A stretch of 64,000 nt of DNA, taken from contig NZ_CP026106.1 in NCBI RefSeq assembly GCF_002902965.1, positions 1,488,001-1,552,000 on the forward strand, given 5' to 3'. Position 1 is the first letter of the stretch. Each line of letters opens with the position of its first letter. The DNA is from Paraburkholderia hospita (lineage in GTDB: Bacteria; Pseudomonadota; Gammaproteobacteria; Burkholderiales; Burkholderiaceae). A model generated the notes under the pieces. That model saw nothing but the letters and a program-made list of their open reading frames with translations, had not been told where the DNA came from and searched no databases. Of this stretch, positions 1 to 64,000 are shown piece by piece. The position numbers and the translations under genes were made by a program.

Positions 1-2
1 AA

Positions 3-1262
3 GAAAGCCGCTATTACATCAACGACACGGGCACGGGCAACACGCTGAACCTCTCACACCCGCGCGTGCTGCAGATGGTCACGGACAGTCTGCGCTACTG
101 GGTGACGGAGATGAACGTCGACGGCTTCCGCTTCGATCTCGCGACCATCCTCGGGCGCGAGCCGTATGGCTTCGACGAAGGCGGCGGCTTTCTGGACAGT
201 TGCCGGCAGGACCCGATCATCTCCAGTGTGAAGCTGATCGCCGAACCTTGGGACTGCGGGCCGGGCGGCTATCAGGTGGGTGGCTTCCCGCCTGGCTGGG
301 CCGAATGGAACGATCGCTTTCGCGACACGGTGCGCTCGTTCTGGAAGGGCGACGAAGCGTCCGCCGCCGATCTCGCCAAACGCCTCACCGCTTCAGGCGA
401 TTTCTTCAACCGGCGGGGCAGACGCCCCTGGGCGAGCGTGAACTTCATCACTGCGCACGACGGCTTCACACTGAACGATCTCGTCTCGTACAACGAGCGC
501 CATAACGAGGCGAACGGCGAAGACAACAACGACGGCCATAGCGACAACCGCTCATGGAATTGCGGCGAGGAAGGGCCATCCGACGACGCCGAAATCATCG
601 CATTGCGCGAGCGCCAGAAACGCAATCTGCTCGCGACGCTGCTGTTTTCGCAAGGCACGCCGATGGTGCTTGCAGGCGATGAATTCGGCCGCACGCAGAA
701 GGGCAATAACAACGCGTACTGCCAGGACAACGAGGTCAGCTGGATCGATTGGGCGGGTATCGACGACAACGGCCGCGCGCTCACGGAGTTCGTGCGCAAG
801 CTGACGACGCTGCGCCACGCGTTACCCGTGCTGAGGCGCAATCGCTTTCTCACGGGCGAGATGCGCGAAGACATCGGCGTGATGGATGTGAAATGGCTGA
901 GTCCCGTCGGCGTCGTGCTGACGGACGAGCAATGGGACGATTCGGCGATGCGCTGCTTCGGCCTCGTGATCGACGGGCGTGCGCAGGCGAGCGGTATCCG
1001 GCGTCCGGCCTCCGACGCGACGCTGTTGCTCGTCATCAACGCGTATCACGACGTCGTCGACTTCATGTTGCCGGAGATACCGGGCAGCGATCAGTGGAGC
1101 TGCATGATCGACACGAACGCGCCTGAGCGCGACGAATTGCCTGATTTCGGATCGGGCGACGTGTATCAGGTGACGGGCCGTTCGCTGTTGCTGTTCTCGT
1201 TGCATGCAAAGGGCGAGACGAAGCGGATCTTCCAGCGGCTCGAAGAGCGTTTGACGGCGTGA
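3..1262 (+). CDS. glgX: Glycogen debranching enzyme GlgX, 3' part
   Basis: Cytoplasmic GH13 isoamylase-type enzyme that hydrolyses alpha-1,6 branches of glycogen after phosphorylase trimming. The frame is open from the window edge, so the gene starts outside; about 419 residues are visible. The catalytic triad can be read: nucleophile Asp in DGFRFDLA, acid Glu in LIAEPWD and the transition-state Asp in FITAHDGF. The segment NEANGEDNNDGHSDNRSWN is typical of GlgX and TreX. It converges on the glycogen synthase gene glgA, fitting a split glycogen locus. No internal break is seen. A malto-oligosaccharide debranching role is equally possible for this family. Confidence 0.93.
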   Translation, partial: ESRYYINDTGTGNTLNLSHPRVLQMVTDSLRYWVTEMNVDGFRFDLATILGREPYGFDEGGGFLDSCRQDPIISSVKLIAEPWDCGPGGYQVGGFPPGWAEWNDRFRDTVRSFWKGDEASAADLAKRLTASGDFFNRRGRRPWASVNFITAHDGFTLNDLVSYNERHNEANGEDNNDGHSDNRSWNCGEEGPSDDAEIIALRERQKRNLLATLLFSQGTPMVLAGDEFGRTQKGNNNAYCQDNEVSWIDWAGIDDNGRALTEFVRKLTTLRHALPVLRRNRFLTGEMREDIGVMDVKWLSPVGVVLTDEQWDDSAMRCFGLVIDGRAQASGIRRPASDATLLLVINAYHDVVDFMLPEIPGSDQWSCMIDTNAPERDELPDFGSGDVYQVTGRSLLLFSLHAKGETKRIFQRLEERLTA

Positions 1263-1320
1263 GCTTTCTTGAAGGCGCGATTTTGTCGGCGTAGTGGCGG
1301 ACCTGAGAGGAAGTGGCAGT

Positions 1321-1360
1321 GAAAAAAGAAAAACCGGACCTCTTCGCGAGAAGAGGTCCG
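1321..1360 (-). terminator. Intrinsic terminator of glgA, possibly bidirectional
   Basis: A perfect 11-bp stem (1335-1345 with 1350-1360) closes on a GCGA loop. Read on the minus strand it is followed by a run of T broken by single other bases, 56 nt after the glgA stop. It also lies 73 nt after the glgX stop, where the plus-strand tail is only moderately T-rich. Confidence 0.8.
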
Positions 1361-1415
1361 TTGCTATTTGCTATTCATTATTTGCACAGCCCGCATGCGG
1401 GCTGTCGCGTCACAC

Positions 1416-3038
1416 TCACGCGCTTCGCGCCACCGTCTCCTGCGACGCCGCGCCATTGCTCCACGCAGTCTGCGCGCTCGCTGCGCCGCTCGCATTCGCG
1501 CGACGTTGCGCCGACGCCGCTGCAACGCGTTCGACATCGACACGCGGTTGCGCCGGGCGTGCATCCGTCAACAGGCCATAGAGTTTCAGATATGCCTGCA
1601 CCGGCTTGCGCCAGCTGAAATCGCACCGCATCGCATTGCGCTGCAGTGCATGCCATGACGAAGGCCGCATGAACGCGTCGAGCGCGCGCTGCAATGCCGC
1701 CGCGACGTCCTCGGGTGTCTCGCCGTCGAACAGAAAGCCCGTTGCGCCTTCTTCGGGCAAGCCGAGTTCGGGCGAACGCTCGGGCGTGTAATCGACGATC
1801 GTGTCGCGCAGCCCGCCGACTCGCGATGCGACGGGGATCGTGCCGTAGCGCAGCGCATAGAGCTGCGTGAGGCCGCACGGCTCGAAACGGCTGCCGTGCA
1901 GCAACAGGTCGGCGCCCGCGTGCAGCATGTGCGCGCGCCGTTCGTCATAGCCGATATACGCGCCGACGCGCTGCGGCCATGCGGCGGCGAGATCGCGCAC
2001 TGCGGCTTCGAGATACGCGTCTCCCTTGCCGAGAATCGCCACCTGTAGCCGCGGATCGCGCGCGAGCAGTAACGGCAATGCTTCGACCACGACGTCCGCA
2101 AGCTTTTGCGACGTCAGACGGCTGCCTATCGCAACCAGTGGCGCGAATGGATCGACCGTCAGGCCGAAGGTCTGCTGCAGATCGCGCTTGCAGGCCTGCT
2201 TGCCTCGCACGTCGTCGGCGGAATAGGCGCGCGCGATCTGCGGGTCGGTAGCGGGATTCCATGTCGCGCTGTCGATGCCGTTCGTGATACCCGACAGTTT
2301 GTGCGAGCACGCTTGCAGCACGCCTTCCATCAGATGCCCGAAATGCGGCGTGAGAATTTCGCGCGCGTAGTTCTCGCTGACGGTGACGACCTGGTCCGCG
2401 TGCACGATGCCCGCTTTCATCATGCTGAGCGCGCCATAGAACTCGATGCTGCGCGGGTCCGTCAACGCGGGCGCGAGCAGTTCGGGCGGCACGCCCATCC
2501 AGCTACCCAGCGCGAGCGGATAGTTGCCCTGAAACGCAAGGTTGTGCACGGTGAACACGCTTTTCGCCGCGACGCCTGCGAGCTTCATCAAAAGCGGCGT
2601 AAGGCCCGTGTGCCAGTCGTGCGCATGCACGATGTCGGGCATCTCCACGCCGCGCACGCCGCGCGCAATGCGCGTCGCGGCAGCGGCAAGCGACGCGAAG
2701 CGGATCGCGTTGTCGAGATAATCGCGGCCCTGCTCGTCCTGATAGAGGTTGTCGCGTTTGAACAGATGGTCCATCTGCAGGAGCAGGACGGGCACGCCCG
2801 TATCGGGCATGTGCGCGCGCAACAGTCGCGCGTCCCCGCCCGGCAGGCCGCTGATGCGGCAGAGGGGCGTCACGCCCACCGCGCGCTCGAGCGCCGCAGG
2901 ATACGCAGGCAACAGAATGGTCGAAGCGACGCCCGCGTCGCGCAACGCGGCGGCGTACGCACTCACCATATCGCCCAAACCGCCGGACTTCGCCAACGGC
3001 ATCGCCTCCGAGGCGACGAGAAGGACGTTCAGCGTCAA
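1416..3038 (-). CDS. glgA: Glycogen synthase GlgA (ADP-glucose)
   Basis: GT5 glucosyltransferase that extends alpha-1,4-glucan using ADP-glucose. It is about 540 residues, somewhat longer than typical bacterial GlgA (about 480) because of the C-terminal tail. The N-terminal KSGGLGD ADP-glucose motif follows NVLLVASEA, and the C-terminal GT-B domain carries SRFEPCGLTQLYALRYG. I start it at a TTG (3036-3038) because a GGGAG ribosome site lies 8 nt upstream and the GT5 fold begins there; the longer frame back to 3269 adds an arginine-rich, low-complexity leader that does not look like protein. The last roughly 35 residues are Ala/Arg-rich. Convergent with glgX. Confidence 0.92.
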   Translation of the reverse strand: MTLNVLLVASEAMPLAKSGGLGDMVSAYAAALRDAGVASTILLPAYPAALERAVGVTPLCRISGLPGGDARLLRAHMPDTGVPVLLLQMDHLFKRDNLYQDEQGRDYLDNAIRFASLAAAATRIARGVRGVEMPDIVHAHDWHTGLTPLLMKLAGVAAKSVFTVHNLAFQGNYPLALGSWMGVPPELLAPALTDPRSIEFYGALSMMKAGIVHADQVVTVSENYAREILTPHFGHLMEGVLQACSHKLSGITNGIDSATWNPATDPQIARAYSADDVRGKQACKRDLQQTFGLTVDPFAPLVAIGSRLTSQKLADVVVEALPLLLARDPRLQVAILGKGDAYLEAAVRDLAAAWPQRVGAYIGYDERRAHMLHAGADLLLHGSRFEPCGLTQLYALRYGTIPVASRVGGLRDTIVDYTPERSPELGLPEEGATGFLFDGETPEDVAAALQRALDAFMRPSSWHALQRNAMRCDFSWRKPVQAYLKLYGLLTDARPAQPRVDVERVAAASAQRRANASGAASAQTAWSNGAASQETVARSA

Positions 3039-3460
3039 GGTTGTGACTCCCGGTGAAAGAGTAGATTGAATGAGACGCTTGAATTGCCGCCGCAGATGGC
3101 TGGCGCGATCCGTGCGGCGGATCGGGTCGGCGAGAGAGGCGAGGGGCGACGGCTTCGGTGAGCAGCAAGCGGTGTGCCATAGGCACGCGCATATCGTGAA
3201 GCTTCTGCAGCGCGGCTCGGCGTTTTCTTCAGATCTTTGAGCGACGCGGGACTGCGGTGCATGAAGCACTGTAGAGGATGAAATGCGTCAACTTGGTGAA
3301 CGTGCGCGATGGACGGGCGCTGCCGTGCGAACGTAAAACTCGTCGAGAAAAGGGCGAGGGTTTTACACAGGTGCGATGATCCCGCACGAGCGTTCGACAC
3401 TTTGATTGACTTCATACGGGGCGCATTGCGCGCCCCGCGTACATCGGTGCTCTATCGCGC
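3039..3460. other. Intergenic region upstream of glgA
   Basis: No convincing gene lies here. It should hold the glgA promoter (minus strand) and the 3' end of the YSC84-like gene. A GC-rich hairpin (3417-3424 with 3430-3437) sits 24 nt after that gene's stop but lacks a T-run, so it is only a weak terminator candidate. Confidence 0.5.
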
Positions 3461-4048
3461 TCAGATATCGAGCCGCGAAATCTTCGCGCCTTCAAGCGAT
3501 ACGCCCGCCATCAGGCCTGCGTTGGTCAACACGAATGCCTGCACGGGCTTCGTAGCCGTCGTCGTATCGATGTTGCCGTTAGCCCCGACCTTTACGAGCG
3601 CGACCGTCGCATCGCCGCCAACCGACCAGCCCTGGCTGTTGCGGAAGCTGTCGAGTGCATCCTGCGCCATGAACAGGAAGATCACGCCCTTGGACTGCGC
3701 ACCGATCTGCAGGCCGAACGAGCCTGCTGCCGTGCTGTAGTAACCCACCGTTTGCCCGCCAACGCGCAGCGACCCTTGGCCATATTGTCCGCCGATCCAG
3801 AAGCCTGCCTGCACGACGGATGGGAACACCAGCACGCCGCGCGCTTTCGCGACCAGTTCGCGTGAGCCGTTCGCGGTCGTGTAGAGCCGCGAGAGCGTTT
3901 CATCGACACTCGAATCGATCGCGCGGCGCTTGTCCGAGTTGCTGGTGCTCGTCGTGGAATGCGAACCCGTCATCGTGCAGCCCGAGAGGGCGAGACCGCC
4001 CGCAGCGAGTGCGGCGCTGGTGCTCAGTATGAAATTTCTTCTATGCAT
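3461..4048 (-). CDS. YSC84/SYLF-family lipoprotein
   Basis: About 195 residues. The N-terminus has an RRNF twin-arginine-like motif, a hydrophobic stretch and a lipobox ending LALSGC, so it should be an envelope lipoprotein. The body matches the Ysc84/SYLF type: a DETLSRLY segment, AKARGVLVFPSVVQAGFWIG, then Gly-rich strands ending in ISRLDI. The domain binds lipid in eukaryotic homologues; its bacterial function is unknown. I chose the ATG at 4048, seven codons inside the longest frame, because a CAGGAG ribosome site precedes it and the signal peptide then begins correctly. Its upstream neighbour on this strand is a response regulator, too far for a clear operon. Confidence 0.85.
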   Translation of the reverse strand: MHRRNFILSTSAALAAGGLALSGCTMTGSHSTTSTSNSDKRRAIDSSVDETLSRLYTTANGSRELVAKARGVLVFPSVVQAGFWIGGQYGQGSLRVGGQTVGYYSTAAGSFGLQIGAQSKGVIFLFMAQDALDSFRNSQGWSVGGDATVALVKVGANGNIDTTTATKPVQAFVLTNAGLMAGVSLEGAKISRLDI

Positions 4049-4283
4049 CGTTGTTCTCCTGTCTGTCAACGCGAGATCCCCGGCTAGCGCCTCCCTTGGT
4101 GCTTCGCCGCAGCCGCCCGGGCGCGCTAAACCTTTGTGCGGCGAGGGCTGACAATGCGACAGCAGTTCGCGTGCCTGGCCCTGTCGCCGTCGTCGCCCAG
4201 GATGCGTGAAGCGGCGTGACTAATCCTTGACGGTATGGACGCGACTGGGCTGCGCAGGCGTGACTGTATGAATTACACACGCG

Positions 4284-4727
4284 CTATGCGTCATCCGATG
4301 TCGCCCGCTTCAACAGTTCGAGCAGACGTTGGGGCGTCAGCGGCTTCGCGCAATGCGCATCGAAGCCGGCTTCGCGCGCCCGCTCGCGATCGAGCTGCGA
4401 CGCGTAGCCCGTACACGCGATCAGCAACATATCCGAAGTCGATTCAGAGGCGCGCAGGCGGCGCGCAAGCTCGAGCCCGTCGACGCCCGGCATCGCGATG
4501 TCGAGCACGACCGCAAATGGCTGCCATTGGGACGCGAGTTCGCAGACGTCCTCGGCGCGGTGCATCGCGCGGCATTCGAAGCCGTTTGCAAATAGCAGCA
4601 GTTGCAACGCGTCGGCGGCATCGGCGTAATCGTCGACGACCAGCACGCGCCGGTTGTCGGTCATATGCGCGCCGATGGCGCGCCATTGCAGTTCGTCATC
4701 ACTGTCGTGTACATTTTTTGTTGCCAT
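4284..4727 (-). CDS. Single-domain response regulator (CheY-like receiver)
   Basis: 147 residues made almost wholly of one receiver domain. After a 25-residue lead come RVLVVDDYADAAD (acidic pair), VVLDIAMPGVDG (phospho-acceptor Asp), the conserved Thr in IACTGYA and the Lys in CAKPL. No output domain follows, so it probably acts by protein-protein contact in a phosphorelay. The start at 4727 has GGAG nine bases upstream; a second ATG at 4664 would remove only the lead peptide. No histidine kinase lies next to it, so its partner is unknown. Confidence 0.88.
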   Translation of the reverse strand: MATKNVHDSDDELQWRAIGAHMTDNRRVLVVDDYADAADALQLLLFANGFECRAMHRAEDVCELASQWQPFAVVLDIAMPGVDGLELARRLRASESTSDMLLIACTGYASQLDRERAREAGFDAHCAKPLTPQRLLELLKRATSDDA

Positions 4728-5100
4728 TTTCGCTGGTCTCCAATTGGCGCCTTGGCGTCTTTCTGCCTCCCCAAGGCTGCAAGGTCAGCAAAGGTTGGAC
4801 CCGAAACAAGTGGGACAAGCGAGCATAGGGTTGCCGTTCGGAATGGAATCAATTGCCGTTAATTAACAATTTCGGCGCATGTAGGGGTTAACCAGACGCA
4901 ATTGGCAACCGTTAAAAAGGGCGAATTAGCTAAGCCTGTTGTTTATAGGAAGACTTTCCGTTTTATTCATGCGACATAAATGCGCATTCGGATTTATATT
5001 CTGATCGGCGCCGCGATACGGGATTCGCTGTAAGGCGCCGGCGACCTGCAATTGGCGTCGTCGGAATGCGCGCTTCCAATAAGACAGCAAGCGAGGGACT
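4728..5100. other. Divergent intergenic region
   Basis: AT-richer spacer between the response regulator (minus) and the racemase-family gene (plus). It contains a 10-bp palindrome (4858-4867), several CAATTGGC-like words and a hairpin with CGGCGCC/GGCGCCG arms near 5008-5042. It presumably carries both promoters. No gene is seen. Confidence 0.45.
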
Positions 5101-6594
5101 ATGGATACATCGTCTGGGATGGGACGCCGTGCGCTCGGCGTTGTCGGCGGCGCGGCGCGTCTCGCGAGCGTGGATGTGTTGCGCAAAATGCATGACGCCA
5201 ATGCCGCTGCGCGTACGTTTCAGCCATTGGATATTGCTGTCGAACGCGTATCGGATATCGAGCGCCGTGCGTCAATTTCTTATGCCGCGGGTTCAGCGCA
5301 ACATAAGTTGCGCGTATTCGATGCGATACGCGATTTTGAACAGCGCGGCTTGCCCGCTGTTGCGCTGCCATGCTTCGAAAGTCATTTGTTTATCGAGGAA
5401 TTACAGCAGAACACGACGCTTGCAATCGTCGATATGGTCGCTGCGCTGTTTGCGCATATTCGCCAGCGTTATCCGCTTGCGCGCCGCGTCGGCGTGCTGA
5501 CGTCGCCGGTGCTATGCGAGCGCCGGCTGTTCGAGCGATACGGCGAGAGCGCGCATGTCGAAGTCGTGAGCGTCGCCTTGAAGGGCGTGGAGGGGCTGCG
5601 AGAAGCATGCGAAACGCTGATCGGGCAGGGCGTCGATGTGCTGCTGCCGGGCAGCACTGATAGCGCATTGTCGCTGCGGCGACTCGGCGCTCTGGCCGTG
5701 CCCATCGTCGACAGCTATTCGGTGTACGCGCAACATCTGTTGTTCGCCGATCATCGCAAGCCAGCGCACCAGATCAAGCTCGGCGTGGTCGGCGGCGTAG
5801 GACCCGCTGCGACAGTCGACTTCATGCACAAGGTCGTGCGCAATACGCCCGCTGCGCGCGATCAGGATCACATCAAGGTCATCGTCGAACAGAACCCGCA
5901 GATTCCCGACCGCACCGATCATCTGACGGGCGATGGCGCGGACCCGACGCTCGCGCTCTACGCGACGTGCAAAAAGCTCGAAGACGGCGGCGCCGATCTG
6001 ATCGCGATTCCGTGCAATACCGCGCATGCGTTCATCGGGCCGATCGAAGCGCGCTTGCGCGTGCCCATCATCAACATGATGAACGTGACGGCCGACTATC
6101 TGCGCACGGCGTTCCCCGCCGTCGATCGCATCGGCCTGCTCGCCACGGACGGCACGATTGCAAGCGGTGTCTATCGCACGGCGCTCGAAGCGCGCGGCAT
6201 GACGCAGGTCCTGCCGCCGCTCGCCATGCAGGCGCGCGTGATGAATGCGATCTACGGCGCGCGGGGCGTGAAGGCGGGCTTCACGAACGGCGAGTGCGCT
6301 GATGACATCATCGCGGCCGTCGAAAGTCTGTTGTTGCAGCAGGTCGAAGTCATTCTGCTTGCCTGCACCGAGCTGCCGCTTCTTTTCCCGCAAGCGGCGA
6401 CGGTGACGCGCAAAGGCCGCAGCGCGCATCTCGTCGATCCGACGGACGTGCTCGCAAGGTGTTGCGTCGAGTTCGCGCGAGGCACGCCGCGCGTCATACC
6501 GATGAGCGCAAGACATGAAGCGTTGCCGGTCGAATATGCCGCGTATGCGAAGCGAAAGGAAAGCAATGTGGCAGTTAATGCCGAATTACTTTAA
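5101..6594 (+). CDS. Tandem two-domain Asp/Glu racemase-family protein
   Basis: 497 residues, about twice the usual racemase length, formed by two related halves. The second half (from about residue 228) is a complete Asp/Glu racemase: GVVGGVGPAATVDF, first catalytic Cys in IPCNTAH and second in LLACTELPLL. The first half has a parallel layout (GVVGGAARLASVDV, then ALPCFESH with the first Cys), but the second Cys position reads PGSTDSA, so a Ser replaces the thiol. I infer one active cofactor-free racemase or isomerase domain fused to a degenerate, perhaps regulatory copy. The start ATG has GAGGG only 3 nt upstream; an ATG at 5119 is an alternative. Substrate unknown. Confidence 0.8.
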   Translation: MDTSSGMGRRALGVVGGAARLASVDVLRKMHDANAAARTFQPLDIAVERVSDIERRASISYAAGSAQHKLRVFDAIRDFEQRGLPAVALPCFESHLFIEELQQNTTLAIVDMVAALFAHIRQRYPLARRVGVLTSPVLCERRLFERYGESAHVEVVSVALKGVEGLREACETLIGQGVDVLLPGSTDSALSLRRLGALAVPIVDSYSVYAQHLLFADHRKPAHQIKLGVVGGVGPAATVDFMHKVVRNTPAARDQDHIKVIVEQNPQIPDRTDHLTGDGADPTLALYATCKKLEDGGADLIAIPCNTAHAFIGPIEARLRVPIINMMNVTADYLRTAFPAVDRIGLLATDGTIASGVYRTALEARGMTQVLPPLAMQARVMNAIYGARGVKAGFTNGECADDIIAAVESLLLQQVEVILLACTELPLLFPQAATVTRKGRSAHLVDPTDVLARCCVEFARGTPRVIPMSARHEALPVEYAAYAKRKESNVAVNAELL

Positions 6595-6792
6595 AGACAA
6601 TAGCATGATGACTTTCGTGTTTCTTTTCGCTTTCTAATGGCTTTCCGATAAGAAGTATTTCAAGGTATTTCTTTTCCTTATCAAACGTTTCACAATAAGT
6701 TCTTCATTCGACTTCAGACTGCGTTTCCAGCGACGGCAAGCCTTCCCGGGTAAGCCGTCATCGGTCGATTCCGCTGGAACCTGGACGCTCGA

Positions 6793-7155
6793 ATGAACGG
6801 ACTCCCTCTCTCTTCCTTGCGCGTGAGCGCAATCGTTGCGCTCGCATCGTTCGCCCTCGCCGCATGTGGCGCGGACGATGCCGCCACGGTTAGCAGCTCG
6901 ACGCCTGGCGCGTCGCAAGCCAATACGGCTGCGCCTTCCGCATCGCCGTCTGGATTACCGCTGCCGTCTTCGACGACGGGCAATTCGGCCAACGCGTTCA
7001 ATACGCCGGCCGCGAGCGGCATGAACGCAGCCGACAACACGCGAAGCGACGCGCAGGACAGCGCCGCCATTCTCAGCGCGCAGGCCAGCCTTGCCGCCGA
7101 CAACCAGCAGGTCGCGCCCGTTCTTCGCTACGCGCCAGGCGAAGAGAGCCATTGA
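6793..7155 (+). CDS. Small Ser/Ala-rich lipoprotein
   Basis: 120 residues with a classical signal peptide and lipobox (FALAACGA), so Cys25 is the likely lipidation site. The mature part is a low-complexity Ala/Ser/Pro/Thr linker without a recognisable domain. It lies 107 bp upstream of the phospholipase C gene on the same strand and may be co-transcribed with it. A role as an envelope partner of the phospholipase is only a guess. No homologous family is recognised. Confidence 0.7.
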   Translation: MNGLPLSSLRVSAIVALASFALAACGADDAATVSSSTPGASQANTAAPSASPSGLPLPSSTTGNSANAFNTPAASGMNAADNTRSDAQDSAAILSAQASLAADNQQVAPVLRYAPGEESH

Positions 7156-7172
7156 ATCGACGTTCAGGCAAT

Positions 7173-7196
7173 AAAGAAACAAAGAAACAAAGAAAC
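7173..7196 (+). repeat. Three tandem copies of an 8-bp unit
   Basis: AAAGAAAC occurs three times in a row in the spacer between the lipoprotein and phospholipase genes. It is a slippage-prone purine tract about 65 bp before the phospholipase start. Confidence 0.8.
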
Positions 7197-7262
7197 GCGC
7201 GTGAATACGCGCGGTTATTCCCTTGTTAATTCCTTTCCCCCCGAGAAGAAGGCAATAACATC

Positions 7263-9416
7263 ATGACATCCAATAGCCGTCGCCGTTTTCTAAAGACCGC
7301 AGCAACGTCCGCGGGCGCAGCCGCCGCCGTGACGATGCTGCCGGAATCGATCCGCAATGCGCTCGCGGTCCCCGCCAATTCGCGCACGGGCTCGATCCGT
7401 GACGTCGAGCACATTGTCGTGTTCATGCAGGAGAACCGTTCGTTCGATCATTACTTCGGCCATATGCGCGGCGTGCGCGGCTACAACGACCGCTTTCCGA
7501 TTCCGCTGCCCAATGGCAAGCCCGTCTGGTATCAGCCGTCGAAAGCCGATCCGACCAAGCCCGTGCTGCCGTTCCACCTGAACACGCAGACCACGAGCGC
7601 GCAATGCGTCGGCGATCTGGATCACTCGTGGTACAAGACGCACGGCGCGATCGACGGTGGCCGCTACGACCAGTGGCCCGCGAACAAGACGGACATGACG
7701 ATGGGCTATCACCTGCGCTCGGACATTCCGTTCCACTACGCGCTGGCCGATGCGTTCACGGTCTGCGATGCGTACTTCTGCTCGCTGCCGGGACCGACGC
7801 ACCCGAACCGCTCGTACCTGATGACGGGCATGGTCGATCCGACGGGCACGAAGGGCGGCCCGCTGCTCGACAACAACGACTTCGTGGACGGCGACGTGCC
7901 GCCGAAGTATCAGCTGCTGTCGTGGACGACCTATCCGGAGCGTCTGGAAACGGCCGGCATCTCGTGGCAGATCTATCAGCAGGGCACGGACGGCTCGGAC
8001 CCGCTGAATGGCAACTACGGCACGAACATCCTGCAGAACTTCGAGAACTTCATCAATGCACAACCGGGCTCGTCGCTGTTCCAGCGCGCGCAGACGGTGC
8101 GCACGATCGACGACCTGAAGGCCGACGTGCAGGCCAACCGCCTGCCGCAAGTGTCGTGGTTGTGCCCGCCCGCCGCGTACTCGGAGCACCCGAAGTACAC
8201 GCCCGCGTACGGCGCGGAGTACACGTCGCAGATTCTCGACGCACTGACGTCGAACCCCGAGGTGTGGAGCAAGACAGTGCTCTTCATCATGTATGACGAG
8301 AACGACGGCTTCTTCGATCACGTCGTGCCGCCGCAAGTGGCGACGTCGCGCGCGCAGGGGCTTTCGACGGTGACGGCGGACGGCGAGATTCACGATGTCG
8401 TCAATCCGGGCCGCGGCGGCAGCTATACGGCCGACAACCTGCCGTACGGTCTCGGACCGCGCGTGCCGATGACGATCGTCTCGCCGTGGACGAAGGGCGG
8501 CTTCGTGTGCTCGCAGGTGTTCGATCACACGTCGGTGATCCGCTTCATCGAAACGCGCTTTGGCGTGCATGAGCCGAACATCACGGCATGGCGCCGCGCG
8601 GTGTGCGGCGACCTCACGACGGCATTCGATTTCCGCACGCCGGACGCGAAGATGCCGCCGCTGCCGGACACGAGCAACTACAAGAGCATGGCCGACAACC
8701 AGTGCGCGACGCAGCCCGCGCCGACGGTGCCTGCCGTGCCGGGCGCGATCGATCCGCAGGAAGCGGGCATCCGTTTCGCGCGTGCGTTGCCGTATGAATT
8801 GCATGTGAACGGCAAGGTCGATGAGAAGGCCAACTCGCTGACGATCGAAATCGGCAATACGGGCGATCAGGGCGCGCACTTCTATGTGTACTCGACCAAC
8901 CGCACGGATGGACCGTGGCGTTATACGGTGGAAGCGGGTAAGACGCTGAAGGACGTGTTCAACCTGTCGTCGACGAACGGCGTGTATGCGTTCACCGTGT
9001 ACGGCCCGAATGGTTTCGTGCGCCGCTTTGCGGGCAACGCGCAGCCGCAGTCGAACCAGGCCAATGCGCAGGGCCTGTTCGGCCATAACCGCAAGCCGGC
9101 GTTGCCGGAAGTGAAGACGCATTACGACGTCGGCAACGGCAACGTGTATCTGAAGTTCACGAATCACGGCGACAGCATCGCGCGGCTGTCGGTGGTCGAT
9201 AACGCGTATGGCGCGCATCCGCGCCCTGTGATCGTGCCGCCGAACGCGTCGATCGAAGAGGCCTGGGTGCTGTCGGCGAGCCACCACTGGTACGACTTGA
9301 CGGTGAGTGACAACGACGACGCGTCGTTCCAGCGTCGGCTTGCCGGTCACGTCGAAACGGGTAAGACGAGCATCAGTGATCCGGCGGCTGTCGTGCCCGT
9401 CATGACGGCGTCGTAA
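7263..9416 (+). CDS. plcC: Phosphocholine-preferring phospholipase C, Tat-exported
   Basis: 717 residues of the PlcN/PlcC/AcpA phosphoesterase family (PF04185), which splits phosphatidylcholine to diacylglycerol and phosphocholine outside the cytoplasm. The N-terminus SRRRFLKTAATSAGAAAA is a clear twin-arginine signal. Family motifs follow: IVVFMQENRSFDHYFG near residue 60, SLPGPTHPNRSYLMTG, and MYDENDGFFDHV near 345. Two C-terminal beta-rich DUF756-type repeats (about 500-700) match full-length bacterial PLCs. An AAGAAGG ribosome site precedes the ATG. A strong terminator follows the stop. Haemolytic versus non-haemolytic type cannot be told from sequence alone. Confidence 0.93.
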   Translation: MTSNSRRRFLKTAATSAGAAAAVTMLPESIRNALAVPANSRTGSIRDVEHIVVFMQENRSFDHYFGHMRGVRGYNDRFPIPLPNGKPVWYQPSKADPTKPVLPFHLNTQTTSAQCVGDLDHSWYKTHGAIDGGRYDQWPANKTDMTMGYHLRSDIPFHYALADAFTVCDAYFCSLPGPTHPNRSYLMTGMVDPTGTKGGPLLDNNDFVDGDVPPKYQLLSWTTYPERLETAGISWQIYQQGTDGSDPLNGNYGTNILQNFENFINAQPGSSLFQRAQTVRTIDDLKADVQANRLPQVSWLCPPAAYSEHPKYTPAYGAEYTSQILDALTSNPEVWSKTVLFIMYDENDGFFDHVVPPQVATSRAQGLSTVTADGEIHDVVNPGRGGSYTADNLPYGLGPRVPMTIVSPWTKGGFVCSQVFDHTSVIRFIETRFGVHEPNITAWRRAVCGDLTTAFDFRTPDAKMPPLPDTSNYKSMADNQCATQPAPTVPAVPGAIDPQEAGIRFARALPYELHVNGKVDEKANSLTIEIGNTGDQGAHFYVYSTNRTDGPWRYTVEAGKTLKDVFNLSSTNGVYAFTVYGPNGFVRRFAGNAQPQSNQANAQGLFGHNRKPALPEVKTHYDVGNGNVYLKFTNHGDSIARLSVVDNAYGAHPRPVIVPPNASIEEAWVLSASHHWYDLTVSDNDDASFQRRLAGHVETGKTSISDPAAVVPVMTAS

Positions 9417-9455
9417 GTGGCCTGATCCAGAACGTGTAAAACAGCGCAAAGCTTG

Positions 9456-9492
9456 GCCCCGGCATGGTTCACATGCCGGGGCTCTTTTTTAT
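9456..9492 (+). terminator. Intrinsic terminator after the phospholipase gene
   Basis: A perfect 11-bp GC-rich stem (9456-9466 with 9472-9482) with a 5-nt loop is followed by a T-run, 39 nt after the stop codon. Confidence 0.92.
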
Positions 9493-9513
9493 TTGTTGAT
9501 CAGCAAAGGCGGT

Positions 9514-10710
9514 TCACACGCCTTCGACGAGCACGCCGTCGCGTGCAACGATCCGCCCATTCGCCACGACCAGCTTGCGTACAGGACGTGCCGCAACGGC
9601 ATGCGCGACGGTTTCCGCGTCGACAAGCACGAGGTCCGCGCGCGCGCCCACGTGCAGGCCATAATCGGCGAACCCGCATCCGCGTGCAGCAGTGTGGCTC
9701 ACGCAATCGAACGCAATGGCGAGCGCATCGTCGCGGCGTAAGTCGTAGCGCATGCCGATCAGCATCGCGCGCTCCAGCATGTCCGGCGAGCCGAACGGAT
9801 TCCATGTATCGCGGATGCCGTCGTTGCCGCCGAAGAGCGTGACGCCTTTCTCGATACACGCGGCAAGCGGCGGCACGGACACGGAAGCGGGCGCTGTCGT
9901 GAGTAGCGCGACGTTCAGCAACGCGAGCCGATCGAGCAGCGGGTCGCGCTCGCGCGGCGCGAGTGCGCCGAGACAGAACGCGTGGCTGATCACGACTCGC
10001 CCCTGCATGCCGAGCGCCTCGACGCGATCGAGCAGCAGCTTCAAGGTGAATGCGCCGATCTCGGCGGGTTCGTGTAGATGGATATCGATCGGCTTCTGAT
10101 GGCGTGTGGCCAGATCAAAAGTCGCGTTCAGCGACGCGACGGGATCGCCGTCGATCAAGGCCGGGTCCAGCGCGCCGAGCACGTCGGCGCCCGCGCGCAG
10201 CGCCTCGTCGAGCAACGTGACAGTGCCCTCACGTTTGAGCATGCCCGATTGTGGAAACGCAACCGTCTGCATGTCGAGCACGTCGCGTAGTGTGTCTCGC
10301 GTCTTCAGCACGCCTTCGAGGTGCTTCAGGCCAGCGTCGGTATCGATATCGACGTGCGTGCGCAAGCGCGTCGTGCCCGCCTGCAAAAAAGCGCGGGCCA
10401 ATGCGAGCGATGCAGTGGCCGCGTCGTGTCCGCTTTGCGCGCGAAAGCGGCGCTCGTTTTCGATGCGATCGGTGAGCTTCGGTCCCACTTCGTTGCGATA
10501 CCAGCGCATGCCCCACATCGTCTTGTCGAGATGCGTGTGGCCTTCGACGAAGCCAGGCAACAGTAGCGCACCGTTGCCATTTTCGCGCACGACGTCGTTT
10601 TCGACCCGTAAATCAGGGCCGATCGCATCGATGCGGCCATTGACGATCGATACGTCCACGCGCGTTCCATCGGGCAACCGTGCATCGGCGATCAACAGCG
10701 GCTCTTTCAT
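9514..10710 (-). CDS. Cytosine-deaminase-like amidohydrolase
   Basis: 398 residues of the amidohydrolase superfamily, CodA-like branch. The metal and catalytic motifs are all visible: GFVEGHTHLDK, RTHVDID, IHLHEPAE, VVISHAFCLG and FGGNDGIRDTW, followed by the C-terminal beta-sandwich ending VVANGRIVARDG. It should hydrolyse or deaminate a small cyclic amide or amidine (cytosine, isoguanine or a related heterocycle); the exact substrate cannot be read. Its ATG overlaps the stop of the upstream membrane-protein gene by four bases (ATGA), so the two are translationally coupled. Convergent with the phospholipase gene. Confidence 0.87.
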   Translation of the reverse strand: MKEPLLIADARLPDGTRVDVSIVNGRIDAIGPDLRVENDVVRENGNGALLLPGFVEGHTHLDKTMWGMRWYRNEVGPKLTDRIENERRFRAQSGHDAATASLALARAFLQAGTTRLRTHVDIDTDAGLKHLEGVLKTRDTLRDVLDMQTVAFPQSGMLKREGTVTLLDEALRAGADVLGALDPALIDGDPVASLNATFDLATRHQKPIDIHLHEPAEIGAFTLKLLLDRVEALGMQGRVVISHAFCLGALAPRERDPLLDRLALLNVALLTTAPASVSVPPLAACIEKGVTLFGGNDGIRDTWNPFGSPDMLERAMLIGMRYDLRRDDALAIAFDCVSHTAARGCGFADYGLHVGARADLVLVDAETVAHAVAARPVRKLVVANGRIVARDGVLVEGV

Positions 10711-11342
10711 GCGGACTCCATTTTTCTTTCAGCGTCAATGCGTTTGAGGCGGCGCCGCGTCCAGAGGGTCCATAGCGTGAGCGAGCCGTAGACGCCCCAG
10801 CGCAGCGCCGTCGAAATATACAACGCCAGTTGCGCGTCGCTCAAGTTCGTCACGACCCAGTAGCGCGCGGCATTCTCGGCTGTCAGACCGATGCCCCAGA
10901 CTACCGTCATCCGGCGGATCTGCGCGACGAGCTTGGGACGTTCGCGATAGTGGCACTCGAACTCTTCGACACCTTCAAGCGATTCACGCGACGCCGTCGA
11001 ACGCGCGAGGTAGTAGACCATCGGCTTGCGCAGCAGCAGCGACAGCAGAAACGTGATGCCGATGACGCCCGCCACCATCGGGTCTTCGAGCGCGCGCCGG
11101 TGCTCGCCCCGGTCTATCAGCGCCCATGCGAGCAGCGGCAGGATGCCCGCCAGCACGATGGCGCTCAATGCATCGAAATGCCGCGAGTGGTACAGGTCCC
11201 ATGCGATCCACGCGATCAACGGCGCGGCCGATGCGGCGAGCGCGCCCGTCGTGCCCCAATGCGGCAGCGCAAGCCGGTACGCGAGCCACGGCAGCGCGAC
11301 ATTGATGACCATCGCGGACAGGTATCGGTACGGAACCTTCAT
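10707..11342 (-). CDS. VC0807-like integral membrane protein
   Basis: 211 residues with about five or six hydrophobic segments (VALPWLAYRLAL, LIAWIAWDLY, AIVLAGILPLL, VAGVIGITFLLSLL and two near the C-terminus). It resembles the VC0807 family of unknown function. AGAGGG precedes the ATG. It is the first gene of a pair with the amidohydrolase (ATGA overlap), so uptake or retention of that enzyme's substrate is a reasonable but untested idea. Confidence 0.7.
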   Translation of the reverse strand: MKVPYRYLSAMVINVALPWLAYRLALPHWGTTGALAASAAPLIAWIAWDLYHSRHFDALSAIVLAGILPLLAWALIDRGEHRRALEDPMVAGVIGITFLLSLLLRKPMVYYLARSTASRESLEGVEEFECHYRERPKLVAQIRRMTVVWGIGLTAENAARYWVVTNLSDAQLALYISTALRWGVYGSLTLWTLWTRRRLKRIDAERKMESA

Positions 11343-11632
11343 ACGCCCTCTGCGCTAGCGGTGCTGTGGTTCTGCGTTTGGCAGCATGTCTTCCGATCGT
11401 TCGGAGGTTACATGCTTAAGTATCAAAGAATCAAGAAACCGGCAAGGCGGCCGTCGCCGCATCTCGGCCGCAAAAATCGGTTTTTCATTTTGTGGCATGA
11501 CGGGCATATTCTGGCAGCAGTTTACCGTCTGCCGCGGTGCGACGATTTTTGACAAATGATATGAGGGACAGCGGTTACTCTCGTCAGGAGCACCATTTCA
11601 GTCGAGAACCCGATTCGTATGGGAGACCAGGT

Positions 11633-11857
11633 ATGCTGGGACAAATGAAGTTGCTACGAATTTTTCTCGGAGCCGTGCTCGGCGCCGTCGGGGCGACAGT
11701 AGTCGCTTGGGGCGGTCTTTATCTTTTTGGAATGGTTCGAGGTTCCGGTAGTTTGTTCGATACGAATCCGGAAGCGGCGAACCGTTTTTTTGCGCTATGG
11801 TTCGCAATAGTTCTTTTGGCTTCGATCGCTGGTGGTGTCAGGGCCTCGCGCCGATAG
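11633..11857 (+). CDS. Small two-helix membrane protein
   Basis: About 74 residues with two predicted membrane helices (LLRIFLGAVLGAVGATVVAW and FFALWFAIVLLASIAGG) joined by a short polar loop. I start at the ATG at 11633, which has GGAG seven bases upstream, rather than at 11537, whose extra 32 residues are polar and atypical. An ATG at 11645 is also possible. Family unrecognised; isolated gene. Confidence 0.6.
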   Translation: MLGQMKLLRIFLGAVLGAVGATVVAWGGLYLFGMVRGSGSLFDTNPEAANRFFALWFAIVLLASIAGGVRASRR

Positions 11858-11949
11858 CGTTGCGCATGGCCCGCGTACTGCGGGGCCAATTCTTCGAATG
11901 AGCAAACGCGAAAAACGTATCGCGTTTGCTCATCCTTTTGTCGCTCGCT

Positions 11950-12918
11950 TTAGACAAGCGGCAACGTCTGCCGATCAAGTGTCGGTTTCATGATCGGCGC
12001 CAGCGCCGCGAAAATACGCTGACCCTGCTCCTCGTCAATCATGCTCGTGAGCAGCGAGCGAAAGCGCGGCTCTTCGACGCCGGAAACGATGTACTGCCAG
12101 CGATACGCGTCGAGCATCGCCGCCTGCACCTCCGCAATTTCGGCGTGCAACAGCGTACGGTCCACATGCTGGCAGAAGTACGTGGCATCTTCCGTCGCCT
12201 GCATCTGCACCACGCCATCGACGCCAGCCACCAGCGCGATCAGATCGTCGACGGCAGCATCGCGCGCGGGCTTGTCGAGCTTCACGTCCTCGCGCATCCA
12301 TTCGAGTTCGTCGATGATCGCGTGCTGCGACTCCTCCTTCCAGTGGTACATGAACACGTCCTTGAACAGCGGCGAGAGCGTGTCGTCTGCTTCGATGCTC
12401 TGACGGTAATGCACCTGCGAGAAGATCTCGATGAAACACGTCAGCGCGAGAATCCCCCACGTCGATTTGCCTAGCACGAACATGGCGATGTCGTCGGCAT
12501 CGGGCAGGAAGCGATAACCTGCGGGCATGTCCGCGCCCGCGAGCAACTCGATGCGGCGGAACAGTTCCTGGTGCTTCAGTTCTTCGTCGGTCAGACGCAC
12601 GACGGCTTCGAGTGCGATCTGGTCGCCGAGCGCATGATCGCGTCCTAGTTCGAGCATCTTTGCGCCGATGAAGCGTTCGACGAGTTTGAACATGTTCGCG
12701 TACGTGCGACCCTGAACCTGCGAATAGAAGCGGCGCTCAGCGTCATTCAGAAACGGCAGGCGATACACCTGGGACAGCCCGTCGGGCAGAAACTTCTGAT
12801 CGATATCGAGCGTACGTCCGCGGATCACGTCGTTGTCGATATCCCAGCGGATTCGCTTGGACACTTCGACGCATTTGGCGTAGCGATGGGAAGGCAGTTG
12901 ATACTCTACAGCTTGCAT
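11950..12918 (-). CDS. AurF-like non-haem diiron protein
   Basis: 322 residues, all-helical ferritin-like. Ligand spacing fits the AurF (p-aminobenzoate N-oxygenase) type: E113-x2-H116 in DEELKHQ, E164 in CFIEIF, and H192-x3-E196-x2-H199 in HWKEESQH; an upstream Glu (81 or 90) would complete the site. Such enzymes oxidise amino groups to nitro or related products, or oxidise other substrates; the substrate here is unknown. The start at 12918 has GGAG seven bases upstream, while the longer frame adds 25 Arg/Pro-rich residues. It lies 245 bp downstream of the hydrolase-LuxR fusion gene on the same strand, which may regulate it. Confidence 0.72.
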   Translation of the reverse strand: MQAVEYQLPSHRYAKCVEVSKRIRWDIDNDVIRGRTLDIDQKFLPDGLSQVYRLPFLNDAERRFYSQVQGRTYANMFKLVERFIGAKMLELGRDHALGDQIALEAVVRLTDEELKHQELFRRIELLAGADMPAGYRFLPDADDIAMFVLGKSTWGILALTCFIEIFSQVHYRQSIEADDTLSPLFKDVFMYHWKEESQHAIIDELEWMREDVKLDKPARDAAVDDLIALVAGVDGVVQMQATEDATYFCQHVDRTLLHAEIAEVQAAMLDAYRWQYIVSGVEEPRFRSLLTSMIDEEQGQRIFAALAPIMKPTLDRQTLPLV

Positions 12919-13163
12919 CTGAGAACTCCATTTCGGCGGGATTGCAGTGGGGTGGCGCCGAAAGAAGAACGAAGAGAGGCGGCGCCGACTCAAAGCGCTG
13001 CGCCATGGCGTGTTGCATGCAGTAGCGAAACGCTAATCCGCATTGTGCGAATCGACGTTTGATCGGACATGAGACGCGAGTCCCGGTACTCGCTGTGAGC
13101 ACTGCAACAAAGCCGGGAAAAGCCGGGACATGCGCCCCGTCATGCAGCGCGTCAAGGGGACAA

Positions 13164-14249
13164 TCAGGCAGCGGGCGCGTCGAAGCCCGCCTTGCGCGCC
13201 ATCACGATGGCCTGCGCGCGGCTTTCCACTTCGAGCTTCGCGAAGATGCTCGTGATGTGATTGCGCACGGTCTTCTCTGACAGACCGAGCCGCGCAGCGA
13301 TCTGCGCGTTGTCGCGGCCGCCCGCGATCAGTTCGACGATCTCGCGCTCGCGCCGCGTGAGTGACGAGAACACGGGATTGGCGTGCCTCGCGGGCGGCAG
13401 GAAGGCGCGTACTTCGTCGCGCCAGCGCTGCCACGCGTTCTCGGATTCGAGCGTCAGATGATTCTCGCTTTCGAGCGGCACGAAGCGCGCGTTGGGAATC
13501 AGGCTCGCCAGCAGCCGGCTTTCTTCGAACGGCACGCGTGCGTCGCGCACCGCGTGCAGCACGAGTGTCGGACATTGCACGTGCGGCAGCAGATCGACCA
13601 CGTCGATGCAGTTGAAAACACGCATGATGCGCGCGGCGTTTTGCGGTGTCGTCGAAATGCGTTCGAGTTCGTTGAACCAGCGGTGCTGGTCGGGCGTGCC
13701 GCCCGGAATGAACTGCGTCGTGAAGAACTGCCGGAAGGCGGGGTTGTGCTGGCCCCAGCCGATCTCGGCGAGCTTGGCGAGCGTTTCGGCTTCATCGCGC
13801 GCCTGCTCGGTGCGCGAGCGGACCAGCCGTCCGCGCGCGTAGCCGCCATGCAGGATCAGATGCGAGACGCGTTCCGGAAACGCGACGGCATAGCTGATGG
13901 CAATCGACGCCCCCTGCGAAATGCCGAGCAGCGCAAAGCGGTCGGCGCCGCTCGCATCGATGACGGCGATCAGGTCCTGCTTCCATGCATCGAACGAAAT
14001 ATCGGCGACGTCGTGATCCGACAGGCCGCAGCCGCGCTGATCGTAGCGGATCAACGTATGGTCGCGGCACATCTCGGCAATCATGTGACTCCATACCGGG
14101 CTCGCGAGATCGAACTCCAGATGGCTCAGCCAGTTCGCGGCCTTGACGATGGGCGGCCCGCTGCCGCAGGTCGCGTACGCGATTCGCGCGCCGTCGTGCG
14201 CGGTGCACAGCCGGATTTGCTGCCTCCACTTCGGGGCGGTCGCGGACAT
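13164..14249 (-). CDS. Alpha/beta-hydrolase fused to LuxR-type HTH
   Basis: 361 residues. Residues about 1-285 form an alpha/beta hydrolase: oxyanion region near ATCGSGPP, YDQRGCGLSD, nucleophile elbow GISQGAS, acid Asp in HAVRDARVPF and base His in SENHLTLES, so the triad looks intact. Residues about 295-355 form a LuxR/FixJ DNA-binding domain (LTRREREIVELIAGG, then LGLSEKTVRNHITSIF). It is probably a regulator that senses or hydrolyses a small ligand. It reads toward the AurF-like gene, its plausible target. Hydrolase-LuxR fusions exist in related bacteria, but their ligands are mostly unknown. Confidence 0.85.
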   Translation of the reverse strand: MSATAPKWRQQIRLCTAHDGARIAYATCGSGPPIVKAANWLSHLEFDLASPVWSHMIAEMCRDHTLIRYDQRGCGLSDHDVADISFDAWKQDLIAVIDASGADRFALLGISQGASIAISYAVAFPERVSHLILHGGYARGRLVRSRTEQARDEAETLAKLAEIGWGQHNPAFRQFFTTQFIPGGTPDQHRWFNELERISTTPQNAARIMRVFNCIDVVDLLPHVQCPTLVLHAVRDARVPFEESRLLASLIPNARFVPLESENHLTLESENAWQRWRDEVRAFLPPARHANPVFSSLTRREREIVELIAGGRDNAQIAARLGLSEKTVRNHITSIFAKLEVESRAQAIVMARKAGFDAPAA

Positions 14250-14450
14250 GAGCCTCCCGGCGGCGATGGAAGAAGCGCCCGTCAGCTTGCGGGCCGCATG
14301 ACGCGCGCTTTCATTCAGCTTATCACCGCGGGAGGGCTTTGCTGCACGAAGATGCAGACAAACGACGCTTCATCCGCGCGCGTGCGGTCGAACGTATGAA
14401 GTGGATGGTGTATTCGCGCGAAAAGCCGCGGCACGCGCATTCATGCACAT

Positions 14451-16349
14451 TCAAGCGCCGACGCTGCGCGGCGCCTTCTCGACGAGCGGCGCGGATACCG
14501 CGTTCGCCGCCTGCACGCACTGATTGACGAGGTCGCTGAACGCGTTGGCGTTTTGCGTATCGCTCAATGCGCCGACTTCATCGACGCGCTCCGATTGCCC
14601 GCCAATCCCGACGATCAGTTGCGCGCCGGGCGCGCGATCGCGGATGCGCCGCAGCAGATTGCGCAGATAGGGCGGCGCTTCGGGGGCGTCGAGCGTGACC
14701 ACGCAGACGATGGCCGCGCCGTCGATGCCAAGCGTGTCCGTGTGGCCACGGCGGAACTGCGCGTAGTTCGCCGTGACGGGCGCGAAGCCGCGGCGCGTCA
14801 GCAACTGCACGGCGATGGCCGTCGTGACTTCGTCGAAAGCGCCACGGCCCGCGACACACACGACGCGCAACTGCGCGGCGTCTTCCGGCAGCACGGCAGG
14901 CGGCGCATCGGGTGCGTTCGGATCGGGCTTCTCTTCGGGCATGCCGTCGAATTGCTCGAGGTTCTCGATGATATCGAGCAAGGTCTCGTTCATGCGCGCG
15001 AGCTGTTCGGGCGCGAACACGCCACGCAGCGTGTCGTTGCGCGCGAGCCGCAGGCCTTCGCGCGCGACGTCGTCGTAATAGCGAGTGAGCGCCATTTCCC
15101 TGAGGAACCGGTCGGCCTGCACGATGGCCTCGTGCGGATCGTCGGCGAGCAGGCGCTGATAGAAGTTCTGCGCGGGCGTGAGCGCGGGCTGATCGCCGAG
15201 CAGCACCGTCAGGAATTTCAGGCGCTCCGCGTAACGGCCCAGCGTGACGAGGCACAGCGTGAGCGGCGTCGACAGCACGAGGCCGATCGGCCCCCACAGC
15301 CAGCTCCAAAAAATCGCCGCGACGACCACGGCGAGCGGCGACAGCCCTGAACTATGCCCATACAACAGCGGCTCGACCACCTGGCCCGCGACGACATCGA
15401 TGGTCACGAACAGCACGATCGTCCACACGGCCATCGTCCATTGCGGCTGGATCGCGGCCGCGAGTATCACGGCGAGCAGCGCCGCGATCCACGTGCCGAT
15501 ATACGGCACGAAGCGCAGCAGCGCGGTCAGCACGCCGAACAGCAGCGCGCCCGGCACGCCGATGATCGCGAGGCCGATGGCGATCGTCGCGCCCGCGCCG
15601 AGGTTCACGCCGAGCTGCGCGACGAAGTAGCGCGACAGGCGGCTCGCCGCATCGTTGATCGCGGTGGTCGTGCGATGCAGGTCGCGCGCACCGAACAGGC
15701 GTATCAGGCGGTCGCGCAGGTCTTCGCGCTGCAGCAGGATGAAGATCGTCACGACCAGCACGATGAACATCGTTTCGAGCGGCCCGACGACGGGTGAGAA
15801 CACGCGCTGCGCGAGTTGCAGCGGCGACGGAATCGGCTCGTGCACTTCGACGGGCAACGGCGCGGAGACAGTCGGTTTCTGCGAGCGGCCCGCTTCGTGC
15901 CGCGTGTTGGGTCGGTCGGGTGTGACGCGCGCAAGCGCAGTCGCGGCGCGCGACAGCAGCGCATCGGCGCGTCCCACCGTTTTCTCCTGCACGGTCTCGA
16001 CCTTGCGCTCGATGGCCGCCTGGTACTGCGGCAGCGAGCCCGCAAGCTGCGCGATCTGTGCGCCGATCAGCGTGCTGACGGCGAGCAGCGTGACGACGGC
16101 AAGGAGCACCGCGACGAAGATCGACGGCAGCTGGCCGAAATGAAGGCGCCGCAACAGGCCGACGAGCGGCGCGAGCAGGAAACTCAGCAGCACGGCGAGC
16201 GTGATCGGAATCAGCACCTCGCGCGCAAAGTACAACCCGCTGACCACCACGACGAATGTAATCACCGACGTCAGGCCGTGCAGCCCCGGCGTTCCCGGCG
16301 GGTAGACACGGTTGGACGAAGGGCGGTGCGGGGCGAGCGGAGCTTTCAT
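14451..16349 (-). CDS. AI-2E/PerM-family membrane protein with long C-terminal extension
   Basis: 632 residues; family members are usually about 350. The membrane part has helices at about 25-100 and 195-390, with the family segments GVPGALLFGVLTALLRFVPYIGTW and GLSPLAVVVAAIFW. A Pro-rich insertion sits at about 140-190. After the last helix come about 240 soluble residues: a helical part (NFYQRLLADDPHEAIVQ onward), then an alpha/beta segment LRVVCVAGRGAFDE with IVCVVTLDAPEAPPY and LIVGIGG that looks like a small Rossmann or cobalamin-binding-like fold. It may be a transporter or exporter with a cytoplasmic sensor. Substrate unknown; the AI-2 assignment of the family name should not be taken literally. 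Confidence 0.82.
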   Translation of the reverse strand: MKAPLAPHRPSSNRVYPPGTPGLHGLTSVITFVVVVSGLYFAREVLIPITLAVLLSFLLAPLVGLLRRLHFGQLPSIFVAVLLAVVTLLAVSTLIGAQIAQLAGSLPQYQAAIERKVETVQEKTVGRADALLSRAATALARVTPDRPNTRHEAGRSQKPTVSAPLPVEVHEPIPSPLQLAQRVFSPVVGPLETMFIVLVVTIFILLQREDLRDRLIRLFGARDLHRTTTAINDAASRLSRYFVAQLGVNLGAGATIAIGLAIIGVPGALLFGVLTALLRFVPYIGTWIAALLAVILAAAIQPQWTMAVWTIVLFVTIDVVAGQVVEPLLYGHSSGLSPLAVVVAAIFWSWLWGPIGLVLSTPLTLCLVTLGRYAERLKFLTVLLGDQPALTPAQNFYQRLLADDPHEAIVQADRFLREMALTRYYDDVAREGLRLARNDTLRGVFAPEQLARMNETLLDIIENLEQFDGMPEEKPDPNAPDAPPAVLPEDAAQLRVVCVAGRGAFDEVTTAIAVQLLTRRGFAPVTANYAQFRRGHTDTLGIDGAAIVCVVTLDAPEAPPYLRNLLRRIRDRAPGAQLIVGIGGQSERVDEVGALSDTQNANAFSDLVNQCVQAANAVSAPLVEKAPRSVGA

Positions 16350-16582
16350 GGCGTGTGCCGGTGTTGGCCGTGCGATCGATACAAGGGGCAGCTATTGTAA
16401 GCAAGACGCAGACCCGGGCGTAAAACGGGCGGGTGCATATCAGCCCGTTCAGTTCAGTGTATCAACTGCGTCGCGCGAATTTGTATGAAGGCGGCGAGGC
16501 GGCGGCAGGCATAATTGCGAAATTGGCCTGGTCTAATTTCTAGTTGTCCTTCCGGGCGCTGATCCAATTACGAGGTAACGGC

Positions 16583-18097
16583 ATGCGCCGCGCAACGGAA
16601 ATCGACCTGGCATTGAACGCACGGCCCGACGGTGTGCCGTTACAGCGCTGGCTCTATGGCGAACTGCGTGCGGCCATTCTCGAAGGGCGGCTCGGCCCGG
16701 GCGCGCGCCTGCCAGCGACGCGCGACCTCGCCGCGCGTCATGGCGTGTCGCGCGGCACGGTGCTGGGCGTGTTCGCGCAACTCGCGGCGGAGGGATATCT
16801 GTCCGGCGCGGTCGGGCGCGGCAGTTTCGTTGCGAGCGAATTGCCGGACGGGCGCTTCGAATCCGCACCCGTGTCCGATACCGCGCGACATACACGCGAG
16901 AAAGCGGACGCGGGCCGCAATGAAGGTATCGCGCTGTCCGCGCGCGGCCGCTTGCTGGCGCGCAGCGCGTTCGCCGTCGAAGGTCGTTCGTTTCCGACGC
17001 GCGCATTTCGTCCGAGCCAGCCCGATTTGCAGTTCTTTCCGTTCGCGCTGTGGGCGCGCGTCGCGGCGCGCCGCTCGCGGCTGTCGAACCGCTCGATGCT
17101 CGCCGACGGCGAAGCGCAAGGCTACCGTCCGTTGCGTGAAGTGATCGCGGAGCATGTGCGTATGACGCGCGGCATCGCTTGCACGGCGGATCAAGTTGCG
17201 ATCGTCGGCAGCGCGCAGCAGGTGATCGATCTGGCCGCGCGTCTGTGGCTCGACCCGGGCGACGCCGCGTGGATGGAAGACCCCGGCTATCAGGGCGCGC
17301 GGCTCGTGCTCGAAGCGGCGGGCGCGCGCATTGCCGCCGTGCCCGTCGATACCAACGGCATCGACGTGGTAGCGGGCCGTGCGCTCGCACCCGATGCGCG
17401 GCTCGCGTACGTGACGGCCGGGCGCCAGGCGCCGCTCGGTCCCGCGCTGTCGCTCGAACGGCGACTCGCGTTGCTCGACTGGGCGCACGCGCGCGGCGCG
17501 CTGGTAATCGAGGACGACTACGACAGCGAGTACCGCTTTGAAGGAAGGCCGCTTGCTGCGCTGAAGAGTCTCGACAGCGCGGGCCACGTGATCTATTGCG
17601 GCACGTTCAGCAAGCTGCTGTTTCCCGCGCTGCGCATCGCTTATGCGGTGCTGCCGGAGCGACTGGTCGATCCGTTCGTCGCCGCCTGGTCGCTGACGGG
17701 CCGGCACGTACCGCTCGATCAGCAGGCGACGCTGCACGCGTTCATCGCGGAAGGGCATGCGGGCCGGCACGTGCGGCGCATGCGCGAGATGTATGGCGAA
17801 CGCGCCGAAGCGCTGCGCGAAGCGGCGCGCCGCCATTGGACGGGACTCCTCGCGTTGCCGCCGATCGTCGCGGGGCTGGATGCGCCTGCGTTTCTGCCAG
17901 CGGGTGCCGACGATGCGCTGGCCGCGCGCCTCGCCGCCGAAGCCGGCATCGAAACACGGCCGTTGTCGTCGTACGCGGTCCAGCGCGCGGCGCCCGCCGG
18001 CCTGGTGCTGGGCTTTGCGGGCGTCGGCGCGGACGAGATCGACGCAGGCGCCCGGACGCTCGCGCGTGTTCTGCAGAAGATGCTCTACAAGACCTGA
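16583..18097 (+). CDS. MocR-type GntR regulator with aminotransferase domain
   Basis: 504 residues. The N-terminal winged helix (LQRWLYGELRAAILEGRLGP, then ATRDLAARHGVSRGTV) is followed by a fold-type I aminotransferase-like domain (QPDLQFFPFALWAR, IEDDYDSEYRFEGRPL and the PLP Lys in GTFSKLLFPALRIAY). Such proteins bind PLP and regulate vitamin B6, GABA, taurine or related genes. I prefer the ATG at 16583 with GAGG upstream over 16544. It is divergent from the PerM-like gene and converges on the cupin gene with a 10-bp gap. The target gene is not evident here. Confidence 0.9.
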   Translation: MRRATEIDLALNARPDGVPLQRWLYGELRAAILEGRLGPGARLPATRDLAARHGVSRGTVLGVFAQLAAEGYLSGAVGRGSFVASELPDGRFESAPVSDTARHTREKADAGRNEGIALSARGRLLARSAFAVEGRSFPTRAFRPSQPDLQFFPFALWARVAARRSRLSNRSMLADGEAQGYRPLREVIAEHVRMTRGIACTADQVAIVGSAQQVIDLAARLWLDPGDAAWMEDPGYQGARLVLEAAGARIAAVPVDTNGIDVVAGRALAPDARLAYVTAGRQAPLGPALSLERRLALLDWAHARGALVIEDDYDSEYRFEGRPLAALKSLDSAGHVIYCGTFSKLLFPALRIAYAVLPERLVDPFVAAWSLTGRHVPLDQQATLHAFIAEGHAGRHVRRMREMYGERAEALREAARRHWTGLLALPPIVAGLDAPAFLPAGADDALAARLAAEAGIETRPLSSYAVQRAAPAGLVLGFAGVGADEIDAGARTLARVLQKMLYKT

Positions 18098-18107
18098 TAC
18101 CTGTCGA

Positions 18108-18626
18108 TCAAGGCGGCAGTACGAGCGGACCGCAGTTGGAATCGGTGACGAACACGGCGAGCAGTTTCGCGGGCTGCGCGGTGTCCGGATTCTCGGCGAA
18201 GTCGTGCAGTGTGCCAGGTGGTTCGAACCATGTCTGGCCGCTGCGATAGTCGACGGCCGGGCCGCTGTCTAGCCGCGAACGCAGCGTCCCGGAGATGACG
18301 TAGGCCGTCACCGAGCCGGGATGCCGGTGCGCGCCCGTGTAGGCGCGCGGCGGAAAGTCGACCACGACCGTCGTCACGGATTTGCCCGGCACATTCGCGA
18401 GCGGCTCGCACGACAGTACGCGCGAGGTCGTCGTTGGGCGCTGGGCGGCGGCATCGGAGGACGACGATGCGTCGCTGAGCAGCGGCGTACTGCACATCGC
18501 GTCGAGCCATTGAATGGCGGGGCGCGTCGGCAGCACGGCAAGCGGGGCGAGCGCAAGGACGGCGACCGTGGCGAACGTGCGCGCATGCCGCACGTTCGCG
18601 CTTGCGAACAGGTGAGCGGGGTTCAT
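18108..18626 (-). CDS. Exported or anchored cupin protein
   Basis: 172 residues. A hydrophobic N-terminal segment (TFATVAVLALAPLAVLP) suggests export or a membrane anchor. The C-terminal half is a cupin barrel with GAHRHPGSVTAYVISGTL (metal-binding His pair) and WFEPPGTLHDFAEN (third His). Function unknown; small cupins of this kind are often called double-stranded beta-helix or quercetinase-like proteins. Its ATG overlaps the epimerase stop (ATGA), so the two are coupled. Confidence 0.78.
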   Translation of the reverse strand: MNPAHLFASANVRHARTFATVAVLALAPLAVLPTRPAIQWLDAMCSTPLLSDASSSSDAAAQRPTTTSRVLSCEPLANVPGKSVTTVVVDFPPRAYTGAHRHPGSVTAYVISGTLRSRLDSGPAVDYRSGQTWFEPPGTLHDFAENPDTAQPAKLLAVFVTDSNCGPLVLPP

Positions 18627-19375
18627 TGCACGGCGTGCTGCGCGTTCGCTGTGCTGCGCCGCCAGTCCGCCGACCAGCCAAGCTGGCGCTTCGCCTTGTC
18701 CGTCGATACGACGGGATTGTCCTCGGCGATGTTGAATGCGCCGGCTCGTGCATGCCGCAACGCGAGCACGGCGGCGTGCGCGGCCGCGTCGACATGGACG
18801 GGGCTTGCGCCTTTCGCGTGGTCGCTGCCTGTGCCGGGACCGTACAGTTGCCCATAACGCAGCACCGTGCCGATCAGCGGCGCCCTCAGAACCTGTGTTT
18901 CGAGCGATACGACGCCGCGCACCGTAACGAGGCGATTACCTTCGGCTTCCGTATCGAGTGGCTGCGTTTCGTCATAGGGGTGCACGCCTTCGCGATACGC
19001 CCACGCGATGCTTTGCGCGACGAAGCGCTTGCTGCCCGCCGCGCGCGCCGCTGCGATCAGGTTGCGCGTGCCTTCGTCGCGAATGCGCGCGTTGCCTGCG
19101 ATCGCTTGCTGCATTTGCGCGGGATCGAGGGCAGGCGGCAGGTCGGTCAACTGATGGATCACGCAGGCGGGTTCGATGCGCCGCAGCGCCTCGGTCAACG
19201 CGCGCTCGTCGAACACGTCGACGATCACGGGTGTTGCGCCCGCACGTTCGATCTGCGACGCGCGCTCGGCGCGGCGCGTGCTGCCGTAAACGGTGTATCC
19301 CGCATCGACCAGTAGCGGCACCAGCGCGCTGCCGATCGCGCCCGCCGCGCCAGCCAGAAAAACTTTCGTTTCCAT
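18623..19375 (-). CDS. NAD(P)-dependent epimerase/dehydratase (atypical SDR)
   Basis: About 250 residues with the Rossmann start KVFLAGAAGAIGSALVPLL (GxxGxxG). Later motifs include VIHQLTDLP, and FVAQSIAWAYREG where the usual YxxxK is weak, pointing to an atypical SDR or NmrA-like epimerase. I start at 19375, where GGAG lies eight bases upstream; the longer frame to 19447 has no such site. Likely first gene of a two-gene unit with the cupin. Substrate unknown. Confidence 0.82.
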   Translation of the reverse strand: METKVFLAGAAGAIGSALVPLLVDAGYTVYGSTRRAERASQIERAGATPVIVDVFDERALTEALRRIEPACVIHQLTDLPPALDPAQMQQAIAGNARIRDEGTRNLIAAARAAGSKRFVAQSIAWAYREGVHPYDETQPLDTEAEGNRLVTVRGVVSLETQVLRAPLIGTVLRYGQLYGPGTGSDHAKGASPVHVDAAAHAAVLALRHARAGAFNIAEDNPVVSTDKAKRQLGWSADWRRSTANAQHAVQ

Positions 19376-19499
19376 CCAATGATCTCCGTGTATGCCGGGC
19401 CCTGGAGCCCACGTTCCGGAGAGTAAAGCTGATAATGGTCCACACAAAGATCCATTATCGACAGAATGATTAGGCCATTATCGATGGGTGCGGGAAATG

Positions 19500-19552
19500 A
19501 AAAACGGCGGCTTCGAACCGACAGGATCTGCGTGCCGGAACGAAACCGCCGT
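19500..19552 (-). terminator. Intrinsic terminator of the porin gene
   Basis: A 12-bp, nearly perfect stem (about 19504-19515 with 19541-19552, one wobble) lies 23 nt after the porin stop. On the minus strand it is followed by TTTTT. Confidence 0.85.
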
Positions 19553-19574
19553 CTATGACGATCAGCGAAGCGCT

Positions 19575-20741
19575 TTAGAACTTGTGACGAATGCCGAGGT
19601 TCACCATCTCCTGATGGCTCGTGCCCGCATAGCCATACGAGCCGATCGATGCCTGCGCGTCCGTGATCGTGTTGGTGTCCGCGTCGCGCGTCTGGCCGCT
19701 CGCATGCTGATACGCGGCCGTCATGTAGAGGTCGGTGCGCTTGGAGAGGTTGTAGTCGGCGCCCAGCGAGACCTGATGGTACGTCGCCGACGTGTCGCCG
19801 TTCGAATGCGTGTAGCTGTAGCCGACACCGAGCAGCATCGCGGGCGTGGCCTGATAGTTCACGAAGCCCTGGCCCGTGTTATAGCGTTCGTTCGTGCCGA
19901 ACACCGAGCTGTCGTCGCGGCGGTATTGCGCATTGCTGTAGCCAAGGCCGAACGTGAATGAACCGGCCGTGTACTGGCCTGCCACGCGTGCAATGCCGAT
20001 CGAATGCGCTGTCTGATAGCCGAGATTGACGGGGCCGTCGAAGGTGCCGTCGGAGGTACTGTTCCAGGTGGTGCGAATGCCTTCCGATGCCGGGCTGTTG
20101 GACGCGTAGTAGTAGCCTGCCGCAAGACCGATCGGGCCGTTGTTATACGCGACTGCGCCCGAATACGATTGCTCCGAACCCGTGCTGCCCGCGACGCCGC
20201 CGAGCGAGTACATCGCTTCGAACTGCAGTCCCGCGAAAACGGGCGACGTGTACTTCACTGCGTTGTTGACGCGGAAGCTGTTGTCGTAGTTGTCGACGTC
20301 GCCTGCTGTAGCGAATGCGCTGCCGAAGTAGTTGTCGGCGGTGATGCCTTGCACGAGGTCGATCAGCGGATCGTATTGACGGCCGAGCGTAATGGAACCG
20401 TATTGATCCTGCGAAAGGCCGACGAATGCCTGACGGCCGAACAGGCGGCTGCCCTGGCCCAACTTGCCCGTGCTCGAATCGAAGCCGCTTTCGAGCTGGA
20501 AGATCGCCTTCAGGCCTGCGCCCAGATCTTCGCTGCCTTTGAGGCCCCAACGCGTGCCTGACAGATTGCCTGCGCTGGTATTGCCGAGCGACCACAGGCT
20601 GTTATTGCCCGATGCGTTGTGAACATAAGTGATCCCCGTGTCGATCGTGCCATACAGCGTGACGCTGGTTTGTGCGTGAGCGGCGCTGGTGGCCGTGGCC
20701 AGTGCGGCCAGTGAGATCATCGAGAGGGCAGTGCGCTTCAT
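19575..20741 (-). CDS. Burkholderia-type trimeric outer-membrane porin
   Basis: 388 residues. A signal peptide ending AAHAQ precedes SVTLYGTIDTGITY, the hallmark start of the neisserial/burkholderial general porins. SRWGLKGSEDLG-like and SRLFGRQAFVGL segments follow, and the chain ends in a C-terminal Phe (GIRHKF) needed for BAM recognition. It forms a diffusion pore for small hydrophilic solutes. A terminator follows. Its long upstream region (about 560 bp) also holds an apparent small-RNA terminator on the other strand. Confidence 0.93.
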   Translation of the reverse strand: MKRTALSMISLAALATATSAAHAQTSVTLYGTIDTGITYVHNASGNNSLWSLGNTSAGNLSGTRWGLKGSEDLGAGLKAIFQLESGFDSSTGKLGQGSRLFGRQAFVGLSQDQYGSITLGRQYDPLIDLVQGITADNYFGSAFATAGDVDNYDNSFRVNNAVKYTSPVFAGLQFEAMYSLGGVAGSTGSEQSYSGAVAYNNGPIGLAAGYYYASNSPASEGIRTTWNSTSDGTFDGPVNLGYQTAHSIGIARVAGQYTAGSFTFGLGYSNAQYRRDDSSVFGTNERYNTGQGFVNYQATPAMLLGVGYSYTHSNGDTSATYHQVSLGADYNLSKRTDLYMTAAYQHASGQTRDADTNTITDAQASIGSYGYAGTSHQEMVNLGIRHKF

Positions 20742-21303
20742 TCTTCTCTTCTCCTGCGTGTGGTAAAGCGTTGAATGAGCGAGAGACTAAAGGCGCACAC
20801 AACAAATGTAAAAACGCCAAAAAAACGCATTAGTGAAATTCACAACACGCAATGACGCGATTATTGCGGCTTCATACAAACAGTATTTCTGCGATCATCT
20901 TTCTTTAGGGATGTCTTAGCGGATTGTTTTTGGCAAACGAAAATTAACGCGTATTGCCGCAAAAATTTCGCGGCATCATGATGCATCTGGGAATATTGCG
21001 GGAACGACGATAATGAATTGTCTATTGCGGGGTTTATCGTTTCGCGCAATGCTTTAGACTTGGCTGCGTTTCATCCAGTCTGCACGCAGCGGACAACACG
21101 CTTGAACGCGGCCTCGCGCCGCGTTCTTTTTTCGCGTGTTGATTTGCGCTGGAGACGTCAGCCCTGATCGCCGCCACCCACGGGCAGCACGGCTTATCAC
21201 GAGGCGAAGATCGAGTATCTGCCGCCGCATTCGGAAGGTGCGTGACGGTGCGCTTTGGTGATTCACACGCGTCGTCACGCATCGGTTTTCAGGCATTCGC
21301 GGC
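20742..21303. other. Long intergenic region between porin and narK
   Basis: No protein gene is convincing here. It is AT-richer near 20800-21050 and should contain the porin promoter (minus strand). On the plus strand it ends in two stem-loops and a T-run that suggest a small RNA (listed separately). No terminator for the nar operon is obvious. Confidence 0.6.
21061..21132 (+). ncRNA. Candidate small RNA ending in an orphan intrinsic terminator
   Basis: On the plus strand, a 7-bp hairpin (21063-21069 with 21084-21090) is followed by a linker and a perfect 9-bp GC-rich stem (21104-21112 with 21118-21126), then six T. No plus-strand gene precedes it for over 1 kb, so it is not an ordinary gene terminator, and the minus strand has no T-run. 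The layout of hairpin, unpaired linker, terminator and U-tail is that of an Hfq-type sRNA. The 5' end is not fixed; I saw no strong -35/-10 pair. Confidence 0.45.
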
Positions 21304-22566
21304 TCACCCCGTAACGGGCGTCCGTTTGACTTCCGATAGATAGATCAGAATCAGCGAGACCCAGACGATGCCATAGAGAAACATAAAGCACGTCGAGCGG
21401 ATCTTGAAGAAGTCGAGCAGCACGCCAAACAGGATCGGCAACAGAAAGCCGCCCATTCCGCCTGCAAGCCCGACGATACCCGTCACCACGCCCATGTTGT
21501 CGGCGAAGTCGTCGGCCACATATTTGAAGGTCGAGGCCATGCCGAATGCGAACACCGCGCCGAGCACGAATGTCAGCAGCACGAAAGCAATGAGTGTGAC
21601 CTCGATATGCAGCGTCATGGTGCCGTTTATCGTGTGAACCACGAAATCGGTGGACGGATACGATAGCAGGAACAGGCAGATCCACGCGACCCAAAGTCCC
21701 CACCAGGTCACGCTGTGTGCACCGAAGCGGTCCGCGAGTCCGCCGCCCACCGCGCGCAGGACCGACCCCGGCAGCGAAAAGCCGGCGGCAAATGCAGACG
21801 CCATTACCAGCGACATTCCGTATTCGGCCTTCAGATACTGCGGTATCCACAGCGACAGTGCCGTGAAGCCGCCGAAAGTGATCGAGTAATACTGGCACAG
21901 GCGCCATACGTGCGGATTGCGCAGCACCTTGAACGAGTCGAGCAACGATCCTTGTGTCTTCCCGGCGCCGGGGTCGCGTGCCGACGCGAACCAGAAGATC
22001 AACGCGGTGACCAGCAGCGCGACGGCATAGACGCGCGGCACGAAGCGCCAGCCATAAGCAGCTTGCAAAGACGGCGTAACGAAGAGATTCACTGCCGCGC
22101 CGCATGTGCCCGCGCCGAAAAATCCCATTGCAAAGCCGCGCCGTTTCGGTGGGAAAAAGCGTGCGACGTAGGGCGTGCCCACAGCGAAGGACGCGCCGAC
22201 GCAGCCCAGAAAGAGCCCGATCAACAAGAACTGCCACAAAGCCGTCGCGTAGCTCACGATGTAGACGGGAATCGCGCAGACGGCCAGCAGCACGGTCATC
22301 ACGATACGTCCACCGAAGCGGTCGGTCCATGCGCCGAGCGGCAGACGCATCAACGCGCCCGTCAACACGGGCGTCGAGGTCAGCAGGCCGAACTCTGTGC
22401 TGTTGAGGTTCAAGTCCTCCCGCAATTGCACGCCGAGCACGCCGAACATCATCCAGACGACGAAGCAGACGAGAAATGCGAGCGTGCTCGCGAGCAACAC
22501 CGACCACGCCTGCATGGTGATGGCGGGCGCCGAGCCCAGATTCTTCGCACCGCTGTGTGCGTTCAT
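21304..22566 (-). CDS. narK: Nitrate/nitrite MFS transporter NarK
   Basis: 420 residues, 12 membrane helices, NarK/NNP family. The typical helix-5 signature area reads GAGTCGAAVN (a Gly-rich nitrate signature variant), with LPLGAWTDRFGGR after helix 2 and a second Gly-rich stretch GIVGLAGGMGG. It imports nitrate or exchanges it for nitrite for the cytoplasm-facing nitrate reductase. It is the last gene of narGHJI-ppiC-narK, 14 bp after ppiC, so it is probably induced with the reductase under oxygen limitation. Confidence 0.92.
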   Translation of the reverse strand: MNAHSGAKNLGSAPAITMQAWSVLLASTLAFLVCFVVWMMFGVLGVQLREDLNLNSTEFGLLTSTPVLTGALMRLPLGAWTDRFGGRIVMTVLLAVCAIPVYIVSYATALWQFLLIGLFLGCVGASFAVGTPYVARFFPPKRRGFAMGFFGAGTCGAAVNLFVTPSLQAAYGWRFVPRVYAVALLVTALIFWFASARDPGAGKTQGSLLDSFKVLRNPHVWRLCQYYSITFGGFTALSLWIPQYLKAEYGMSLVMASAFAAGFSLPGSVLRAVGGGLADRFGAHSVTWWGLWVAWICLFLLSYPSTDFVVHTINGTMTLHIEVTLIAFVLLTFVLGAVFAFGMASTFKYVADDFADNMGVVTGIVGLAGGMGGFLLPILFGVLLDFFKIRSTCFMFLYGIVWVSLILIYLSEVKRTPVTG

Positions 22567-22580
22567 ACCTGTTTCCTTTG

Positions 22581-23375
22581 TTATTGAAGCAGCGGCCCAT
22601 TGGCCTCGCCGAGATGTGCACCTTCGATTCGCGCGCGCGACGCGAGCACTGTCACGTACTGCTGGATCGCCTTGTGCCGGACGCGTTCGTCAAGAAAGCG
22701 CGCGATATCGGCGTGGACTGTGTCGAACGCAAGCTGCTCGCCGTCGACACGCCGCTCGATGCGAACGATGTGAAAGCCGAAGCGCGTATTGACGAGCCTC
22801 GGCAGCACGCCGGTTTCCTGCGTGTCGAACACGGCGCGTTCGAACTCGGCCACGCTGTCGCCGCGCAGCAATTGTCCAAGGCTGCCGCCGACACCGGCCG
22901 AAGGACAGTTCGACACTTCACGGGCAGTGCTTTCGAACGTTTCGGGCGCGGCGAGAATCTGCTGTAACGTGGCCTCCGCCTTGTGCCGGATCAGCGCAAG
23001 CGGTGCGTGTTCGGTAACGGCAAAGAGAACGTGGCTGGCGAACACGATGTCGTTGTGACGAAAGCGGACAAGGTGGCTTTCGTAATAGCGCTCGCAGTCC
23101 GCGCGGGTCGCCGTCGGCACGCTCAGCTCGGATTCCAGAAGCCGGTCGAGCGATGCGTCGTCCAACGGGGCGCTGTCCGCGATCAGCTTCAGTTCGACGG
23201 CGCGCTGCCGTAGTAATTCGCGGATCACGAGTGCATGCCGCGCGGCTTCGTGCGGATCGGGCGCGCCCGCTTGATGCTCGAGTTCGTTGTCGATGGAGGC
23301 TGCGTCGATGGTGATGCCGTTCACGCGCAACGCACGATCATGATCCGCCGATGTGGAAGGGGCTATCGTACTCAT
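22581..23375 (-). CDS. PpiC-type peptidyl-prolyl isomerase of the nar operon
   Basis: 264 residues: a helical N-terminal chaperone-like part, then a parvulin domain (HNDIVFASHVLFAV, GGSLGQLLRGDSVAEFE, VNTRFGFHIVRIE). It has no signal peptide, so it acts in the cytoplasm, where NarGH folds and matures. A PpiC/NifM-like gene next to narI is known from Pseudomonas nar operons. Ten base pairs separate it from narI. A role in folding or maturing nitrate reductase is inferred from context. Confidence 0.88.
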   Translation of the reverse strand: MSTIAPSTSADHDRALRVNGITIDAASIDNELEHQAGAPDPHEAARHALVIRELLRQRAVELKLIADSAPLDDASLDRLLESELSVPTATRADCERYYESHLVRFRHNDIVFASHVLFAVTEHAPLALIRHKAEATLQQILAAPETFESTAREVSNCPSAGVGGSLGQLLRGDSVAEFERAVFDTQETGVLPRLVNTRFGFHIVRIERRVDGEQLAFDTVHADIARFLDERVRHKAIQQYVTVLASRARIEGAHLGEANGPLLQ

Positions 23376-23385
23376 CGCATGGTCC

Positions 23386-24069
23386 TCAACGCTTGCGCAC
23401 GAGCTGGTACGGGCGGATCAAGTAGGCAATCGCCGCGAATCCGCTCCAGATATGCACCATCCGCGTAAAAGGCGCGATGAGGAAGATCGTGAAGCCAAGC
23501 GCGATATGTAGCTGATACGTCAGCGGCACGCCCACCAGCAGGCTCGCAATATTCGGCTGGAATGTGACGACGCCTTTGACGTAGTCGGTCAGCTGTTCGA
23601 ACATCGCGCCGTCCATATGACGCATCGACAACGCGACCGTGCCGAGGCCGAGCGCAAGCTGTACCCATAGCACCAGCACGATCACGATGTCGGACACGCG
23701 GCTGTTGCGGCGGATGCGTACGTCGGTGAGACGCCGGTGAATCAGGATCGTCAGGCCGATGATGGCGACCACGCCCGCTGCACCGCCCGCGACCATCGCA
23801 AGCAACTGATGCATCGACGCCGATAGAAAGGGCGACACAAGCCAGTGCGGCGCGAGAAAACCGACGAAATGGCCACCCACCACGACGAGGATGCCGAAGT
23901 GGAACAGGTTGCTGCCCAGGCGCAGCGCGCCATGCCGCAGCATTTGTGACGAATCGCTTTTCCACGTGTACTGCTCGCGGTCAAAACGCACGAGACTGCC
24001 GAGCAGGAGTACGGCAAGACAGATGTACGGATAGATGCCGAACACGAACTGATGGAAATAGTCGCTCAT
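23386..24069 (-). CDS. narI: Respiratory nitrate reductase gamma subunit NarI
   Basis: 227 residues, five membrane helices. This is the dihaem cytochrome b that takes electrons from quinol and passes them to NarH. Candidate haem-ligand His residues are visible in FHFGILVVVGGHFVGF and near the C-terminus (LHIALGF, RMVHIWSG). The start at 24069 overlaps the narJ end by four bases (ATGA); the longer frame upstream is only the narJ shadow. Length agrees with E. coli NarI. Confidence 0.95.
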   Translation of the reverse strand: MSDYFHQFVFGIYPYICLAVLLLGSLVRFDREQYTWKSDSSQMLRHGALRLGSNLFHFGILVVVGGHFVGFLAPHWLVSPFLSASMHQLLAMVAGGAAGVVAIIGLTILIHRRLTDVRIRRNSRVSDIVIVLVLWVQLALGLGTVALSMRHMDGAMFEQLTDYVKGVVTFQPNIASLLVGVPLTYQLHIALGFTIFLIAPFTRMVHIWSGFAAIAYLIRPYQLVRKR

Positions 24070-24782
24070 GACCTGTTCTCCCGGGTACCTGTGCGGCTGT
24101 CGTAGAAGTGGATGGGCGCTTGCGCGGGCGTTGCCGCGCCGACGAACCGAACCGGCTCGTCGGCCCATGCGGCGTCGAGCGCGCGATAGTCGGCGGGCGT
24201 CGGGACCTGTTGCGCGTCGTCGTCGTGCAGCGTATCGGGCTTCTCGCCCTTGCCGATGCCAGCAAGGGGCAGCAATGCGCCCACGACGAAGCTGTAGGGG
24301 CTGCCCCGTTTCGCGAGCTGCGTGGTGATCGATTGCAGTATTTCGCCCGTCTCCGCGAGCAACGCGCGTGCATCCGCGGGCGGAAGACGCGACAGATATT
24401 CGAGGAACACGGGCAGATAGTCGGGCAGTTCGCCGGCAGCGAGATGCAGTCCATGCTCCTCGTACATTCGCAGCAGATCGACCATCGCCTGGCCGCGATC
24501 GCGCGATTCGCCGTGCACATGCTCGAATAGATACAGCGACGTCGCGCGTCCACGGTCGAACAGCGCGACGTAGTTCTCCTGTAGCGTGAACAGATCGCGC
24601 TGCGCGTAGTAGTCGATGAACTGGTCGAGGCCCGCGCGCGCGTCGCGCGTCAGCCCGCGTTCGTCTTGCAGCAGATCGCGGGCTTCCGGCAATGCGTCGA
24701 GCAGCGGCGCGTCCGGGTAGCTCAGCAACGCGCCCAGCACGGCATACGCCGCGCCGGGCGGAATCGGGGCATGCGAACCCAT
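24066..24782 (-). CDS. narJ: Nitrate reductase assembly chaperone NarJ
   Basis: 238 residues, all-helical TorD/NarJ-type system-specific chaperone needed to insert the molybdenum cofactor and Fe-S cluster into NarG. LGALLSYPDAPLLDAL, ENYVALFDRGRATSLYLFEHVHGESRDRGQAM and LPDYLPVFLEYLS are characteristic. I start at 24782, one base past the narH stop, because the family N-terminus begins there. It overlaps narI by four bases. Confidence 0.95.
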   Translation of the reverse strand: MGSHAPIPPGAAYAVLGALLSYPDAPLLDALPEARDLLQDERGLTRDARAGLDQFIDYYAQRDLFTLQENYVALFDRGRATSLYLFEHVHGESRDRGQAMVDLLRMYEEHGLHLAAGELPDYLPVFLEYLSRLPPADARALLAETGEILQSITTQLAKRGSPYSFVVGALLPLAGIGKGEKPDTLHDDDAQQVPTPADYRALDAAWADEPVRFVGAATPAQAPIHFYDSRTGTRENRS

Positions 24783-24783
24783 G

Positions 24784-26310
24784 TTAAAACTCCTGGCGGA
24801 TGGGAATCTTGCGGTTGCTCTTCTTCGTCGTGAAGAGACTCGCTTCGGAACGGCCATCCGAGCAGCCATTGCCGAACGAGAAGCCGCACGACGAGCGCAG
24901 ATCGAACGCGTCTTCCGCATATTCGCGATGCGACGTCGGGATGACGAAACGATCCTCGTAGTTGGCGATCGCCAGATAGCGGTACATGTCCTCGACCTGC
25001 GCGATGTTCAGTCCGGCCTGCTTCAGCACCTCGGGCGCCTCGATCCCGTCGACGTGGCGCGCACGCATGAACGCGCGCATCGCAAGCAGCCGTTCCAGTG
25101 CGAGCTTGACGGGTTCTTCCTTGCCAGCCGTCAGCAGATTCGCGAGATAGCGCAGCGGAATGCGCAGCGATTCGATGTCGGGCAAATAGCCGTTCATGCC
25201 GAGTTCGCCGCTATTGGCGGCCGCGTTGATCGGCGAGAGGGGCGGGACGTACCAGACCATCGGAAGCGTCCGGTATTCCGGATGCAGCGGGAAGGCGATT
25301 TTCCAGTCGATCGCCATCTTGTAGACGGGCGACCGGCGCGCGCCGTCGAGCCATGCCGCGGGTACGCCGTCGCGTTCGGCCTGCGCGATCACTTCGGGAT
25401 CGTTCGGGTCGAGGAACACGGACAGTTGTGCCTCATACAGATCGGTTTCGTTTTCGACGCTGGCTGCATCGCTGATGCGATCCGCGTCATACAGCATTAC
25501 GCCGAGATAGCGGATGCGGCCCACGCAGGTTTCCGAGCAGACCGTGGGCTGTCCCACTTCGATGCGCGGATAGCAGAAGATGCATTTCTCCGCCTTGCCG
25601 CTGTGCCAGTTGAAATAGATTTTTTTGTACGGGCAACCGGACACGCACATGCGCCAGCCGCGGCACTTGTCCTGATCGATCAGCACGATGCCGTCTTCCT
25701 CGCGCTTGTAGATCGAACCGGATGGACACGACGCGACACACGCCGGATTCAGGCAGTGCTCGCACAGTCGCGGCAGATACATCATGAAGGTGTTCTCGAA
25801 CTGCCCGTAGATGTCTTTCTGCACATTCTCGAAGTTGTAGTCCTTCGAGCGCTTGTCGAACTCGCCGCCAAGAATCTCTTCCCAGTTCGGCCCCCACTCG
25901 ATCTTTTCGAGCCGCTCGCCGCTGATCAGCGAACGTGGCCGCGCAACGGGCATTGCCTTCGTATCGCGGGAGTCCTGCAGATGCGCATAGTCGAACGTGA
26001 ACGGCTCATAGTAGTCGTCGATCTCAGGCAGATGCGGATTGGCGAAGATTTGCGCGAGCAGCCGCCACTTGCTGCCCAGGCGCGGCTCGATCTTGCCGTC
26101 GGCCTTGCGTTTCCATCCGCCGTGCCAGCGGTCCTGGTTCTCCCAGTCCTTCGGATAACCGATGCCCGGTTTCGTCTCGACATTGTTGAACCACGCGTAC
26201 TCCATCCCTTCGCGGCTCGTCCACACGTTCTTGCAGGTCACCGAGCACGTGTGGCAACCGATGCATTTGTCGAGGTTGAGCACCATCGCGATCTGCGCAC
26301 GCACCTTCAT
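24784..26310 (-). CDS. narH: Respiratory nitrate reductase beta subunit NarH
   Basis: 508 residues. Electron-transfer subunit with four iron-sulphur clusters: CIGCHTCSVTCKNVW near residue 16, CEHCLNPACVASCPSG near 185, CRGWRMCVSGCPYKK (Trp in place of a Cys, as in the 3Fe-4S site) and CIFCYPR with CSETCVGRIRYLG. It passes electrons from NarI haems to NarG on the cytoplasmic face. Four-base overlap with narG. Confidence 0.96.
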   Translation of the reverse strand: MKVRAQIAMVLNLDKCIGCHTCSVTCKNVWTSREGMEYAWFNNVETKPGIGYPKDWENQDRWHGGWKRKADGKIEPRLGSKWRLLAQIFANPHLPEIDDYYEPFTFDYAHLQDSRDTKAMPVARPRSLISGERLEKIEWGPNWEEILGGEFDKRSKDYNFENVQKDIYGQFENTFMMYLPRLCEHCLNPACVASCPSGSIYKREEDGIVLIDQDKCRGWRMCVSGCPYKKIYFNWHSGKAEKCIFCYPRIEVGQPTVCSETCVGRIRYLGVMLYDADRISDAASVENETDLYEAQLSVFLDPNDPEVIAQAERDGVPAAWLDGARRSPVYKMAIDWKIAFPLHPEYRTLPMVWYVPPLSPINAAANSGELGMNGYLPDIESLRIPLRYLANLLTAGKEEPVKLALERLLAMRAFMRARHVDGIEAPEVLKQAGLNIAQVEDMYRYLAIANYEDRFVIPTSHREYAEDAFDLRSSCGFSFGNGCSDGRSEASLFTTKKSNRKIPIRQEF

Positions 26311-29300
26311 GAGGTTTCTCCTTGACGGTGTTTATGCTCGGTGGCGGGGTTGACGGGATCGGGCGGGGCGTCGTCGAGCCAGTCGATATGCTTCATCTTG
26401 CGTACGATCAGGAATTCGTCGCGGTTCGAGCCGACGGTGCCGTAGTAGTTGAAGCCATACGCCAGTTGCGCGTAGCCGCCGATCATATGCGTGGGCTTGA
26501 GCGCGATGCGAGTGACCGAGTTGTGGATGCCGCCGCGCGTGCCCGTGATTTCGGAACCGGGCGTGTTCACGATCTTCTCCTGCGCGTGATACATCATCAC
26601 CATGCCGTGCGGTATTCGCTGGCTGACGACGGCGCGTGCGCACAACGCGCCATTGACGTTGTAGCACTCGATCCAGTCGTTGTCCGATACGCCGATGGTC
26701 CGCGCGTCGATCTCCGACAACCACACGATCGGCCCGCCGCGCGACAGCGTGAGCATCAGCAGATTGTCCGTGTAGGTGCTGTGAATGCCCCACTTCTGAT
26801 GCGGCGTGATGAAATTCAGCACGATCTCCGGGTTGCCGTTCGAGCGTGCGCCGAGCATCTTCTCGTAGTTGCCAGTTTCGATAGGCGGCTTGTAGACGCA
26901 CAATGCTTCGCCGAATGCCTGCATCCAAACGTGGTCCTGATAGAGCTGCTGGCGGCCGCTGAGCGTGCGCCACGGAATCAGTTCGTGAACGTTCGTATAA
27001 CCCGCGTTGTACGACACGTGCTCGGACTCGATGCCGCTCCACGTCGGCGACGAGATGATCTTGCGCGGCTGCGCCTGGATGTCGCGAAAGCGGATCTTCT
27101 CGTCCGCGCGCGCATCCGCCAGATGCGCATGCTCGATGCCCGTCAGCGACGATACGGCATGCCATGCCTTTACCGCGACGGCGCCATTGGTTTCGGGGGC
27201 AAGCGACAAGATGACTTCGGCGGCGTCGAGCGCGGTGTCGATACGCGGGCGTCCCGCTGTGCCGTTGACGGTCGTGCCGCCTTGACCACCGCCTTGACCA
27301 TTCGCGACGCGATAGTTGAGTTCGCCGAGCAACGCGACTTCTTCCTTCGTGTCCCACGTGATGCCTTTGCCGCCGTTGCCGAGCTTATCCATCAGCGGAC
27401 CGAGCGACGTAAATCTGTCATACGTGGCGGGATAGTCGCGCTCGACGACGATTACAGAAGGCATCGTCTTGCCCGGTACGGGTTCGCATTCCCCCCGTTT
27501 CCAGTCGAGCACGTCGAACGGTTGCGCGAGTTCGGCGGGGCTGTCGTGTGCGATCGGCGCGAGCACGACATCGCGTTCCACGCCTAGATGGCCGACGCTC
27601 AGTTCCGAAAAGCGCTTTGCAATGCCCTTGAAGATTTCCCAGTCGCTTTTCGATTGCCACGCGGGATCGACGGCGGCCGACAGCGGATGAATGAACGGGT
27701 GCATGTCCGACGTGTTCATGTCGTCCTTCTCGTACCACGTCGCGGTGGGCAGAACGACATCGGAGTACATGCAGGTGGTCGACATGCGGAAGTCGAGCGT
27801 GACGAGCAGATCGAGCTTGCCGCGTGGTGCATCGTCATGCCACGTGATTTCTTCCGGACGCGGATGCCCCGACTTGAAGACCTCTTCGCCTTGCACGCCG
27901 TTGGTCGTGCCGAGCAGATGCTTGAGGAAGTATTCGTGGCCTTTGCCCGACGAGCCAAGCAGGTTGGAGCGCCACACGAACAGGTTGCGCGGAAAGTTCG
28001 CCGGATTGTCGGGGTCTTCGCAGGCCATGCGCAGACTGCCCGATTTCAGCTCCTGCGCGATCGTCGCGCCCGCTTGCGCCGGATCGTTCAACGCGCGGCC
28101 GACATCGAGCGGATTGGCGTGGAGTTGCGGCGCGGACGGCAGCCAGCCCATGCGTTCGGCGCGCACGTTGTAGTCGATGGGCGCGCCGTGAAAGTGCGTC
28201 TTGTCGGCAAGGGGGGAAAGCAGGGCGCTCGGGTCCATCGGGTCGTAACGCCACTGGTCCGTATGCGCGTAGAAGAATGACGTCGAATTCATCTGGCGCG
28301 GCGGCCGGCTCCAGTCGAGCGCGAACGCGAGCGGCGTCCAGCCCGTCTGCGGACGCAGCTTTTCCTGGCCCACGTAATGCGACCAGCCGCCGCCCGATTT
28401 GCCGACGCAGCCGCACATGATCAGCATGTTGATGATCGCGCGGTACGACATGTCCATATGGAACCAGTGATTGATGCCCGCGCCGATGATCACCATCGAC
28501 TTGCCCTGCGTCTTGTGCGCGTTCTCGGCGAACTGGCGCGCGACGTTGATCACGTCGGCGCGCTTGACGCCGGTGATCGCTTCCTGCCACGCGGGGGTAT
28601 AGGGCAGATCGTCGTCGTAGCTCGCGGCGATGTGCTCGCCGCCCAGGCCCTGATCGAGGCCGTAGTTCGCGATGAACAGATCGTAGACGGTGGCGACCAG
28701 CATGTCGCCGTTGCGCGTCGCGATTCTCCGCGCGCCGATTTTGCGCGACAGTTCCGAAGCATGCGACGTGTGATTGAAGTGCGGATGCCGGATATTGCCA
28801 AAGTAGGGGAAGAGTACATCGGCGACTTCATCGTGCGCGTCGACGAAGGAAAGGCGCGGCTCGATGGGCGTGCCTGATGCCGACTCCTCCTTCAGATTCC
28901 ACTTGCCCTTGTCCTCGCCTTCCTTCTGGCCCCAGCGGAAGCCCGCGGAGCCGACGGGCACGACGGTCTCGTTAGTGACGGCGTCGATAACGACCGTTTT
29001 CCACTCGGGGTTGTTGGCCTGGCCGAGTGCGTCGTCGAAATCCGAAGCGCGCACGAGCCGCTCGGGCACATAGCGGTCGCCACGTGCGACGAGGCGCACG
29101 AGACACGGCATGTCGGTGAAGCGACGGCAATAGTCGATGAAATAGTCGCTTTTTCCGGCGAGGTGAAACTCCTTGAGAATGACATGGCCCATTGCGAGTG
29201 CGAGCGCCGCATCGGTGCCTTGTTTCGGGTGAAGCCAGATGTCGCCGAATTTCGCGCCTTCCGCGTAGTCTGGGAATATCGACACGATCTTCGTACCCTT

Positions 29301-30116
29301 GTAGCGCACCTCGGTCATGAAATGCGCATCGGGCGTGCGCGTCTGCGGCACATTGGAGCCCCACATCATGATGAACGTGGAGTTGTACCAGTCGGCGGAT
29401 TCGGGCACATCGGTCTGCTCGCCCCATGTTTGCGGCGATGCCGGCGGCAGATCGCAATACCAGTCGTAGAAGCTCAGGCAGACACCGCCGATCAGCGACA
29501 GATAGCGCGAGCCGGCTGCATACGACACCATCGACATCGCGGGGATAGGCGAGAAGCCCACCACGCGGTCGGGGCCGTGCCGCTTGATGGTATAGACATT
29601 GGCCGCGGCGACGATCTCGTTGACCTCGTCCCATGTGGCGCGGATGAAGCCGCCGAGCCCGCGTCGGCTTTGATAGCTGCGCCGCGCCGCGTCGTCTTCG
29701 ACGATGGATAGCCATGCCTGCACGGGTTCCATTGTGCGGCGCCGTTCGCGCCACAGTTTGACGAGCGCGCTGCGCACGAGCGGATACTTGAGTCGGTTCG
29801 CGCTATAGAGATACCACGAGTACGAGGCGCCACGAGAGCATCCGCGCGGCTCGTGGTTCGGCATATCGGGACGCGTGCGCGGATAGTCGGTTTGCTGCGT
29901 TTCCCATGTGACGATGCCACCCTTGACATAGATCTTCCATGAACATGAGCCGGTGCAGTTCACGCCATGTGTCGAGCGTACGATCTTGTCGTGCTGCCAT
30001 CGTTGCCGATAGGCGTCCTCCCACTTTCTGTCTTCGTCGGTAACGGCGCCGTGACCATCAGAGAATTGCGGCCGGGCCGTTGTGAAATAGCGCAACCTGT
30101 CCAGAAAGTGGCTCAT
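26307..30116 (-). CDS. narG: Respiratory nitrate reductase alpha subunit NarG
   Basis: 1269 residues. Catalytic molybdenum (bis-MGD) subunit reducing nitrate to nitrite in the cytoplasm. The N-terminal FS0 cluster motif is intact (H50-x3-C54-x3-C58-x34-C93), and the Mo-ligand Asp is D242 in PESADWYNS. GSNVPQTRTPDAHF and WETQQTDYP are diagnostic. It is the first gene of the operon, behind an FNR-type box about 90 bp upstream. The N-terminus carries no cleaved Tat signal, as expected for NarG. Confidence 0.97.
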   Translation of the reverse strand: MSHFLDRLRYFTTARPQFSDGHGAVTDEDRKWEDAYRQRWQHDKIVRSTHGVNCTGSCSWKIYVKGGIVTWETQQTDYPRTRPDMPNHEPRGCSRGASYSWYLYSANRLKYPLVRSALVKLWRERRRTMEPVQAWLSIVEDDAARRSYQSRRGLGGFIRATWDEVNEIVAAANVYTIKRHGPDRVVGFSPIPAMSMVSYAAGSRYLSLIGGVCLSFYDWYCDLPPASPQTWGEQTDVPESADWYNSTFIMMWGSNVPQTRTPDAHFMTEVRYKGTKIVSIFPDYAEGAKFGDIWLHPKQGTDAALALAMGHVILKEFHLAGKSDYFIDYCRRFTDMPCLVRLVARGDRYVPERLVRASDFDDALGQANNPEWKTVVIDAVTNETVVPVGSAGFRWGQKEGEDKGKWNLKEESASGTPIEPRLSFVDAHDEVADVLFPYFGNIRHPHFNHTSHASELSRKIGARRIATRNGDMLVATVYDLFIANYGLDQGLGGEHIAASYDDDLPYTPAWQEAITGVKRADVINVARQFAENAHKTQGKSMVIIGAGINHWFHMDMSYRAIINMLIMCGCVGKSGGGWSHYVGQEKLRPQTGWTPLAFALDWSRPPRQMNSTSFFYAHTDQWRYDPMDPSALLSPLADKTHFHGAPIDYNVRAERMGWLPSAPQLHANPLDVGRALNDPAQAGATIAQELKSGSLRMACEDPDNPANFPRNLFVWRSNLLGSSGKGHEYFLKHLLGTTNGVQGEEVFKSGHPRPEEITWHDDAPRGKLDLLVTLDFRMSTTCMYSDVVLPTATWYEKDDMNTSDMHPFIHPLSAAVDPAWQSKSDWEIFKGIAKRFSELSVGHLGVERDVVLAPIAHDSPAELAQPFDVLDWKRGECEPVPGKTMPSVIVVERDYPATYDRFTSLGPLMDKLGNGGKGITWDTKEEVALLGELNYRVANGQGGGQGGTTVNGTAGRPRIDTALDAAEVILSLAPETNGAVAVKAWHAVSSLTGIEHAHLADARADEKIRFRDIQAQPRKIISSPTWSGIESEHVSYNAGYTNVHELIPWRTLSGRQQLYQDHVWMQAFGEALCVYKPPIETGNYEKMLGARSNGNPEIVLNFITPHQKWGIHSTYTDNLLMLTLSRGGPIVWLSEIDARTIGVSDNDWIECYNVNGALCARAVVSQRIPHGMVMMYHAQEKIVNTPGSEITGTRGGIHNSVTRIALKPTHMIGGYAQLAYGFNYYGTVGSNRDEFLIVRKMKHIDWLDDAPPDPVNPATEHKHRQGETS

Positions 30117-30206
30117 GGAGATCCTGGTTCTATCGGGGGACGTTTTTAAGCATTAAAGTATGCGAACCTCAATAAGTAAAGTTGACACATGTTTTGCGTC
30201 GCCGTA

Positions 30207-30220
30207 CTGATCTTTATCAA
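30207..30220 (-). promoter_or_regulatory. FNR/Anr-type box upstream of narG
   Basis: On the minus strand TTGATAAAGATCAG matches TTGAT-N4-ATCAA at 9 of 10 defined positions. Its centre is about 97 bp before the narG ATG, which suits a class II site at -41.5 with a transcript start near 30172. The IS110 element ends upstream of it, so the site still serves narG. Confidence 0.75.
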
Positions 30221-30305
30221 TTTTTCCCGTGAAGGTCGCAATTGAAGCTGCTCGCTGACGGGGGATGACTTGACTAGGCAGGGTGGGGTGCCCCTATGTG
30301 ATTCG

Positions 30306-31511
30306 TCAAGCGGTAGGGGCGGATTTTGGTTGGTAGAGGGTGCCGTCGCGCAGCATGGCGAACAGCACGTCGCAGCGTCGTCGAGCGAGAGCGATGAGCG
30401 CCTGATTGTGGCGCTTGCCCTGCTGGACCTTGCGCGTGTAATAGTCCCTTGAGATCGGGTCTCGCAGGGCAGCAAAGGCCGAGAGGAAGAGCGCTCTCTT
30501 GAGTACCTTGTTGCCCCGTCTGGACGGGTGTTCGCCACGGATGGACGAGCCCGAGCGTCGGGTCACCGGGGCGAGGCCGGCGTAGGCGGCGAGATGCGCA
30601 GCCGATGCGAAGGCTTTGTGAGCGACTTCAGTGAGGAGTCTGGCGGCGGTCCTGACGCCGACTCCCGGCATGCTGGTCAGGACCGGCCAAAGAGGGTGTG
30701 CGTGCACCAGACGTTCAACTTCGCTGGCAACCTCCTCGCGTTGCTTGCGCAAGGATGCGAGTTGCTGGGCAAGACGCGGCATGACGATGGTTGCGGCCTG
30801 AGTACCGGGCACGATCACAGCCTGTTCGCTGAGCGCCTGGACGATGTCGGAAGCCAGGCTCTTGCCCATGCGAGGTGCGAGTTTGGTGAGGCGGTTGGCG
30901 AGTGTTTTCTCGCTGGCTGAGGCGAGCTCGGCGGGTGACGGGTATCGCTCAAGCAGATCGAGCACGGCCGGATGGTCGAGCCGCGGCCCCACGACCCTTT
31001 CCAGCGCCGGATGGATCTGGGTGAGCAGACCTCGAATGCGGTTGCTGGTCTGCGTGATCTGGGCCGCCAGATCGTCGTCGAAGCCGCACAGCATGGTGAG
31101 TTCGGCGAGTGGTTCGTCAGCCAGCCGAAGTGAGCGCAGCGTATGCGGCATTGAGCGCGCGGCTTCAGCAATGATGGCGGCATCGCGAGCATCAGTCTTG
31201 GCTTCACCGGCGTGCAGGTCGGCGATGCGGCGCATAGCCAGACCCGGTAGATATGCGACCAGAACATCTTCATCACGGGCGACTGCCACGGGCAACGCGC
31301 CGATGGTGGCGGGTTGATCGACGACGAACAGGAGCTGGCCGTGCGTCTTGAGTTCGGTAATGAGGGCGCGCAGCTTGGCCTCATCGTTGGGCAGCGCCTT
31401 GTTGTAAAGGCGCTTTCCGCGCCGATCGAGGGCGACGGCGTGATGGTGGCCTTTGCCGACATCGACGCCGACGAATACATCGACAGAGCTATGTTGTTGG
31501 TTTTCTTGCAT
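30306..31511 (-). CDS. IS110-family transposase (DEDD recombinase)
   Basis: 401 residues. The N-terminal RuvC-like DEDD domain is seen in VDVFVGVDVGKGHHHAVALD, the Glu/Asp-bearing middle, and the AKTDARDAAIIAEAAR segment. The C-terminal Tnp_20 domain shows LTSMPGVGVRTAARLLTE, LAAYAGLAPVTRRSGSSI and GNKVLKRALFLSAFAAL, with its catalytic Ser. The frame is intact, so the element may be active. I start at 31511 (MQENQQHSSVDVF); the longer frame runs into the leader region. Confidence 0.93.
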   Translation of the reverse strand: MQENQQHSSVDVFVGVDVGKGHHHAVALDRRGKRLYNKALPNDEAKLRALITELKTHGQLLFVVDQPATIGALPVAVARDEDVLVAYLPGLAMRRIADLHAGEAKTDARDAAIIAEAARSMPHTLRSLRLADEPLAELTMLCGFDDDLAAQITQTSNRIRGLLTQIHPALERVVGPRLDHPAVLDLLERYPSPAELASASEKTLANRLTKLAPRMGKSLASDIVQALSEQAVIVPGTQAATIVMPRLAQQLASLRKQREEVASEVERLVHAHPLWPVLTSMPGVGVRTAARLLTEVAHKAFASAAHLAAYAGLAPVTRRSGSSIRGEHPSRRGNKVLKRALFLSAFAALRDPISRDYYTRKVQQGKRHNQALIALARRRCDVLFAMLRDGTLYQPKSAPTA

Positions 31512-31589
31512 CGAAGGCTTTGCAGGTTGAACGGTTTGGCCTGCAACATCGGTGGCAAGTCTCGGCATCCACGTTACGGACGGCCTCAA

Positions 31590-31745
31590 GATATCCTGGC
31601 CGAGCCCCTATTAGCGATCACCAGCCACCCACCAGGCCCGGTGACAACACCCCCCGGATCATGACTGCGACTGGGGGCGAGAATCATGCCGGGCCTAGCT
31701 GGCCAAATCCTCGATTGTCGAGGAATGAAGATAGTAACGGGGGCA
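31590..31745 (-). ncRNA. Candidate IS110 bridge-type RNA region
   Basis: The roughly 240-nt non-coding left end upstream of the transposase is rich in pairing. There is a perfect 7-bp hairpin (31708-31724), an 8-bp stem (31634-31641 with 31689-31696) and, inside it, a C5/G5 pair (31651-31655 with 31673-31677) enclosing a 17-nt loop. In the IS110 group, a structured bridge RNA made from this end guides the recombinase to target and donor. The function is inferred from family and position; exact RNA ends are not defined. Confidence 0.42.
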
Positions 31746-31993
31746 AGCAGGTGGGGTGGGCGTTCCGGCGCCGTTATCACATGTTGTGATATATCTGTGA
31801 ATGTTTTGCGTCACACGTCGCTGATGGATGTTGCAAGGCAGTGCTTACAGCTCGTTGAGTAATCGATAACAACATTGATTAAAGAAACGTTTCATAACGC
31901 CTTCGGGAATTGTGCCGGTGCATTGTGCGATGTTGGGCGTAGCCCTTCTTTAGTTTTTCGCTGGCATCCGCGGTGTGATGTTTGCTGCGCAAG

Positions 31994-32166
31994 CGGTTTG
32001 GTGTTTTTGCTTTTGCGCTGGCATCCGCGTTATGGTGTTTGCCGTTCAAGCGTCGCCCCTGTGCGGGGCGGCACCTACTTTTCTTTGCCGCCGCAAAGAA
32101 AAGTAGGCAAAAGAAAGCGGCTCACACCGCCAGCTCTTGTGTTTGCCTGAGGGCCCCCAACCGGTC
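31994..32166 (+). repeat. Left 173-bp arm of the palindrome
   Basis: Inverted copy of 32527-32699 with a single difference (C versus A in the GGCTCACACC stretch near 32123). Just outside it, about 31956-31993 is a diverged direct copy of an internal part of the arm (CGCTGGCATCCGCG), showing local duplication. Confidence 0.93.
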
Positions 32167-32526
32167 TTATGCTTCGCACGGCAACGTCCTTGTTCGCGTG
32201 CGTTGCCAACGCTTTGAATGAACGCCTCACCCGCTTCGAATGCCTGTGCACGGGCTAGCGGCAGCGAATGGTTTGCGCCGCCCAGGTGGCAAACTGTGTG
32301 TAGGTTGTCGCGTCGTATAGCCTGGCGCTCTTACATGGAGGTATGCGCGTGCTATCGGTCCGAAGTGAGGCGTGCGAGGCACTACGGCCTACACACAGTT
32401 TGCCACCTGGGCGGCCGTGGAATATCTGGCATGGCGTGCTCCGACGCGGGTGCGTGAAGCGGGTGAGGCGTCAATTCGGAGCGTTGGCAACGAACATGAG
32501 TCACGTGATTGCCGCGTGAAGTGAGG

Positions 32527-32699
32527 GACCGGTTGGGGGCCCTCAGGCAAACACAAGAGCTGGCGGTGTTAGCCGCTTTCTTTTGCCTACTTTTCTTTGC
32601 GGCGGCAAAGAAAAGTAGGTGCCGCCCCGCACAGGGGCGACGCTTGAACGGCAAACACCATAACGCGGATGCCAGCGCAAAAGCAAAAACACCAAACCG
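32527..32699 (-). repeat. Right 173-bp arm of the palindrome
   Basis: Inverted copy of 31994-32166. Beyond it, 32700-32730 again carries a diverged ATGCCAGCGC unit, mirroring the duplication outside the left arm. Confidence 0.93.
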
Positions 32700-32783
32700 G
32701 ATGCCAGCGCAGAGGCCAACACACCGAACCAGCACTGCGAAGGCAAATCACAGCCCCCGCCGAAGCCAAAAACCAAACCCAAA

Positions 32784-34178
32784 TCACATAACGGCAAGCT
32801 GCGCAGCAGCACTCCTCAACGCGCTCCGCAAACCCTCCTCAACAACAGGATGATAAAAAGGCATCGCGAGCATCGCATCAACGGTAAGCCCCATCTGCAA
32901 CGCCCACGACAGCAAATGCGCAATATGCTCAGCATCCGGCCCGATCCACTCAGCACCCACAAACCGTCGCGTATCGCGATCCACATACACATGCATCAAC
33001 CCGCGATTCCGCAGCATCACGCGGCTACGACCCTGATCCTCAAAGCTCACTTCACCCGTCACAAACGACCCATCAGCAAGATCCAGGAACCGCGCCCCAA
33101 CCATCGCAATCCCAGGCTCAGAAAACACAACTGAAATCGCGGCCCGCCGCACAAGCGGCTTCACATCGGGATACCGCGCGGCATTGTCGCCCGCAGCGCG
33201 ACCTTCATCGGCGGCTTCGTGCAAGAGCGGCAGCACATCATTCGCATCGCCCGCGATAAACACGGGATGCTTGCCCGCCTGCAAAGTCAGCGGATCAAAC
33301 ACAGGCACACCGCGCGCATCGACCTCGAGCGTCGTGTTATGCAACGCAAGCTTGTCCATATTCGGCCGACGGCCTGCCGTCACCAGCACATAATCGAACG
33401 TGTCTTCGTGCAATTCCCCCGCTCCATCGCGATAACGCAAACGCACGCTGTCACCTTCGCGCGTTGCCGCTTCCACCTGCGCATGCGTCTCGAAGTGAAA
33501 AGAATCCCTGAACACATCACGCGCATAATCCTTGATCGCCGGATCGCTCAACGGCCCAACGCGCCCACGCGCACCGAGCATCGTCACGTCGGCGCCAAGC
33601 CACGCGAGCGCCTGGCCGAGTTCAAGCCCGATCACGCCCGCGCCTACCACCGCGACCTTGCGCGGCAGATCGTCCCACGCAAAGACGTCGTCGTTGACGA
33701 TCGCGCGGTCGCCGAGCGCCTGGTACATCGCGGGCACATACGGCGATGAGCCCGTCGCGATCACGACGCGCTTCGCGTGCACGCGGGTGTGCTCGCCGAC
33801 CTGCAGCACGTTATCGTCGATGAATTGCGCGTAGCCGATCAGCCGCTCTTCATCGGGAATGCTTTCCGTCGATTCGACGACGAACCCAACAAAGCGGTCG
33901 CGCTCGCCCTTGACGCGCGCCATCACTTCACGTCCGTCGACCCGCACGGCGCCATCGACATGCACGCCGAACGGTGCCATGCTGCGCGCCGCATGCGCGG
34001 CTTCGGCGGCGGCGATCAGCAGCTTCGACGGCATACAGCCGACGCGCGCACAGGTCGTCCCGTACGCGCCGCCTTCGATCAGCACGACACTCGCGCCCGC
34101 GGCCTTCGCGGCGCGGAAGGCGGACAAGCCCGCGCTGCCCGCGCCAATCACTGCAACATCGATATGAAGCGTCTTCAT
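32784..34178 (-). CDS. Dihydrolipoyl-dehydrogenase-like disulphide oxidoreductase
   Basis: 464 residues, class I pyridine nucleotide-disulphide oxidoreductase. FAD motif VAVIGAGSAGLSAFRAAKAAG, redox disulphide C-x4-C in TTCARVGCMPSKLL (ARVG instead of the usual LNVG), NAD motif VAVVGAGVIGLELGQALAWLG, FAD motif VFIAGDAND, and C-terminal base HPVVEEGLR. The fold and catalytic residues of an E3 enzyme are present, but it is a divergent stand-alone type, and no 2-oxoacid dehydrogenase genes flank it. The precise electron acceptor is uncertain. Its 3' end lies only 84 bp from the large palindrome. Confidence 0.85.
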   Translation of the reverse strand: MKTLHIDVAVIGAGSAGLSAFRAAKAAGASVVLIEGGAYGTTCARVGCMPSKLLIAAAEAAHAARSMAPFGVHVDGAVRVDGREVMARVKGERDRFVGFVVESTESIPDEERLIGYAQFIDDNVLQVGEHTRVHAKRVVIATGSSPYVPAMYQALGDRAIVNDDVFAWDDLPRKVAVVGAGVIGLELGQALAWLGADVTMLGARGRVGPLSDPAIKDYARDVFRDSFHFETHAQVEAATREGDSVRLRYRDGAGELHEDTFDYVLVTAGRRPNMDKLALHNTTLEVDARGVPVFDPLTLQAGKHPVFIAGDANDVLPLLHEAADEGRAAGDNAARYPDVKPLVRRAAISVVFSEPGIAMVGARFLDLADGSFVTGEVSFEDQGRSRVMLRNRGLMHVYVDRDTRRFVGAEWIGPDAEHIAHLLSWALQMGLTVDAMLAMPFYHPVVEEGLRSALRSAAAQLAVM

Positions 34179-34323
34179 GATGTTCCTCGTTCTGACGGGG
34201 CGGTGGCGGAATCAGTGTGCTGTGCCGCGCGCATCGCTGCCGTCCAGTAGAATCGGTTTGCATTGCACGGTTCCACTTTACGGTCCTGCGTGCGCGTTGC
34301 TAATCCTCGAACGATTCAAAAAC

Positions 34324-34389
34324 ATGCTTAATCGGCTCAACTCGCGGCTCAACTCGCGGCTCAAACGGCGGCTCAAATGGATCTGTTAA
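34324..34389 (+). CDS. Possible 21-codon repeat-encoded leader peptide
   Basis: A short frame (ATG 34324, TAA at 34387-34389) runs through four 12-bp repeats and encodes repeated RLNS/RLKR-like units. It overlaps the start of the AraC gene by 13 nt in another frame, so translational coupling is possible. No good ribosome site precedes it. It may be fortuitous. Confidence 0.2.
   Translation: MLNRLNSRLNSRLKRRLKWIC
34333..34380 (+). repeat. Four tandem 12-bp repeats at the AraC gene start
   Basis: Units at 34333, 34345, 34357 and 34369 each begin CGGCTCAA and end in four variable bases (CTCG, CTCG, ACGG, ATGG). The last unit contains the ATG of the regulator, so copy-number change would alter its ribosome-binding region. 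Confidence 0.9.
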
Positions 34390-35393
34390 GCCGCTTCCTG
34401 TCGCTGATGCCCGTGAGCGGGCGTGTCGATGTCCGTTGCCACTTCGGCGCGCCATGGGCAATCGAAGAAGGCCCTGCGGGCGTACGGGAGATTCCGTATC
34501 ACGTGCTGCTGTCGGGGCGCGCGGTGCTCGAAGACGGTAACGGGCCGCCCGAGCATCTGGCCGCGGGCGACATCATCGTGTTTCCAACGGGCAGCCCGCA
34601 CCGCATCCACGACGGCAGCGGCGCGCAGCCCGTCCCCGTCACGGAGCGGCGCAACATCATGCTGACGGTCGCGGAGAATAGCGGCACGGGCGACACGGTC
34701 GACATCCTGTGCGGCCGCTTCCTGCTCGGCGCCGTGCCGGACCGGCTGCTGCGCGATCATTTGCCGTCGCGGCTGGTGGTGCGCAGCGGCGCGCAGACGA
34801 AGACCCATGCCGACGCGGCGGCGAATGGCGAACAACCGGACGGCGTCGCGGGCTCGCGGCTCGCGCGGCTCATTCAACTGATGCGCGAAGAGGCAACGGA
34901 CGAATGCCCCGGCAGCGAAACCCTCGTTAATCATCTGTCGGCGGCTCTGTTCGCGTTGACGCTGCGCTTCGCAAGCGAAGCGGCGCATCCGCCGCACGGG
35001 CTGCTGGCGCTGGCGGGGCGTCCGCGCCTGCAGGCGGCCGTCTCGGCGATGTTCGAATCGCCCGGCAAGCCGTGGACGCTCGATCAGTTCGCCGCGCTGT
35101 GCAACATGTCACGTGCGACCTTCGTTCGGCAGTTCCAGGAGGCGATTGGCCGCTCGGCGACCGACGTGCTCACGGAAGTCCGCATGACGATCGCGGGCCG
35201 CATCCTGCTCGAATCGACGACGCCCGTCGGCGATATCGGCGAGACGGTCGGCTATCAGTCAGAAGCGGCGTTCCAGCGCGTGTTCAAGAAGCAGATCGGC
35301 GTGACGCCCGCGCGCTGGCGTGCATCGGGCGGGCACTTGCAGTCGGCGCAGGATGCCGCGGCGGATGAAGCTGCGGCGGACGCAGAGCAATAG
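34377..35393 (+). CDS. AraC-family regulator with N-terminal cupin
   Basis: 338 residues. The N-terminal cupin (YHVLLSGRAVLE, LAAGDIIVFPTGSPHRIHDG) is the sensor; the C-terminal part has two HTH motifs (WTLDQFAALCNMSRATFVRQF and GDIGETVGYQSEAAFQRVFKK, then GVTPARWR). This layout (cupin_6 AraC) is common next to oxidoreductase genes. It is divergent from the lipoamide-dehydrogenase-like gene, which may be its target. The start lies within the 12-bp repeats and has only a weak GGCGG site upstream. Confidence 0.88.
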   Translation: MDLLSRFLSLMPVSGRVDVRCHFGAPWAIEEGPAGVREIPYHVLLSGRAVLEDGNGPPEHLAAGDIIVFPTGSPHRIHDGSGAQPVPVTERRNIMLTVAENSGTGDTVDILCGRFLLGAVPDRLLRDHLPSRLVVRSGAQTKTHADAAANGEQPDGVAGSRLARLIQLMREEATDECPGSETLVNHLSAALFALTLRFASEAAHPPHGLLALAGRPRLQAAVSAMFESPGKPWTLDQFAALCNMSRATFVRQFQEAIGRSATDVLTEVRMTIAGRILLESTTPVGDIGETVGYQSEAAFQRVFKKQIGVTPARWRASGGHLQSAQDAAADEAAADAEQ

Positions 35394-35646
35394 AGAATTT
35401 CATAAACCGCACAGCATGCGCCGGGGCCCTTGCGACCGGCCGTGTGCATCTCTCGGAAACCCTTGCCGCACAAGGCGTCGAGCCATCACGCAGAAGCCGC
35501 GCGTGACGCTTCACGACGCCTGCGCCTAAAAGCGGTGAGCCGATCGAGCATCTTCATGAGACGCGCCGACATTAACGGCCATCCGATGCGCACCTACAGT
35601 TGAGCCATCCCGTCGCCGACGGCAATGCTTCTCGAAGGTGCTCAAC

Positions 35647-35985
35647 ATGAAACGCGTCTATCAAGCTCTCGTTCTCGCGGCGGCATTGGGTCTGCCGCTC
35701 GCAAGCCACGCTGAATCTCAATCGACGGCGACGCGCGCGCAGGTTCGCGCCGAGCTGATCGGCGCGCAGCAATCCGGCCAGTACCCGCAAAGCGACACGA
35801 ACTATCCGGAGCCGGCAAATTACTCGGCCGCTGCGCCTCACGTGTTCCATCGCTCGCATGATCTGATCGCGACTTCGTATGGTCCGTCGGTCAGCGGCAG
35901 CGCTGGCTCGGGTTTCCGCACGACGCGCGCCCGCTCGCTGGCAGGCGCATCGTCCGCATTCGACGACATCTATCGCGGCCAGTAA
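35647..35985 (+). CDS. DUF4148-like exported protein
   Basis: 112 residues. A signal peptide ending ASHAE is followed by TRAQVRAELIGAQQSGQYPQS, the pattern of small Burkholderiaceae DUF4148 exported proteins of unknown function. I start at ATG 35647 (GAAGG upstream); a GTG three codons earlier is possible. It lies 33 bp ahead of grxC and may be co-transcribed with it. Confidence 0.8.
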   Translation: MKRVYQALVLAAALGLPLASHAESQSTATRAQVRAELIGAQQSGQYPQSDTNYPEPANYSAAAPHVFHRSHDLIATSYGPSVSGSAGSGFRTTRARSLAGASSAFDDIYRGQ

Positions 35986-36018
35986 CGCGCCGCATTCACT
36001 ACGCTCACGGAGATAATC

Positions 36019-36285
36019 ATGTCCGCAATCACGATCTACACGACACCGACGTGCCCCTACTGTCTCGCCGCGAAGGCGCTGCTCAAGAAGAAGGGTCTGT
36101 CGTACGAGGAAATCAACGTGCAGAGCGACCGTGCCACGGCGCTCGCGTTGATGGAACGCACGGGACGCCGCACGGTGCCGCAGATTTTCATCGGCGAAAC
36201 GCATGTGGGCGGATTCGACGATCTCAACGCGCTGGAAACCGCGGGGAATCTCGATCCACTGGTCGAGTCCAACGCGGTGCGTTGA
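36019..36285 (+). CDS. grxC: Glutaredoxin 3
   Basis: 88 residues, the usual length. Dithiol active site CPYC at residues 12-15, cis-Pro region RTVPQIFIG, and GGFDDLNAL for glutathione binding. It reduces protein disulphides and glutathione mixed disulphides in the cytoplasm. A strong terminator follows 27 nt after the stop. Confidence 0.95.
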   Translation: MSAITIYTTPTCPYCLAAKALLKKKGLSYEEINVQSDRATALALMERTGRRTVPQIFIGETHVGGFDDLNALETAGNLDPLVESNAVR

Positions 36286-36312
36286 GCGCGACGCGCGAGT
36301 CTGGAAAGACTC

Positions 36313-36347
36313 AGCCGCGAACGGCAGCGCGTCGTTCGCGGCTTTTT
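36313..36347 (+). terminator. Intrinsic terminator after grxC
   Basis: A perfect 11-bp stem (36313-36323 with 36333-36343) with a 9-nt loop runs straight into TTTT. Confidence 0.92.
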
Positions 36348-36363
36348 ACTTTGTGCTCGCGCG

Positions 36364-37254
36364 TCACGAACCGACGCGCGGCAGATACGTCGCGGGATTG
36401 ATGGGCTTGCCGTCCTTGCGGACTTCGAATTGCATCGAGCCGTTGCCGTGGTCCGTCGCCGCCATCTCGGCGATCGTTTCGCCGCGTTTGACGCTCGTGC
36501 CTTCCTTGACGAGCAGCTTGCGGTTGTGTCCGTACGCGGTCACGAGCGTGTCGTCGTGCTTGATGACGATCAGCTTGCCATAGGGCTTGCCGCCGTCGCC
36601 CGCGAACACCACGCGGCCCGACGTCGCCGCTTTGACGGGATCGCCGGCTTTGGCCGCAATCACGATCCCCTTTGACTTGCCCTGTCTATACGCCGCGCTC
36701 AGCGTGCCGCGCGCAGGCCAGACGAAGCTCGGCTTGCCGGTGTCCGCGCTCTTGTCGTCCTTCTTGTCGGTGCTATCGGCCTTGTCCGTTTTTGGATTGA
36801 TCTTCGCGGCGTCGTCGGGCTTTGCGGGCGCGCTCGTGCGCTGTTGCTTTGCCTGAGCGGATGACGCAGGGGCATCGCTGCCGCTGACTGCGTCGGATGG
36901 CGGCGTGACGCGCAGCACGCCGCCTGTTTCGATGTGGCCCGGGTCGGTGAGGTTATTCCACTTGATGATGTCTTCGCTGCGTTGCCCGTGGCTCGTCGCG
37001 ATGCGATAGAGCGTGTCGCCGGGCTTCACGCGGTAGTAGCCGTCGGACAGCGGCTTGTCGGCATTGACGGGCGGGCGCCGTGCCGGACGTTCGGTCGAAG
37101 CGGGCGACGCTGCCTGCTGCGGAGGCTGCTGGAGCGACCGATCTTCGGGCGTCATCTGCCAGGGCAGCGTCGTGCAGCCGCCGATGAGCGATAGCAGGGC
37201 GAGGCCCGCGCTCGCGCGCGCATGCGTGCGGCGCTTCGGTTGCGTAGGTGTCAT
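36364..37254 (-). CDS. LysM/M23 (LytM) lipoprotein, probably catalytically degenerate
   Basis: 296 residues. Lipobox near residue 27 (LIGGCT), LysM domain at about 73-117 (YYRVKPGDTLYRIATSHGQ), a Lys/Asp-rich linker, and a LytM/M23 domain at about 180-290. The zinc-ligand positions look lost: GKSKGIVIAA where active enzymes have H and D, and MQFEVRKDGKPINP where HxH-type residues are expected. This resembles NlpD and EnvC, which activate cell-wall amidases rather than cut peptidoglycan. It is therefore a likely division or cell-separation factor in the envelope. Confidence 0.85.
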   Translation of the reverse strand: MTPTQPKRRTHARASAGLALLSLIGGCTTLPWQMTPEDRSLQQPPQQAASPASTERPARRPPVNADKPLSDGYYRVKPGDTLYRIATSHGQRSEDIIKWNNLTDPGHIETGGVLRVTPPSDAVSGSDAPASSAQAKQQRTSAPAKPDDAAKINPKTDKADSTDKKDDKSADTGKPSFVWPARGTLSAAYRQGKSKGIVIAAKAGDPVKAATSGRVVFAGDGGKPYGKLIVIKHDDTLVTAYGHNRKLLVKEGTSVKRGETIAEMAATDHGNGSMQFEVRKDGKPINPATYLPRVGS

Positions 37255-37482
37255 GTCGGTCTTCCTCTTGTCGTTCTGCGATGCCGCGGCATCGGTTCGC
37301 GCGTGCCGGGCGAACGGCGTGGCGCGGACCGGGCAGCGCAGAACGGAAATCTGACAGACAGCCGTGACGGATGTTTCTGGAATCCTGAATGTTTTACGGT
37401 ACTTCGCGTTTTTGCTTTTTACGCGCGCAATTGTGTTGCGAAGCGTCGACTGCTGTGTGGCATGTGTGCCACACAGCCGCGA

Positions 37483-37719
37483 TCACGGGCGGCGCTTTTT
37501 CCACGCGTAATCGGCGGGCGGATCGGACGCGCCGGCCTTGCCGACGGAGCGCGGGTTCTCGCTGCAGAGCGTGACGAAGCTCACGTCATCGCCGGCAGCC
37601 TGCTTCTTGCGCAGCGTTTCGGTGAACGCGAGCGCTTTGGTCATTTCGTCGGCGGCGAACCGCTCGAAGCGAGCGGTTCCCGTCGACGTGCCTTCTTCCA
37701 GCCAATACACGACGAACAT
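37483..37719 (-). CDS. Small hypothetical protein
   Basis: 78 residues, MFVVYWLEEGTSTGTARFER at the N-terminus, with a basic C-terminal tail ending KKRRP. AAGGAAAC precedes the ATG. No domain is recognised. It lies 31 bp downstream of the phosphoesterase gene on the same strand and may be co-transcribed. Confidence 0.6.
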   Translation of the reverse strand: MFVVYWLEEGTSTGTARFERFAADEMTKALAFTETLRKKQAAGDDVSFVTLCSENPRSVGKAGASDPPADYAWKKRRP

Positions 37720-37750
37720 GTGTTTCCTTCAATCAACTTCGACAACGGCA

Positions 37751-39448
37751 TCACGCGAGATCGAGCGCCCCCGTCAGATCGCCGATGGGCGTCAGCCCGT
37801 TCTGCACCAGCGCACGGTCACGCAGCGCGACGCCATCCAGTGGCGCTAGCCCATGCACGCGGCTGATCAGGCGCAGGATCGAGTTGGTGTCGTACACCGA
37901 GTGATCGACATAGCCCTTCTTCGCGAGCGGCGAAATGATCAGCGCGGGAATGCGCGAGCCCGGTCCCCAGCGGTCGCCTCTGGGCGGCGCGACGTGATCC
38001 CACCAGCCGCCGTTCTCGTCGTGCGTGACGACGATCACTGTGTTCTGCCATTGTGGGCCGCGCTGGATATGCTCAATGACGTTCGTGATATGCCGGTCGC
38101 CGGACTCGACGTCCGCGTAGCCCGCATGCATGTTCAGATTGCCCTGCGGCTTGTAGAACGTCACGGCGGGCAGGCGCCCAGCGTCGATATCGGCGATGAA
38201 GCGGTTGGTCGATGCGTCGTCGCCGACGCCGCCGTCGCGCAGATGCCGCGCGCGCGCCGCCGTGCCGGGCGCGAAGTTCGCGAAGTAGTTGAACGGCTGA
38301 TGGTGATACTGGAAGTCGGGCACGGCGCCCGTATCGCGATGATCGAGCGCGTATTGCCAGGCGCCGCTATACCACGCCCAGTCGACGCCCTTGTCGCTCA
38401 GCCGGTCGCCGATCGTCGCGTAACGCTGCGGCGGCAGCACCTTCGGGTCACCTGGATTGGCGAGCGCGGGATCGCCGCCCTCGGCGGGGCGCACCATGCT
38501 CGGCTGATAGGGCGGCGCCATCGTGTTGACCGCGTAGCCGTCGGGTGTGAACGGGCCGTCGCTGACGAACACGGGTGGGCCTTCGAGGGCCGTCTTCGGC
38601 GAATTGGGCGCCTGCTTCAGCCGCGTGCCCGTCGGGTCGTCGCCTTCGACGACGGATACGAGCTTCTTCCCCGGCCCGCTGCCGATGTCCGGCACGAGCG
38701 GCGCCTGCGCGGAAATCAGAAAGATGTGGTTGAGCCACGAGCCACCGAACGCGGCCATGAAGAAGTTGTCGCACAGCGTGTACTGCTGCGCGAGCGCCCA
38801 CAGCTTCAGCGATTCGCCGGAGCTGCGGTAATGGCCCATCACGAGGCCGCCCGAATCGCCCCATGCGGCGAACTGGTTGTTGCGGCCTGCGTTGATCTGC
38901 ATCTGGTTCTGATAGAAGCGGTGCACGAGATCGCGGGTGATCACGCTGTTCGGCAGCGGCGCGCCGTGCGCGTCGGTCAGATGGAACGGCTGGTTGCGCA
39001 ATCCGGCGATATCGCGTTCGGCAATCATGTAGCGCTTGCCGTCGACTTCCTGCGCTTGCGGCACGAGGCCGCCCCAGATTTTCGGCAGCGTGGCGAGCGG
39101 CGTGTTGCCGTCGCGGTCCAGTTGCACGTAGCGCTCGGGCGTGACGGCGGAGAGCGGATACTGCACGCCGGGGAAGTTGCCGAACAGGTTCGCGAAGCTG
39201 CGGTTCTCCGCGTAGATCACGACGATGCGCTTGACCTGATCGCGCAACGCGTTGTCGAGCCGTGCGTCGGCCGCGCTGCGCGGCGCGCCCGTCGAGGCGC
39301 TGTCCACCGACTGGCAGCCCGCCAGCGCGAGGCCGAGGCCCGCTGCGGCAAGGCCCGTCAGGACGCGGCGGCGGTCGGGATCGTCGGGGCGGTCGTCGGC
39401 GGGGAGATCGGAAGCGGTGGGCAGATTGGGGTCGTCGTGCTCGTTCAT
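37751..39448 (-). CDS. AcpA-like phosphoesterase, Tat lipoprotein
   Basis: 565 residues, PF04185 phosphoesterase family (acid phosphatase AcpA / phospholipase C type). After a polar 25-residue lead come DRRRVLTGLAAAGLGLALAGC, combining a twin-arginine motif with a lipobox, so it is exported folded and lipidated. Core motifs: RIVVIYAENRSFANLFG (near 75) and VVTHDENGGWWDHVAPP (near 480). It lacks the C-terminal repeats of the phospholipase at 7.3-9.4 kb. It should hydrolyse phosphomonoesters or phospholipid head groups in the envelope. AGGAG lies upstream of the ATG. Confidence 0.88.
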   Translation of the reverse strand: MNEHDDPNLPTASDLPADDRPDDPDRRRVLTGLAAAGLGLALAGCQSVDSASTGAPRSAADARLDNALRDQVKRIVVIYAENRSFANLFGNFPGVQYPLSAVTPERYVQLDRDGNTPLATLPKIWGGLVPQAQEVDGKRYMIAERDIAGLRNQPFHLTDAHGAPLPNSVITRDLVHRFYQNQMQINAGRNNQFAAWGDSGGLVMGHYRSSGESLKLWALAQQYTLCDNFFMAAFGGSWLNHIFLISAQAPLVPDIGSGPGKKLVSVVEGDDPTGTRLKQAPNSPKTALEGPPVFVSDGPFTPDGYAVNTMAPPYQPSMVRPAEGGDPALANPGDPKVLPPQRYATIGDRLSDKGVDWAWYSGAWQYALDHRDTGAVPDFQYHHQPFNYFANFAPGTAARARHLRDGGVGDDASTNRFIADIDAGRLPAVTFYKPQGNLNMHAGYADVESGDRHITNVIEHIQRGPQWQNTVIVVTHDENGGWWDHVAPPRGDRWGPGSRIPALIISPLAKKGYVDHSVYDTNSILRLISRVHGLAPLDGVALRDRALVQNGLTPIGDLTGALDLA

Positions 39449-39733
39449 CGGTCAGTCTCCTGGCACAGTGAATCGCAAAAGAGGCACAGCGGGGCAGGGC
39501 GAAAGGCGGCGCGCCTTGGCGTCGGCCGCGCGCCAACCGCATCGTCGCATTCGTCAAGGGCGGTTAGCAACCCGTTTGGCGGCTTGTTTTGCGCCCTGTT
39601 TGGCAAGGCGGTTGCGTTTTGGATAGTTTGCTGATCTGGCTTGGCCCGGCCATGCGTCGGGCGTGGTCACGGATGATGGCGCGCTGGCGGTTTGCCGCAA
39701 ATCACGCGCGGCAAACCTGCCCGGTGGCAGCGG

Positions 39734-40438
39734 CTACAGGCTTCCCTTCAGCTCATCGAGCGACACGCCAAGCTCGCCCGCGAGGTGCGTCACGAGCGCT
39801 TCGAGCCGCTCGACGCGCTCGCTCAACTCGCGCTGCTGCGCGCGCAGCGCTTCGAGTTCGCCGGGCGGCAGCGGCTCGTCGGAGAGTGCCGCGGCGCCGA
39901 TCTGTTCGGGCGTGGGCTCGCCGCACAGCAAATGCATCCAGCGGCTCTCGCGCTCGCCCGGCGTGCGCCCCAGCTTGACGACGCGCGGCGGATCATTGTC
40001 GGCAAGCTCTTCGAGAAACGCCTCGACGGACGACGTATCGGCGAAGCCGTGCAGGCGGGCGGTGGCGAGCCGCAGCTCGGCTGCCGTCTGCGGGCCGCGC
40101 AGCAGCAGTGCCGTCAGCAGCGCCGCCGACTGGCGCGGCAGGCCGAGCACGCGCTCCATGTTGTGCTCGAAGCGCGGCACGCGGCTGCTGCTGCCTTCGA
40201 GCACCAGCGAAAGGCGCTTCATGGAGTTGATCGCGTCGAGAATCTCGGATTCGCTGACGTTCATCACGGGCGAGCGCGAGGTCTTCTGATTGCAGCCCGA
40301 CGCGAGCGAATTGAGCGACAGCGGGTAGGTGTCGGGCACGGTGTGCTGCTTCTCGAACAGCACGCCCAGCACGCGGGCTTCGAGCGGCGTGAGCGCCCGC
40401 ATGGCGGGGCGCGGGGTATCGTCGGTGGTGGAATTCAT
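39734..40438 (-). CDS. YceH-like DUF480 protein
   Basis: 234 residues. Two winged-helix-like halves: LTPLEARVLGVLFEKQHTVPDTYPLSLNSL with GCNQKTSRSPVM, then LLLRGPQTAAELRLATARLHGF, followed by a Leu-rich coiled coil (LRAQQRELSERVERLEALV). This is the pattern of YceH/UPF0502, of unknown function. I start at ATG 40438 rather than 40504, since the family N-terminus begins just inside; the ribosome site is weak. Confidence 0.88.
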   Translation of the reverse strand: MNSTTDDTPRPAMRALTPLEARVLGVLFEKQHTVPDTYPLSLNSLASGCNQKTSRSPVMNVSESEILDAINSMKRLSLVLEGSSSRVPRFEHNMERVLGLPRQSAALLTALLLRGPQTAAELRLATARLHGFADTSSVEAFLEELADNDPPRVVKLGRTPGERESRWMHLLCGEPTPEQIGAAALSDEPLPPGELEALRAQQRELSERVERLEALVTHLAGELGVSLDELKGSL

Positions 40439-40563
40439 GGGCAATAGACTCGATAGAAAGCCGCGTGTGCGACGGCGCGAGCGCACAGGCTCGCGCGTTA
40501 GCATAGTCTATTGCCGTTGGCGGCGGGACTGGAAGCGTTCCGGCCGTCGCTTCGCTGGGGGTG

Positions 40564-40953
40564 CTACGGCATGTCGTACGGATCGTCGGGCACGTCGAAG
40601 ACGGTGTCGTCCACGTCGAGTTCGATCGAACAGCTGTCCGTCGACGCCGGCTGCGCCCTCGACACTTCGACATGCTGACGCACGAGATCCCTCAGACGAT
40701 CCTGCACGACGCGGCGTTTGGCCGTATCGAGCGCGGTATAGCGGTCGATCTGGGCATCGCCGAGCTTGAGCGTCACGACGCAGCGCGCATCGAGCGTCGT
40801 GTCGCGGGCCGTTTCAACGACCCAGGAGAGCATCAGATAGGTCGTCGGGCCTTCCTGATAGGCGCTGACAGTGGGCGCTTTCGGCGATTCAAAGGTCCCG
40901 ACGAGGGCCAGTTCGATTTCCTCGATGCGCTGCGACAATCCAATCGTGTCCAT
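40564..40953 (-). CDS. Hypothetical acidic protein (possibly DUF3022)
   Basis: 129 residues with an acidic C-terminus (DVDDTVFDVPDDPYD). The start at 40953 has AGGAG seven bases upstream; the longer frame to 41274 is antisense to the Mop-protein gene and not credible. The name DUF3022 is from memory of similar Burkholderia proteins and should be checked. No function is evident. Confidence 0.7.
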   Translation of the reverse strand: MDTIGLSQRIEEIELALVGTFESPKAPTVSAYQEGPTTYLMLSWVVETARDTTLDARCVVTLKLGDAQIDRYTALDTAKRRVVQDRLRDLVRQHVEVSRAQPASTDSCSIELDVDDTVFDVPDDPYDMP

Positions 40954-41151
40954 GGCTGCTCCTTTATCGGTTTTCCTCTGAAATATGTATGAGCAACCGG
41001 GATGCCACTGTCCCGTCAGGCACGCGTGACATTGCGCGCCGCGAAGGGCCGACAGCGCCGATGGCGGGCTGTCACAGGCCGCGCGGTACACTGCGGACTT
41101 GCCGTTCGTCCATACTGAACAACACACAGGGGCAACCCGAAGGAGAGTCGC

Positions 41152-41577
41152 ATGCGTACCAGCGCCCGTAATCATTTCGCCGGTCAGGTCACGGCCGTCA
41201 AGGCCGGCGCCGTCAACGACGAAATCACGCTCCGCACCCAGGACGGACTCGAAATCGTCGCGGTAATCACGCACGGCAGCGCGTCGTCGCTAGGGCTCGC
41301 GGCGGGCAAGCCGGCGTTCGCGCTCGTCAAGGCTTCGTCGGTGATCGTGATGGTCGATGCCGACAGCAGCAAGGTGTCGGCGCGCAACTGCATCGCGGGC
41401 ACGGTCGCGTCGGTCACGAAGGGCGCCGTCAACAGCGAGGTCATCATTTCGGCGGCGGGCGGCGCCCAGGTCGCTGCGATCGTCACCAACGACAGCGTCG
41501 ACCGTCTCGGCCTCGCCAGCGGCAAGGCGGCTGCGGCGATCTTCAAGGCTTCGAGCGTGATCGTCGGCGTCGATTGA
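41152..41577 (+). CDS. Di-Mop molybdate-binding protein
   Basis: 141 residues made of two tandem Mop/TOBE domains of about 68 residues: SARNHFAGQVTAVKAGAVND and SARNCIAGTVASVTKGAVNS each begin a repeat, and each ends in KASSVIV. Such ModG-type proteins bind and store molybdate in the cytoplasm. GGAGAG precedes the ATG. It leads a plus-strand group with a molybdopterin-domain protein and a ModE-type HTH protein. Confidence 0.93.
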   Translation: MRTSARNHFAGQVTAVKAGAVNDEITLRTQDGLEIVAVITHGSASSLGLAAGKPAFALVKASSVIVMVDADSSKVSARNCIAGTVASVTKGAVNSEVIISAAGGAQVAAIVTNDSVDRLGLASGKAAAAIFKASSVIVGVD

Positions 41578-41742
41578 GCGCCGACGCCGGGCGCGGGCGG
41601 CGGCACACGCCTCGCATGTCATAAGCCGTGCGATATGCCGCCTATGTCGCGTTTCCCTTCGGCAGCCAGCCAGTTAGCAGCGTAATATACCCACCGATAC
41701 ATCGTGCGGCATGACAGCGTCGCAACGCAATGGAGATGGACG

Positions 41743-42234
41743 ATGGGAATGACTGGCTCGGCGGCGCTGCCGCTGCAGGAGACGACGGCAGGCGCCGTCA
41801 TGCTGGCGGGCGATTTTCTGCGTCCGATGCAGGTGACGATCGACGATCTGCGGCAGCACGCGAGCGTGACGGCCGATCCCTTCGACCTGCGCTGCTACAC
41901 GACGAACCGCTTCATCCGCAAGGTCGATCAGTATCGCGGCGTGCTGCTGAAGGATCTGATCGACATGGCGGGCCTGCGCAACGACCGGCCGGGCGATTTC
42001 AAGCGGACCATTTTCATCGTGCACGCTCACGACGGCTACGCGGTGACCTTCTCATGGCATGAGCTGTTCAACACGCCGATCGGCGAACGCGTACTGGTCG
42101 CGTTCGAGCGCGGCGACCAGCCGCTTTCCGTCGACGAAGGCGCGCCCATTCTGTTTTCAGCCGCTGACATTCTGCCCGCGCCGCGTCATGTGAAACGGCT
42201 GGCGGGTGTGGTTGCGCGCGTGCTCGAGCTTTGA
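41743..42234 (+). CDS. Small molybdopterin-binding-domain protein (SUOX-like)
   Basis: 163 residues resembling the oxidoreductase molybdopterin-binding fold: LAGDFLRPMQVTIDDLRQH, YRGVLLKDLIDMAG, then VHAHDGYAVTFSWHELFN. It is far smaller than sulphite oxidases and lacks a clear catalytic-Cys motif, so it may bind a pterin or serve as an accessory. I start at ATG 41743 (GGAG eight bases upstream). Context with the Mop and ModE-like genes supports a molybdenum link. Confidence 0.75.
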   Translation: MGMTGSAALPLQETTAGAVMLAGDFLRPMQVTIDDLRQHASVTADPFDLRCYTTNRFIRKVDQYRGVLLKDLIDMAGLRNDRPGDFKRTIFIVHAHDGYAVTFSWHELFNTPIGERVLVAFERGDQPLSVDEGAPILFSAADILPAPRHVKRLAGVVARVLEL

Positions 42235-42335
42235 TGCGATCAACGTGGTGGTGTTTGCCGGCGTGAGCTGGCCGCCGCGCACTGGTGCAAGTGCCGATTG
42301 AAGTCCTGCGTATGGCATCGTGTATGCTTGCGCGC

Positions 42336-42722
42336 ATGAGTCAACCGGCAAACAACATGAAGACATCGGCACATCCAAAGCCCGAGGTGCGCTTCAGAAT
42401 GCGCATTCAGCAGGAAGGCACGATCGCGCTGGGACCGGGAAAGGTCGCGCTGCTCGAAGCGGTGCGCGAGCATGGTTCGATTTCGGCGGCGGCGCGCAGT
42501 CTGAACATGTCGTATCGGCGCGCGTGGCTGTTGATGGATGAATTGAACCGTTCGCTGAAATCGCCGGCGACGATATCCGAGCACGGCGGCCAGAGCGGCG
42601 GCGGCAGCGCGCTCACGCCCGTCGGCGAGGAGATCATCCGGCTCTATCGCGGCATCGAAGCGCAGGCGTACGCCGCATGTGCCGACGATATCGCCGCGCT
42701 TACGAAGATGGTGCGGCGGTAG
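42336..42722 (+). CDS. ModE-type winged-helix regulator without Mop domain
   Basis: About 128 residues: GPGKVALLEAVREHGSISAAARSLNMSYRRAWLLMDELN is the LysR-like HTH of ModE, and SALTPVGEEIIRLYRGIE is its end. The C-terminal di-Mop sensor of full ModE is missing. The stand-alone di-Mop protein 1.2 kb upstream could supply it in trans, which is an inference. Start uncertain: ATGs at 42312, 42324, 42336 and 42357 are all possible and none has a strong ribosome site. Confidence 0.85.
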   Translation: MSQPANNMKTSAHPKPEVRFRMRIQQEGTIALGPGKVALLEAVREHGSISAAARSLNMSYRRAWLLMDELNRSLKSPATISEHGGQSGGGSALTPVGEEIIRLYRGIEAQAYAACADDIAALTKMVRR

Positions 42723-42747
42723 ATCTTGAACTGTTTGCGCGTGACGC

Positions 42748-44064
42748 CTAACCGTGACGCAAACAGAAGCGCGGCGCTCCACCGGATTGGGTGTTCGTCT
42801 GCGCGTCGGCATTGAGGCGCCCGATCAGTTCGACAAAACTCGCGACGCTCGCGGTGCGCAGCGGATACCACGCAATGTGGCCGCGTTCGCAGACACGCTT
42901 GAGCATGTTCATCGAGTCGTGATCGATGCAGTCGACGGGAAACACCACAATATCCGCGCCCGGCAATGCAGCCGCCAGCAGTCCCTTACGATCCTCGATG
43001 CCGCCGTCGTGCACGGCCATCTCGCCGCCCGCCGATTCGACGATCCGCCTGATCGCCGCATTCGAACCCGGCCTTCCGCCGACATACACGATGCGCATGC
43101 GTTCCAGGATCGCCAGCGAGGCCGAACGCCCGGACGGGTCGTCGCCCGCCGTGGCCTGAAGTGTGCGTTCCAGCGCGCTCGCTTCGGCTTGCAGCGTTTT
43201 CACGAGCGCATCCATTTCATCGAGCCGTGCGCGCAACGCACGGGCGCTTTCCTGTTCGGCGGCGACACGCTGTTCGGCGGCTTCTCGACGGTTCGTATGC
43301 AGCGCGAGACGCTCATCGCGTGCCGTCAACGCTTCGCGCAGCAGGTGCACTTCGGCGCGCAGTGCGTCGTCGGTGCCGGCATCCTGCGCCTTGGCGTGCG
43401 CCGCGCGTGTTTCCAGTTCCTGTGCGGCGGCGTCGCGCTGCAAGCTCATCTCCTGCAGACGGCTTTGCTGGCGATCGATCTTGGTGCGCAACGTGGCATT
43501 GTCTTCTTCCAGCGCGACGAGCCGCCGGATATCCGCGCGATTCGCGGCACCCACCAGATGCGACAGCATGTGCAGATCGCCGAACGCCGATTGCCGCACG
43601 CTCATGGTGGTCTGCGGATGCGTCATCAGCGCCCAGTAGGCGGGCGGAATGTCGCCGCTCTTGAGCGCTTCTTTCCATAGCGCGAGCACCGCGTCGGGGT
43701 CTTTCGCCTTGTCGAACAACCGGAGCGCGCCCGCATAACGCTCGTCCAGTGCCTTTTGCAGCGCCTTGCCACCCGCGCCGCCTTCGATCGCAAGCTCTAC
43801 AGCCGTGTGATGAATTTCGAGGTCGGTGGCGCGCTGACGGTCGAGGTCGGTGAACTTCGGAACGAGCTTGCGCAGTTCATGCGTGCTCAGACACGTGCCG
43901 ATGATCGAGCAGTGCAGATGCGCATCGAGTTCCGCGAGCCGCGTACGTCGTTTCAGATCGGCGAGCTGCGCCTTCGACGGCGCGCAGCAGGGATCGGCGC
44001 GTTGTGCGGAACCGATGGACGTGTCGATGCCCGGGCGGGCGAGACGAAAGGGCGGAGCGTGCAT
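42748..44064 (-). CDS. DUF2325 protein with coiled-coil middle
   Basis: 438 residues. N-terminal helical part with a Cys/His-bearing stretch (LDAHLHCSIIGTCLSTHELRKL), a long coiled coil at about 185-310 (VALEEDNATLRTKIDRQQSRL onward) and a C-terminal DUF2325 domain (IVYVGGRPGSNAAIRRIVES, then VVFPVDCIDHDSM). Function unknown. AGAGG lies six bases before the ATG. A dyad motif upstream (44120-44143) is shared with the next gene upstream, suggesting common control. Confidence 0.85.
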   Translation of the reverse strand: MHAPPFRLARPGIDTSIGSAQRADPCCAPSKAQLADLKRRTRLAELDAHLHCSIIGTCLSTHELRKLVPKFTDLDRQRATDLEIHHTAVELAIEGGAGGKALQKALDERYAGALRLFDKAKDPDAVLALWKEALKSGDIPPAYWALMTHPQTTMSVRQSAFGDLHMLSHLVGAANRADIRRLVALEEDNATLRTKIDRQQSRLQEMSLQRDAAAQELETRAAHAKAQDAGTDDALRAEVHLLREALTARDERLALHTNRREAAEQRVAAEQESARALRARLDEMDALVKTLQAEASALERTLQATAGDDPSGRSASLAILERMRIVYVGGRPGSNAAIRRIVESAGGEMAVHDGGIEDRKGLLAAALPGADIVVFPVDCIDHDSMNMLKRVCERGHIAWYPLRTASVASFVELIGRLNADAQTNTQSGGAPRFCLRHG

Positions 44065-44119
44065 GAAGACCTCTATCCGGACATGACGGCGGACCGGGGT
44101 GGATGCGCGAACGGGTTAT

Positions 44120-44143
44120 CGAAATATACCATCGAATATATCG
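44120..44143 (-). promoter_or_regulatory. Dyad motif A upstream of the DUF2325 gene
   Basis: On the minus strand CGATATAT-N8-ATATTTCG, an inverted repeat with 7 of 8 half-site matches, 56 bp before the ATG. The inner TATATT could be a -10 element, so a bound protein would block the promoter. It matches motif B at 44715-44738. Confidence 0.55.
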
Positions 44144-44163
44144 AGTGCGCGCCGGGGCGAAAA

Positions 44164-44688
44164 TCAGTGCACCGGTTCGGGTTGACGCCTGCGCGTTGGC
44201 AGCGGTGCGGGCTTGAGGGCCACCGTGCGCGGCGGCGTGGGTCTGTGCCGCTCCAGCACGTGCTCGACGCACAGTCCGACGAGGATCGCATCGACGCGCT
44301 CCAGCGCCGTCACCGTTTCGCGCATCGCCGTCGGGTTCGTGCTGAAGGACTCGGAAAACACCGCGTCGCGTGTACGTTCGAGCACGCGTGCCTGGCGGAT
44401 CGCGATCTTCAGCTCGCGCAGCCGCGCAAAACGAGCGGCTTGCGCTTCGTTGCCGAGCATCGACAGCAATTCACGAAGCGACGCGGAAGACAGGCCTTCG
44501 GCCGCCAACGCCGCGTCTCGCGTAGCCGCGAACATCTGGACGAAGCGCGTGACGCTGCTGCGCAGACGCCTGAACGCATCGACTACGTCACGGATCTGCT
44601 GCGCGCGCACGTCGGCCGACATCGGCTTGAGCGTGCTGATTTTCCCGGATAGCGCATCCGTTGGCGCATCGCGACGAGTGCTGCCCAC
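44164..44688 (-). CDS. Hypothetical helical protein
   Basis: About 174 residues, mostly helical and Arg/Ala-rich (ADVRAQQIRDVVDAFRRLRS, LRELKIAIRQARVLERTRDA), with a Pro/Arg-rich tail. No domain is recognised. I start at a GTG (44688) because GGGAG lies seven bases upstream; the ATG at 44751 would put the shared dyad motif inside the gene, and ATG 44622 is the other option. It lies upstream of the DUF2325 gene on the same strand. Confidence 0.6.
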   Translation of the reverse strand: MGSTRRDAPTDALSGKISTLKPMSADVRAQQIRDVVDAFRRLRSSVTRFVQMFAATRDAALAAEGLSSASLRELLSMLGNEAQAARFARLRELKIAIRQARVLERTRDAVFSESFSTNPTAMRETVTALERVDAILVGLCVEHVLERHRPTPPRTVALKPAPLPTRRRQPEPVH

Positions 44689-44714
44689 CCCGACTCTCCC
44701 GAGATTAGAACGAT

Positions 44715-44738
44715 CGATGTATTCTACCGTATATATCG
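44715..44738 (-). promoter_or_regulatory. Dyad motif B upstream of the hypothetical gene
   Basis: On the minus strand CGATATAT-N8-ATACATCG, the same half-sites and spacing as motif A, 27 bp before the GTG start. The two sites agree in 13 of 16 or more half-site positions, suggesting one regulator for both genes. Confidence 0.55.
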
Positions 44739-44790
44739 GTCCGCTTGTCACGTCGCGATTCGATCGTTCGTTCGTTCATTCGTTCGATAG

Positions 44791-45663
44791 TCAGCGGCGG
44801 CCGATCACGAGCGCGATGCCGCCGAGTATCGCGGCCGCGCTCAACGCGAGGCGCGTGGTCAGTGGTTCGCCGAGCAGCACGATGCCGCCGATGGCGGCGA
44901 TCAGCGGCACGCTCAATTGCACCGTCGCGGCCGTGGTGGCCTTGATCTCCTTCAACGCGGCGTACCAGATCACATAGCCGACACCCGACGTCAACGCGCC
45001 GGATATCGCCGCGAAAAGCAGGCCCGTTCTGTCGATCGATGCGCGCGCAAACATCGCGATGCTGATCGCCGCGGCGAAGGGAATGGCGCGGATGAAGTTG
45101 CCTGCCGTGGTGGCCGTCGGATCGGCGGCGCGTTTTCCGCGCAGCGAATACGCGCCCCACGCGATGCCGGCGTACAGCATCAGCAGCGACGCGAGCAGAG
45201 GCGGCGCGCTCACGCCGGGCAGCACGAGCGCGACGAGGCCGGCGAGCGCGCATGCGAGACCCGTCCATTGCAGCATGCGCAGACGTTCGCCGTGCCAGAG
45301 CGCATAGCCGATCATCGTCGCCTGTACCGCACCGAACAGCAGCAGTGCGCCCGTTCCCGCCGCCAGAGATACATAGGCAAACGAGAACGCCGCTGCGTAC
45401 GTGAAAAGCGCGAAAGCGGAAAGCCAGGTGCCGGCGAAGGGTTGCGACTGGCCGCGGCTGCGCAGAATGATCCACAACACGATGGCAGCCGACACGATGC
45501 GCACAGACGTAAACGTTGCGGGATCGATCGACGTGCCTTTCAACGCGATGCGGCATAGCAGCGAATTGCCCGCGAAGGCGAACATGGCGACGATCGTCAG
45601 CAAGGCGATGCGCATGCGCGGCATGGTGCGTTTGGCGGAAGGGGTGGCGTCGTGGGCGTGCAC
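44791..45663 (-). CDS. EamA-family (DMT) transporter
   Basis: 290 residues with ten hydrophobic segments arranged as two EamA repeats (FAFAGNSLLCRIAL at the start of the first, LYAGIAWGAYSLRGKR at the start of the second). A drug/metabolite or amino-acid exporter of the inner membrane; substrate unknown. Internal ATGs at 45624 and 45615 are alternative starts that would trim the polar lead. Confidence 0.88.
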   Translation of the reverse strand: MHAHDATPSAKRTMPRMRIALLTIVAMFAFAGNSLLCRIALKGTSIDPATFTSVRIVSAAIVLWIILRSRGQSQPFAGTWLSAFALFTYAAAFSFAYVSLAAGTGALLLFGAVQATMIGYALWHGERLRMLQWTGLACALAGLVALVLPGVSAPPLLASLLMLYAGIAWGAYSLRGKRAADPTATTAGNFIRAIPFAAAISIAMFARASIDRTGLLFAAISGALTSGVGYVIWYAALKEIKATTAATVQLSVPLIAAIGGIVLLGEPLTTRLALSAAAILGGIALVIGRR

Positions 45664-45734
45664 GATACTTTAGCGTGAGGCGATGCGTCTACGCATGGCG
45701 CGGTGCAACGTGAATCGATGGAAGCGGGGCGTTG

Positions 45735-45780
45735 AAAAACAATGCCGGATAGCAACAAGACAACGATTGCTATCCGGCAT
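45735..45780 (-). terminator. Intrinsic terminator of the FAD oxidase gene
   Basis: A perfect 14-bp stem (45742-45755 with 45767-45780) is followed on the minus strand by a T-rich tail, 17 nt after the stop. Confidence 0.92.
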
Positions 45781-45796
45781 GTCGGAGGCGCAGCGT

Positions 45797-47191
45797 TCAG
45801 GCCATTGCGGATGGCTTGATGTTCTGGTTATGGCGGAACAGGTTCTGCGGATCGTATCGGTCTTTCACTGCGACGAGCCGCGCGTAGTTCGGACCGTATG
45901 CGTCGCCCACGCGCGCGGATTCTTCTTCCGTCATGAAGTTCACGTACACGCTGCCGAGCGCGAACGGCGCCGATGCATTGAAGAACGCGCGCGACCATGC
46001 AATGCAGCGCTCGTCGTCGGCGGCTTCCGTCCAGCGGCCGTGCACGTTCATCACGTACTTCGCGTCGCGATTCGAGTAAGCCATTGCATCGGGTGCCACG
46101 CGCATCGTCTGGCCGCCAATTGCGCCGAAAAAGATCTCGCACTGCGGCGACGGCAGATTGCCGATGGCATCGACGAACGCGTCGATCAGGCCGTCGTCGA
46201 GCGTGGCGAGATTGTGCGACTTCCAGTAGTTGCGCTCGCCCGGCGTCAGTAGCGGATCGAATGCCTGTTGCCAGGCGGTGAACGGCATCGGCCCGAGATG
46301 TTCGCCGTAGGGTGTGCCGAACTTGCGCACTTCTTCGACCACGGCCGGACCGTTCGCGACAGGGCCCGTGTAGCAGACCGCAAACGCGATGATCGGCTTG
46401 CCGTGCACGTCGGCGGGCAGGAAGGGCAGCGGTGGCGCGAAGCGCGCGACGGCCCAGACGGTCAGTTCGTCCGGCCAGGTTTCGAGCGCGGCGCGGTATT
46501 TGACGAGCGCGTCGCGCGCCTGATCCATCGGCAGCACGTAGAGACCGCCATAGACCTCGGGTCCCACTTCATGCAACTTGAACTCGAACATCGTGACGAC
46601 GCCGAAATTGCCGCCGCCGCCGCGAATCGCCCAGAACAGATCTTCATGCGAATCGGCGCTGCAGCGGATCGATTCGCCGTCGGCGGTGACGACATCGGCT
46701 GAAATCAGGTTGTCCACCGTCATCCCGAAGCGCCGGCTGATCCAGCCGAACCCGCCGCCAAGCGTGAGGCCCGCGACGCCCGTCGTCGAATTGATGCCGA
46801 GCGGCGTGGCGAGCCCGAAGGCTTGCGCTTCGTGATCGAAGTCGCGCAACAGACAGCCCGGCTCGACATAGGCGCGGCGCGCGACGGGATCGATGCGCGC
46901 GGACTTCATCTGCGACAGGTCGAGCACCATGCCGCCTTCGCACATGGCGCTACCCGCGATGTTGTGGCCGCCGCCGCGCACGGCGAGCAGCAATTTATTG
47001 TCGCGCGCGAAATTGACGGCGCGACGGACATCGGCCGTGCCCGCGCAGCGAACGATGATCGCGGGTCGACGGTCGATCATCCCATTCCAGATACTGCGTG
47101 CTTCATCGAACGTTGGATCGCCGGGCAATACGACCTGGCCCCGCGTGAGAGCTTTGAATTCGTCGATTGCACTGCTGGACAGATTCGCCAT
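45797..47191 (-). CDS. BBE-type FAD-linked oxidase
   Basis: 464 residues: PCMH FAD-binding domain (AVRGGGHNIAGSAMCEGG, with the His that binds FAD covalently) and a C-terminal berberine-bridge segment ending RYDPQNLFRHNQNIKP. The usual second flavin link, a Cys before VGVGG, is replaced in INSTTGVAGLTLGGG, so the flavin is probably attached by His only. Such enzymes oxidise sugars, alcohols or secondary metabolites. Single gene with its own terminator; substrate unknown. Confidence 0.88.
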   Translation of the reverse strand: MANLSSSAIDEFKALTRGQVVLPGDPTFDEARSIWNGMIDRRPAIIVRCAGTADVRRAVNFARDNKLLLAVRGGGHNIAGSAMCEGGMVLDLSQMKSARIDPVARRAYVEPGCLLRDFDHEAQAFGLATPLGINSTTGVAGLTLGGGFGWISRRFGMTVDNLISADVVTADGESIRCSADSHEDLFWAIRGGGGNFGVVTMFEFKLHEVGPEVYGGLYVLPMDQARDALVKYRAALETWPDELTVWAVARFAPPLPFLPADVHGKPIIAFAVCYTGPVANGPAVVEEVRKFGTPYGEHLGPMPFTAWQQAFDPLLTPGERNYWKSHNLATLDDGLIDAFVDAIGNLPSPQCEIFFGAIGGQTMRVAPDAMAYSNRDAKYVMNVHGRWTEAADDERCIAWSRAFFNASAPFALGSVYVNFMTEEESARVGDAYGPNYARLVAVKDRYDPQNLFRHNQNIKPSAMA

Positions 47192-48096
47192 GCTACACCT
47201 CCGGTACGGACAAACAACGTCCGAACCCCTCGATCATGTCTGATCAAAGTAGTTCGGACGACCTGGCTTTCGTTCAGTAAACGAGGCTGACCGGCGCTCA
47301 CAAATTAACGTATACCCGCACGCCTTCGCGTTTCATCCAGGTTCCTTTGAATACGGGCTAGCACACGTGAAAAGCCCGAAAAACAGGGCCCTTTCTGAAA
47401 AGACTCGCGGATGGAGTGCTTCGTAAATAGTGAGTTCTCGCTCGTGCTCGCTCACGCAGCGACGTTTTTCAACTGTGCCGGACGAACCATCAGAAACACT
47501 AAGCCTGCTGTCGTTTCATCGCGCGAACATCAAACGCATGCGATTGACTCGCGCACGCGGATTGCGGTTTTCCGGACCGGCGGTTTCGACAGCTCAGACG
47601 AATTGCACTGCCGCCCGGTGCACCGCATTTCTTCTGTTACGCTGACCGCCAACTTGCTCACTGTAAGTAAACCAGCATCAATGCGTAATAGATTGTTCTA
47701 CTGTCCGTAAGTACAGTAGATGGTGATTGTTCACGTTTTGTATGGTTAACCCCGATTTAAACGTAAACGAACAAAAGAGAACATTGTTGCTGTTGTTTTG
47801 ATTTCCTTTTTGAACATGGGCCGTGTGGCCTGTTTTTGAAGTGCCCGAATAAAAACCATCGGGACAATGGATCGATAACAGCTTCTCCGGCGCCCGTGCG
47901 GCGCTATCCCTTGCCCTGCCTCTCGTCAGCAAACCGGGCCGCGCCTTGCGGTGCCCGGCGTATGTGAACGCCCGTAGTCGAATTACTGCTGTCGCCGTAC
48001 CAAAGCATCTGCATTTGCGTCGAAGCCGCGGTTGAACAAAGAACAAGCAGAAGAAAAGCGAAGCTGCATCAGAAGCATCGAACAAAGGAGAGCAAT
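47192..48096. other. 900-bp leader region before the glycerol transporter operon
   Basis: No gene is convincing; frames here are short and lack ribosome sites. AT-rich near 47640-47830. It has a perfect 8-bp inverted repeat with 8-bp spacer (47697-47720), and TTCACGTTT (47730-47738) facing AAACGTAAA (47759-47767), possible operators. It should contain promoters for the divergent FAD oxidase and the glp operon. Confidence 0.5.
47697..47720 (+). promoter_or_regulatory. Inverted repeat, possible operator of the glp operon
   Basis: TCTACTGT-N8-ACAGTAGA is a perfect 24-bp dyad. It lies far (about 380 bp) from the first glp gene, so a role there is uncertain. Confidence 0.3.
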
Positions 48097-49209
48097 TTGG
48101 TTTTGGAACTCGAGCGGGTCACCGTCGTTTCGGGCGGGCTGACGCATCTGTACGGCGTCGATCTGCGGCTCGTCCCGGGGGCGATCAATGTGCTGCTGGG
48201 TCCCACTCAGGCAGGCAAGACCACGTTGATGCGCGTTATGGCAGGACTCGACAGGCCCACGACGGGGCGCGTGCTGGCCGACGGCCAGGACGTGACGGGC
48301 GTGAGCGTGCGTCAGCGCAACCTCGCCATGGTCTATCAGCAGTTCATCAACTATCCCGCGATGACGGTGTTCGACAACATCGCGTCGCCGCTCAAGCTGC
48401 AAAAGACGGAAGCGGGCGAAATACGCCGCCGCGTGAACGAGGTCGCGTCGAAGCTGCACATCGAGCATCTGCTCGACCGGCGTCCCGGCGAGCTGTCGGG
48501 TGGCCAGCAGCAGCGTTGCGCATTGGCGCGCGCGCTCGTCAAGCGCACGTCGCTCGTGCTGCTCGACGAACCGCTCGTGAATCTCGACTACAAGTTGCGC
48601 GAGGAATTGCGCGCCGAACTCACGACACTCTTTTCCGACGGCAAGACCACGGTCGTCTATGCGACGACGGATCCGCTCGAAGCGCTGCTGCTAGGCGGCT
48701 ACACGGCCGTCGTCGACAAGGGCCGCGTGCTGCAGTTCGGCCCGACCCTCGACGTCTACAACGCGCCCGCGAATGTCGATGTCGCCGCCGTTTTCAACGA
48801 TCCGCCCATGAACATGCTGACGAGCGAACTGCTCGAGAGCGGCGACGCGCGTCTGCCCATCGGCATCGACGTGCCCGTGCGCCGCGCCGCGGCCACGGCT
48901 GTCGGAACGGGCACCTGCCGGATCGGCATCCGGCCTGGCCATTTGCGTCTTGCGCCGCGCAACGCGCATTCGATTGCCGTGCCCTGTCTGCTCGAACTCG
49001 CCGAACTGAGCGGCTCGGAAACGTACCTTCACTTGCATACACGTCACGGCGGCATCGATCTCGTCGCGCAATTGCAAGGCGTGCATCAGATCGCGCTCGG
49101 CACGCAGCTCGACGTCTATATCGACCCCGACGAACTGTTCGTGTTCGGCGCGGACGCCAATCTTGTCGCGCGTCCCAAGGTGCAGGAGGTGGCATATGGC
49201 GCGCATTGA
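48097..49209 (+). CDS. glpS: Glycerol ABC transporter ATP-binding protein GlpS
   Basis: 370 residues: ABC ATPase with Walker A GPTQAGKTT, signature LSGGQQQR, Walker B LVLLDEPL and a C-terminal TOBE-like region. It starts with TTG at 48097, preceded by AAAGGAG at good spacing. First gene of a six-gene, overlapping operon whose order (two ATPases, two permeases, DUF2160 protein, binding protein) matches the rhizobial glycerol transporter GlpSTPQUV. The substrate call rests on that synteny. Confidence 0.88.
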   Translation: MVLELERVTVVSGGLTHLYGVDLRLVPGAINVLLGPTQAGKTTLMRVMAGLDRPTTGRVLADGQDVTGVSVRQRNLAMVYQQFINYPAMTVFDNIASPLKLQKTEAGEIRRRVNEVASKLHIEHLLDRRPGELSGGQQQRCALARALVKRTSLVLLDEPLVNLDYKLREELRAELTTLFSDGKTTVVYATTDPLEALLLGGYTAVVDKGRVLQFGPTLDVYNAPANVDVAAVFNDPPMNMLTSELLESGDARLPIGIDVPVRRAAATAVGTGTCRIGIRPGHLRLAPRNAHSIAVPCLLELAELSGSETYLHLHTRHGGIDLVAQLQGVHQIALGTQLDVYIDPDELFVFGADANLVARPKVQEVAYGAH

Positions 49210-50302
49210 GTTTCAGAATCTCGGTCACGCGTACCGGCCAAACCCCGCCTCGCTCGACGACTACGCACTGCAGCCGATGAGCATGGTGTGGGAAGACGGC
49301 GGCGCATACGCGCTGCTCGGTCCTTCGGGTTGCGGCAAATCGACGTTGCTCAATATCGTGTCGGGCCTGTTGACGCCATCGGAAGGCAAAGTGCTTTTCA
49401 ATGGACGCGATGTCACCGTACAAGGCGCGCGCGAACGCAATATCGCGCAGGTGTTCCAGTTTCCGGTGATCTACGACACGATGACCGTGTTCGACAATCT
49501 CGCCTTTCCGCTGCGCAATCGCGGGCTGCCTGCCGCCGAAGTCCGCACGCGCGTACATGAAGTGGCCGACATTCTCGACATGGCGCGTGAGTTGCCGCGC
49601 AAGGCGAGCAACCTGTCGGCGGATGCGAAGCAGAAGATTTCGCTTGGACGCGGACTCGTGCGCAAGGATGTGGCGGCGATTCTTTTCGACGAACCGCTGA
49701 CCGTCATCGATCCGCACATGAAATGGATGCTGCGGCGTCAGCTGAAGAAGATCCACCAGCAATTGAAGCTCACGCTGATCTACGTGACGCACGATCAGGT
49801 CGAAGCGCTGACATTCGCGGATGAAGTGGTCGTGATGACGAATGGGCGCGTCGTGCAAAAGGGCGGGCCTGAAGCGCTGTTTCTTCGCCCCGATCATGCG
49901 TTTGTCGGCTATTTCATCGGCAGTCCGGGGATGAACCTGTGCCCCGTGAGTCTCGATGAAGGCGCGATCAAGCTGGGCTCGCAGCGCGTCGCCGTCGACG
50001 CGAATACGCTCGCGACCCTCAAGGGCACGAACGGCGATCTGAAGCTCGGCATTCGGCCCGAGTTCGTGCGTCTCGCTAGCGACGGCGAAGCGGGCGCAGT
50101 CCGCGCGCAAGTCACGCGCGCGCAGCAGCTCGGCAACTATCAGCTCGTGACGGCGAACTGCGAAGGTCACATCTTCAACGCAAAGATGGAGCCGAATTTG
50201 CGCGTCGTGGATGGCCCCGTGTGGTTGCGCGTCGCTGCGCCCGAAACCGTCTATTTCAGCAACGACGAACGCATTGCGGTGCGAGCCGCAGGAGGCGCGT
50301 GA
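49196..50302 (+). CDS. glpT: Glycerol ABC transporter ATP-binding protein GlpT
   Basis: 368 residues. Walker A GPSGCGKST, Walker B AAILFDEPL, switch His in YVTHDQVEA. The signature loop reads NLSADAKQKISLG in place of LSGGQ, so one of the two composite ATP sites of the GlpS/GlpT pair is probably degenerate. I start at ATG 49196 behind AGGAGG, overlapping glpS by 14 nt. Not the unrelated E. coli GlpT antiporter. Confidence 0.88.
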   Translation: MARIEFQNLGHAYRPNPASLDDYALQPMSMVWEDGGAYALLGPSGCGKSTLLNIVSGLLTPSEGKVLFNGRDVTVQGARERNIAQVFQFPVIYDTMTVFDNLAFPLRNRGLPAAEVRTRVHEVADILDMARELPRKASNLSADAKQKISLGRGLVRKDVAAILFDEPLTVIDPHMKWMLRRQLKKIHQQLKLTLIYVTHDQVEALTFADEVVVMTNGRVVQKGGPEALFLRPDHAFVGYFIGSPGMNLCPVSLDEGAIKLGSQRVAVDANTLATLKGTNGDLKLGIRPEFVRLASDGEAGAVRAQVTRAQQLGNYQLVTANCEGHIFNAKMEPNLRVVDGPVWLRVAAPETVYFSNDERIAVRAAGGA

Positions 50303-51192
50303 TGAAGCCGCTCAACCAGAAGGCGTGGCTGCTCGTCGTGCCTGTTTTCATTTGCGTCGCGTTCTCCGCGATCCTGCCGCTGATGACGGTCGTCAACTAC
50401 TCGGTGCAGGACATCATCAGCCCGACGCAGCATGTGTTCGTCGGTACCGAATGGTTTCGCAACATCATGACCGATCCCGATCTGCGCGGCGCATTGGGCA
50501 GGCAGATCATTTTCTCGGCGTGTGTATTGCTGTTCGAAATTCCGCTCGGCGTTGGGCTTGCACTCGCGATGCCGGCCTCCGGCTGGCGCGCATCGGCGGC
50601 CCTCGTCGTGCTCGCGATGCCGCTGCTGATTCCATGGAATGTGGTCGGCACGATCTGGCAGATCTTCGGCCGGCCCGATATCGGTCTGCTCGGCTACGTA
50701 CTCAATCGCATCGGCGTCGACTACAACTACACGGCGAGTCCCACCGACGCATGGGTCACCGTGCTCGTAATGGATATCTGGCACTGGACGCCGCTCGTTG
50801 CATTGCTCTGCTATGCAGGGTTGCGCGCGATTCCCGATGCGTTTTATCAGGCCGCGGAAATCGACGGTGCAAGCCGCTTTGCGGTGTTTCGCTATATCCA
50901 GCTGCCGAAGATGCGCGGCGTACTGATGATCGCGGTGCTATTGCGCTTCATGGACAGCTTCATGATCTATACGGAGCCATTCGTGCTGACGGGGGGCGGT
51001 CCGGGCGACTCGACCACATTTCTGAGCCAGTACCTGACGCAAAAGGCCGTCGGTCAATTCGATCTCGGCCCTGCGGCGGCTTTTTCGCTGATCTACTTCC
51101 TGATCATCCTGTTGCTCTGTTTCATTCTCTACAACTGGATGGAGCGCGTCGGCAAGGGCGGTCCTGCAACGACGGGAGAAGACAATGCGTGA
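50302..51192 (+). CDS. glpP: Glycerol ABC transporter permease GlpP
   Basis: 296 residues, six membrane helices, MalF-type permease with the EAA loop (AGLRAIPDAFYQAAEIDGAS) that contacts the ATPases. The ATG shares one base with the glpT stop; GGAGG lies upstream. Confidence 0.9.
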   Translation: MKPLNQKAWLLVVPVFICVAFSAILPLMTVVNYSVQDIISPTQHVFVGTEWFRNIMTDPDLRGALGRQIIFSACVLLFEIPLGVGLALAMPASGWRASAALVVLAMPLLIPWNVVGTIWQIFGRPDIGLLGYVLNRIGVDYNYTASPTDAWVTVLVMDIWHWTPLVALLCYAGLRAIPDAFYQAAEIDGASRFAVFRYIQLPKMRGVLMIAVLLRFMDSFMIYTEPFVLTGGGPGDSTTFLSQYLTQKAVGQFDLGPAAAFSLIYFLIILLLCFILYNWMERVGKGGPATTGEDNA

Positions 51193-51997
51193 TAACCGCC
51201 GCTGGATACGCGGGCTCGTCTTGCTCGGCTATATCGCGTTCGCGTTGATTCCGCTGTACTGGATGCTGTCGATCTCGCTGCGCACGAACGAAGAAACGAT
51301 GTCGGCGTTCTCGATCTGGCCGCATCACGTGACATTCGACAACTTCAAGGTGATCTTCACGGACCCGTCGTGGTACTGGGGTTACATCAATTCGATCATT
51401 TATGTATTGATGAATACGGTGATGTCGGTGCTCGTCGCGTTACCGGCCGCGTACGCGTTCTCGCGTTATCGCTTTCTCGGCGACAAGCACATGTTCTTCT
51501 GGTTGCTCACCAACCGGATGACGCCGCCCGCCGTGTTCCTTTTGCCGTTCTTCCAGCTGTATTCGAGCGTCGGGCTGATGGACACGTATGTCGCCGTCGC
51601 GCTCGCGCACATGCTGTTCAATGTGCCGCTCGCGGTATGGATACTCGAAGGCTTCATGTCGGGCGTTTCGCGTGAAATCGATGAGACCGCGTATATCGAC
51701 GGCTATTCGTTCCCTGCATTCTTCATCAAGATCTTTCTGCCTTTGATCAAGGCGGGTGTCGGCGTGACGGCGTTCTTCTGCTTCATGTTCAGCTGGGTCG
51801 AGTTGCTGCTTGCGCGCACGCTGACCACCGTCAACGCAAAGCCGATTGCCGCTGTGATGACGCGCACGGTATCGGCGGCGGGTATGGATTGGGGCGTGCT
51901 GTCCGCAGCCGGTGTGCTGACCATCATTCCCGGCGCGCTCGTTATTTACTTCGTGCGCAACTACATCGCGAAGGGCTTTGCGATGGGGAGAGTGTGA
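51185..51997 (+). CDS. glpQ: Glycerol ABC transporter permease GlpQ
   Basis: 270 residues, MalG-type permease, six helices, EAA loop FMSGVSREIDETAYIDG. Overlaps glpP by 8 nt and the next gene by 1 nt. Confidence 0.9.
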   Translation: MRDNRRWIRGLVLLGYIAFALIPLYWMLSISLRTNEETMSAFSIWPHHVTFDNFKVIFTDPSWYWGYINSIIYVLMNTVMSVLVALPAAYAFSRYRFLGDKHMFFWLLTNRMTPPAVFLLPFFQLYSSVGLMDTYVAVALAHMLFNVPLAVWILEGFMSGVSREIDETAYIDGYSFPAFFIKIFLPLIKAGVGVTAFFCFMFSWVELLLARTLTTVNAKPIAAVMTRTVSAAGMDWGVLSAAGVLTIIPGALVIYFVRNYIAKGFAMGRV

Positions 51998-52278
51998 TGT
52001 TCACGTGGATGTACTGGACACCCGAAGTCGGGATCTTCTTTGGCTGCGTCGTCGCGATGCTCGCAGGCATGACGCTGTGGGAGTTTCGCGCGCCGACTAT
52101 CGAACGCAAAGGCTTTTTGCCGATTGCGACCACGCGTGGCGACAGGCTCTTTATCGGACTGTTGACGGCGGCCTATGTGAATCTCGCGTGGATTGCGATT
52201 AGCGGCGAAGGCGCCAGCGCATGGCCGGGCTTTGCGGCGTCTGTCGTCGTGCTGCTCGTGATCATGTGGAAGGGATAA
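51997..52278 (+). CDS. glpU: DUF2160 small membrane subunit GlpU
   Basis: 93 residues, three hydrophobic segments (EVGIFFGCVVAMLAGMTLW, LFIGLLTAAYVNLAWIAI, GFAASVVVLLVIMW). DUF2160 proteins accompany glycerol-type ABC transporters between the permease and binding-protein genes, as here. Exact function unknown. Confidence 0.85.
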   Translation: MFTWMYWTPEVGIFFGCVVAMLAGMTLWEFRAPTIERKGFLPIATTRGDRLFIGLLTAAYVNLAWIAISGEGASAWPGFAASVVVLLVIMWKG

Positions 52279-52364
52279 AGCGTCAAGAATAAACCGGTTT
52301 CGTTGATGCCCCGGGCGGCAACCGGCTGATGATCCAAAGGGGTGTGGAGACACAGGAGAAGACC

Positions 52365-54107
52365 ATGCAACACAGGAGACGGATCGTCGCGCTCGCAGTG
52401 GCAGGAGTGGTCGCGGGGGCTTGTGCGAATCACGCTGCACTGGCGGGTACGCCAGAAGCGCAGAAATGGGTCGATAGCGAATTCCAGCCCAGCACGCTGA
52501 GCAAGCAGCAGCAGATGGACGAAATGAAATGGTTCATCGATACGGCTGCAAAACTCAAATCGCAAGGCGTCAAGGAAGTGCACGTGGTGTCGGAAACGAT
52601 CGACACGCATATGTATGAATCGAAGACGCTTGCCAAGGCATTCACGGAAATCACGGGTATTCAGGTCAAGCACGACATCATTCAGGAAGGCGATGTCGTC
52701 GAAAAGCTGCAGACGTCGATGCAATCCGGTCAAAGTATTTACGACGGCTGGATTTCGGACTCGGATCTGATCGGCACGCACTATCGTTATGGCGTGATTG
52801 TGCCGCTGTCCGATTACATGGCGGGCGAGGGCAAGGAGTACACGAATCCGGGCCTCGATCTGAAGGACTTCATTGGCACGAGCTTCACGACCGCGCCGGA
52901 TAAAAAGCTCTATCAGTTGCCCGACCAGCAGTTCGCCAATCTGTACTGGTTCCGCGCGGACTGGTTTGCGCGCAAAGATCTGCAGGACAAGTTCAAGGCG
53001 AAGTATGGCTACGATCTCGGCGTGCCCGTGAACTGGTCCGCGTATGAAGATATTGCCGACTTCTTCACGAACGACGTGAAGACCGTCGACGGTGAAAAGG
53101 TCTACGGCCACATGGACTACGGCAAGAAAGACCCGTCGCTTGGATGGCGCTTCACAGACGCGTGGCTTTCGATGGCGGGCGAAGCCGATAAAGGCATTCC
53201 GAACGGCATACCCGTCGACGAATGGGGCATTCGCGTGACGCCGGATGGTTGCCATCCCGTTGGTGCATCCGTGTCGCGCGGCGGCGGCACGAATAGCCCG
53301 GCTGCCGTCTTCGCGACCACCAAGTACGTCGACTGGCTGAAAAAATATGCGCCGCCGGAAGCGTCCGGCATGACGTTCAGCGAGGCGGGCCCGGTTCCCG
53401 CGCAAGGCAAGATCGCGCAGCAGATCTTCTGGTACACGGCGTTCACGGCGTCGATGCTCAAGCCCGGAAACGTGACGAATGCAGATGGCACGCCGAAGTG
53501 GCGCATGGCGCCGTCGCCGCATGGCCCGTACTGGAAGGACGGCATGCAGAACGGCTATCAGGACGTCGGCTCGTGGACCTTCTTCAAGTCGACGCCCGCG
53601 AACCAGCGTGCTGCCGCATGGCTTTACGCGCAATTCGTGACGTCAAAGTCGGTGTCGTTGAAGAAGTCGATTGTCGGTCTCACGTTCATTCGCGACTCAG
53701 ACATTCATAGCGATTACTTCACGAAGAACGCCGACAAGTACGGCGGCCTGATCGAGTTCTATCGCAGCCCGGCGCGTGTCGCGTGGACGCCGACGGGCAA
53801 CAACGTGCCGGATTATCCGAAGATGGCGCAGCTCTGGTGGAAGAACGTCGCGACAGCGGCTGCTGGCGAGAAGACGCCGCAAGCCGCGATGGACAGCCTC
53901 GCGAAGGAAATGGACCAGGTGCTGGGCCGTTTGCAGCGCGCCGGCATGAAGGTGTGCGCGCCGGAATTGAACCCGGAAAGCGATCCGTCGAAATGGCTCT
54001 CGGATCAGCATGCGCCCTGGAAGAAGCTCGCGAACGAAAAGCCGAAGGGCGAAACGGTCAAGTACGACCAGCTGCTCGCGGCATGGAAGGCGGGCAAGGT
54101 TCGCTAA
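52365..54107 (+). CDS. glpV: Glycerol ABC transporter substrate-binding protein GlpV
   Basis: 580 residues, large type 2 periplasmic binding protein with a signal peptide (RRRIVALAVAGVVAGACANHAALAG). Segments such as VVSETIDTHMYESKTLAKAF and LYQLPDQQFANLYWFRADWF fit carbohydrate/polyol-binding proteins. I start at ATG 52365 (AGGAG upstream). Last gene of the operon; a terminator follows. Confidence 0.88.
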   Translation: MQHRRRIVALAVAGVVAGACANHAALAGTPEAQKWVDSEFQPSTLSKQQQMDEMKWFIDTAAKLKSQGVKEVHVVSETIDTHMYESKTLAKAFTEITGIQVKHDIIQEGDVVEKLQTSMQSGQSIYDGWISDSDLIGTHYRYGVIVPLSDYMAGEGKEYTNPGLDLKDFIGTSFTTAPDKKLYQLPDQQFANLYWFRADWFARKDLQDKFKAKYGYDLGVPVNWSAYEDIADFFTNDVKTVDGEKVYGHMDYGKKDPSLGWRFTDAWLSMAGEADKGIPNGIPVDEWGIRVTPDGCHPVGASVSRGGGTNSPAAVFATTKYVDWLKKYAPPEASGMTFSEAGPVPAQGKIAQQIFWYTAFTASMLKPGNVTNADGTPKWRMAPSPHGPYWKDGMQNGYQDVGSWTFFKSTPANQRAAAWLYAQFVTSKSVSLKKSIVGLTFIRDSDIHSDYFTKNADKYGGLIEFYRSPARVAWTPTGNNVPDYPKMAQLWWKNVATAAAGEKTPQAAMDSLAKEMDQVLGRLQRAGMKVCAPELNPESDPSKWLSDQHAPWKKLANEKPKGETVKYDQLLAAWKAGKVR

Positions 54108-54139
54108 TTATTTGACGTAGAAAAGCGGGAAGGTTGAGG

Positions 54140-54172
54140 CGGGCGGTGTCGAAAGACGCCGCCCGTTTTTTA
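54140..54172 (+). terminator. Intrinsic terminator of the glp operon
   Basis: An 11-bp stem with one wobble (54140-54150 with 54155-54165) and a GAAA loop is followed by six T, 32 nt after the glpV stop. Confidence 0.92.
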
Positions 54173-54309
54173 TTGGTTTTATGCCGCAAGAGCGCGCGAT
54201 TAAACAGGCGCGACCCGTTCATCAATCGAAAGCAAATTGTCATTTAAACGTTTGATGCATAAAGACCACATATGCCTTACGGATGATTGCGAACCATTAC
54301 TGTTCATGT

Positions 54310-54329
54310 AATGATACCGATTCTCATTT
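54310..54329 (+). promoter_or_regulatory. Fur box upstream of the siderophore receptor
   Basis: AATGATACCGATTCTCATTT fits the Fur hexamer pattern (GATAAT-like repeats with an inverted CATT). It lies about 120 bp before the receptor ATG, as expected for iron-repressed TonB receptor genes. Confidence 0.75.
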
Positions 54330-54446
54330 AGATGTGACCGGCCGGAATCCGTTGCCAGGCGGGCCAGTTCGCGAAATTTGCGAACCTGACGGGCAGGCAC
54401 CGCTCGTTACACATAAAAAATTCAGTTACAACGACAGGGAATCGTG

Positions 54447-56684
54447 ATGCTTCGAACCACGCCACTCGCAGCGGCCGTCATGGCCGTCTTTGCGACGCCG
54501 CTCTTTGCTCAAACGACGACGCCGGCCACACCGGCAGCACAGGTTGCCCAGGCTGCAACGTCCGCTTCTCCCGCCAGCCAGCCCTCGGCCAGCCAGCCTT
54601 CCGAAAGCAACACACTGCCCGCCGTCAAGGTGACGGGGCAGGTCGACAACGCCACCGACTTCCAGTCCGACACATCCAGTGTCGGCGCCAAGGTACCGAC
54701 CGCGCTGCGCGATATTCCGCAGGCCGTCACCGTCATACCGAAGGCCGTGCTCCAGTCGCAGGCTGCGAACTCGTTCTCCGACGCGCTGCGCAACGTGCCC
54801 GGCATCACGATCGGCGCCGCCGAAGGCGGCCAGATCGGCAACAACATCAACCTGCGCGGCTTCTCGGCGCGTACCGACATCTACCTCGACGGTTTCCGCG
54901 ATCGCGGCCAGTACTATCGCGACACGTTCAACCTCGACTCGATCGACGTGCTGTACGGTCCTTCGTCGCTGTACTTCGGACGCGGTTCGACGGGCGGCGT
55001 GATCAATCAGGTCAGCAAGGAGCCGCAGCTGAAAAAGCGCGCCGACGTCTCGGTGCAGGCGGGTACGCATGACCGTTACCGCACCACGGTCGACCTCGAC
55101 ACGCCGATCACCGATACCTCCGCGTTCCGTATCAACGCATTCGGCCAGAGCCTCGGTTCGTCGCGCGATGTGATGAAGAACAAGGACTATGGCGTCGCGC
55201 CCGAAGTGAAGTTCGGCATCGGCACGCCGACGGAAATCACGCTGTCCGCGCTGATCCAGCACAACCGCGATCAGCCCGACTACGGCGTTCCGCCGCTGAA
55301 CGGCCATCCCGCACCGGTGAATCGCGGCACGTTCTACGGCTACACCGACGACCGCACGATTCAGGACGTGCAGACGTTCAGCGCGCGCATCAAGCACCGC
55401 TTCAACGAAGACGTGACAGTGCGCAACCAGACGCAGTTCAGCCACTACAGCACGGAAGCACGCGCGACCAATGCGGCGTCGGTGCTGACGGGGCCGCTCT
55501 CGACGTCGACGGCGCTCGCCAACGGCAACTTCACGAACATCGATCCGTCGAAGCTGTTCGTGAAGCTGCAGGGCAAGGACCGCAACATTAACGACCATTC
55601 GGTCTACAACTCGACCGACGTCGAGTGGAAGTTCAACACGGGGCCGGTCAAACATGACCTGCTCGCCGGCGTCGATCTGAGCCACGAAACGTACAGCAAC
55701 CAGAGCTTCACGGCGACTTCGCCGGGCATGACGTCGAACACGATCGGTGTCGTGCCGCTGATCAATCCGCCGTACACGACGCGTCCCGCGAACGTGAAGG
55801 AAGTGGCGACCAATCTCGCGGAATCGAGCGCGAATGACGTGGGCCTGTATTTGAACGACACGATCTCGCTTGGCGAGCACTGGAAGGTGGTGGGCGGCGT
55901 GCGCTGGGACCGCTACGAAGCGTCGATCAAGAACTCGATCAACCTGCCGGGTTACGCGACGCAGACCAATTACTTCACCAGCGTGCGCGGCGGCATCATT
56001 TATCAACCGGCCGACTGGCAGTCGTACTACGTGTCGTATGGCACGTCGTTCGATCCGTCGCTCGAAGCGCTGACGCTGACCAACGGCCAGCAGAACCTGC
56101 CGCCGGAGCACAACAAGTCGTATGAAGTCGGCGCGAAGCTGGATCTGCTCGGCGGCGGCCTGTCGGTGACGCAATCGCTGTTCAGCATCGAGAAGACGAA
56201 TGCACGTACCGCAAACCCCGACGGCAGCTACACGCTCGACGGCGATATTCGCGTGCGCGGCTATCAGCTCGGCCTGGCCGGCCACATCACGAGCAACTGG
56301 CAGGTGTTCGGCGGCTATACGTACATGGACGGCGTGATTCTGCAGGCGTTCGACGGCACACAAGGCAAGACGCCCGCGAATACGCCGCGCAATACGCTGA
56401 CGTTGTGGACGACGTATCAGTTCACGCCGCATTGGGAAATCGGCGGCGGTCCGACGTACATGTCGTCGCGCTATGCGGCGAACAACAACTTCGTGCAGGT
56501 TGGCGGCTACACGCGCTGGGATGCGATGGCCGCGTATCACGCGAAGCGTTACGACGTCCAGATCAACGTGTTGAACCTGACCGACAAGAACTACTACGAC
56601 GCGCTGATTCCGTCCGACGGCGGACGCGCGGTGCCGGGTTACGGCCGTACGTTCCTCGCGACGCTAAACTATCGCTTCTTCTGA
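54447..56684 (+). CDS. TonB-dependent catecholate-type siderophore receptor
   Basis: 745 residues. Signal peptide ending LFAQ, an Ala/Ser/Pro-rich spacer, a plug domain (IPQAVTVIPKAVLQSQ, NNINLRGFSARTDIYLDGFRD) and a 22-strand barrel ending in Phe (LATLNYRFF). It resembles Fiu/FiuA-type receptors importing ferric catecholates; the ligand is not provable. A Fur box and the PiuC hydroxylase gene downstream support iron-limited expression. ATG 54447 is preferred over the adjacent GTG. Confidence 0.93.
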   Translation: MLRTTPLAAAVMAVFATPLFAQTTTPATPAAQVAQAATSASPASQPSASQPSESNTLPAVKVTGQVDNATDFQSDTSSVGAKVPTALRDIPQAVTVIPKAVLQSQAANSFSDALRNVPGITIGAAEGGQIGNNINLRGFSARTDIYLDGFRDRGQYYRDTFNLDSIDVLYGPSSLYFGRGSTGGVINQVSKEPQLKKRADVSVQAGTHDRYRTTVDLDTPITDTSAFRINAFGQSLGSSRDVMKNKDYGVAPEVKFGIGTPTEITLSALIQHNRDQPDYGVPPLNGHPAPVNRGTFYGYTDDRTIQDVQTFSARIKHRFNEDVTVRNQTQFSHYSTEARATNAASVLTGPLSTSTALANGNFTNIDPSKLFVKLQGKDRNINDHSVYNSTDVEWKFNTGPVKHDLLAGVDLSHETYSNQSFTATSPGMTSNTIGVVPLINPPYTTRPANVKEVATNLAESSANDVGLYLNDTISLGEHWKVVGGVRWDRYEASIKNSINLPGYATQTNYFTSVRGGIIYQPADWQSYYVSYGTSFDPSLEALTLTNGQQNLPPEHNKSYEVGAKLDLLGGGLSVTQSLFSIEKTNARTANPDGSYTLDGDIRVRGYQLGLAGHITSNWQVFGGYTYMDGVILQAFDGTQGKTPANTPRNTLTLWTTYQFTPHWEIGGGPTYMSSRYAANNNFVQVGGYTRWDAMAAYHAKRYDVQINVLNLTDKNYYDALIPSDGGRAVPGYGRTFLATLNYRFF

Positions 56685-56710
56685 TCGCACGAAGCGATAG
56701 CCCACGGCAC

Positions 56711-56756
56711 GCCGCGCGCTCGCCCGCATGAAGCGATTCATGCGGAGGCGCGCGGC
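56711..56756 (+). other. Long hairpin between receptor and PiuC genes
   Basis: Outer 8-bp stem (56711-56718 with 56749-56756) and inner perfect 9-bp stem (56724-56732 with 56737-56745) closed by a GCGA loop. No T-run follows, so it is more likely an mRNA stability or translation element than a terminator. Confidence 0.6.
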
Positions 56757-56784
56757 GCTGCTGCTTATGCAGGAACGTTGAACC

Positions 56785-57468
56785 ATGATTGTCTCGATCC
56801 CGGACGTACTGAGTCCCGCCGAAGCCGCCGCGATGCGCGCGGCGCTCGAAGCCAGCGACGCATGGGTGGATGGCCGCGCGACGGCCAGCTACCAGGGCGC
56901 GCCCGTCAAGCGCAACCAGCAGATCGCGGAAGGCTCGCAGATCGCTCTGGAAATGGGTGACCGGATTGTCGCGTCGCTGGAGCGTCATCCGCTGTTCATC
57001 AGCGCCGCGCTGCCGAACAAGGTGTATCCGCCGCTCTTCAACCGCTACGAAGGCGGGATGCACTTCGGCAGTCATGTCGACGGCGCGATCCGGCTCGTGC
57101 CGGGCAGCGGCGTGCGCGTACGCACCGATATTTCGATCACGCTGTTTCTCACGCCGCCGGACGAATACGACGGCGGCGAACTGCTGGTCGAAGATACCTT
57201 CGGCGTGCAGGAAGTGAAGCTGCCTGCCGGACACGCCATTGTGTATCCGGGCACGAGCCTGCATCAGGTGCGGCCCGTGACGCGTGGTGCACGCGTGTCG
57301 AGTTTCTTCTGGGCGCAAAGCCTCGTGCGCGACGACACGCAACGCGCGATGCTGTTCGATCTCGACGGCGCGATACAACGCCTCAATGCATCGAACGGCG
57401 ATGAAGCGGCGCGCCGCACACTGGTGGGCTGTTACCACAACCTGCTGCGCATGTGGAGCGAGACCTGA
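56785..57468 (+). CDS. piuC: PKHD-type Fe(II)/2-oxoglutarate hydroxylase PiuC
   Basis: 227 residues, the family's usual length. The HxD...H facial triad is visible (FGSHVDGA and SLHQVRPV), with the 2-oxoglutarate-binding Arg in VTRGARVSSFFW. PiuC genes typically follow TonB siderophore receptors under Fur control, as here (100 bp downstream). It is a cytoplasmic dioxygenase; its substrate is unsettled. Confidence 0.93.
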   Translation: MIVSIPDVLSPAEAAAMRAALEASDAWVDGRATASYQGAPVKRNQQIAEGSQIALEMGDRIVASLERHPLFISAALPNKVYPPLFNRYEGGMHFGSHVDGAIRLVPGSGVRVRTDISITLFLTPPDEYDGGELLVEDTFGVQEVKLPAGHAIVYPGTSLHQVRPVTRGARVSSFFWAQSLVRDDTQRAMLFDLDGAIQRLNASNGDEAARRTLVGCYHNLLRMWSET

Positions 57469-57471
57469 GCG

Positions 57472-58383
57472 TTACGCCGGCCGTCGCGCCACGGTCGTCG
57501 TCTTTTGCGGACTGCGCCCGCTTTGCAGCAGGAACACACCGCCGAGAATGCAGGCCATCGCGAGCAGATCGAGCGGATGAATCGGTTCATGCGCGAGCAG
57601 CACGCCGATTCCCAGCGCAATGACGGGCGGAATATACGTGACGCTCGAAGCCGCGAGCGCGCCGAGCCGTTGCACGATGAAGTAGTACAGGATATACGCG
57701 ACGCCCGTGCCGAGCAGTCCGAGCCCGAGCACGAGGCCGACGGTGGCGCGCGCGTCGTGCGCGATGCGGGTGATGCCGTCGAATGGCGTCACGCAGGCAA
57801 TCGTCAACAGCGCAAAGCCGATTTGCCACGTGGACAGCGCGACGGGCGACATGTCGAGCTTCGACAGAAAGCGCCGTGCGTAGACGAATGAGCAGCCCAC
57901 GCTCAGCGAGCCCGCCGCCATATACGCGACGCCGCTCAGATCGACGCTCGCGACGGCGCCATTCCACGGCCGCGCGATCATCAACACGCCAACGAAACCG
58001 CACACCACGCCGACCATCATGCGTGGGCTGGGTCGTTCCGCGCGCAACAGCGCCCACGCGCAGACGAACGAGAAAAGCGGAATGGCGCCGCTCAACATGC
58101 CCGCCACGCTCGACAGCAACAGCGACGCGCCTTTGGCAAACGCATAGTAGTAAACGCTCGTCGCGAGCAGCGACATCACGACGAAGTGGTGTGCATGGCG
58201 CAGCTGTTTCCATGCGAGCGCTTTCGTCGCGAACGCGTAGACGAGCAGCGGTAAAAACCCGAACAGCACGCGCAAGAACACGATCTGCGCGGGCGTGATC
58301 CATAGGCTGGCCCACTTCATAAAAAGAAAATTGCTGCCCCAGATCAGGCCGAGCAGCGCGAACGCGAGATAAGCGGGATTCAT
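57472..58383 (-). CDS. EamA/RhaT-family transporter
   Basis: 303 residues, ten helices in two EamA repeats (LLGLIWGSNFLFMKWAS, YMAAGSLSVGCSFVYARRFL). Probable metabolite or amino-acid exporter. The start at 58383 gives the family N-terminus. Divergent from the LysR gene with a 101-bp shared promoter region, so the LysR protein is its likely regulator. Four bases separate its stop from that of piuC (convergent). Confidence 0.9.
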   Translation of the reverse strand: MNPAYLAFALLGLIWGSNFLFMKWASLWITPAQIVFLRVLFGFLPLLVYAFATKALAWKQLRHAHHFVVMSLLATSVYYYAFAKGASLLLSSVAGMLSGAIPLFSFVCAWALLRAERPSPRMMVGVVCGFVGVLMIARPWNGAVASVDLSGVAYMAAGSLSVGCSFVYARRFLSKLDMSPVALSTWQIGFALLTIACVTPFDGITRIAHDARATVGLVLGLGLLGTGVAYILYYFIVQRLGALAASSVTYIPPVIALGIGVLLAHEPIHPLDLLAMACILGGVFLLQSGRSPQKTTTVARRPA

Positions 58384-58484
58384 GGCAAACACCATCGGAT
58401 GCAAGGACGATGCGCCGATTGTGCTGCGCGCACGGATGCGGTACAAACGATTTGTTCTCGTCGATACTGCAGAAAAACTATCCT

Positions 58485-59363
58485 ATGTCCGGAATGCCAC
58501 CTCTAAAGGCGCTGATCGCGTTCGAGTCTGCGATGCGTCTAAACAGTTTTTCTGCAGCTTCCGATGAACTGCACGTGACACCTGGCGCAGTTGGCCAGCA
58601 GATCCAGAAGCTCGAGGCGTGGCTCGGCGTCGCACTGTTCGCGCGTCAGGTGCGGCAGATCATCCCAACGGATGAAGCGCGCGCCTACTACGCACAGATT
58701 CAACCCGCGCTCGCGCAGATCATGCATGCGAGCCGCCGCGTGCGCGAGAACCAGAGCAAGGGCGTGCGCGTGTCGATGCCGCCCAGCTTCGCGGCCAAAT
58801 GGTTCGCGCCGCGCATGACGGACTTTCTGATCGCGCATCCGGACATCGCGCTGGAGCTGAATACGACGACCGCGATGGTCGATTTCGAATTGCAGTCGAT
58901 CGATCTGGCCGTGCGCTATTTCGACGGCAACGCGCCCGATCTGCACGTGCAACTGTTGCATGCCGATGAAGCGCGCGTCTATTGCAGCCCATCGTATGCG
59001 AGGCGGCTGAAGCTGAAAGCCCCCGACGATCTGCAACGCGCAACGCTGTTGCACAACACGCTGCATCCGCACTGGACGACGTGGCTGAAGAAATTCAGCA
59101 AGCTGTCCGCGCGGCAGATCGACGGCATGGCGGGCATTCATTTCGACCAGTCGCTGATGGCGATCGAGGCCGCCGCGCGGGGACAGGGTGTCGTGCTGAC
59201 GAGCGCGGTATTGACGGAAGCGGAGACGGCGGCGAATTCGCTGATCGATCCATTCGGTCAGAGTCTGCCTTTGAAGACCGCGTACTACCTCGTACATCCA
59301 AAGTCGATCGAACTCAAGCCAGGTGCGGCGACCTTGAGGGCGTGGTTTATCGGCGAGCCATAA
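58485..59363 (+). CDS. LysR-family regulator (GcvA/AmpR-like)
   Basis: 292 residues. The N-terminal HTH (LKALIAFESAMRLNSFSAASDELHV, then TPGAVGQQIQKLE) is typical of the GcvA/AmpR branch; the C-terminal effector domain starts near GVRVSMPPSFAAKWFAPRM. Start at 58485 or 58494; neither has a strong ribosome site. It faces away from the EamA transporter gene, its probable target. Confidence 0.9.
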   Translation: MSGMPPLKALIAFESAMRLNSFSAASDELHVTPGAVGQQIQKLEAWLGVALFARQVRQIIPTDEARAYYAQIQPALAQIMHASRRVRENQSKGVRVSMPPSFAAKWFAPRMTDFLIAHPDIALELNTTTAMVDFELQSIDLAVRYFDGNAPDLHVQLLHADEARVYCSPSYARRLKLKAPDDLQRATLLHNTLHPHWTTWLKKFSKLSARQIDGMAGIHFDQSLMAIEAAARGQGVVLTSAVLTEAETAANSLIDPFGQSLPLKTAYYLVHPKSIELKPGAATLRAWFIGEP

Positions 59364-59366
59364 GCA

Positions 59367-59394
59367 GAACGCCCGCTTTAGAGAGCGGGCGTTC
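59367..59394. terminator. Bidirectional hairpin between LysR and lactate permease genes
   Basis: A perfect 11-bp stem (59367-59377 with 59384-59394) lies between two convergent genes. No clear T-run occurs on either side, so termination efficiency is uncertain. Confidence 0.6.
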
Positions 59395-59418
59395 ATCAGT
59401 TGCGGTGCGAGCAGAATA

Positions 59419-61131
59419 TCAACCCGGCAACATGCCCGGCAGCACATAAGCCTGCAACAGCGTGATCAGACCGACGATCATCGCGAACAGCAAGCTATGC
59501 CGCACCGTGAAGCGGAACAGCTCCGACTCGCGTCCGACGAGCCCCGTCGCCGCGCAGGCGACAGCGATCGACTGCGGCGAGATCATCTTGCCCGTCACGC
59601 CGCCCGTCGTGTTCGCAGCCACGAGCAAGGTGTCCGACACGCCGATCTGATGCGCGGTCGCGTGCTGAAGCGAGCAGAAAAGCGCATTCGACGACGTGTC
59701 CGAGCCCGTCAGGAACACGCCAAGCCAGCCGAGCACGGGCGAGAAGAACGGGAACGCGGCGCCCGTTCCGGCGAGCAGCAACGCGAGCGTCGACGACATC
59801 CCCGAGTAGTTCGCGACGAAGGCGAACGAGAGAACCAGACCGATCGACAGCACCGGGCGGCGCAGTTCCTTCAGCGTTTCGCCGAACGTCGTGAATGCGT
59901 CGCGCGGCTTCACGCGCAGCAACACCATCGAGATCAGCGCCGTCGCGAAGATCGCCGTGCCGACTGCCGAGAGCAGATCGATCTTGAGCACGGCTTCGTA
60001 CGCTTTCGGCGTCGCGACGATGGGCGCTGTCTTCATCACGAGTTGATCGAGCGCGGGCACCTTGAACTTGAGGATGCTCCACGCGAGCGCGCCCTTCGCG
60101 GCGAACAACGCCTTGAATGGCTGCAGGCTCCAGACGGTGACGACGGCAGTCAGAATGCCGAACGGCGCCCATGCGCGAATGGTCTGCGCAAGCGTATAAG
60201 GCGATGCGCGACGGCTCACGCCCGCAGCGCCATTCGAACCGCCGCCGACGCCACCGAACCCCGACAACGCGGCTGCACCGCCGCTTACGCCACCGCGTGC
60301 CGTATCGCGAGCGCGGCGCGGTTGCCAGACCTTCAGGAACGACGCGAGCGCAACGAGGCTGACGAGCGCCGACGTGATGTCGGGGAGTTCAGGCCCGATG
60401 TGATTCGACGTGAAGTATTGCGTGACGGCAAAGCTGCCGCCCGCGACCAGTGCAGCCGGCCACGTTTCCTTGAGGCCGCGCTTGCCGTCCATCATGAACA
60501 CGAGCCAGAACGGCACGGCAAGCGAAAGCAGCGGCAACTGACGGCCTGCCGTCGCGCCGATCAGGAACGGATCAATGCCCGTCACCTGGCCCGCGACGAT
60601 GATGGGAATACCCATCGCGCCGAACGCAACAGGCGCGGTGTTCGCGATCAGGCACAGACCCGCTGCTTTCAGCGGATCGAAACCCAGCCCGACGAGCAGC
60701 GCCGCCGTGATCGCAACGGGCGCGCCGAAACCGGCCGCACCTTCGAGAAACGCGCCGAACGAAAAGCCGATCAGCAGCAGTTGCAGGCGCTGGTCGTCGG
60801 TCAGCGCGAGCACCGATGCGCGGATGACGTCGAACTGTCCCGTCTTGACGACGAGCTTGTAAAGGAACACGGCCGTGACGATGATCCACGCGATCGGCCA
60901 CAAGCCGTATGCAAAGCCGAAGCCCGCCGCCGCGAACGCCTGCTGCGCTGGCATGCCATACGCGAAGATCGCAACGGCCAGCGACAACGCCAGCGTACCT
61001 GCCGCCGCGACATGCCCCTTCAGGCGGAGTCCCGCCAGCGCGACGAAGAAAAAGATGATGGGGATGCTGGCCGCGAGCGCGGATAGCCAGAGGCTGCCGA
61101 GGGGCAGGTAGGTCTGATACCAAGGGTGCAT
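59419..61131 (-). CDS. lldP: L-lactate permease
   Basis: 570 residues, LctP/LldP family, about 12-14 helices. [23 protein letters not shown] and [20 protein letters not shown] are family hallmarks. A Gly-rich loop ([20 protein letters not shown]) interrupts the middle. Proton-linked lactate/glycolate uptake. The start at 61131 has GGAGGAG upstream. It lies downstream of lutABC on the same strand, giving an uptake-plus-oxidation unit. Confidence 0.93.
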
Positions 61132-61191
61132 GTCGGTCTCCTCCGAATATGCGATCAATGAATTCTTGTCGGCGGCGCGCGGCCGCCCCCG

Positions 61192-61216
61192 GTGCATCGC
61201 CATTGAGGCGATGCAC
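61192..61216. other. Perfect hairpin between lutB and lldP
   Basis: GTGCATCGCC (61192-61201) and GGCGATGCAC (61207-61216) form a 10-bp stem with a 5-nt loop in the 113-bp gap. No T-run; it may be an operator or an RNA-processing site setting the lut/lldP ratio. Confidence 0.5.
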
Positions 61217-61244
61217 GCGTGTGATCTACGGGATTGAAAGCGCG

Positions 61245-62690
61245 TTACTCGGGCTGGCCGCGCTCGCGCATCAGGTCATGCAGGCTGCGCGCTGCTGGTT
61301 TCAGCGGCTCGCGGTGACGGGTCCAGCCCATCTGGTTCTTCGGCGCGAATGCGCGCAGCCGCGTCGCCGCCCAGCGCAACACCTTGTACGCGCGCGGATG
61401 CGCGAACGCGCCGCTCCAGAAGCGCCACACGAACTGTTCCTCGCGGCTGAACTTCGCGCCTTGTCCGCGCAGCGGATGCGCGACCACTTCGTCCGGATTG
61501 CGATTCGCTTCCGTACGCAGGCGCACCAGCAGTTCGGGAATTGGAATGCGTACCGGGCAGACTTCACCGCATGCGCCGCACAGGCTCGATGCCGTCGGCA
61601 GGTCGGCCGTTTCTTCGAGCCCGAGCAGATGCGGCGAAATGATCTTGCCGATCGGGCCCGGATACGTCGTGCCATACGCGTGTCCGCCGATACGCGTGTA
61701 CACGGGGCAATGGTTCATGCACGCGCCGCAGCGGATGCATTGCAATGTCGCGCGCAGTTGCTCGTCCGCATAGGCCTGCGTGCGGCCGTTGTCGAGCAGC
61801 ACCACATGCATTTCACGCGGACCGTCGCGCTCGCCTTCGCGGCGCGGCCCGGTGATCAGATTGAAGTACGTCGTGATCGCCTGGCCCGTGGCGGAGCGCG
61901 TCAGGAGGCTAGACAGCGGCACGACATGCGACAGCTTCTCGACCACTTTCTCCATGCCCATGATCGCGATATGCACGTCGGGCACGGTGGTCGACAGGCG
62001 TCCGTTGCCTTCGTTCTCGACGAGCCAGAGCGTGCCCGTATCCGCTGCCGCGAAGTTGACGCCGGACAGGCCGATATCGGCGTCGACGAATGCGCGGCGC
62101 AGCGCGCGCCGTCCCGTCTGGATCAGCTCGTCGACGTCTTCCGTATAGCGTGTGTCGGGTATGTTCTGCTCGAACAATTCGGCGATATCGGCCTTTGTCT
62201 TGTGGATCGCGGGCATCACGATATGCGAGGGTTTTTCGTGCGCAAGCTGCACGATGTACTCGCCCATATCCGATTCGATGCAGTCGATGCCGCGCGCTTC
62301 GAGGTAATGGTTGAGCTCGATCTCCTCGCTCGCCATCGACTTGCCCTTGATCACGCGCTTCGCGTCATGCGATTGCACGATGCCGTGGATGATCGCGTTC
62401 GCGTCAGCGGCTGTTTCGGCCCAATGCACGTGGACGCCGCGCGCCGTGAGATTGGCTTCAAGCTGCACGAGCAGATCGGGCAGGCGCGACAGCGCATGAC
62501 GCCGCACCGCTTCGCCGAGATCGCGCAGATGCTGCAACTCGTCGTCGTCGGGAAACTGCGTGCGGCGCTTCGTTTGCAGAAAGTCCATCGCGCCGCGAAA
62601 GCTGCTGCGCAGTTTCGGGTCGTCGAGCGCGGCGCGGGCGCGCGCCTTGAAATCCTGCGACGGCACGAAGTGCATCGGGGTGGCGTTCAT
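61245..62690 (-). CDS. lutB: L-lactate utilization iron-sulphur protein LutB
   Basis: 481 residues: N-terminal LUD domain ([41 protein letters not shown]) and C-terminal ferredoxin-like clusters [14 protein letters not shown] and [13 protein letters not shown]. With LutA and LutC it oxidises L-lactate to pyruvate. The start at 62690 overlaps lutC by four bases (ATGA). Confidence 0.93.
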
Positions 62691-63403
62691 GCTGCGTCTC
62701 CATCCGTAGCGACGGCTGCGTCGGTTTGATGTTCGACGATCACGACCCACAGTTCGCGCGGGCCATGCGCGCCATAGGCGAGCGTCTGCTGGATATCGGA
62801 AGTCTTCGACGGTCCGGAGATCATCACGAGATTGGTCGGCATGCCCGCCTGCCAGTGCTCCGCGCGCATCGCGGCGTGCAGGTCCGCGTGCAACGAATGC
62901 GCGTAGACGAGCGCGATATGCAGCGGCGGCACGAGCGACATCGTGCGCGGCGAACCCGCGTCGGGCGCGACGATCAACGTGCCCGTCGAGGCGAGACCTG
63001 AGCGCGCGACCGTGAAGCCGGCGTCGACGGTGTCGAACAGTTCGGCTTTCCAGTTTTCGATCGGCTGATCGTAGTTGCTCGTCGCCACGGAAGAGGGCAA
63101 CACATCCTTCAATGCAGCGCCTTCCGCGCGCGATGTGTCGAGCAGCAGGCGCTTCACGTTTGCGTCGAGCAGACGTTGTGCGATCAACGCGGGCCACGTG
63201 CGCTCCGTCGCGCGAAACACTTCGGCATGCGAGGCGGCGAGCGCCGCCTGCATCGATTCGATGAGGGCTTGCGTCGGCAGCGCGACGCGGCGGCTGTCGT
63301 AATGCAGGTCGATCTGTTGGTCGAGGCGTTTCAGGTCGTCGGCTGAAACCTGAGCGGGCGCAGCGGCGCGCAACCGTCCGAGCATGCGTTCGCGTGCGTT
63401 CAT
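62687..63403 (-). CDS. lutC: L-lactate utilization protein LutC
   Basis: 238 residues, LUD domain (GFTVARSGLASTGTLIVAPD, RTMSLVPPLHIALV, GPSKTSDIQQTLAYGAHGPRE). It has no Fe-S clusters, as usual for LutC. Four-base overlaps with lutA and lutB show tight coupling. The start at 63403 is MNARERMLGRLRAAAP. Confidence 0.92.
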   Translation of the reverse strand: MNARERMLGRLRAAAPAQVSADDLKRLDQQIDLHYDSRRVALPTQALIESMQAALAASHAEVFRATERTWPALIAQRLLDANVKRLLLDTSRAEGAALKDVLPSSVATSNYDQPIENWKAELFDTVDAGFTVARSGLASTGTLIVAPDAGSPRTMSLVPPLHIALVYAHSLHADLHAAMRAEHWQAGMPTNLVMISGPSKTSDIQQTLAYGAHGPRELWVVIVEHQTDAAVATDGDAA

Positions 63404-64000
63404 GCTTTGCTTCCCTTGTTTTTCGCGTCGGCGCGTTGCGTGCGCCGCCACAGAAAACTCGCGATATGTTCGACTTCGACGGGCGCGCCTTGATGACGTG
63501 CCGCATGTCCGATGTTCAGCAGGCAACCGCAGTCGGCGGAAACGATGCGCTCGCAGCCTGTCGCGCAAGCGGATGCGACCTTGTCTCGCACCATCGCGCC
63601 AGAAATGTCGGGATGCTTCAGCGAAAACGTGCCGCCAAAACCGCAGCATTCCGATTCGCGCTCGTGTTCGATGCGTGTGACGCCCGGCAATGCATCGACG
63701 AGTTCGACGCCATGTACGCGCGTGCCCATTTCGCGCCGCGCCGCGCATGACGTGTGCAGCACGACGCGTTCGTCCGGCTCATCGGTGGAAGCAGGCAATT
63801 CGATGTGCAGCACGCGCAGCAGGAATTCGCTCAGTTCGTACACGCGTTCGCTGAGCGCTTGCGCTTTTTGCGCCATCGCGGGATCGTCGGCAAAGAGCTT
63901 TGGCCAGTGATGGAGCATCATGCCCGCGCACGAACCGGACGGCACGATCACAGGCCAGGGCTTGGAGAAGATCTCGAGTTGGGCGCGCGCGACGTCACGC
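63400..64000 (-). CDS. lutA: L-lactate utilization protein LutA, 3' part
   Basis: About 200 residues visible; the 5' part lies beyond the window edge. Cys-rich CCG domain: SGSCAGMMLHHWP, HTSCAARREMG, ECCGFGGTFSLK and SADCGCLLNIGH, the GlcF/HdrB-type pattern that binds Fe-S. First gene of lutABC-lldP in this window. Confidence 0.92.
   Translation of the reverse strand, partial: RDVARAQLEIFSKPWPVIVPSGSCAGMMLHHWPKLFADDPAMAQKAQALSERVYELSEFLLRVLHIELPASTDEPDERVVLHTSCAARREMGTRVHGVELVDALPGVTRIEHERESECCGFGGTFSLKHPDISGAMVRDKVASACATGCERIVSADCGCLLNIGHAARHQGAPVEVEHIASFLWRRTQRADAKNKGSKA

Follow-up and report, generated by a model that had tools for sequence, protein, structure and literature searches.

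REPINs are inverted pairs of REP hairpins that are moved by RAYT (PMC8049555). A GTAG REP is defined by a GTAG tag at the end of the hairpin and by a stem of 5-13 bp (PMC3733652), in a paper whose main text does not mention Burkholderia. In Pseudomonas aeruginosa, REPs are the targets of ISPa11, an IS1111-type element (PMC11187229). The founder of RF02421 (Bp1_684) is a 114-nt sRNA that was detected by RT-PCR and for which a possible trans-acting role was suggested (PMC3521395); the words "repeat" and "palindrom" are absent from the main text of that report. Our literature search for the core letters and for a repeat of this kind in Paraburkholderia or Burkholderia gave no description that we recognised as the family reported here. 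In bacteria, instability is the expected fate of long palindromes, and palindrome-promoted slippage and deletion on the lagging-strand template, with a strand preference, has been seen in E. coli constructs. In the IS608 model, single-stranded DNA is excised by a HUH enzyme with a guide located between the cut site and the hairpin. BIMEs are binding sites for gyrase, IHF or Pol I.

The window analysed here is a stretch of 64,000 nucleotides from Paraburkholderia hospita (NZ_CP026106.1, positions 1,488,001 to 1,552,000). It contains one member of a family of about 150 long hairpin elements, probably an old dispersed repeat that would work like an oversized variant of REPIN/BIME-like repeats.

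Layout of the palindrome

The roughly 700-bp palindrome of the original prediction is real and its coordinates are exact: two 173-bp arms (31994-32166 and 32527-32699) differ at one base and are inverted around a centre at 32346.5. These arms belong to a wider ungapped inverted repeat with 249-nt arms that are 90% complementary, and a perfect 28-bp pair (32277-32304/32388-32415) has the same centre; of the three concentric pairs that had been claimed, the long arms and the 28-bp pair were recovered, while the third was not listed separately. Diverged partial copies do flank both arms, as had been noticed, but the centres of their pairs (32318 and 32362) show that they are not concentric with the palindrome. 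Each arm also has the two hairpins ascribed to it, referred to here as H1 (a GCCCC/GGGGC stem with a loop of 5) and H2 (a 15-bp stem with a loop of 4). From the outside inwards, each end consists of GCTGGCATCCGCG shell repeats, H1, H2, a GCAAAAGAAAGCGGC box and variable sequence, and the asymmetric centre is flanked by the 28-bp perfect inverted repeat. The features are as follows, without strand except for the gene:

31949..31995: outermost diverged copy of the GCTGGCATCCGCG shell repeat, left (repeat pairs D2, I2)
32015..32029: shell repeat GCGCTGGCATCCGCG, left edge of the conserved unit
32055..32069: H1 hairpin, left, GCCCC-TGTGC-GGGGC; left collapse point after 32059
32060..32628: 569-bp interior, the part missing from collapsed copies
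32074..32107: H2 core hairpin, left, loop CGCC
32107..32121: conserved inner box GCAAAAGAAAGCGGC, left
32277..32304: central 28-bp perfect inverted repeat, left half
32305..32387: asymmetric centre, an aid in orienting each copy
32388..32415: central 28-bp perfect inverted repeat, right half
32572..32586: conserved inner box, right
32586..32619: H2 core hairpin, right, loop GGCG
32624..32638: H1 hairpin, right, GCCCC-GCACA-GGGGC; right collapse point after 32628
32664..32678: shell repeat CGCGGATGCCAGCGC, right edge of the conserved unit
32683..32714: outermost diverged shell repeat, right (repeat pairs D4, I3)
32784..34178, minus strand: neighbouring gene with its 3' end towards the element, which we take from its sequence to encode an lpd-like flavoprotein

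The palindrome strand folds end to end, with an energy of -557 kcal/mol over 661 nt as compared with -274 +/- 5.6 for 20 shuffles. Since, in addition, none of 100 shuffled windows matched its hairpin pattern, a chance origin is excluded.

A dispersed family at gene ends

To describe the family, we used the own genome (G000, 11.5 Mb in 6 contigs), a related species (G001) and an outgroup (G020). The suspected membership in a high-copy family was confirmed by 306 H2 sites in G000, against 0 in the reversed-pattern control. Most of these sites form inverted pairs about 512 bp apart, and H2 plus the inner box is found in 153 + 154 arms, so that G000 should contain approximately 150 full elements. 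A sample of 61 sequences (the window and 60 loci taken from the listed matches only) included 54 full pairs with a hairpin spacing of 507-514 bp, 23 in one orientation and 31 in the other. With all copies turned to one orientation, almost no variation was seen in the two hairpins of each end, the inner box or the central repeat, whereas the other positions varied.

Within the genus, 18 of 24 genomes (the own genome included) contained H2 sites, from 1 to 342 per genome, and none was present in 16 genomes of other families. The suggestion that CAAAGAAAAGTAGG words occur elsewhere in Burkholderiaceae was borne out by matches in other genomes and plasmids of that family. A BLAST search of plasmids gave 20 records from Paraburkholderia (10), Burkholderia (7) and Caballeronia (3), and the 80 listed of at least 120 stretches in a pattern scan of species genomes were from Paraburkholderia or Burkholderia plus one Pseudoxanthomonas contig. 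Matches that covered 80% or more of the query were present in 8 records of named, complete replicons from other Paraburkholderia. Two Caballeronia records had the same ends, and inner arms that BLAST mostly failed to align to the window yet that paired with one another. Single H1-H2 modules (RF02421) were seen in two Burkholderia records (L269 and L272, one each); the annotated one of the two is B. cepacia ATCC 25416, where the module is located between aceF and lpdA.

The elements are intergenic and are found mostly at the 3' ends of genes. Using our own codon-usage gene calls, and other gaps of at least 60 bp in the same sequences as a control, we found 29 of the 54 full elements between convergent genes as compared with 24 of 182 other gaps (p 5e-9), and 3 of 54 versus 53 of 182 in divergent gaps. 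A gene 3' end was located within 250 bp of 47 of the 54. A few called genes reach or slightly enter the edge of an element, with one clear case (L057). This location may merely reflect where insertions are tolerated.

Many of the loci are common to relatives. On C1 up to 1.61 Mb, matched by eye from order and coordinate, 32 of 33 G000 sites had a counterpart in G001, which has 36 sites. In a flank test of five loci, the window and four others, both flanks were found in G001 at four, 91-96% identical and with element hairpins between them (at an unusual spacing in one); for the window locus, only the right flank was among the G001 matches listed. The outgroup has a diverged form of the element at some of the same loci, and spacing runs matched by eye between two records of P. 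largidicola (19 and 20 forward arms) and between two of P. caribensis (24 and 24). The closest of the 1431 pairs among the 54 sampled G000 copies were 95.6% identical, with a mean of 82.1%, and this sample thus gives no sign of a recent burst. Recent formation, which the near-identity of the arms had suggested, was rejected for the window palindrome in view of the loci common to relatives, where the related species has the family at the same places, and of arms that are family-wide, with a hairpin part that is nearly invariant in the copies compared. Judged from these sequence comparisons, the element family is probably old and vertically inherited, with loci kept across species.

The family resembles REPINs in having an inverted hairpin pair around a spacer, about a hundred or more copies, an extragenic location, a sequence that can fold as single-stranded DNA and long persistence; inverted REP-type hairpins at a fixed spacing are present in many copies (54 pairs, 306 sites). 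It differs in that the repeat is about 570-700 bp in size, with a conserved centre and extra outer hairpins rather than a short diverse spacer, and in a shell collapse with replication-related polarity. Nor was a linked RAYT found: no Y1_Tnp match was seen beside the repeat within about 1.5 kb on each side, no dedicated RAYT flanked by the repeat was seen in the own genome, and a linked RAYT was rejected. Like BIMEs and the GTAG and CGTC REPs, the units are palindromic, single or dimeric, and many are downstream of genes (PMC3733652), but the H2 stem is 15 bp and the H1 stem about 6 bp. GTAG is located inside the 15-bp H2 stem rather than at the hairpin end, and reads GTAA in variants. For CGTC REPs, defined by a CGTC tag, a stem of 8-9 bp and a loop of 4-5, the nearest feature is GCGTC or GCGTT preceding the H1 stem of about 6 bp with its loop of 5. 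RF02421 resembles H1 plus the outer sequence, with 118.8 bits on the Burkholderia module, but was described as one 114-nt sRNA (PMC3521395), whereas here a match below the threshold is found at both ends of a 700-bp palindrome. Terminal inverted repeats, many copies and no conserved coding capacity noted are reminiscent of MITEs; in contrast, the loci examined showed neither a target duplication nor an autonomous partner nor a recent insertion, and element-free alleles at the loci compared differed beyond the element with no clean duplication. The non-autonomous element with long terminal repeats that had been proposed is a possible origin, for which a linked transposase, a target duplication and a recent insertion were all looked for and not found.

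The repeat is itself invaded. In three copies, H2 is interrupted at an identical position by an IS110-family element (L058:9894-11673, L071:4001-5779 and L081:4001-5777); it is 1264 bp in L071 and encodes a DEDD transposase of 319 aa by Pfam. The three long-spaced H2 pairs among the sampled loci of the own genome each hold such an insertion inside H2, which looks like a target site of this IS110-family element, much as REPs are for ISPa11 in P. aeruginosa (PMC11187229). A guide for the H2 target in the non-coding ends of the IS110 element was considered and rejected, as only 7-nt matches were obtained. A second IS110-family transposase gene (Pfam PF01548, PF02371) is located at 30306-31589 in the window, between the nar genes and the element. 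At six sites in the outgroup (L330, L331, L332, L333, L352 and L353), one and the same foreign end, ...GAGAGCATT, adjoins the right half of H1, which looks like the insertion of a further mobile element at H1. L268:1126-1833 (minus strand) contains an intact Y1/RAYT-like gene of 235 aa that seemingly does not have the histidines of the HUH motif; the protein is possibly domesticated.

Exchange between copies and conserved hairpins

At a maximum of one mismatch, the 173-bp arms of the window copy are third in length among the 54 copies, level with the second, the median being 89. The identity of the arms is mostly a property of the family. Arms within one copy co-vary slightly, with 80.3% paired cells as compared with 79.6 +/- 0.2 after shuffling of arms among copies (maximum 80.2% in 200 shuffles), and because this excess is small, strong arm-to-arm homogenisation was rejected as the rule. 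The long arms of the window copy fit an occasional, recent arm-to-arm conversion.

To quantify exchange between loci, we compared 22 orthologous loci of G000 and G001, 19 of which were comparable; at the other 3, the stretch used did not contain a full pair. In 3 of the 19, the G000 copy that matched best was the ortholog, and the mean ortholog identity was 0.803, barely higher than the mean of 0.787 for the sampled G000-G001 pairs (522 of 1566). The ortholog was likewise the best match in 3 of the 12 loci for which both flanks were verified (at least 0.85 identical over at least 200 bp); at these 12, eight copies had the same orientation, three were clearly inverted and one was ambiguous. Since orthologs were rarely the closest copies and some were inverted, the loci appear to have been kept while their contents were exchanged and sometimes flipped. 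Interior identities within genomes were 0.863 for G020 (55 pairs), 0.821 for G000 (1431) and 0.790 for G001 (406), while those between genomes were 0.713 for G000-G020 (594), 0.707 for G001-G020 (319) and 0.787 for G000-G001, so that homogenisation of a genome's own set is clear for G020 only, of the three. Six plasmid copies from other species had identities of 0.817 to G000 and 0.807 to G001; they are as close to the G000 copies as these are among themselves, and nearer to the G001 copies than the latter are to each other, although the six had been chosen for their top matches to the window. The gene conversion that had been proposed is supported: sequence exchange between copies is likely, and conversion between the two arms fits the extra identity at the window locus. 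Ectopic recombination between copies would give both exchange and inversions, as palindromic arms would permit pairing in either orientation.

The short hairpins are maintained more strictly. Among 434 anchored H2 sites, in which overlapping loci may repeat, 31 had no hairpin by the rule used; 392 of the remaining 403 were perfectly self-complementary and 11 had one mismatch. The standard arm was seen 349 times, CTTACTTTCTTTGC 37 times and CCTACTTTCTTTGC twice, besides a few singletons, and the variants are self-complementary too. An element of the outgroup (L354) even contains two H2 hairpins of different types, each self-complementary. Such a pattern is compatible with selection for each local hairpin as well as with quasi-palindrome repair by template switching, and the letters of H2 that are conserved across species would favour selection.

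The reading that we prefer, and consider slightly better than an even bet, is an old, vertically inherited dispersed repeat like an oversized BIME or REPIN, with ends inverted around a conserved centre and located mostly at gene 3' ends. The core hairpins would owe their persistence to some use, most likely that of a putative protein-binding or structural site (topology, transcript end). Alternatively, the family could be only a selfish relic, in which conversion and template-switch repair keep the palindrome and its core with no benefit to the host. The exchange between copies is in line with such a relic, as is the finding that short-range hairpins are perfect and long-range arms are not, which quasi-palindrome repair predicts; this correction could perfect short hairpins without selection. 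However, the core is near-invariant across the sampled species and within G000 while neighbouring positions vary, and we regard the relic as a tentative, rather improbable account.

Collapsed copies, replication and RNA

At three sites (A, B and E), one genome contains the full element and the other its outer shell alone, joined as GCCCC|GCACA. In the coordinates of the window, this collapse corresponds to the loss of 32060-32628 (569 bp). These sites were found by comparing occupied loci and not by their junction, with which the remaining shells were searched. Site F has the same shell state in G000, and at sites C and D G000 is without a shell. The comparison of the lpd-nar interval that had been suggested for finding empty sites showed a full element in G000, a shell in G001 and no element in G020; second copies, collapsed sites and element-free sites all exist, contrary to the refuting condition that had been set. 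In the outgroup, nar and lpd adjoin without IS or element, and G001 has a different left neighbour. The outgroup is filled at B, E and F, and the shells there are therefore deletions (3 of 3 informative loci), whereas site A and the window locus are uninformative about the direction of change since G020 has no element. No gain of an interior into a shell was seen at the polarised sites. Collapse between the H2 copies was found in 0 of 448 cases (overlapping loci counted more than once); as these copies are 34-bp direct repeats, its absence is not what slippage by repeat length predicts. The shell pattern was matched in 20 of 144 genomes of the genus. Five Paraburkholderia plasmid records with full copies contained no shells. 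Among the matches listed for C1 2.77-3.4 Mb of G000, shells are frequent and full elements rare, while G001 lists many full elements; this may be due to regional collapse or to imported DNA.

The loop of the scar tends to follow the direction of replication. The GC skew of C1 is positive to about 1.8 Mb and then negative, and the strand with GCACA agreed with the sign of the skew in 16 of 18 shells with both flanks from G000, G001 and G020 (p 0.0013), sites A and B being assigned by chromosome-arm skew; by local skew alone, 14 of 18 agreed (p 0.031). A second test in genome G127, where 32 pattern matches were obtained and the 20 stretches compared yielded 24 shells, gave agreement in 18 of 24 by local skew sign (p 0.023), and in 20 of 24 (p 0.0015) when the prevailing sign of the C1 arm replaced two weak local values. 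Without the G127 shell at C1:3234958, which has the same flanks as G000 C1:3378623, the count was 17 of 23 (p 0.035). Pooled by local skew, 32 of 42 shells agreed (p 0.0009). These counts exclude partial H1 sites that did not have both shell flanks, 13 in the first count and 3 in G127; the 13, which we do not take as collapse products, had no polarity (7 of 13 agreed with local skew). Filled copies, of which the two parts of C1 contained 14 f/14 r and 4 f/12 r, showed no clear trend with replication. G127 C2:1131167 and G001 C2:940358, with 89% identity in the left flank, probably represent one locus; each is collapsed, but their loops are opposite, which would represent two independent losses or an inversion.

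We infer that, of the two H1 copies, the one reached first by lagging-strand synthesis is retained after collapse. The polarity would match slippage on the lagging-strand template: where this template is single-stranded, the element would fold and synthesis would jump between the outermost short direct repeats, GCCCC, to give the collapse. It would also fit single-strand excision by a HUH enzyme, which we consider the less likely cause of interior loss.

Excision is central to another account of the family, as a non-autonomous transposon whose interior is cut by a HUH/Y1-like enzyme from single-stranded lagging-strand template, the shells being donor joints. The position of the collapse, which was GCCCC^ on either side wherever a site was read, the tendency of shells to a replication-strand polarity and the longer H2 repeats without collapse would suit such an enzyme, and GGGGC between the cut site and H2 is placed like a guide if the IS608 model is followed. 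But the shells beyond A, B and E were searched by that very junction, so that others would be missed, and the polarised sites show loss only, with neither gain of an interior into a shell nor a target duplication. Moreover, the own genome has 3 Y1_Tnp matches, two with an internal stop and one weak, and none is near the repeat. We consider such a transposon unlikely. Low confidence also attaches to a combined view, in which the approximately 150 elements are kept alike by continual exchange and are lost by site-specific excision of lagging-strand single-stranded DNA at H1, with no transposase of their own, which would make them a natural recorder of replication direction across the genome.

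More doubtful still is a structured RNA or transcript-end element, with ends that encode copies of an sRNA-like or a terminator or processing hairpin. The gene 3' ends near 47 of the 54 full elements and the detection of the RF02421 founder by RT-PCR (PMC3521395) would accord with this. The model itself scored 37.4 and 32.7 bits at the two ends of the window element, below its gathering cut-off of 44 bits, and reached the cut-off in two Burkholderia loci (118.8 bits on the module) and one of two Caballeronia loci. However, departures from pairing in the arms were equally G-T (614) and A-C (610), which leaves no RNA-strand bias and no G-U excess, and RNA-level pairing of the arms was rejected. 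Terminator-like signals at 3' ends facing the element were found in 77 of 94 cases versus 37 of 144 in a first count, in 82 of 95 versus 71 in local shuffles under lenient settings, and in 28 of 95 versus 13.7 under strict ones, a twofold excess on which we do not build; being largely explained by T-rich edges, they do not argue for a terminator function. Rfam matches to MIR918, mir-627, isrG, SNORA57 and TtnuCD16 were below the cut-off and were dismissed as chance matches on a long hairpin.

Finally, an assembly artefact or a single recent inverted duplication at the window locus, which long near-identical arms, being unusual, might have suggested, is refuted by the family, which has copies in the hundreds and is represented nearly in full in complete replicons with names, and has a negligible probability.

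About 150 long palindromes thus persist in this genome, many of them at places conserved across species, despite the instability expected of such sequences. The family provides an example in which dispersed repeats of bacteria can be studied for sequence exchange, and as its shells seem to mark the lagging-strand template, the strand preference of palindrome deletion may be testable in natural genomes.
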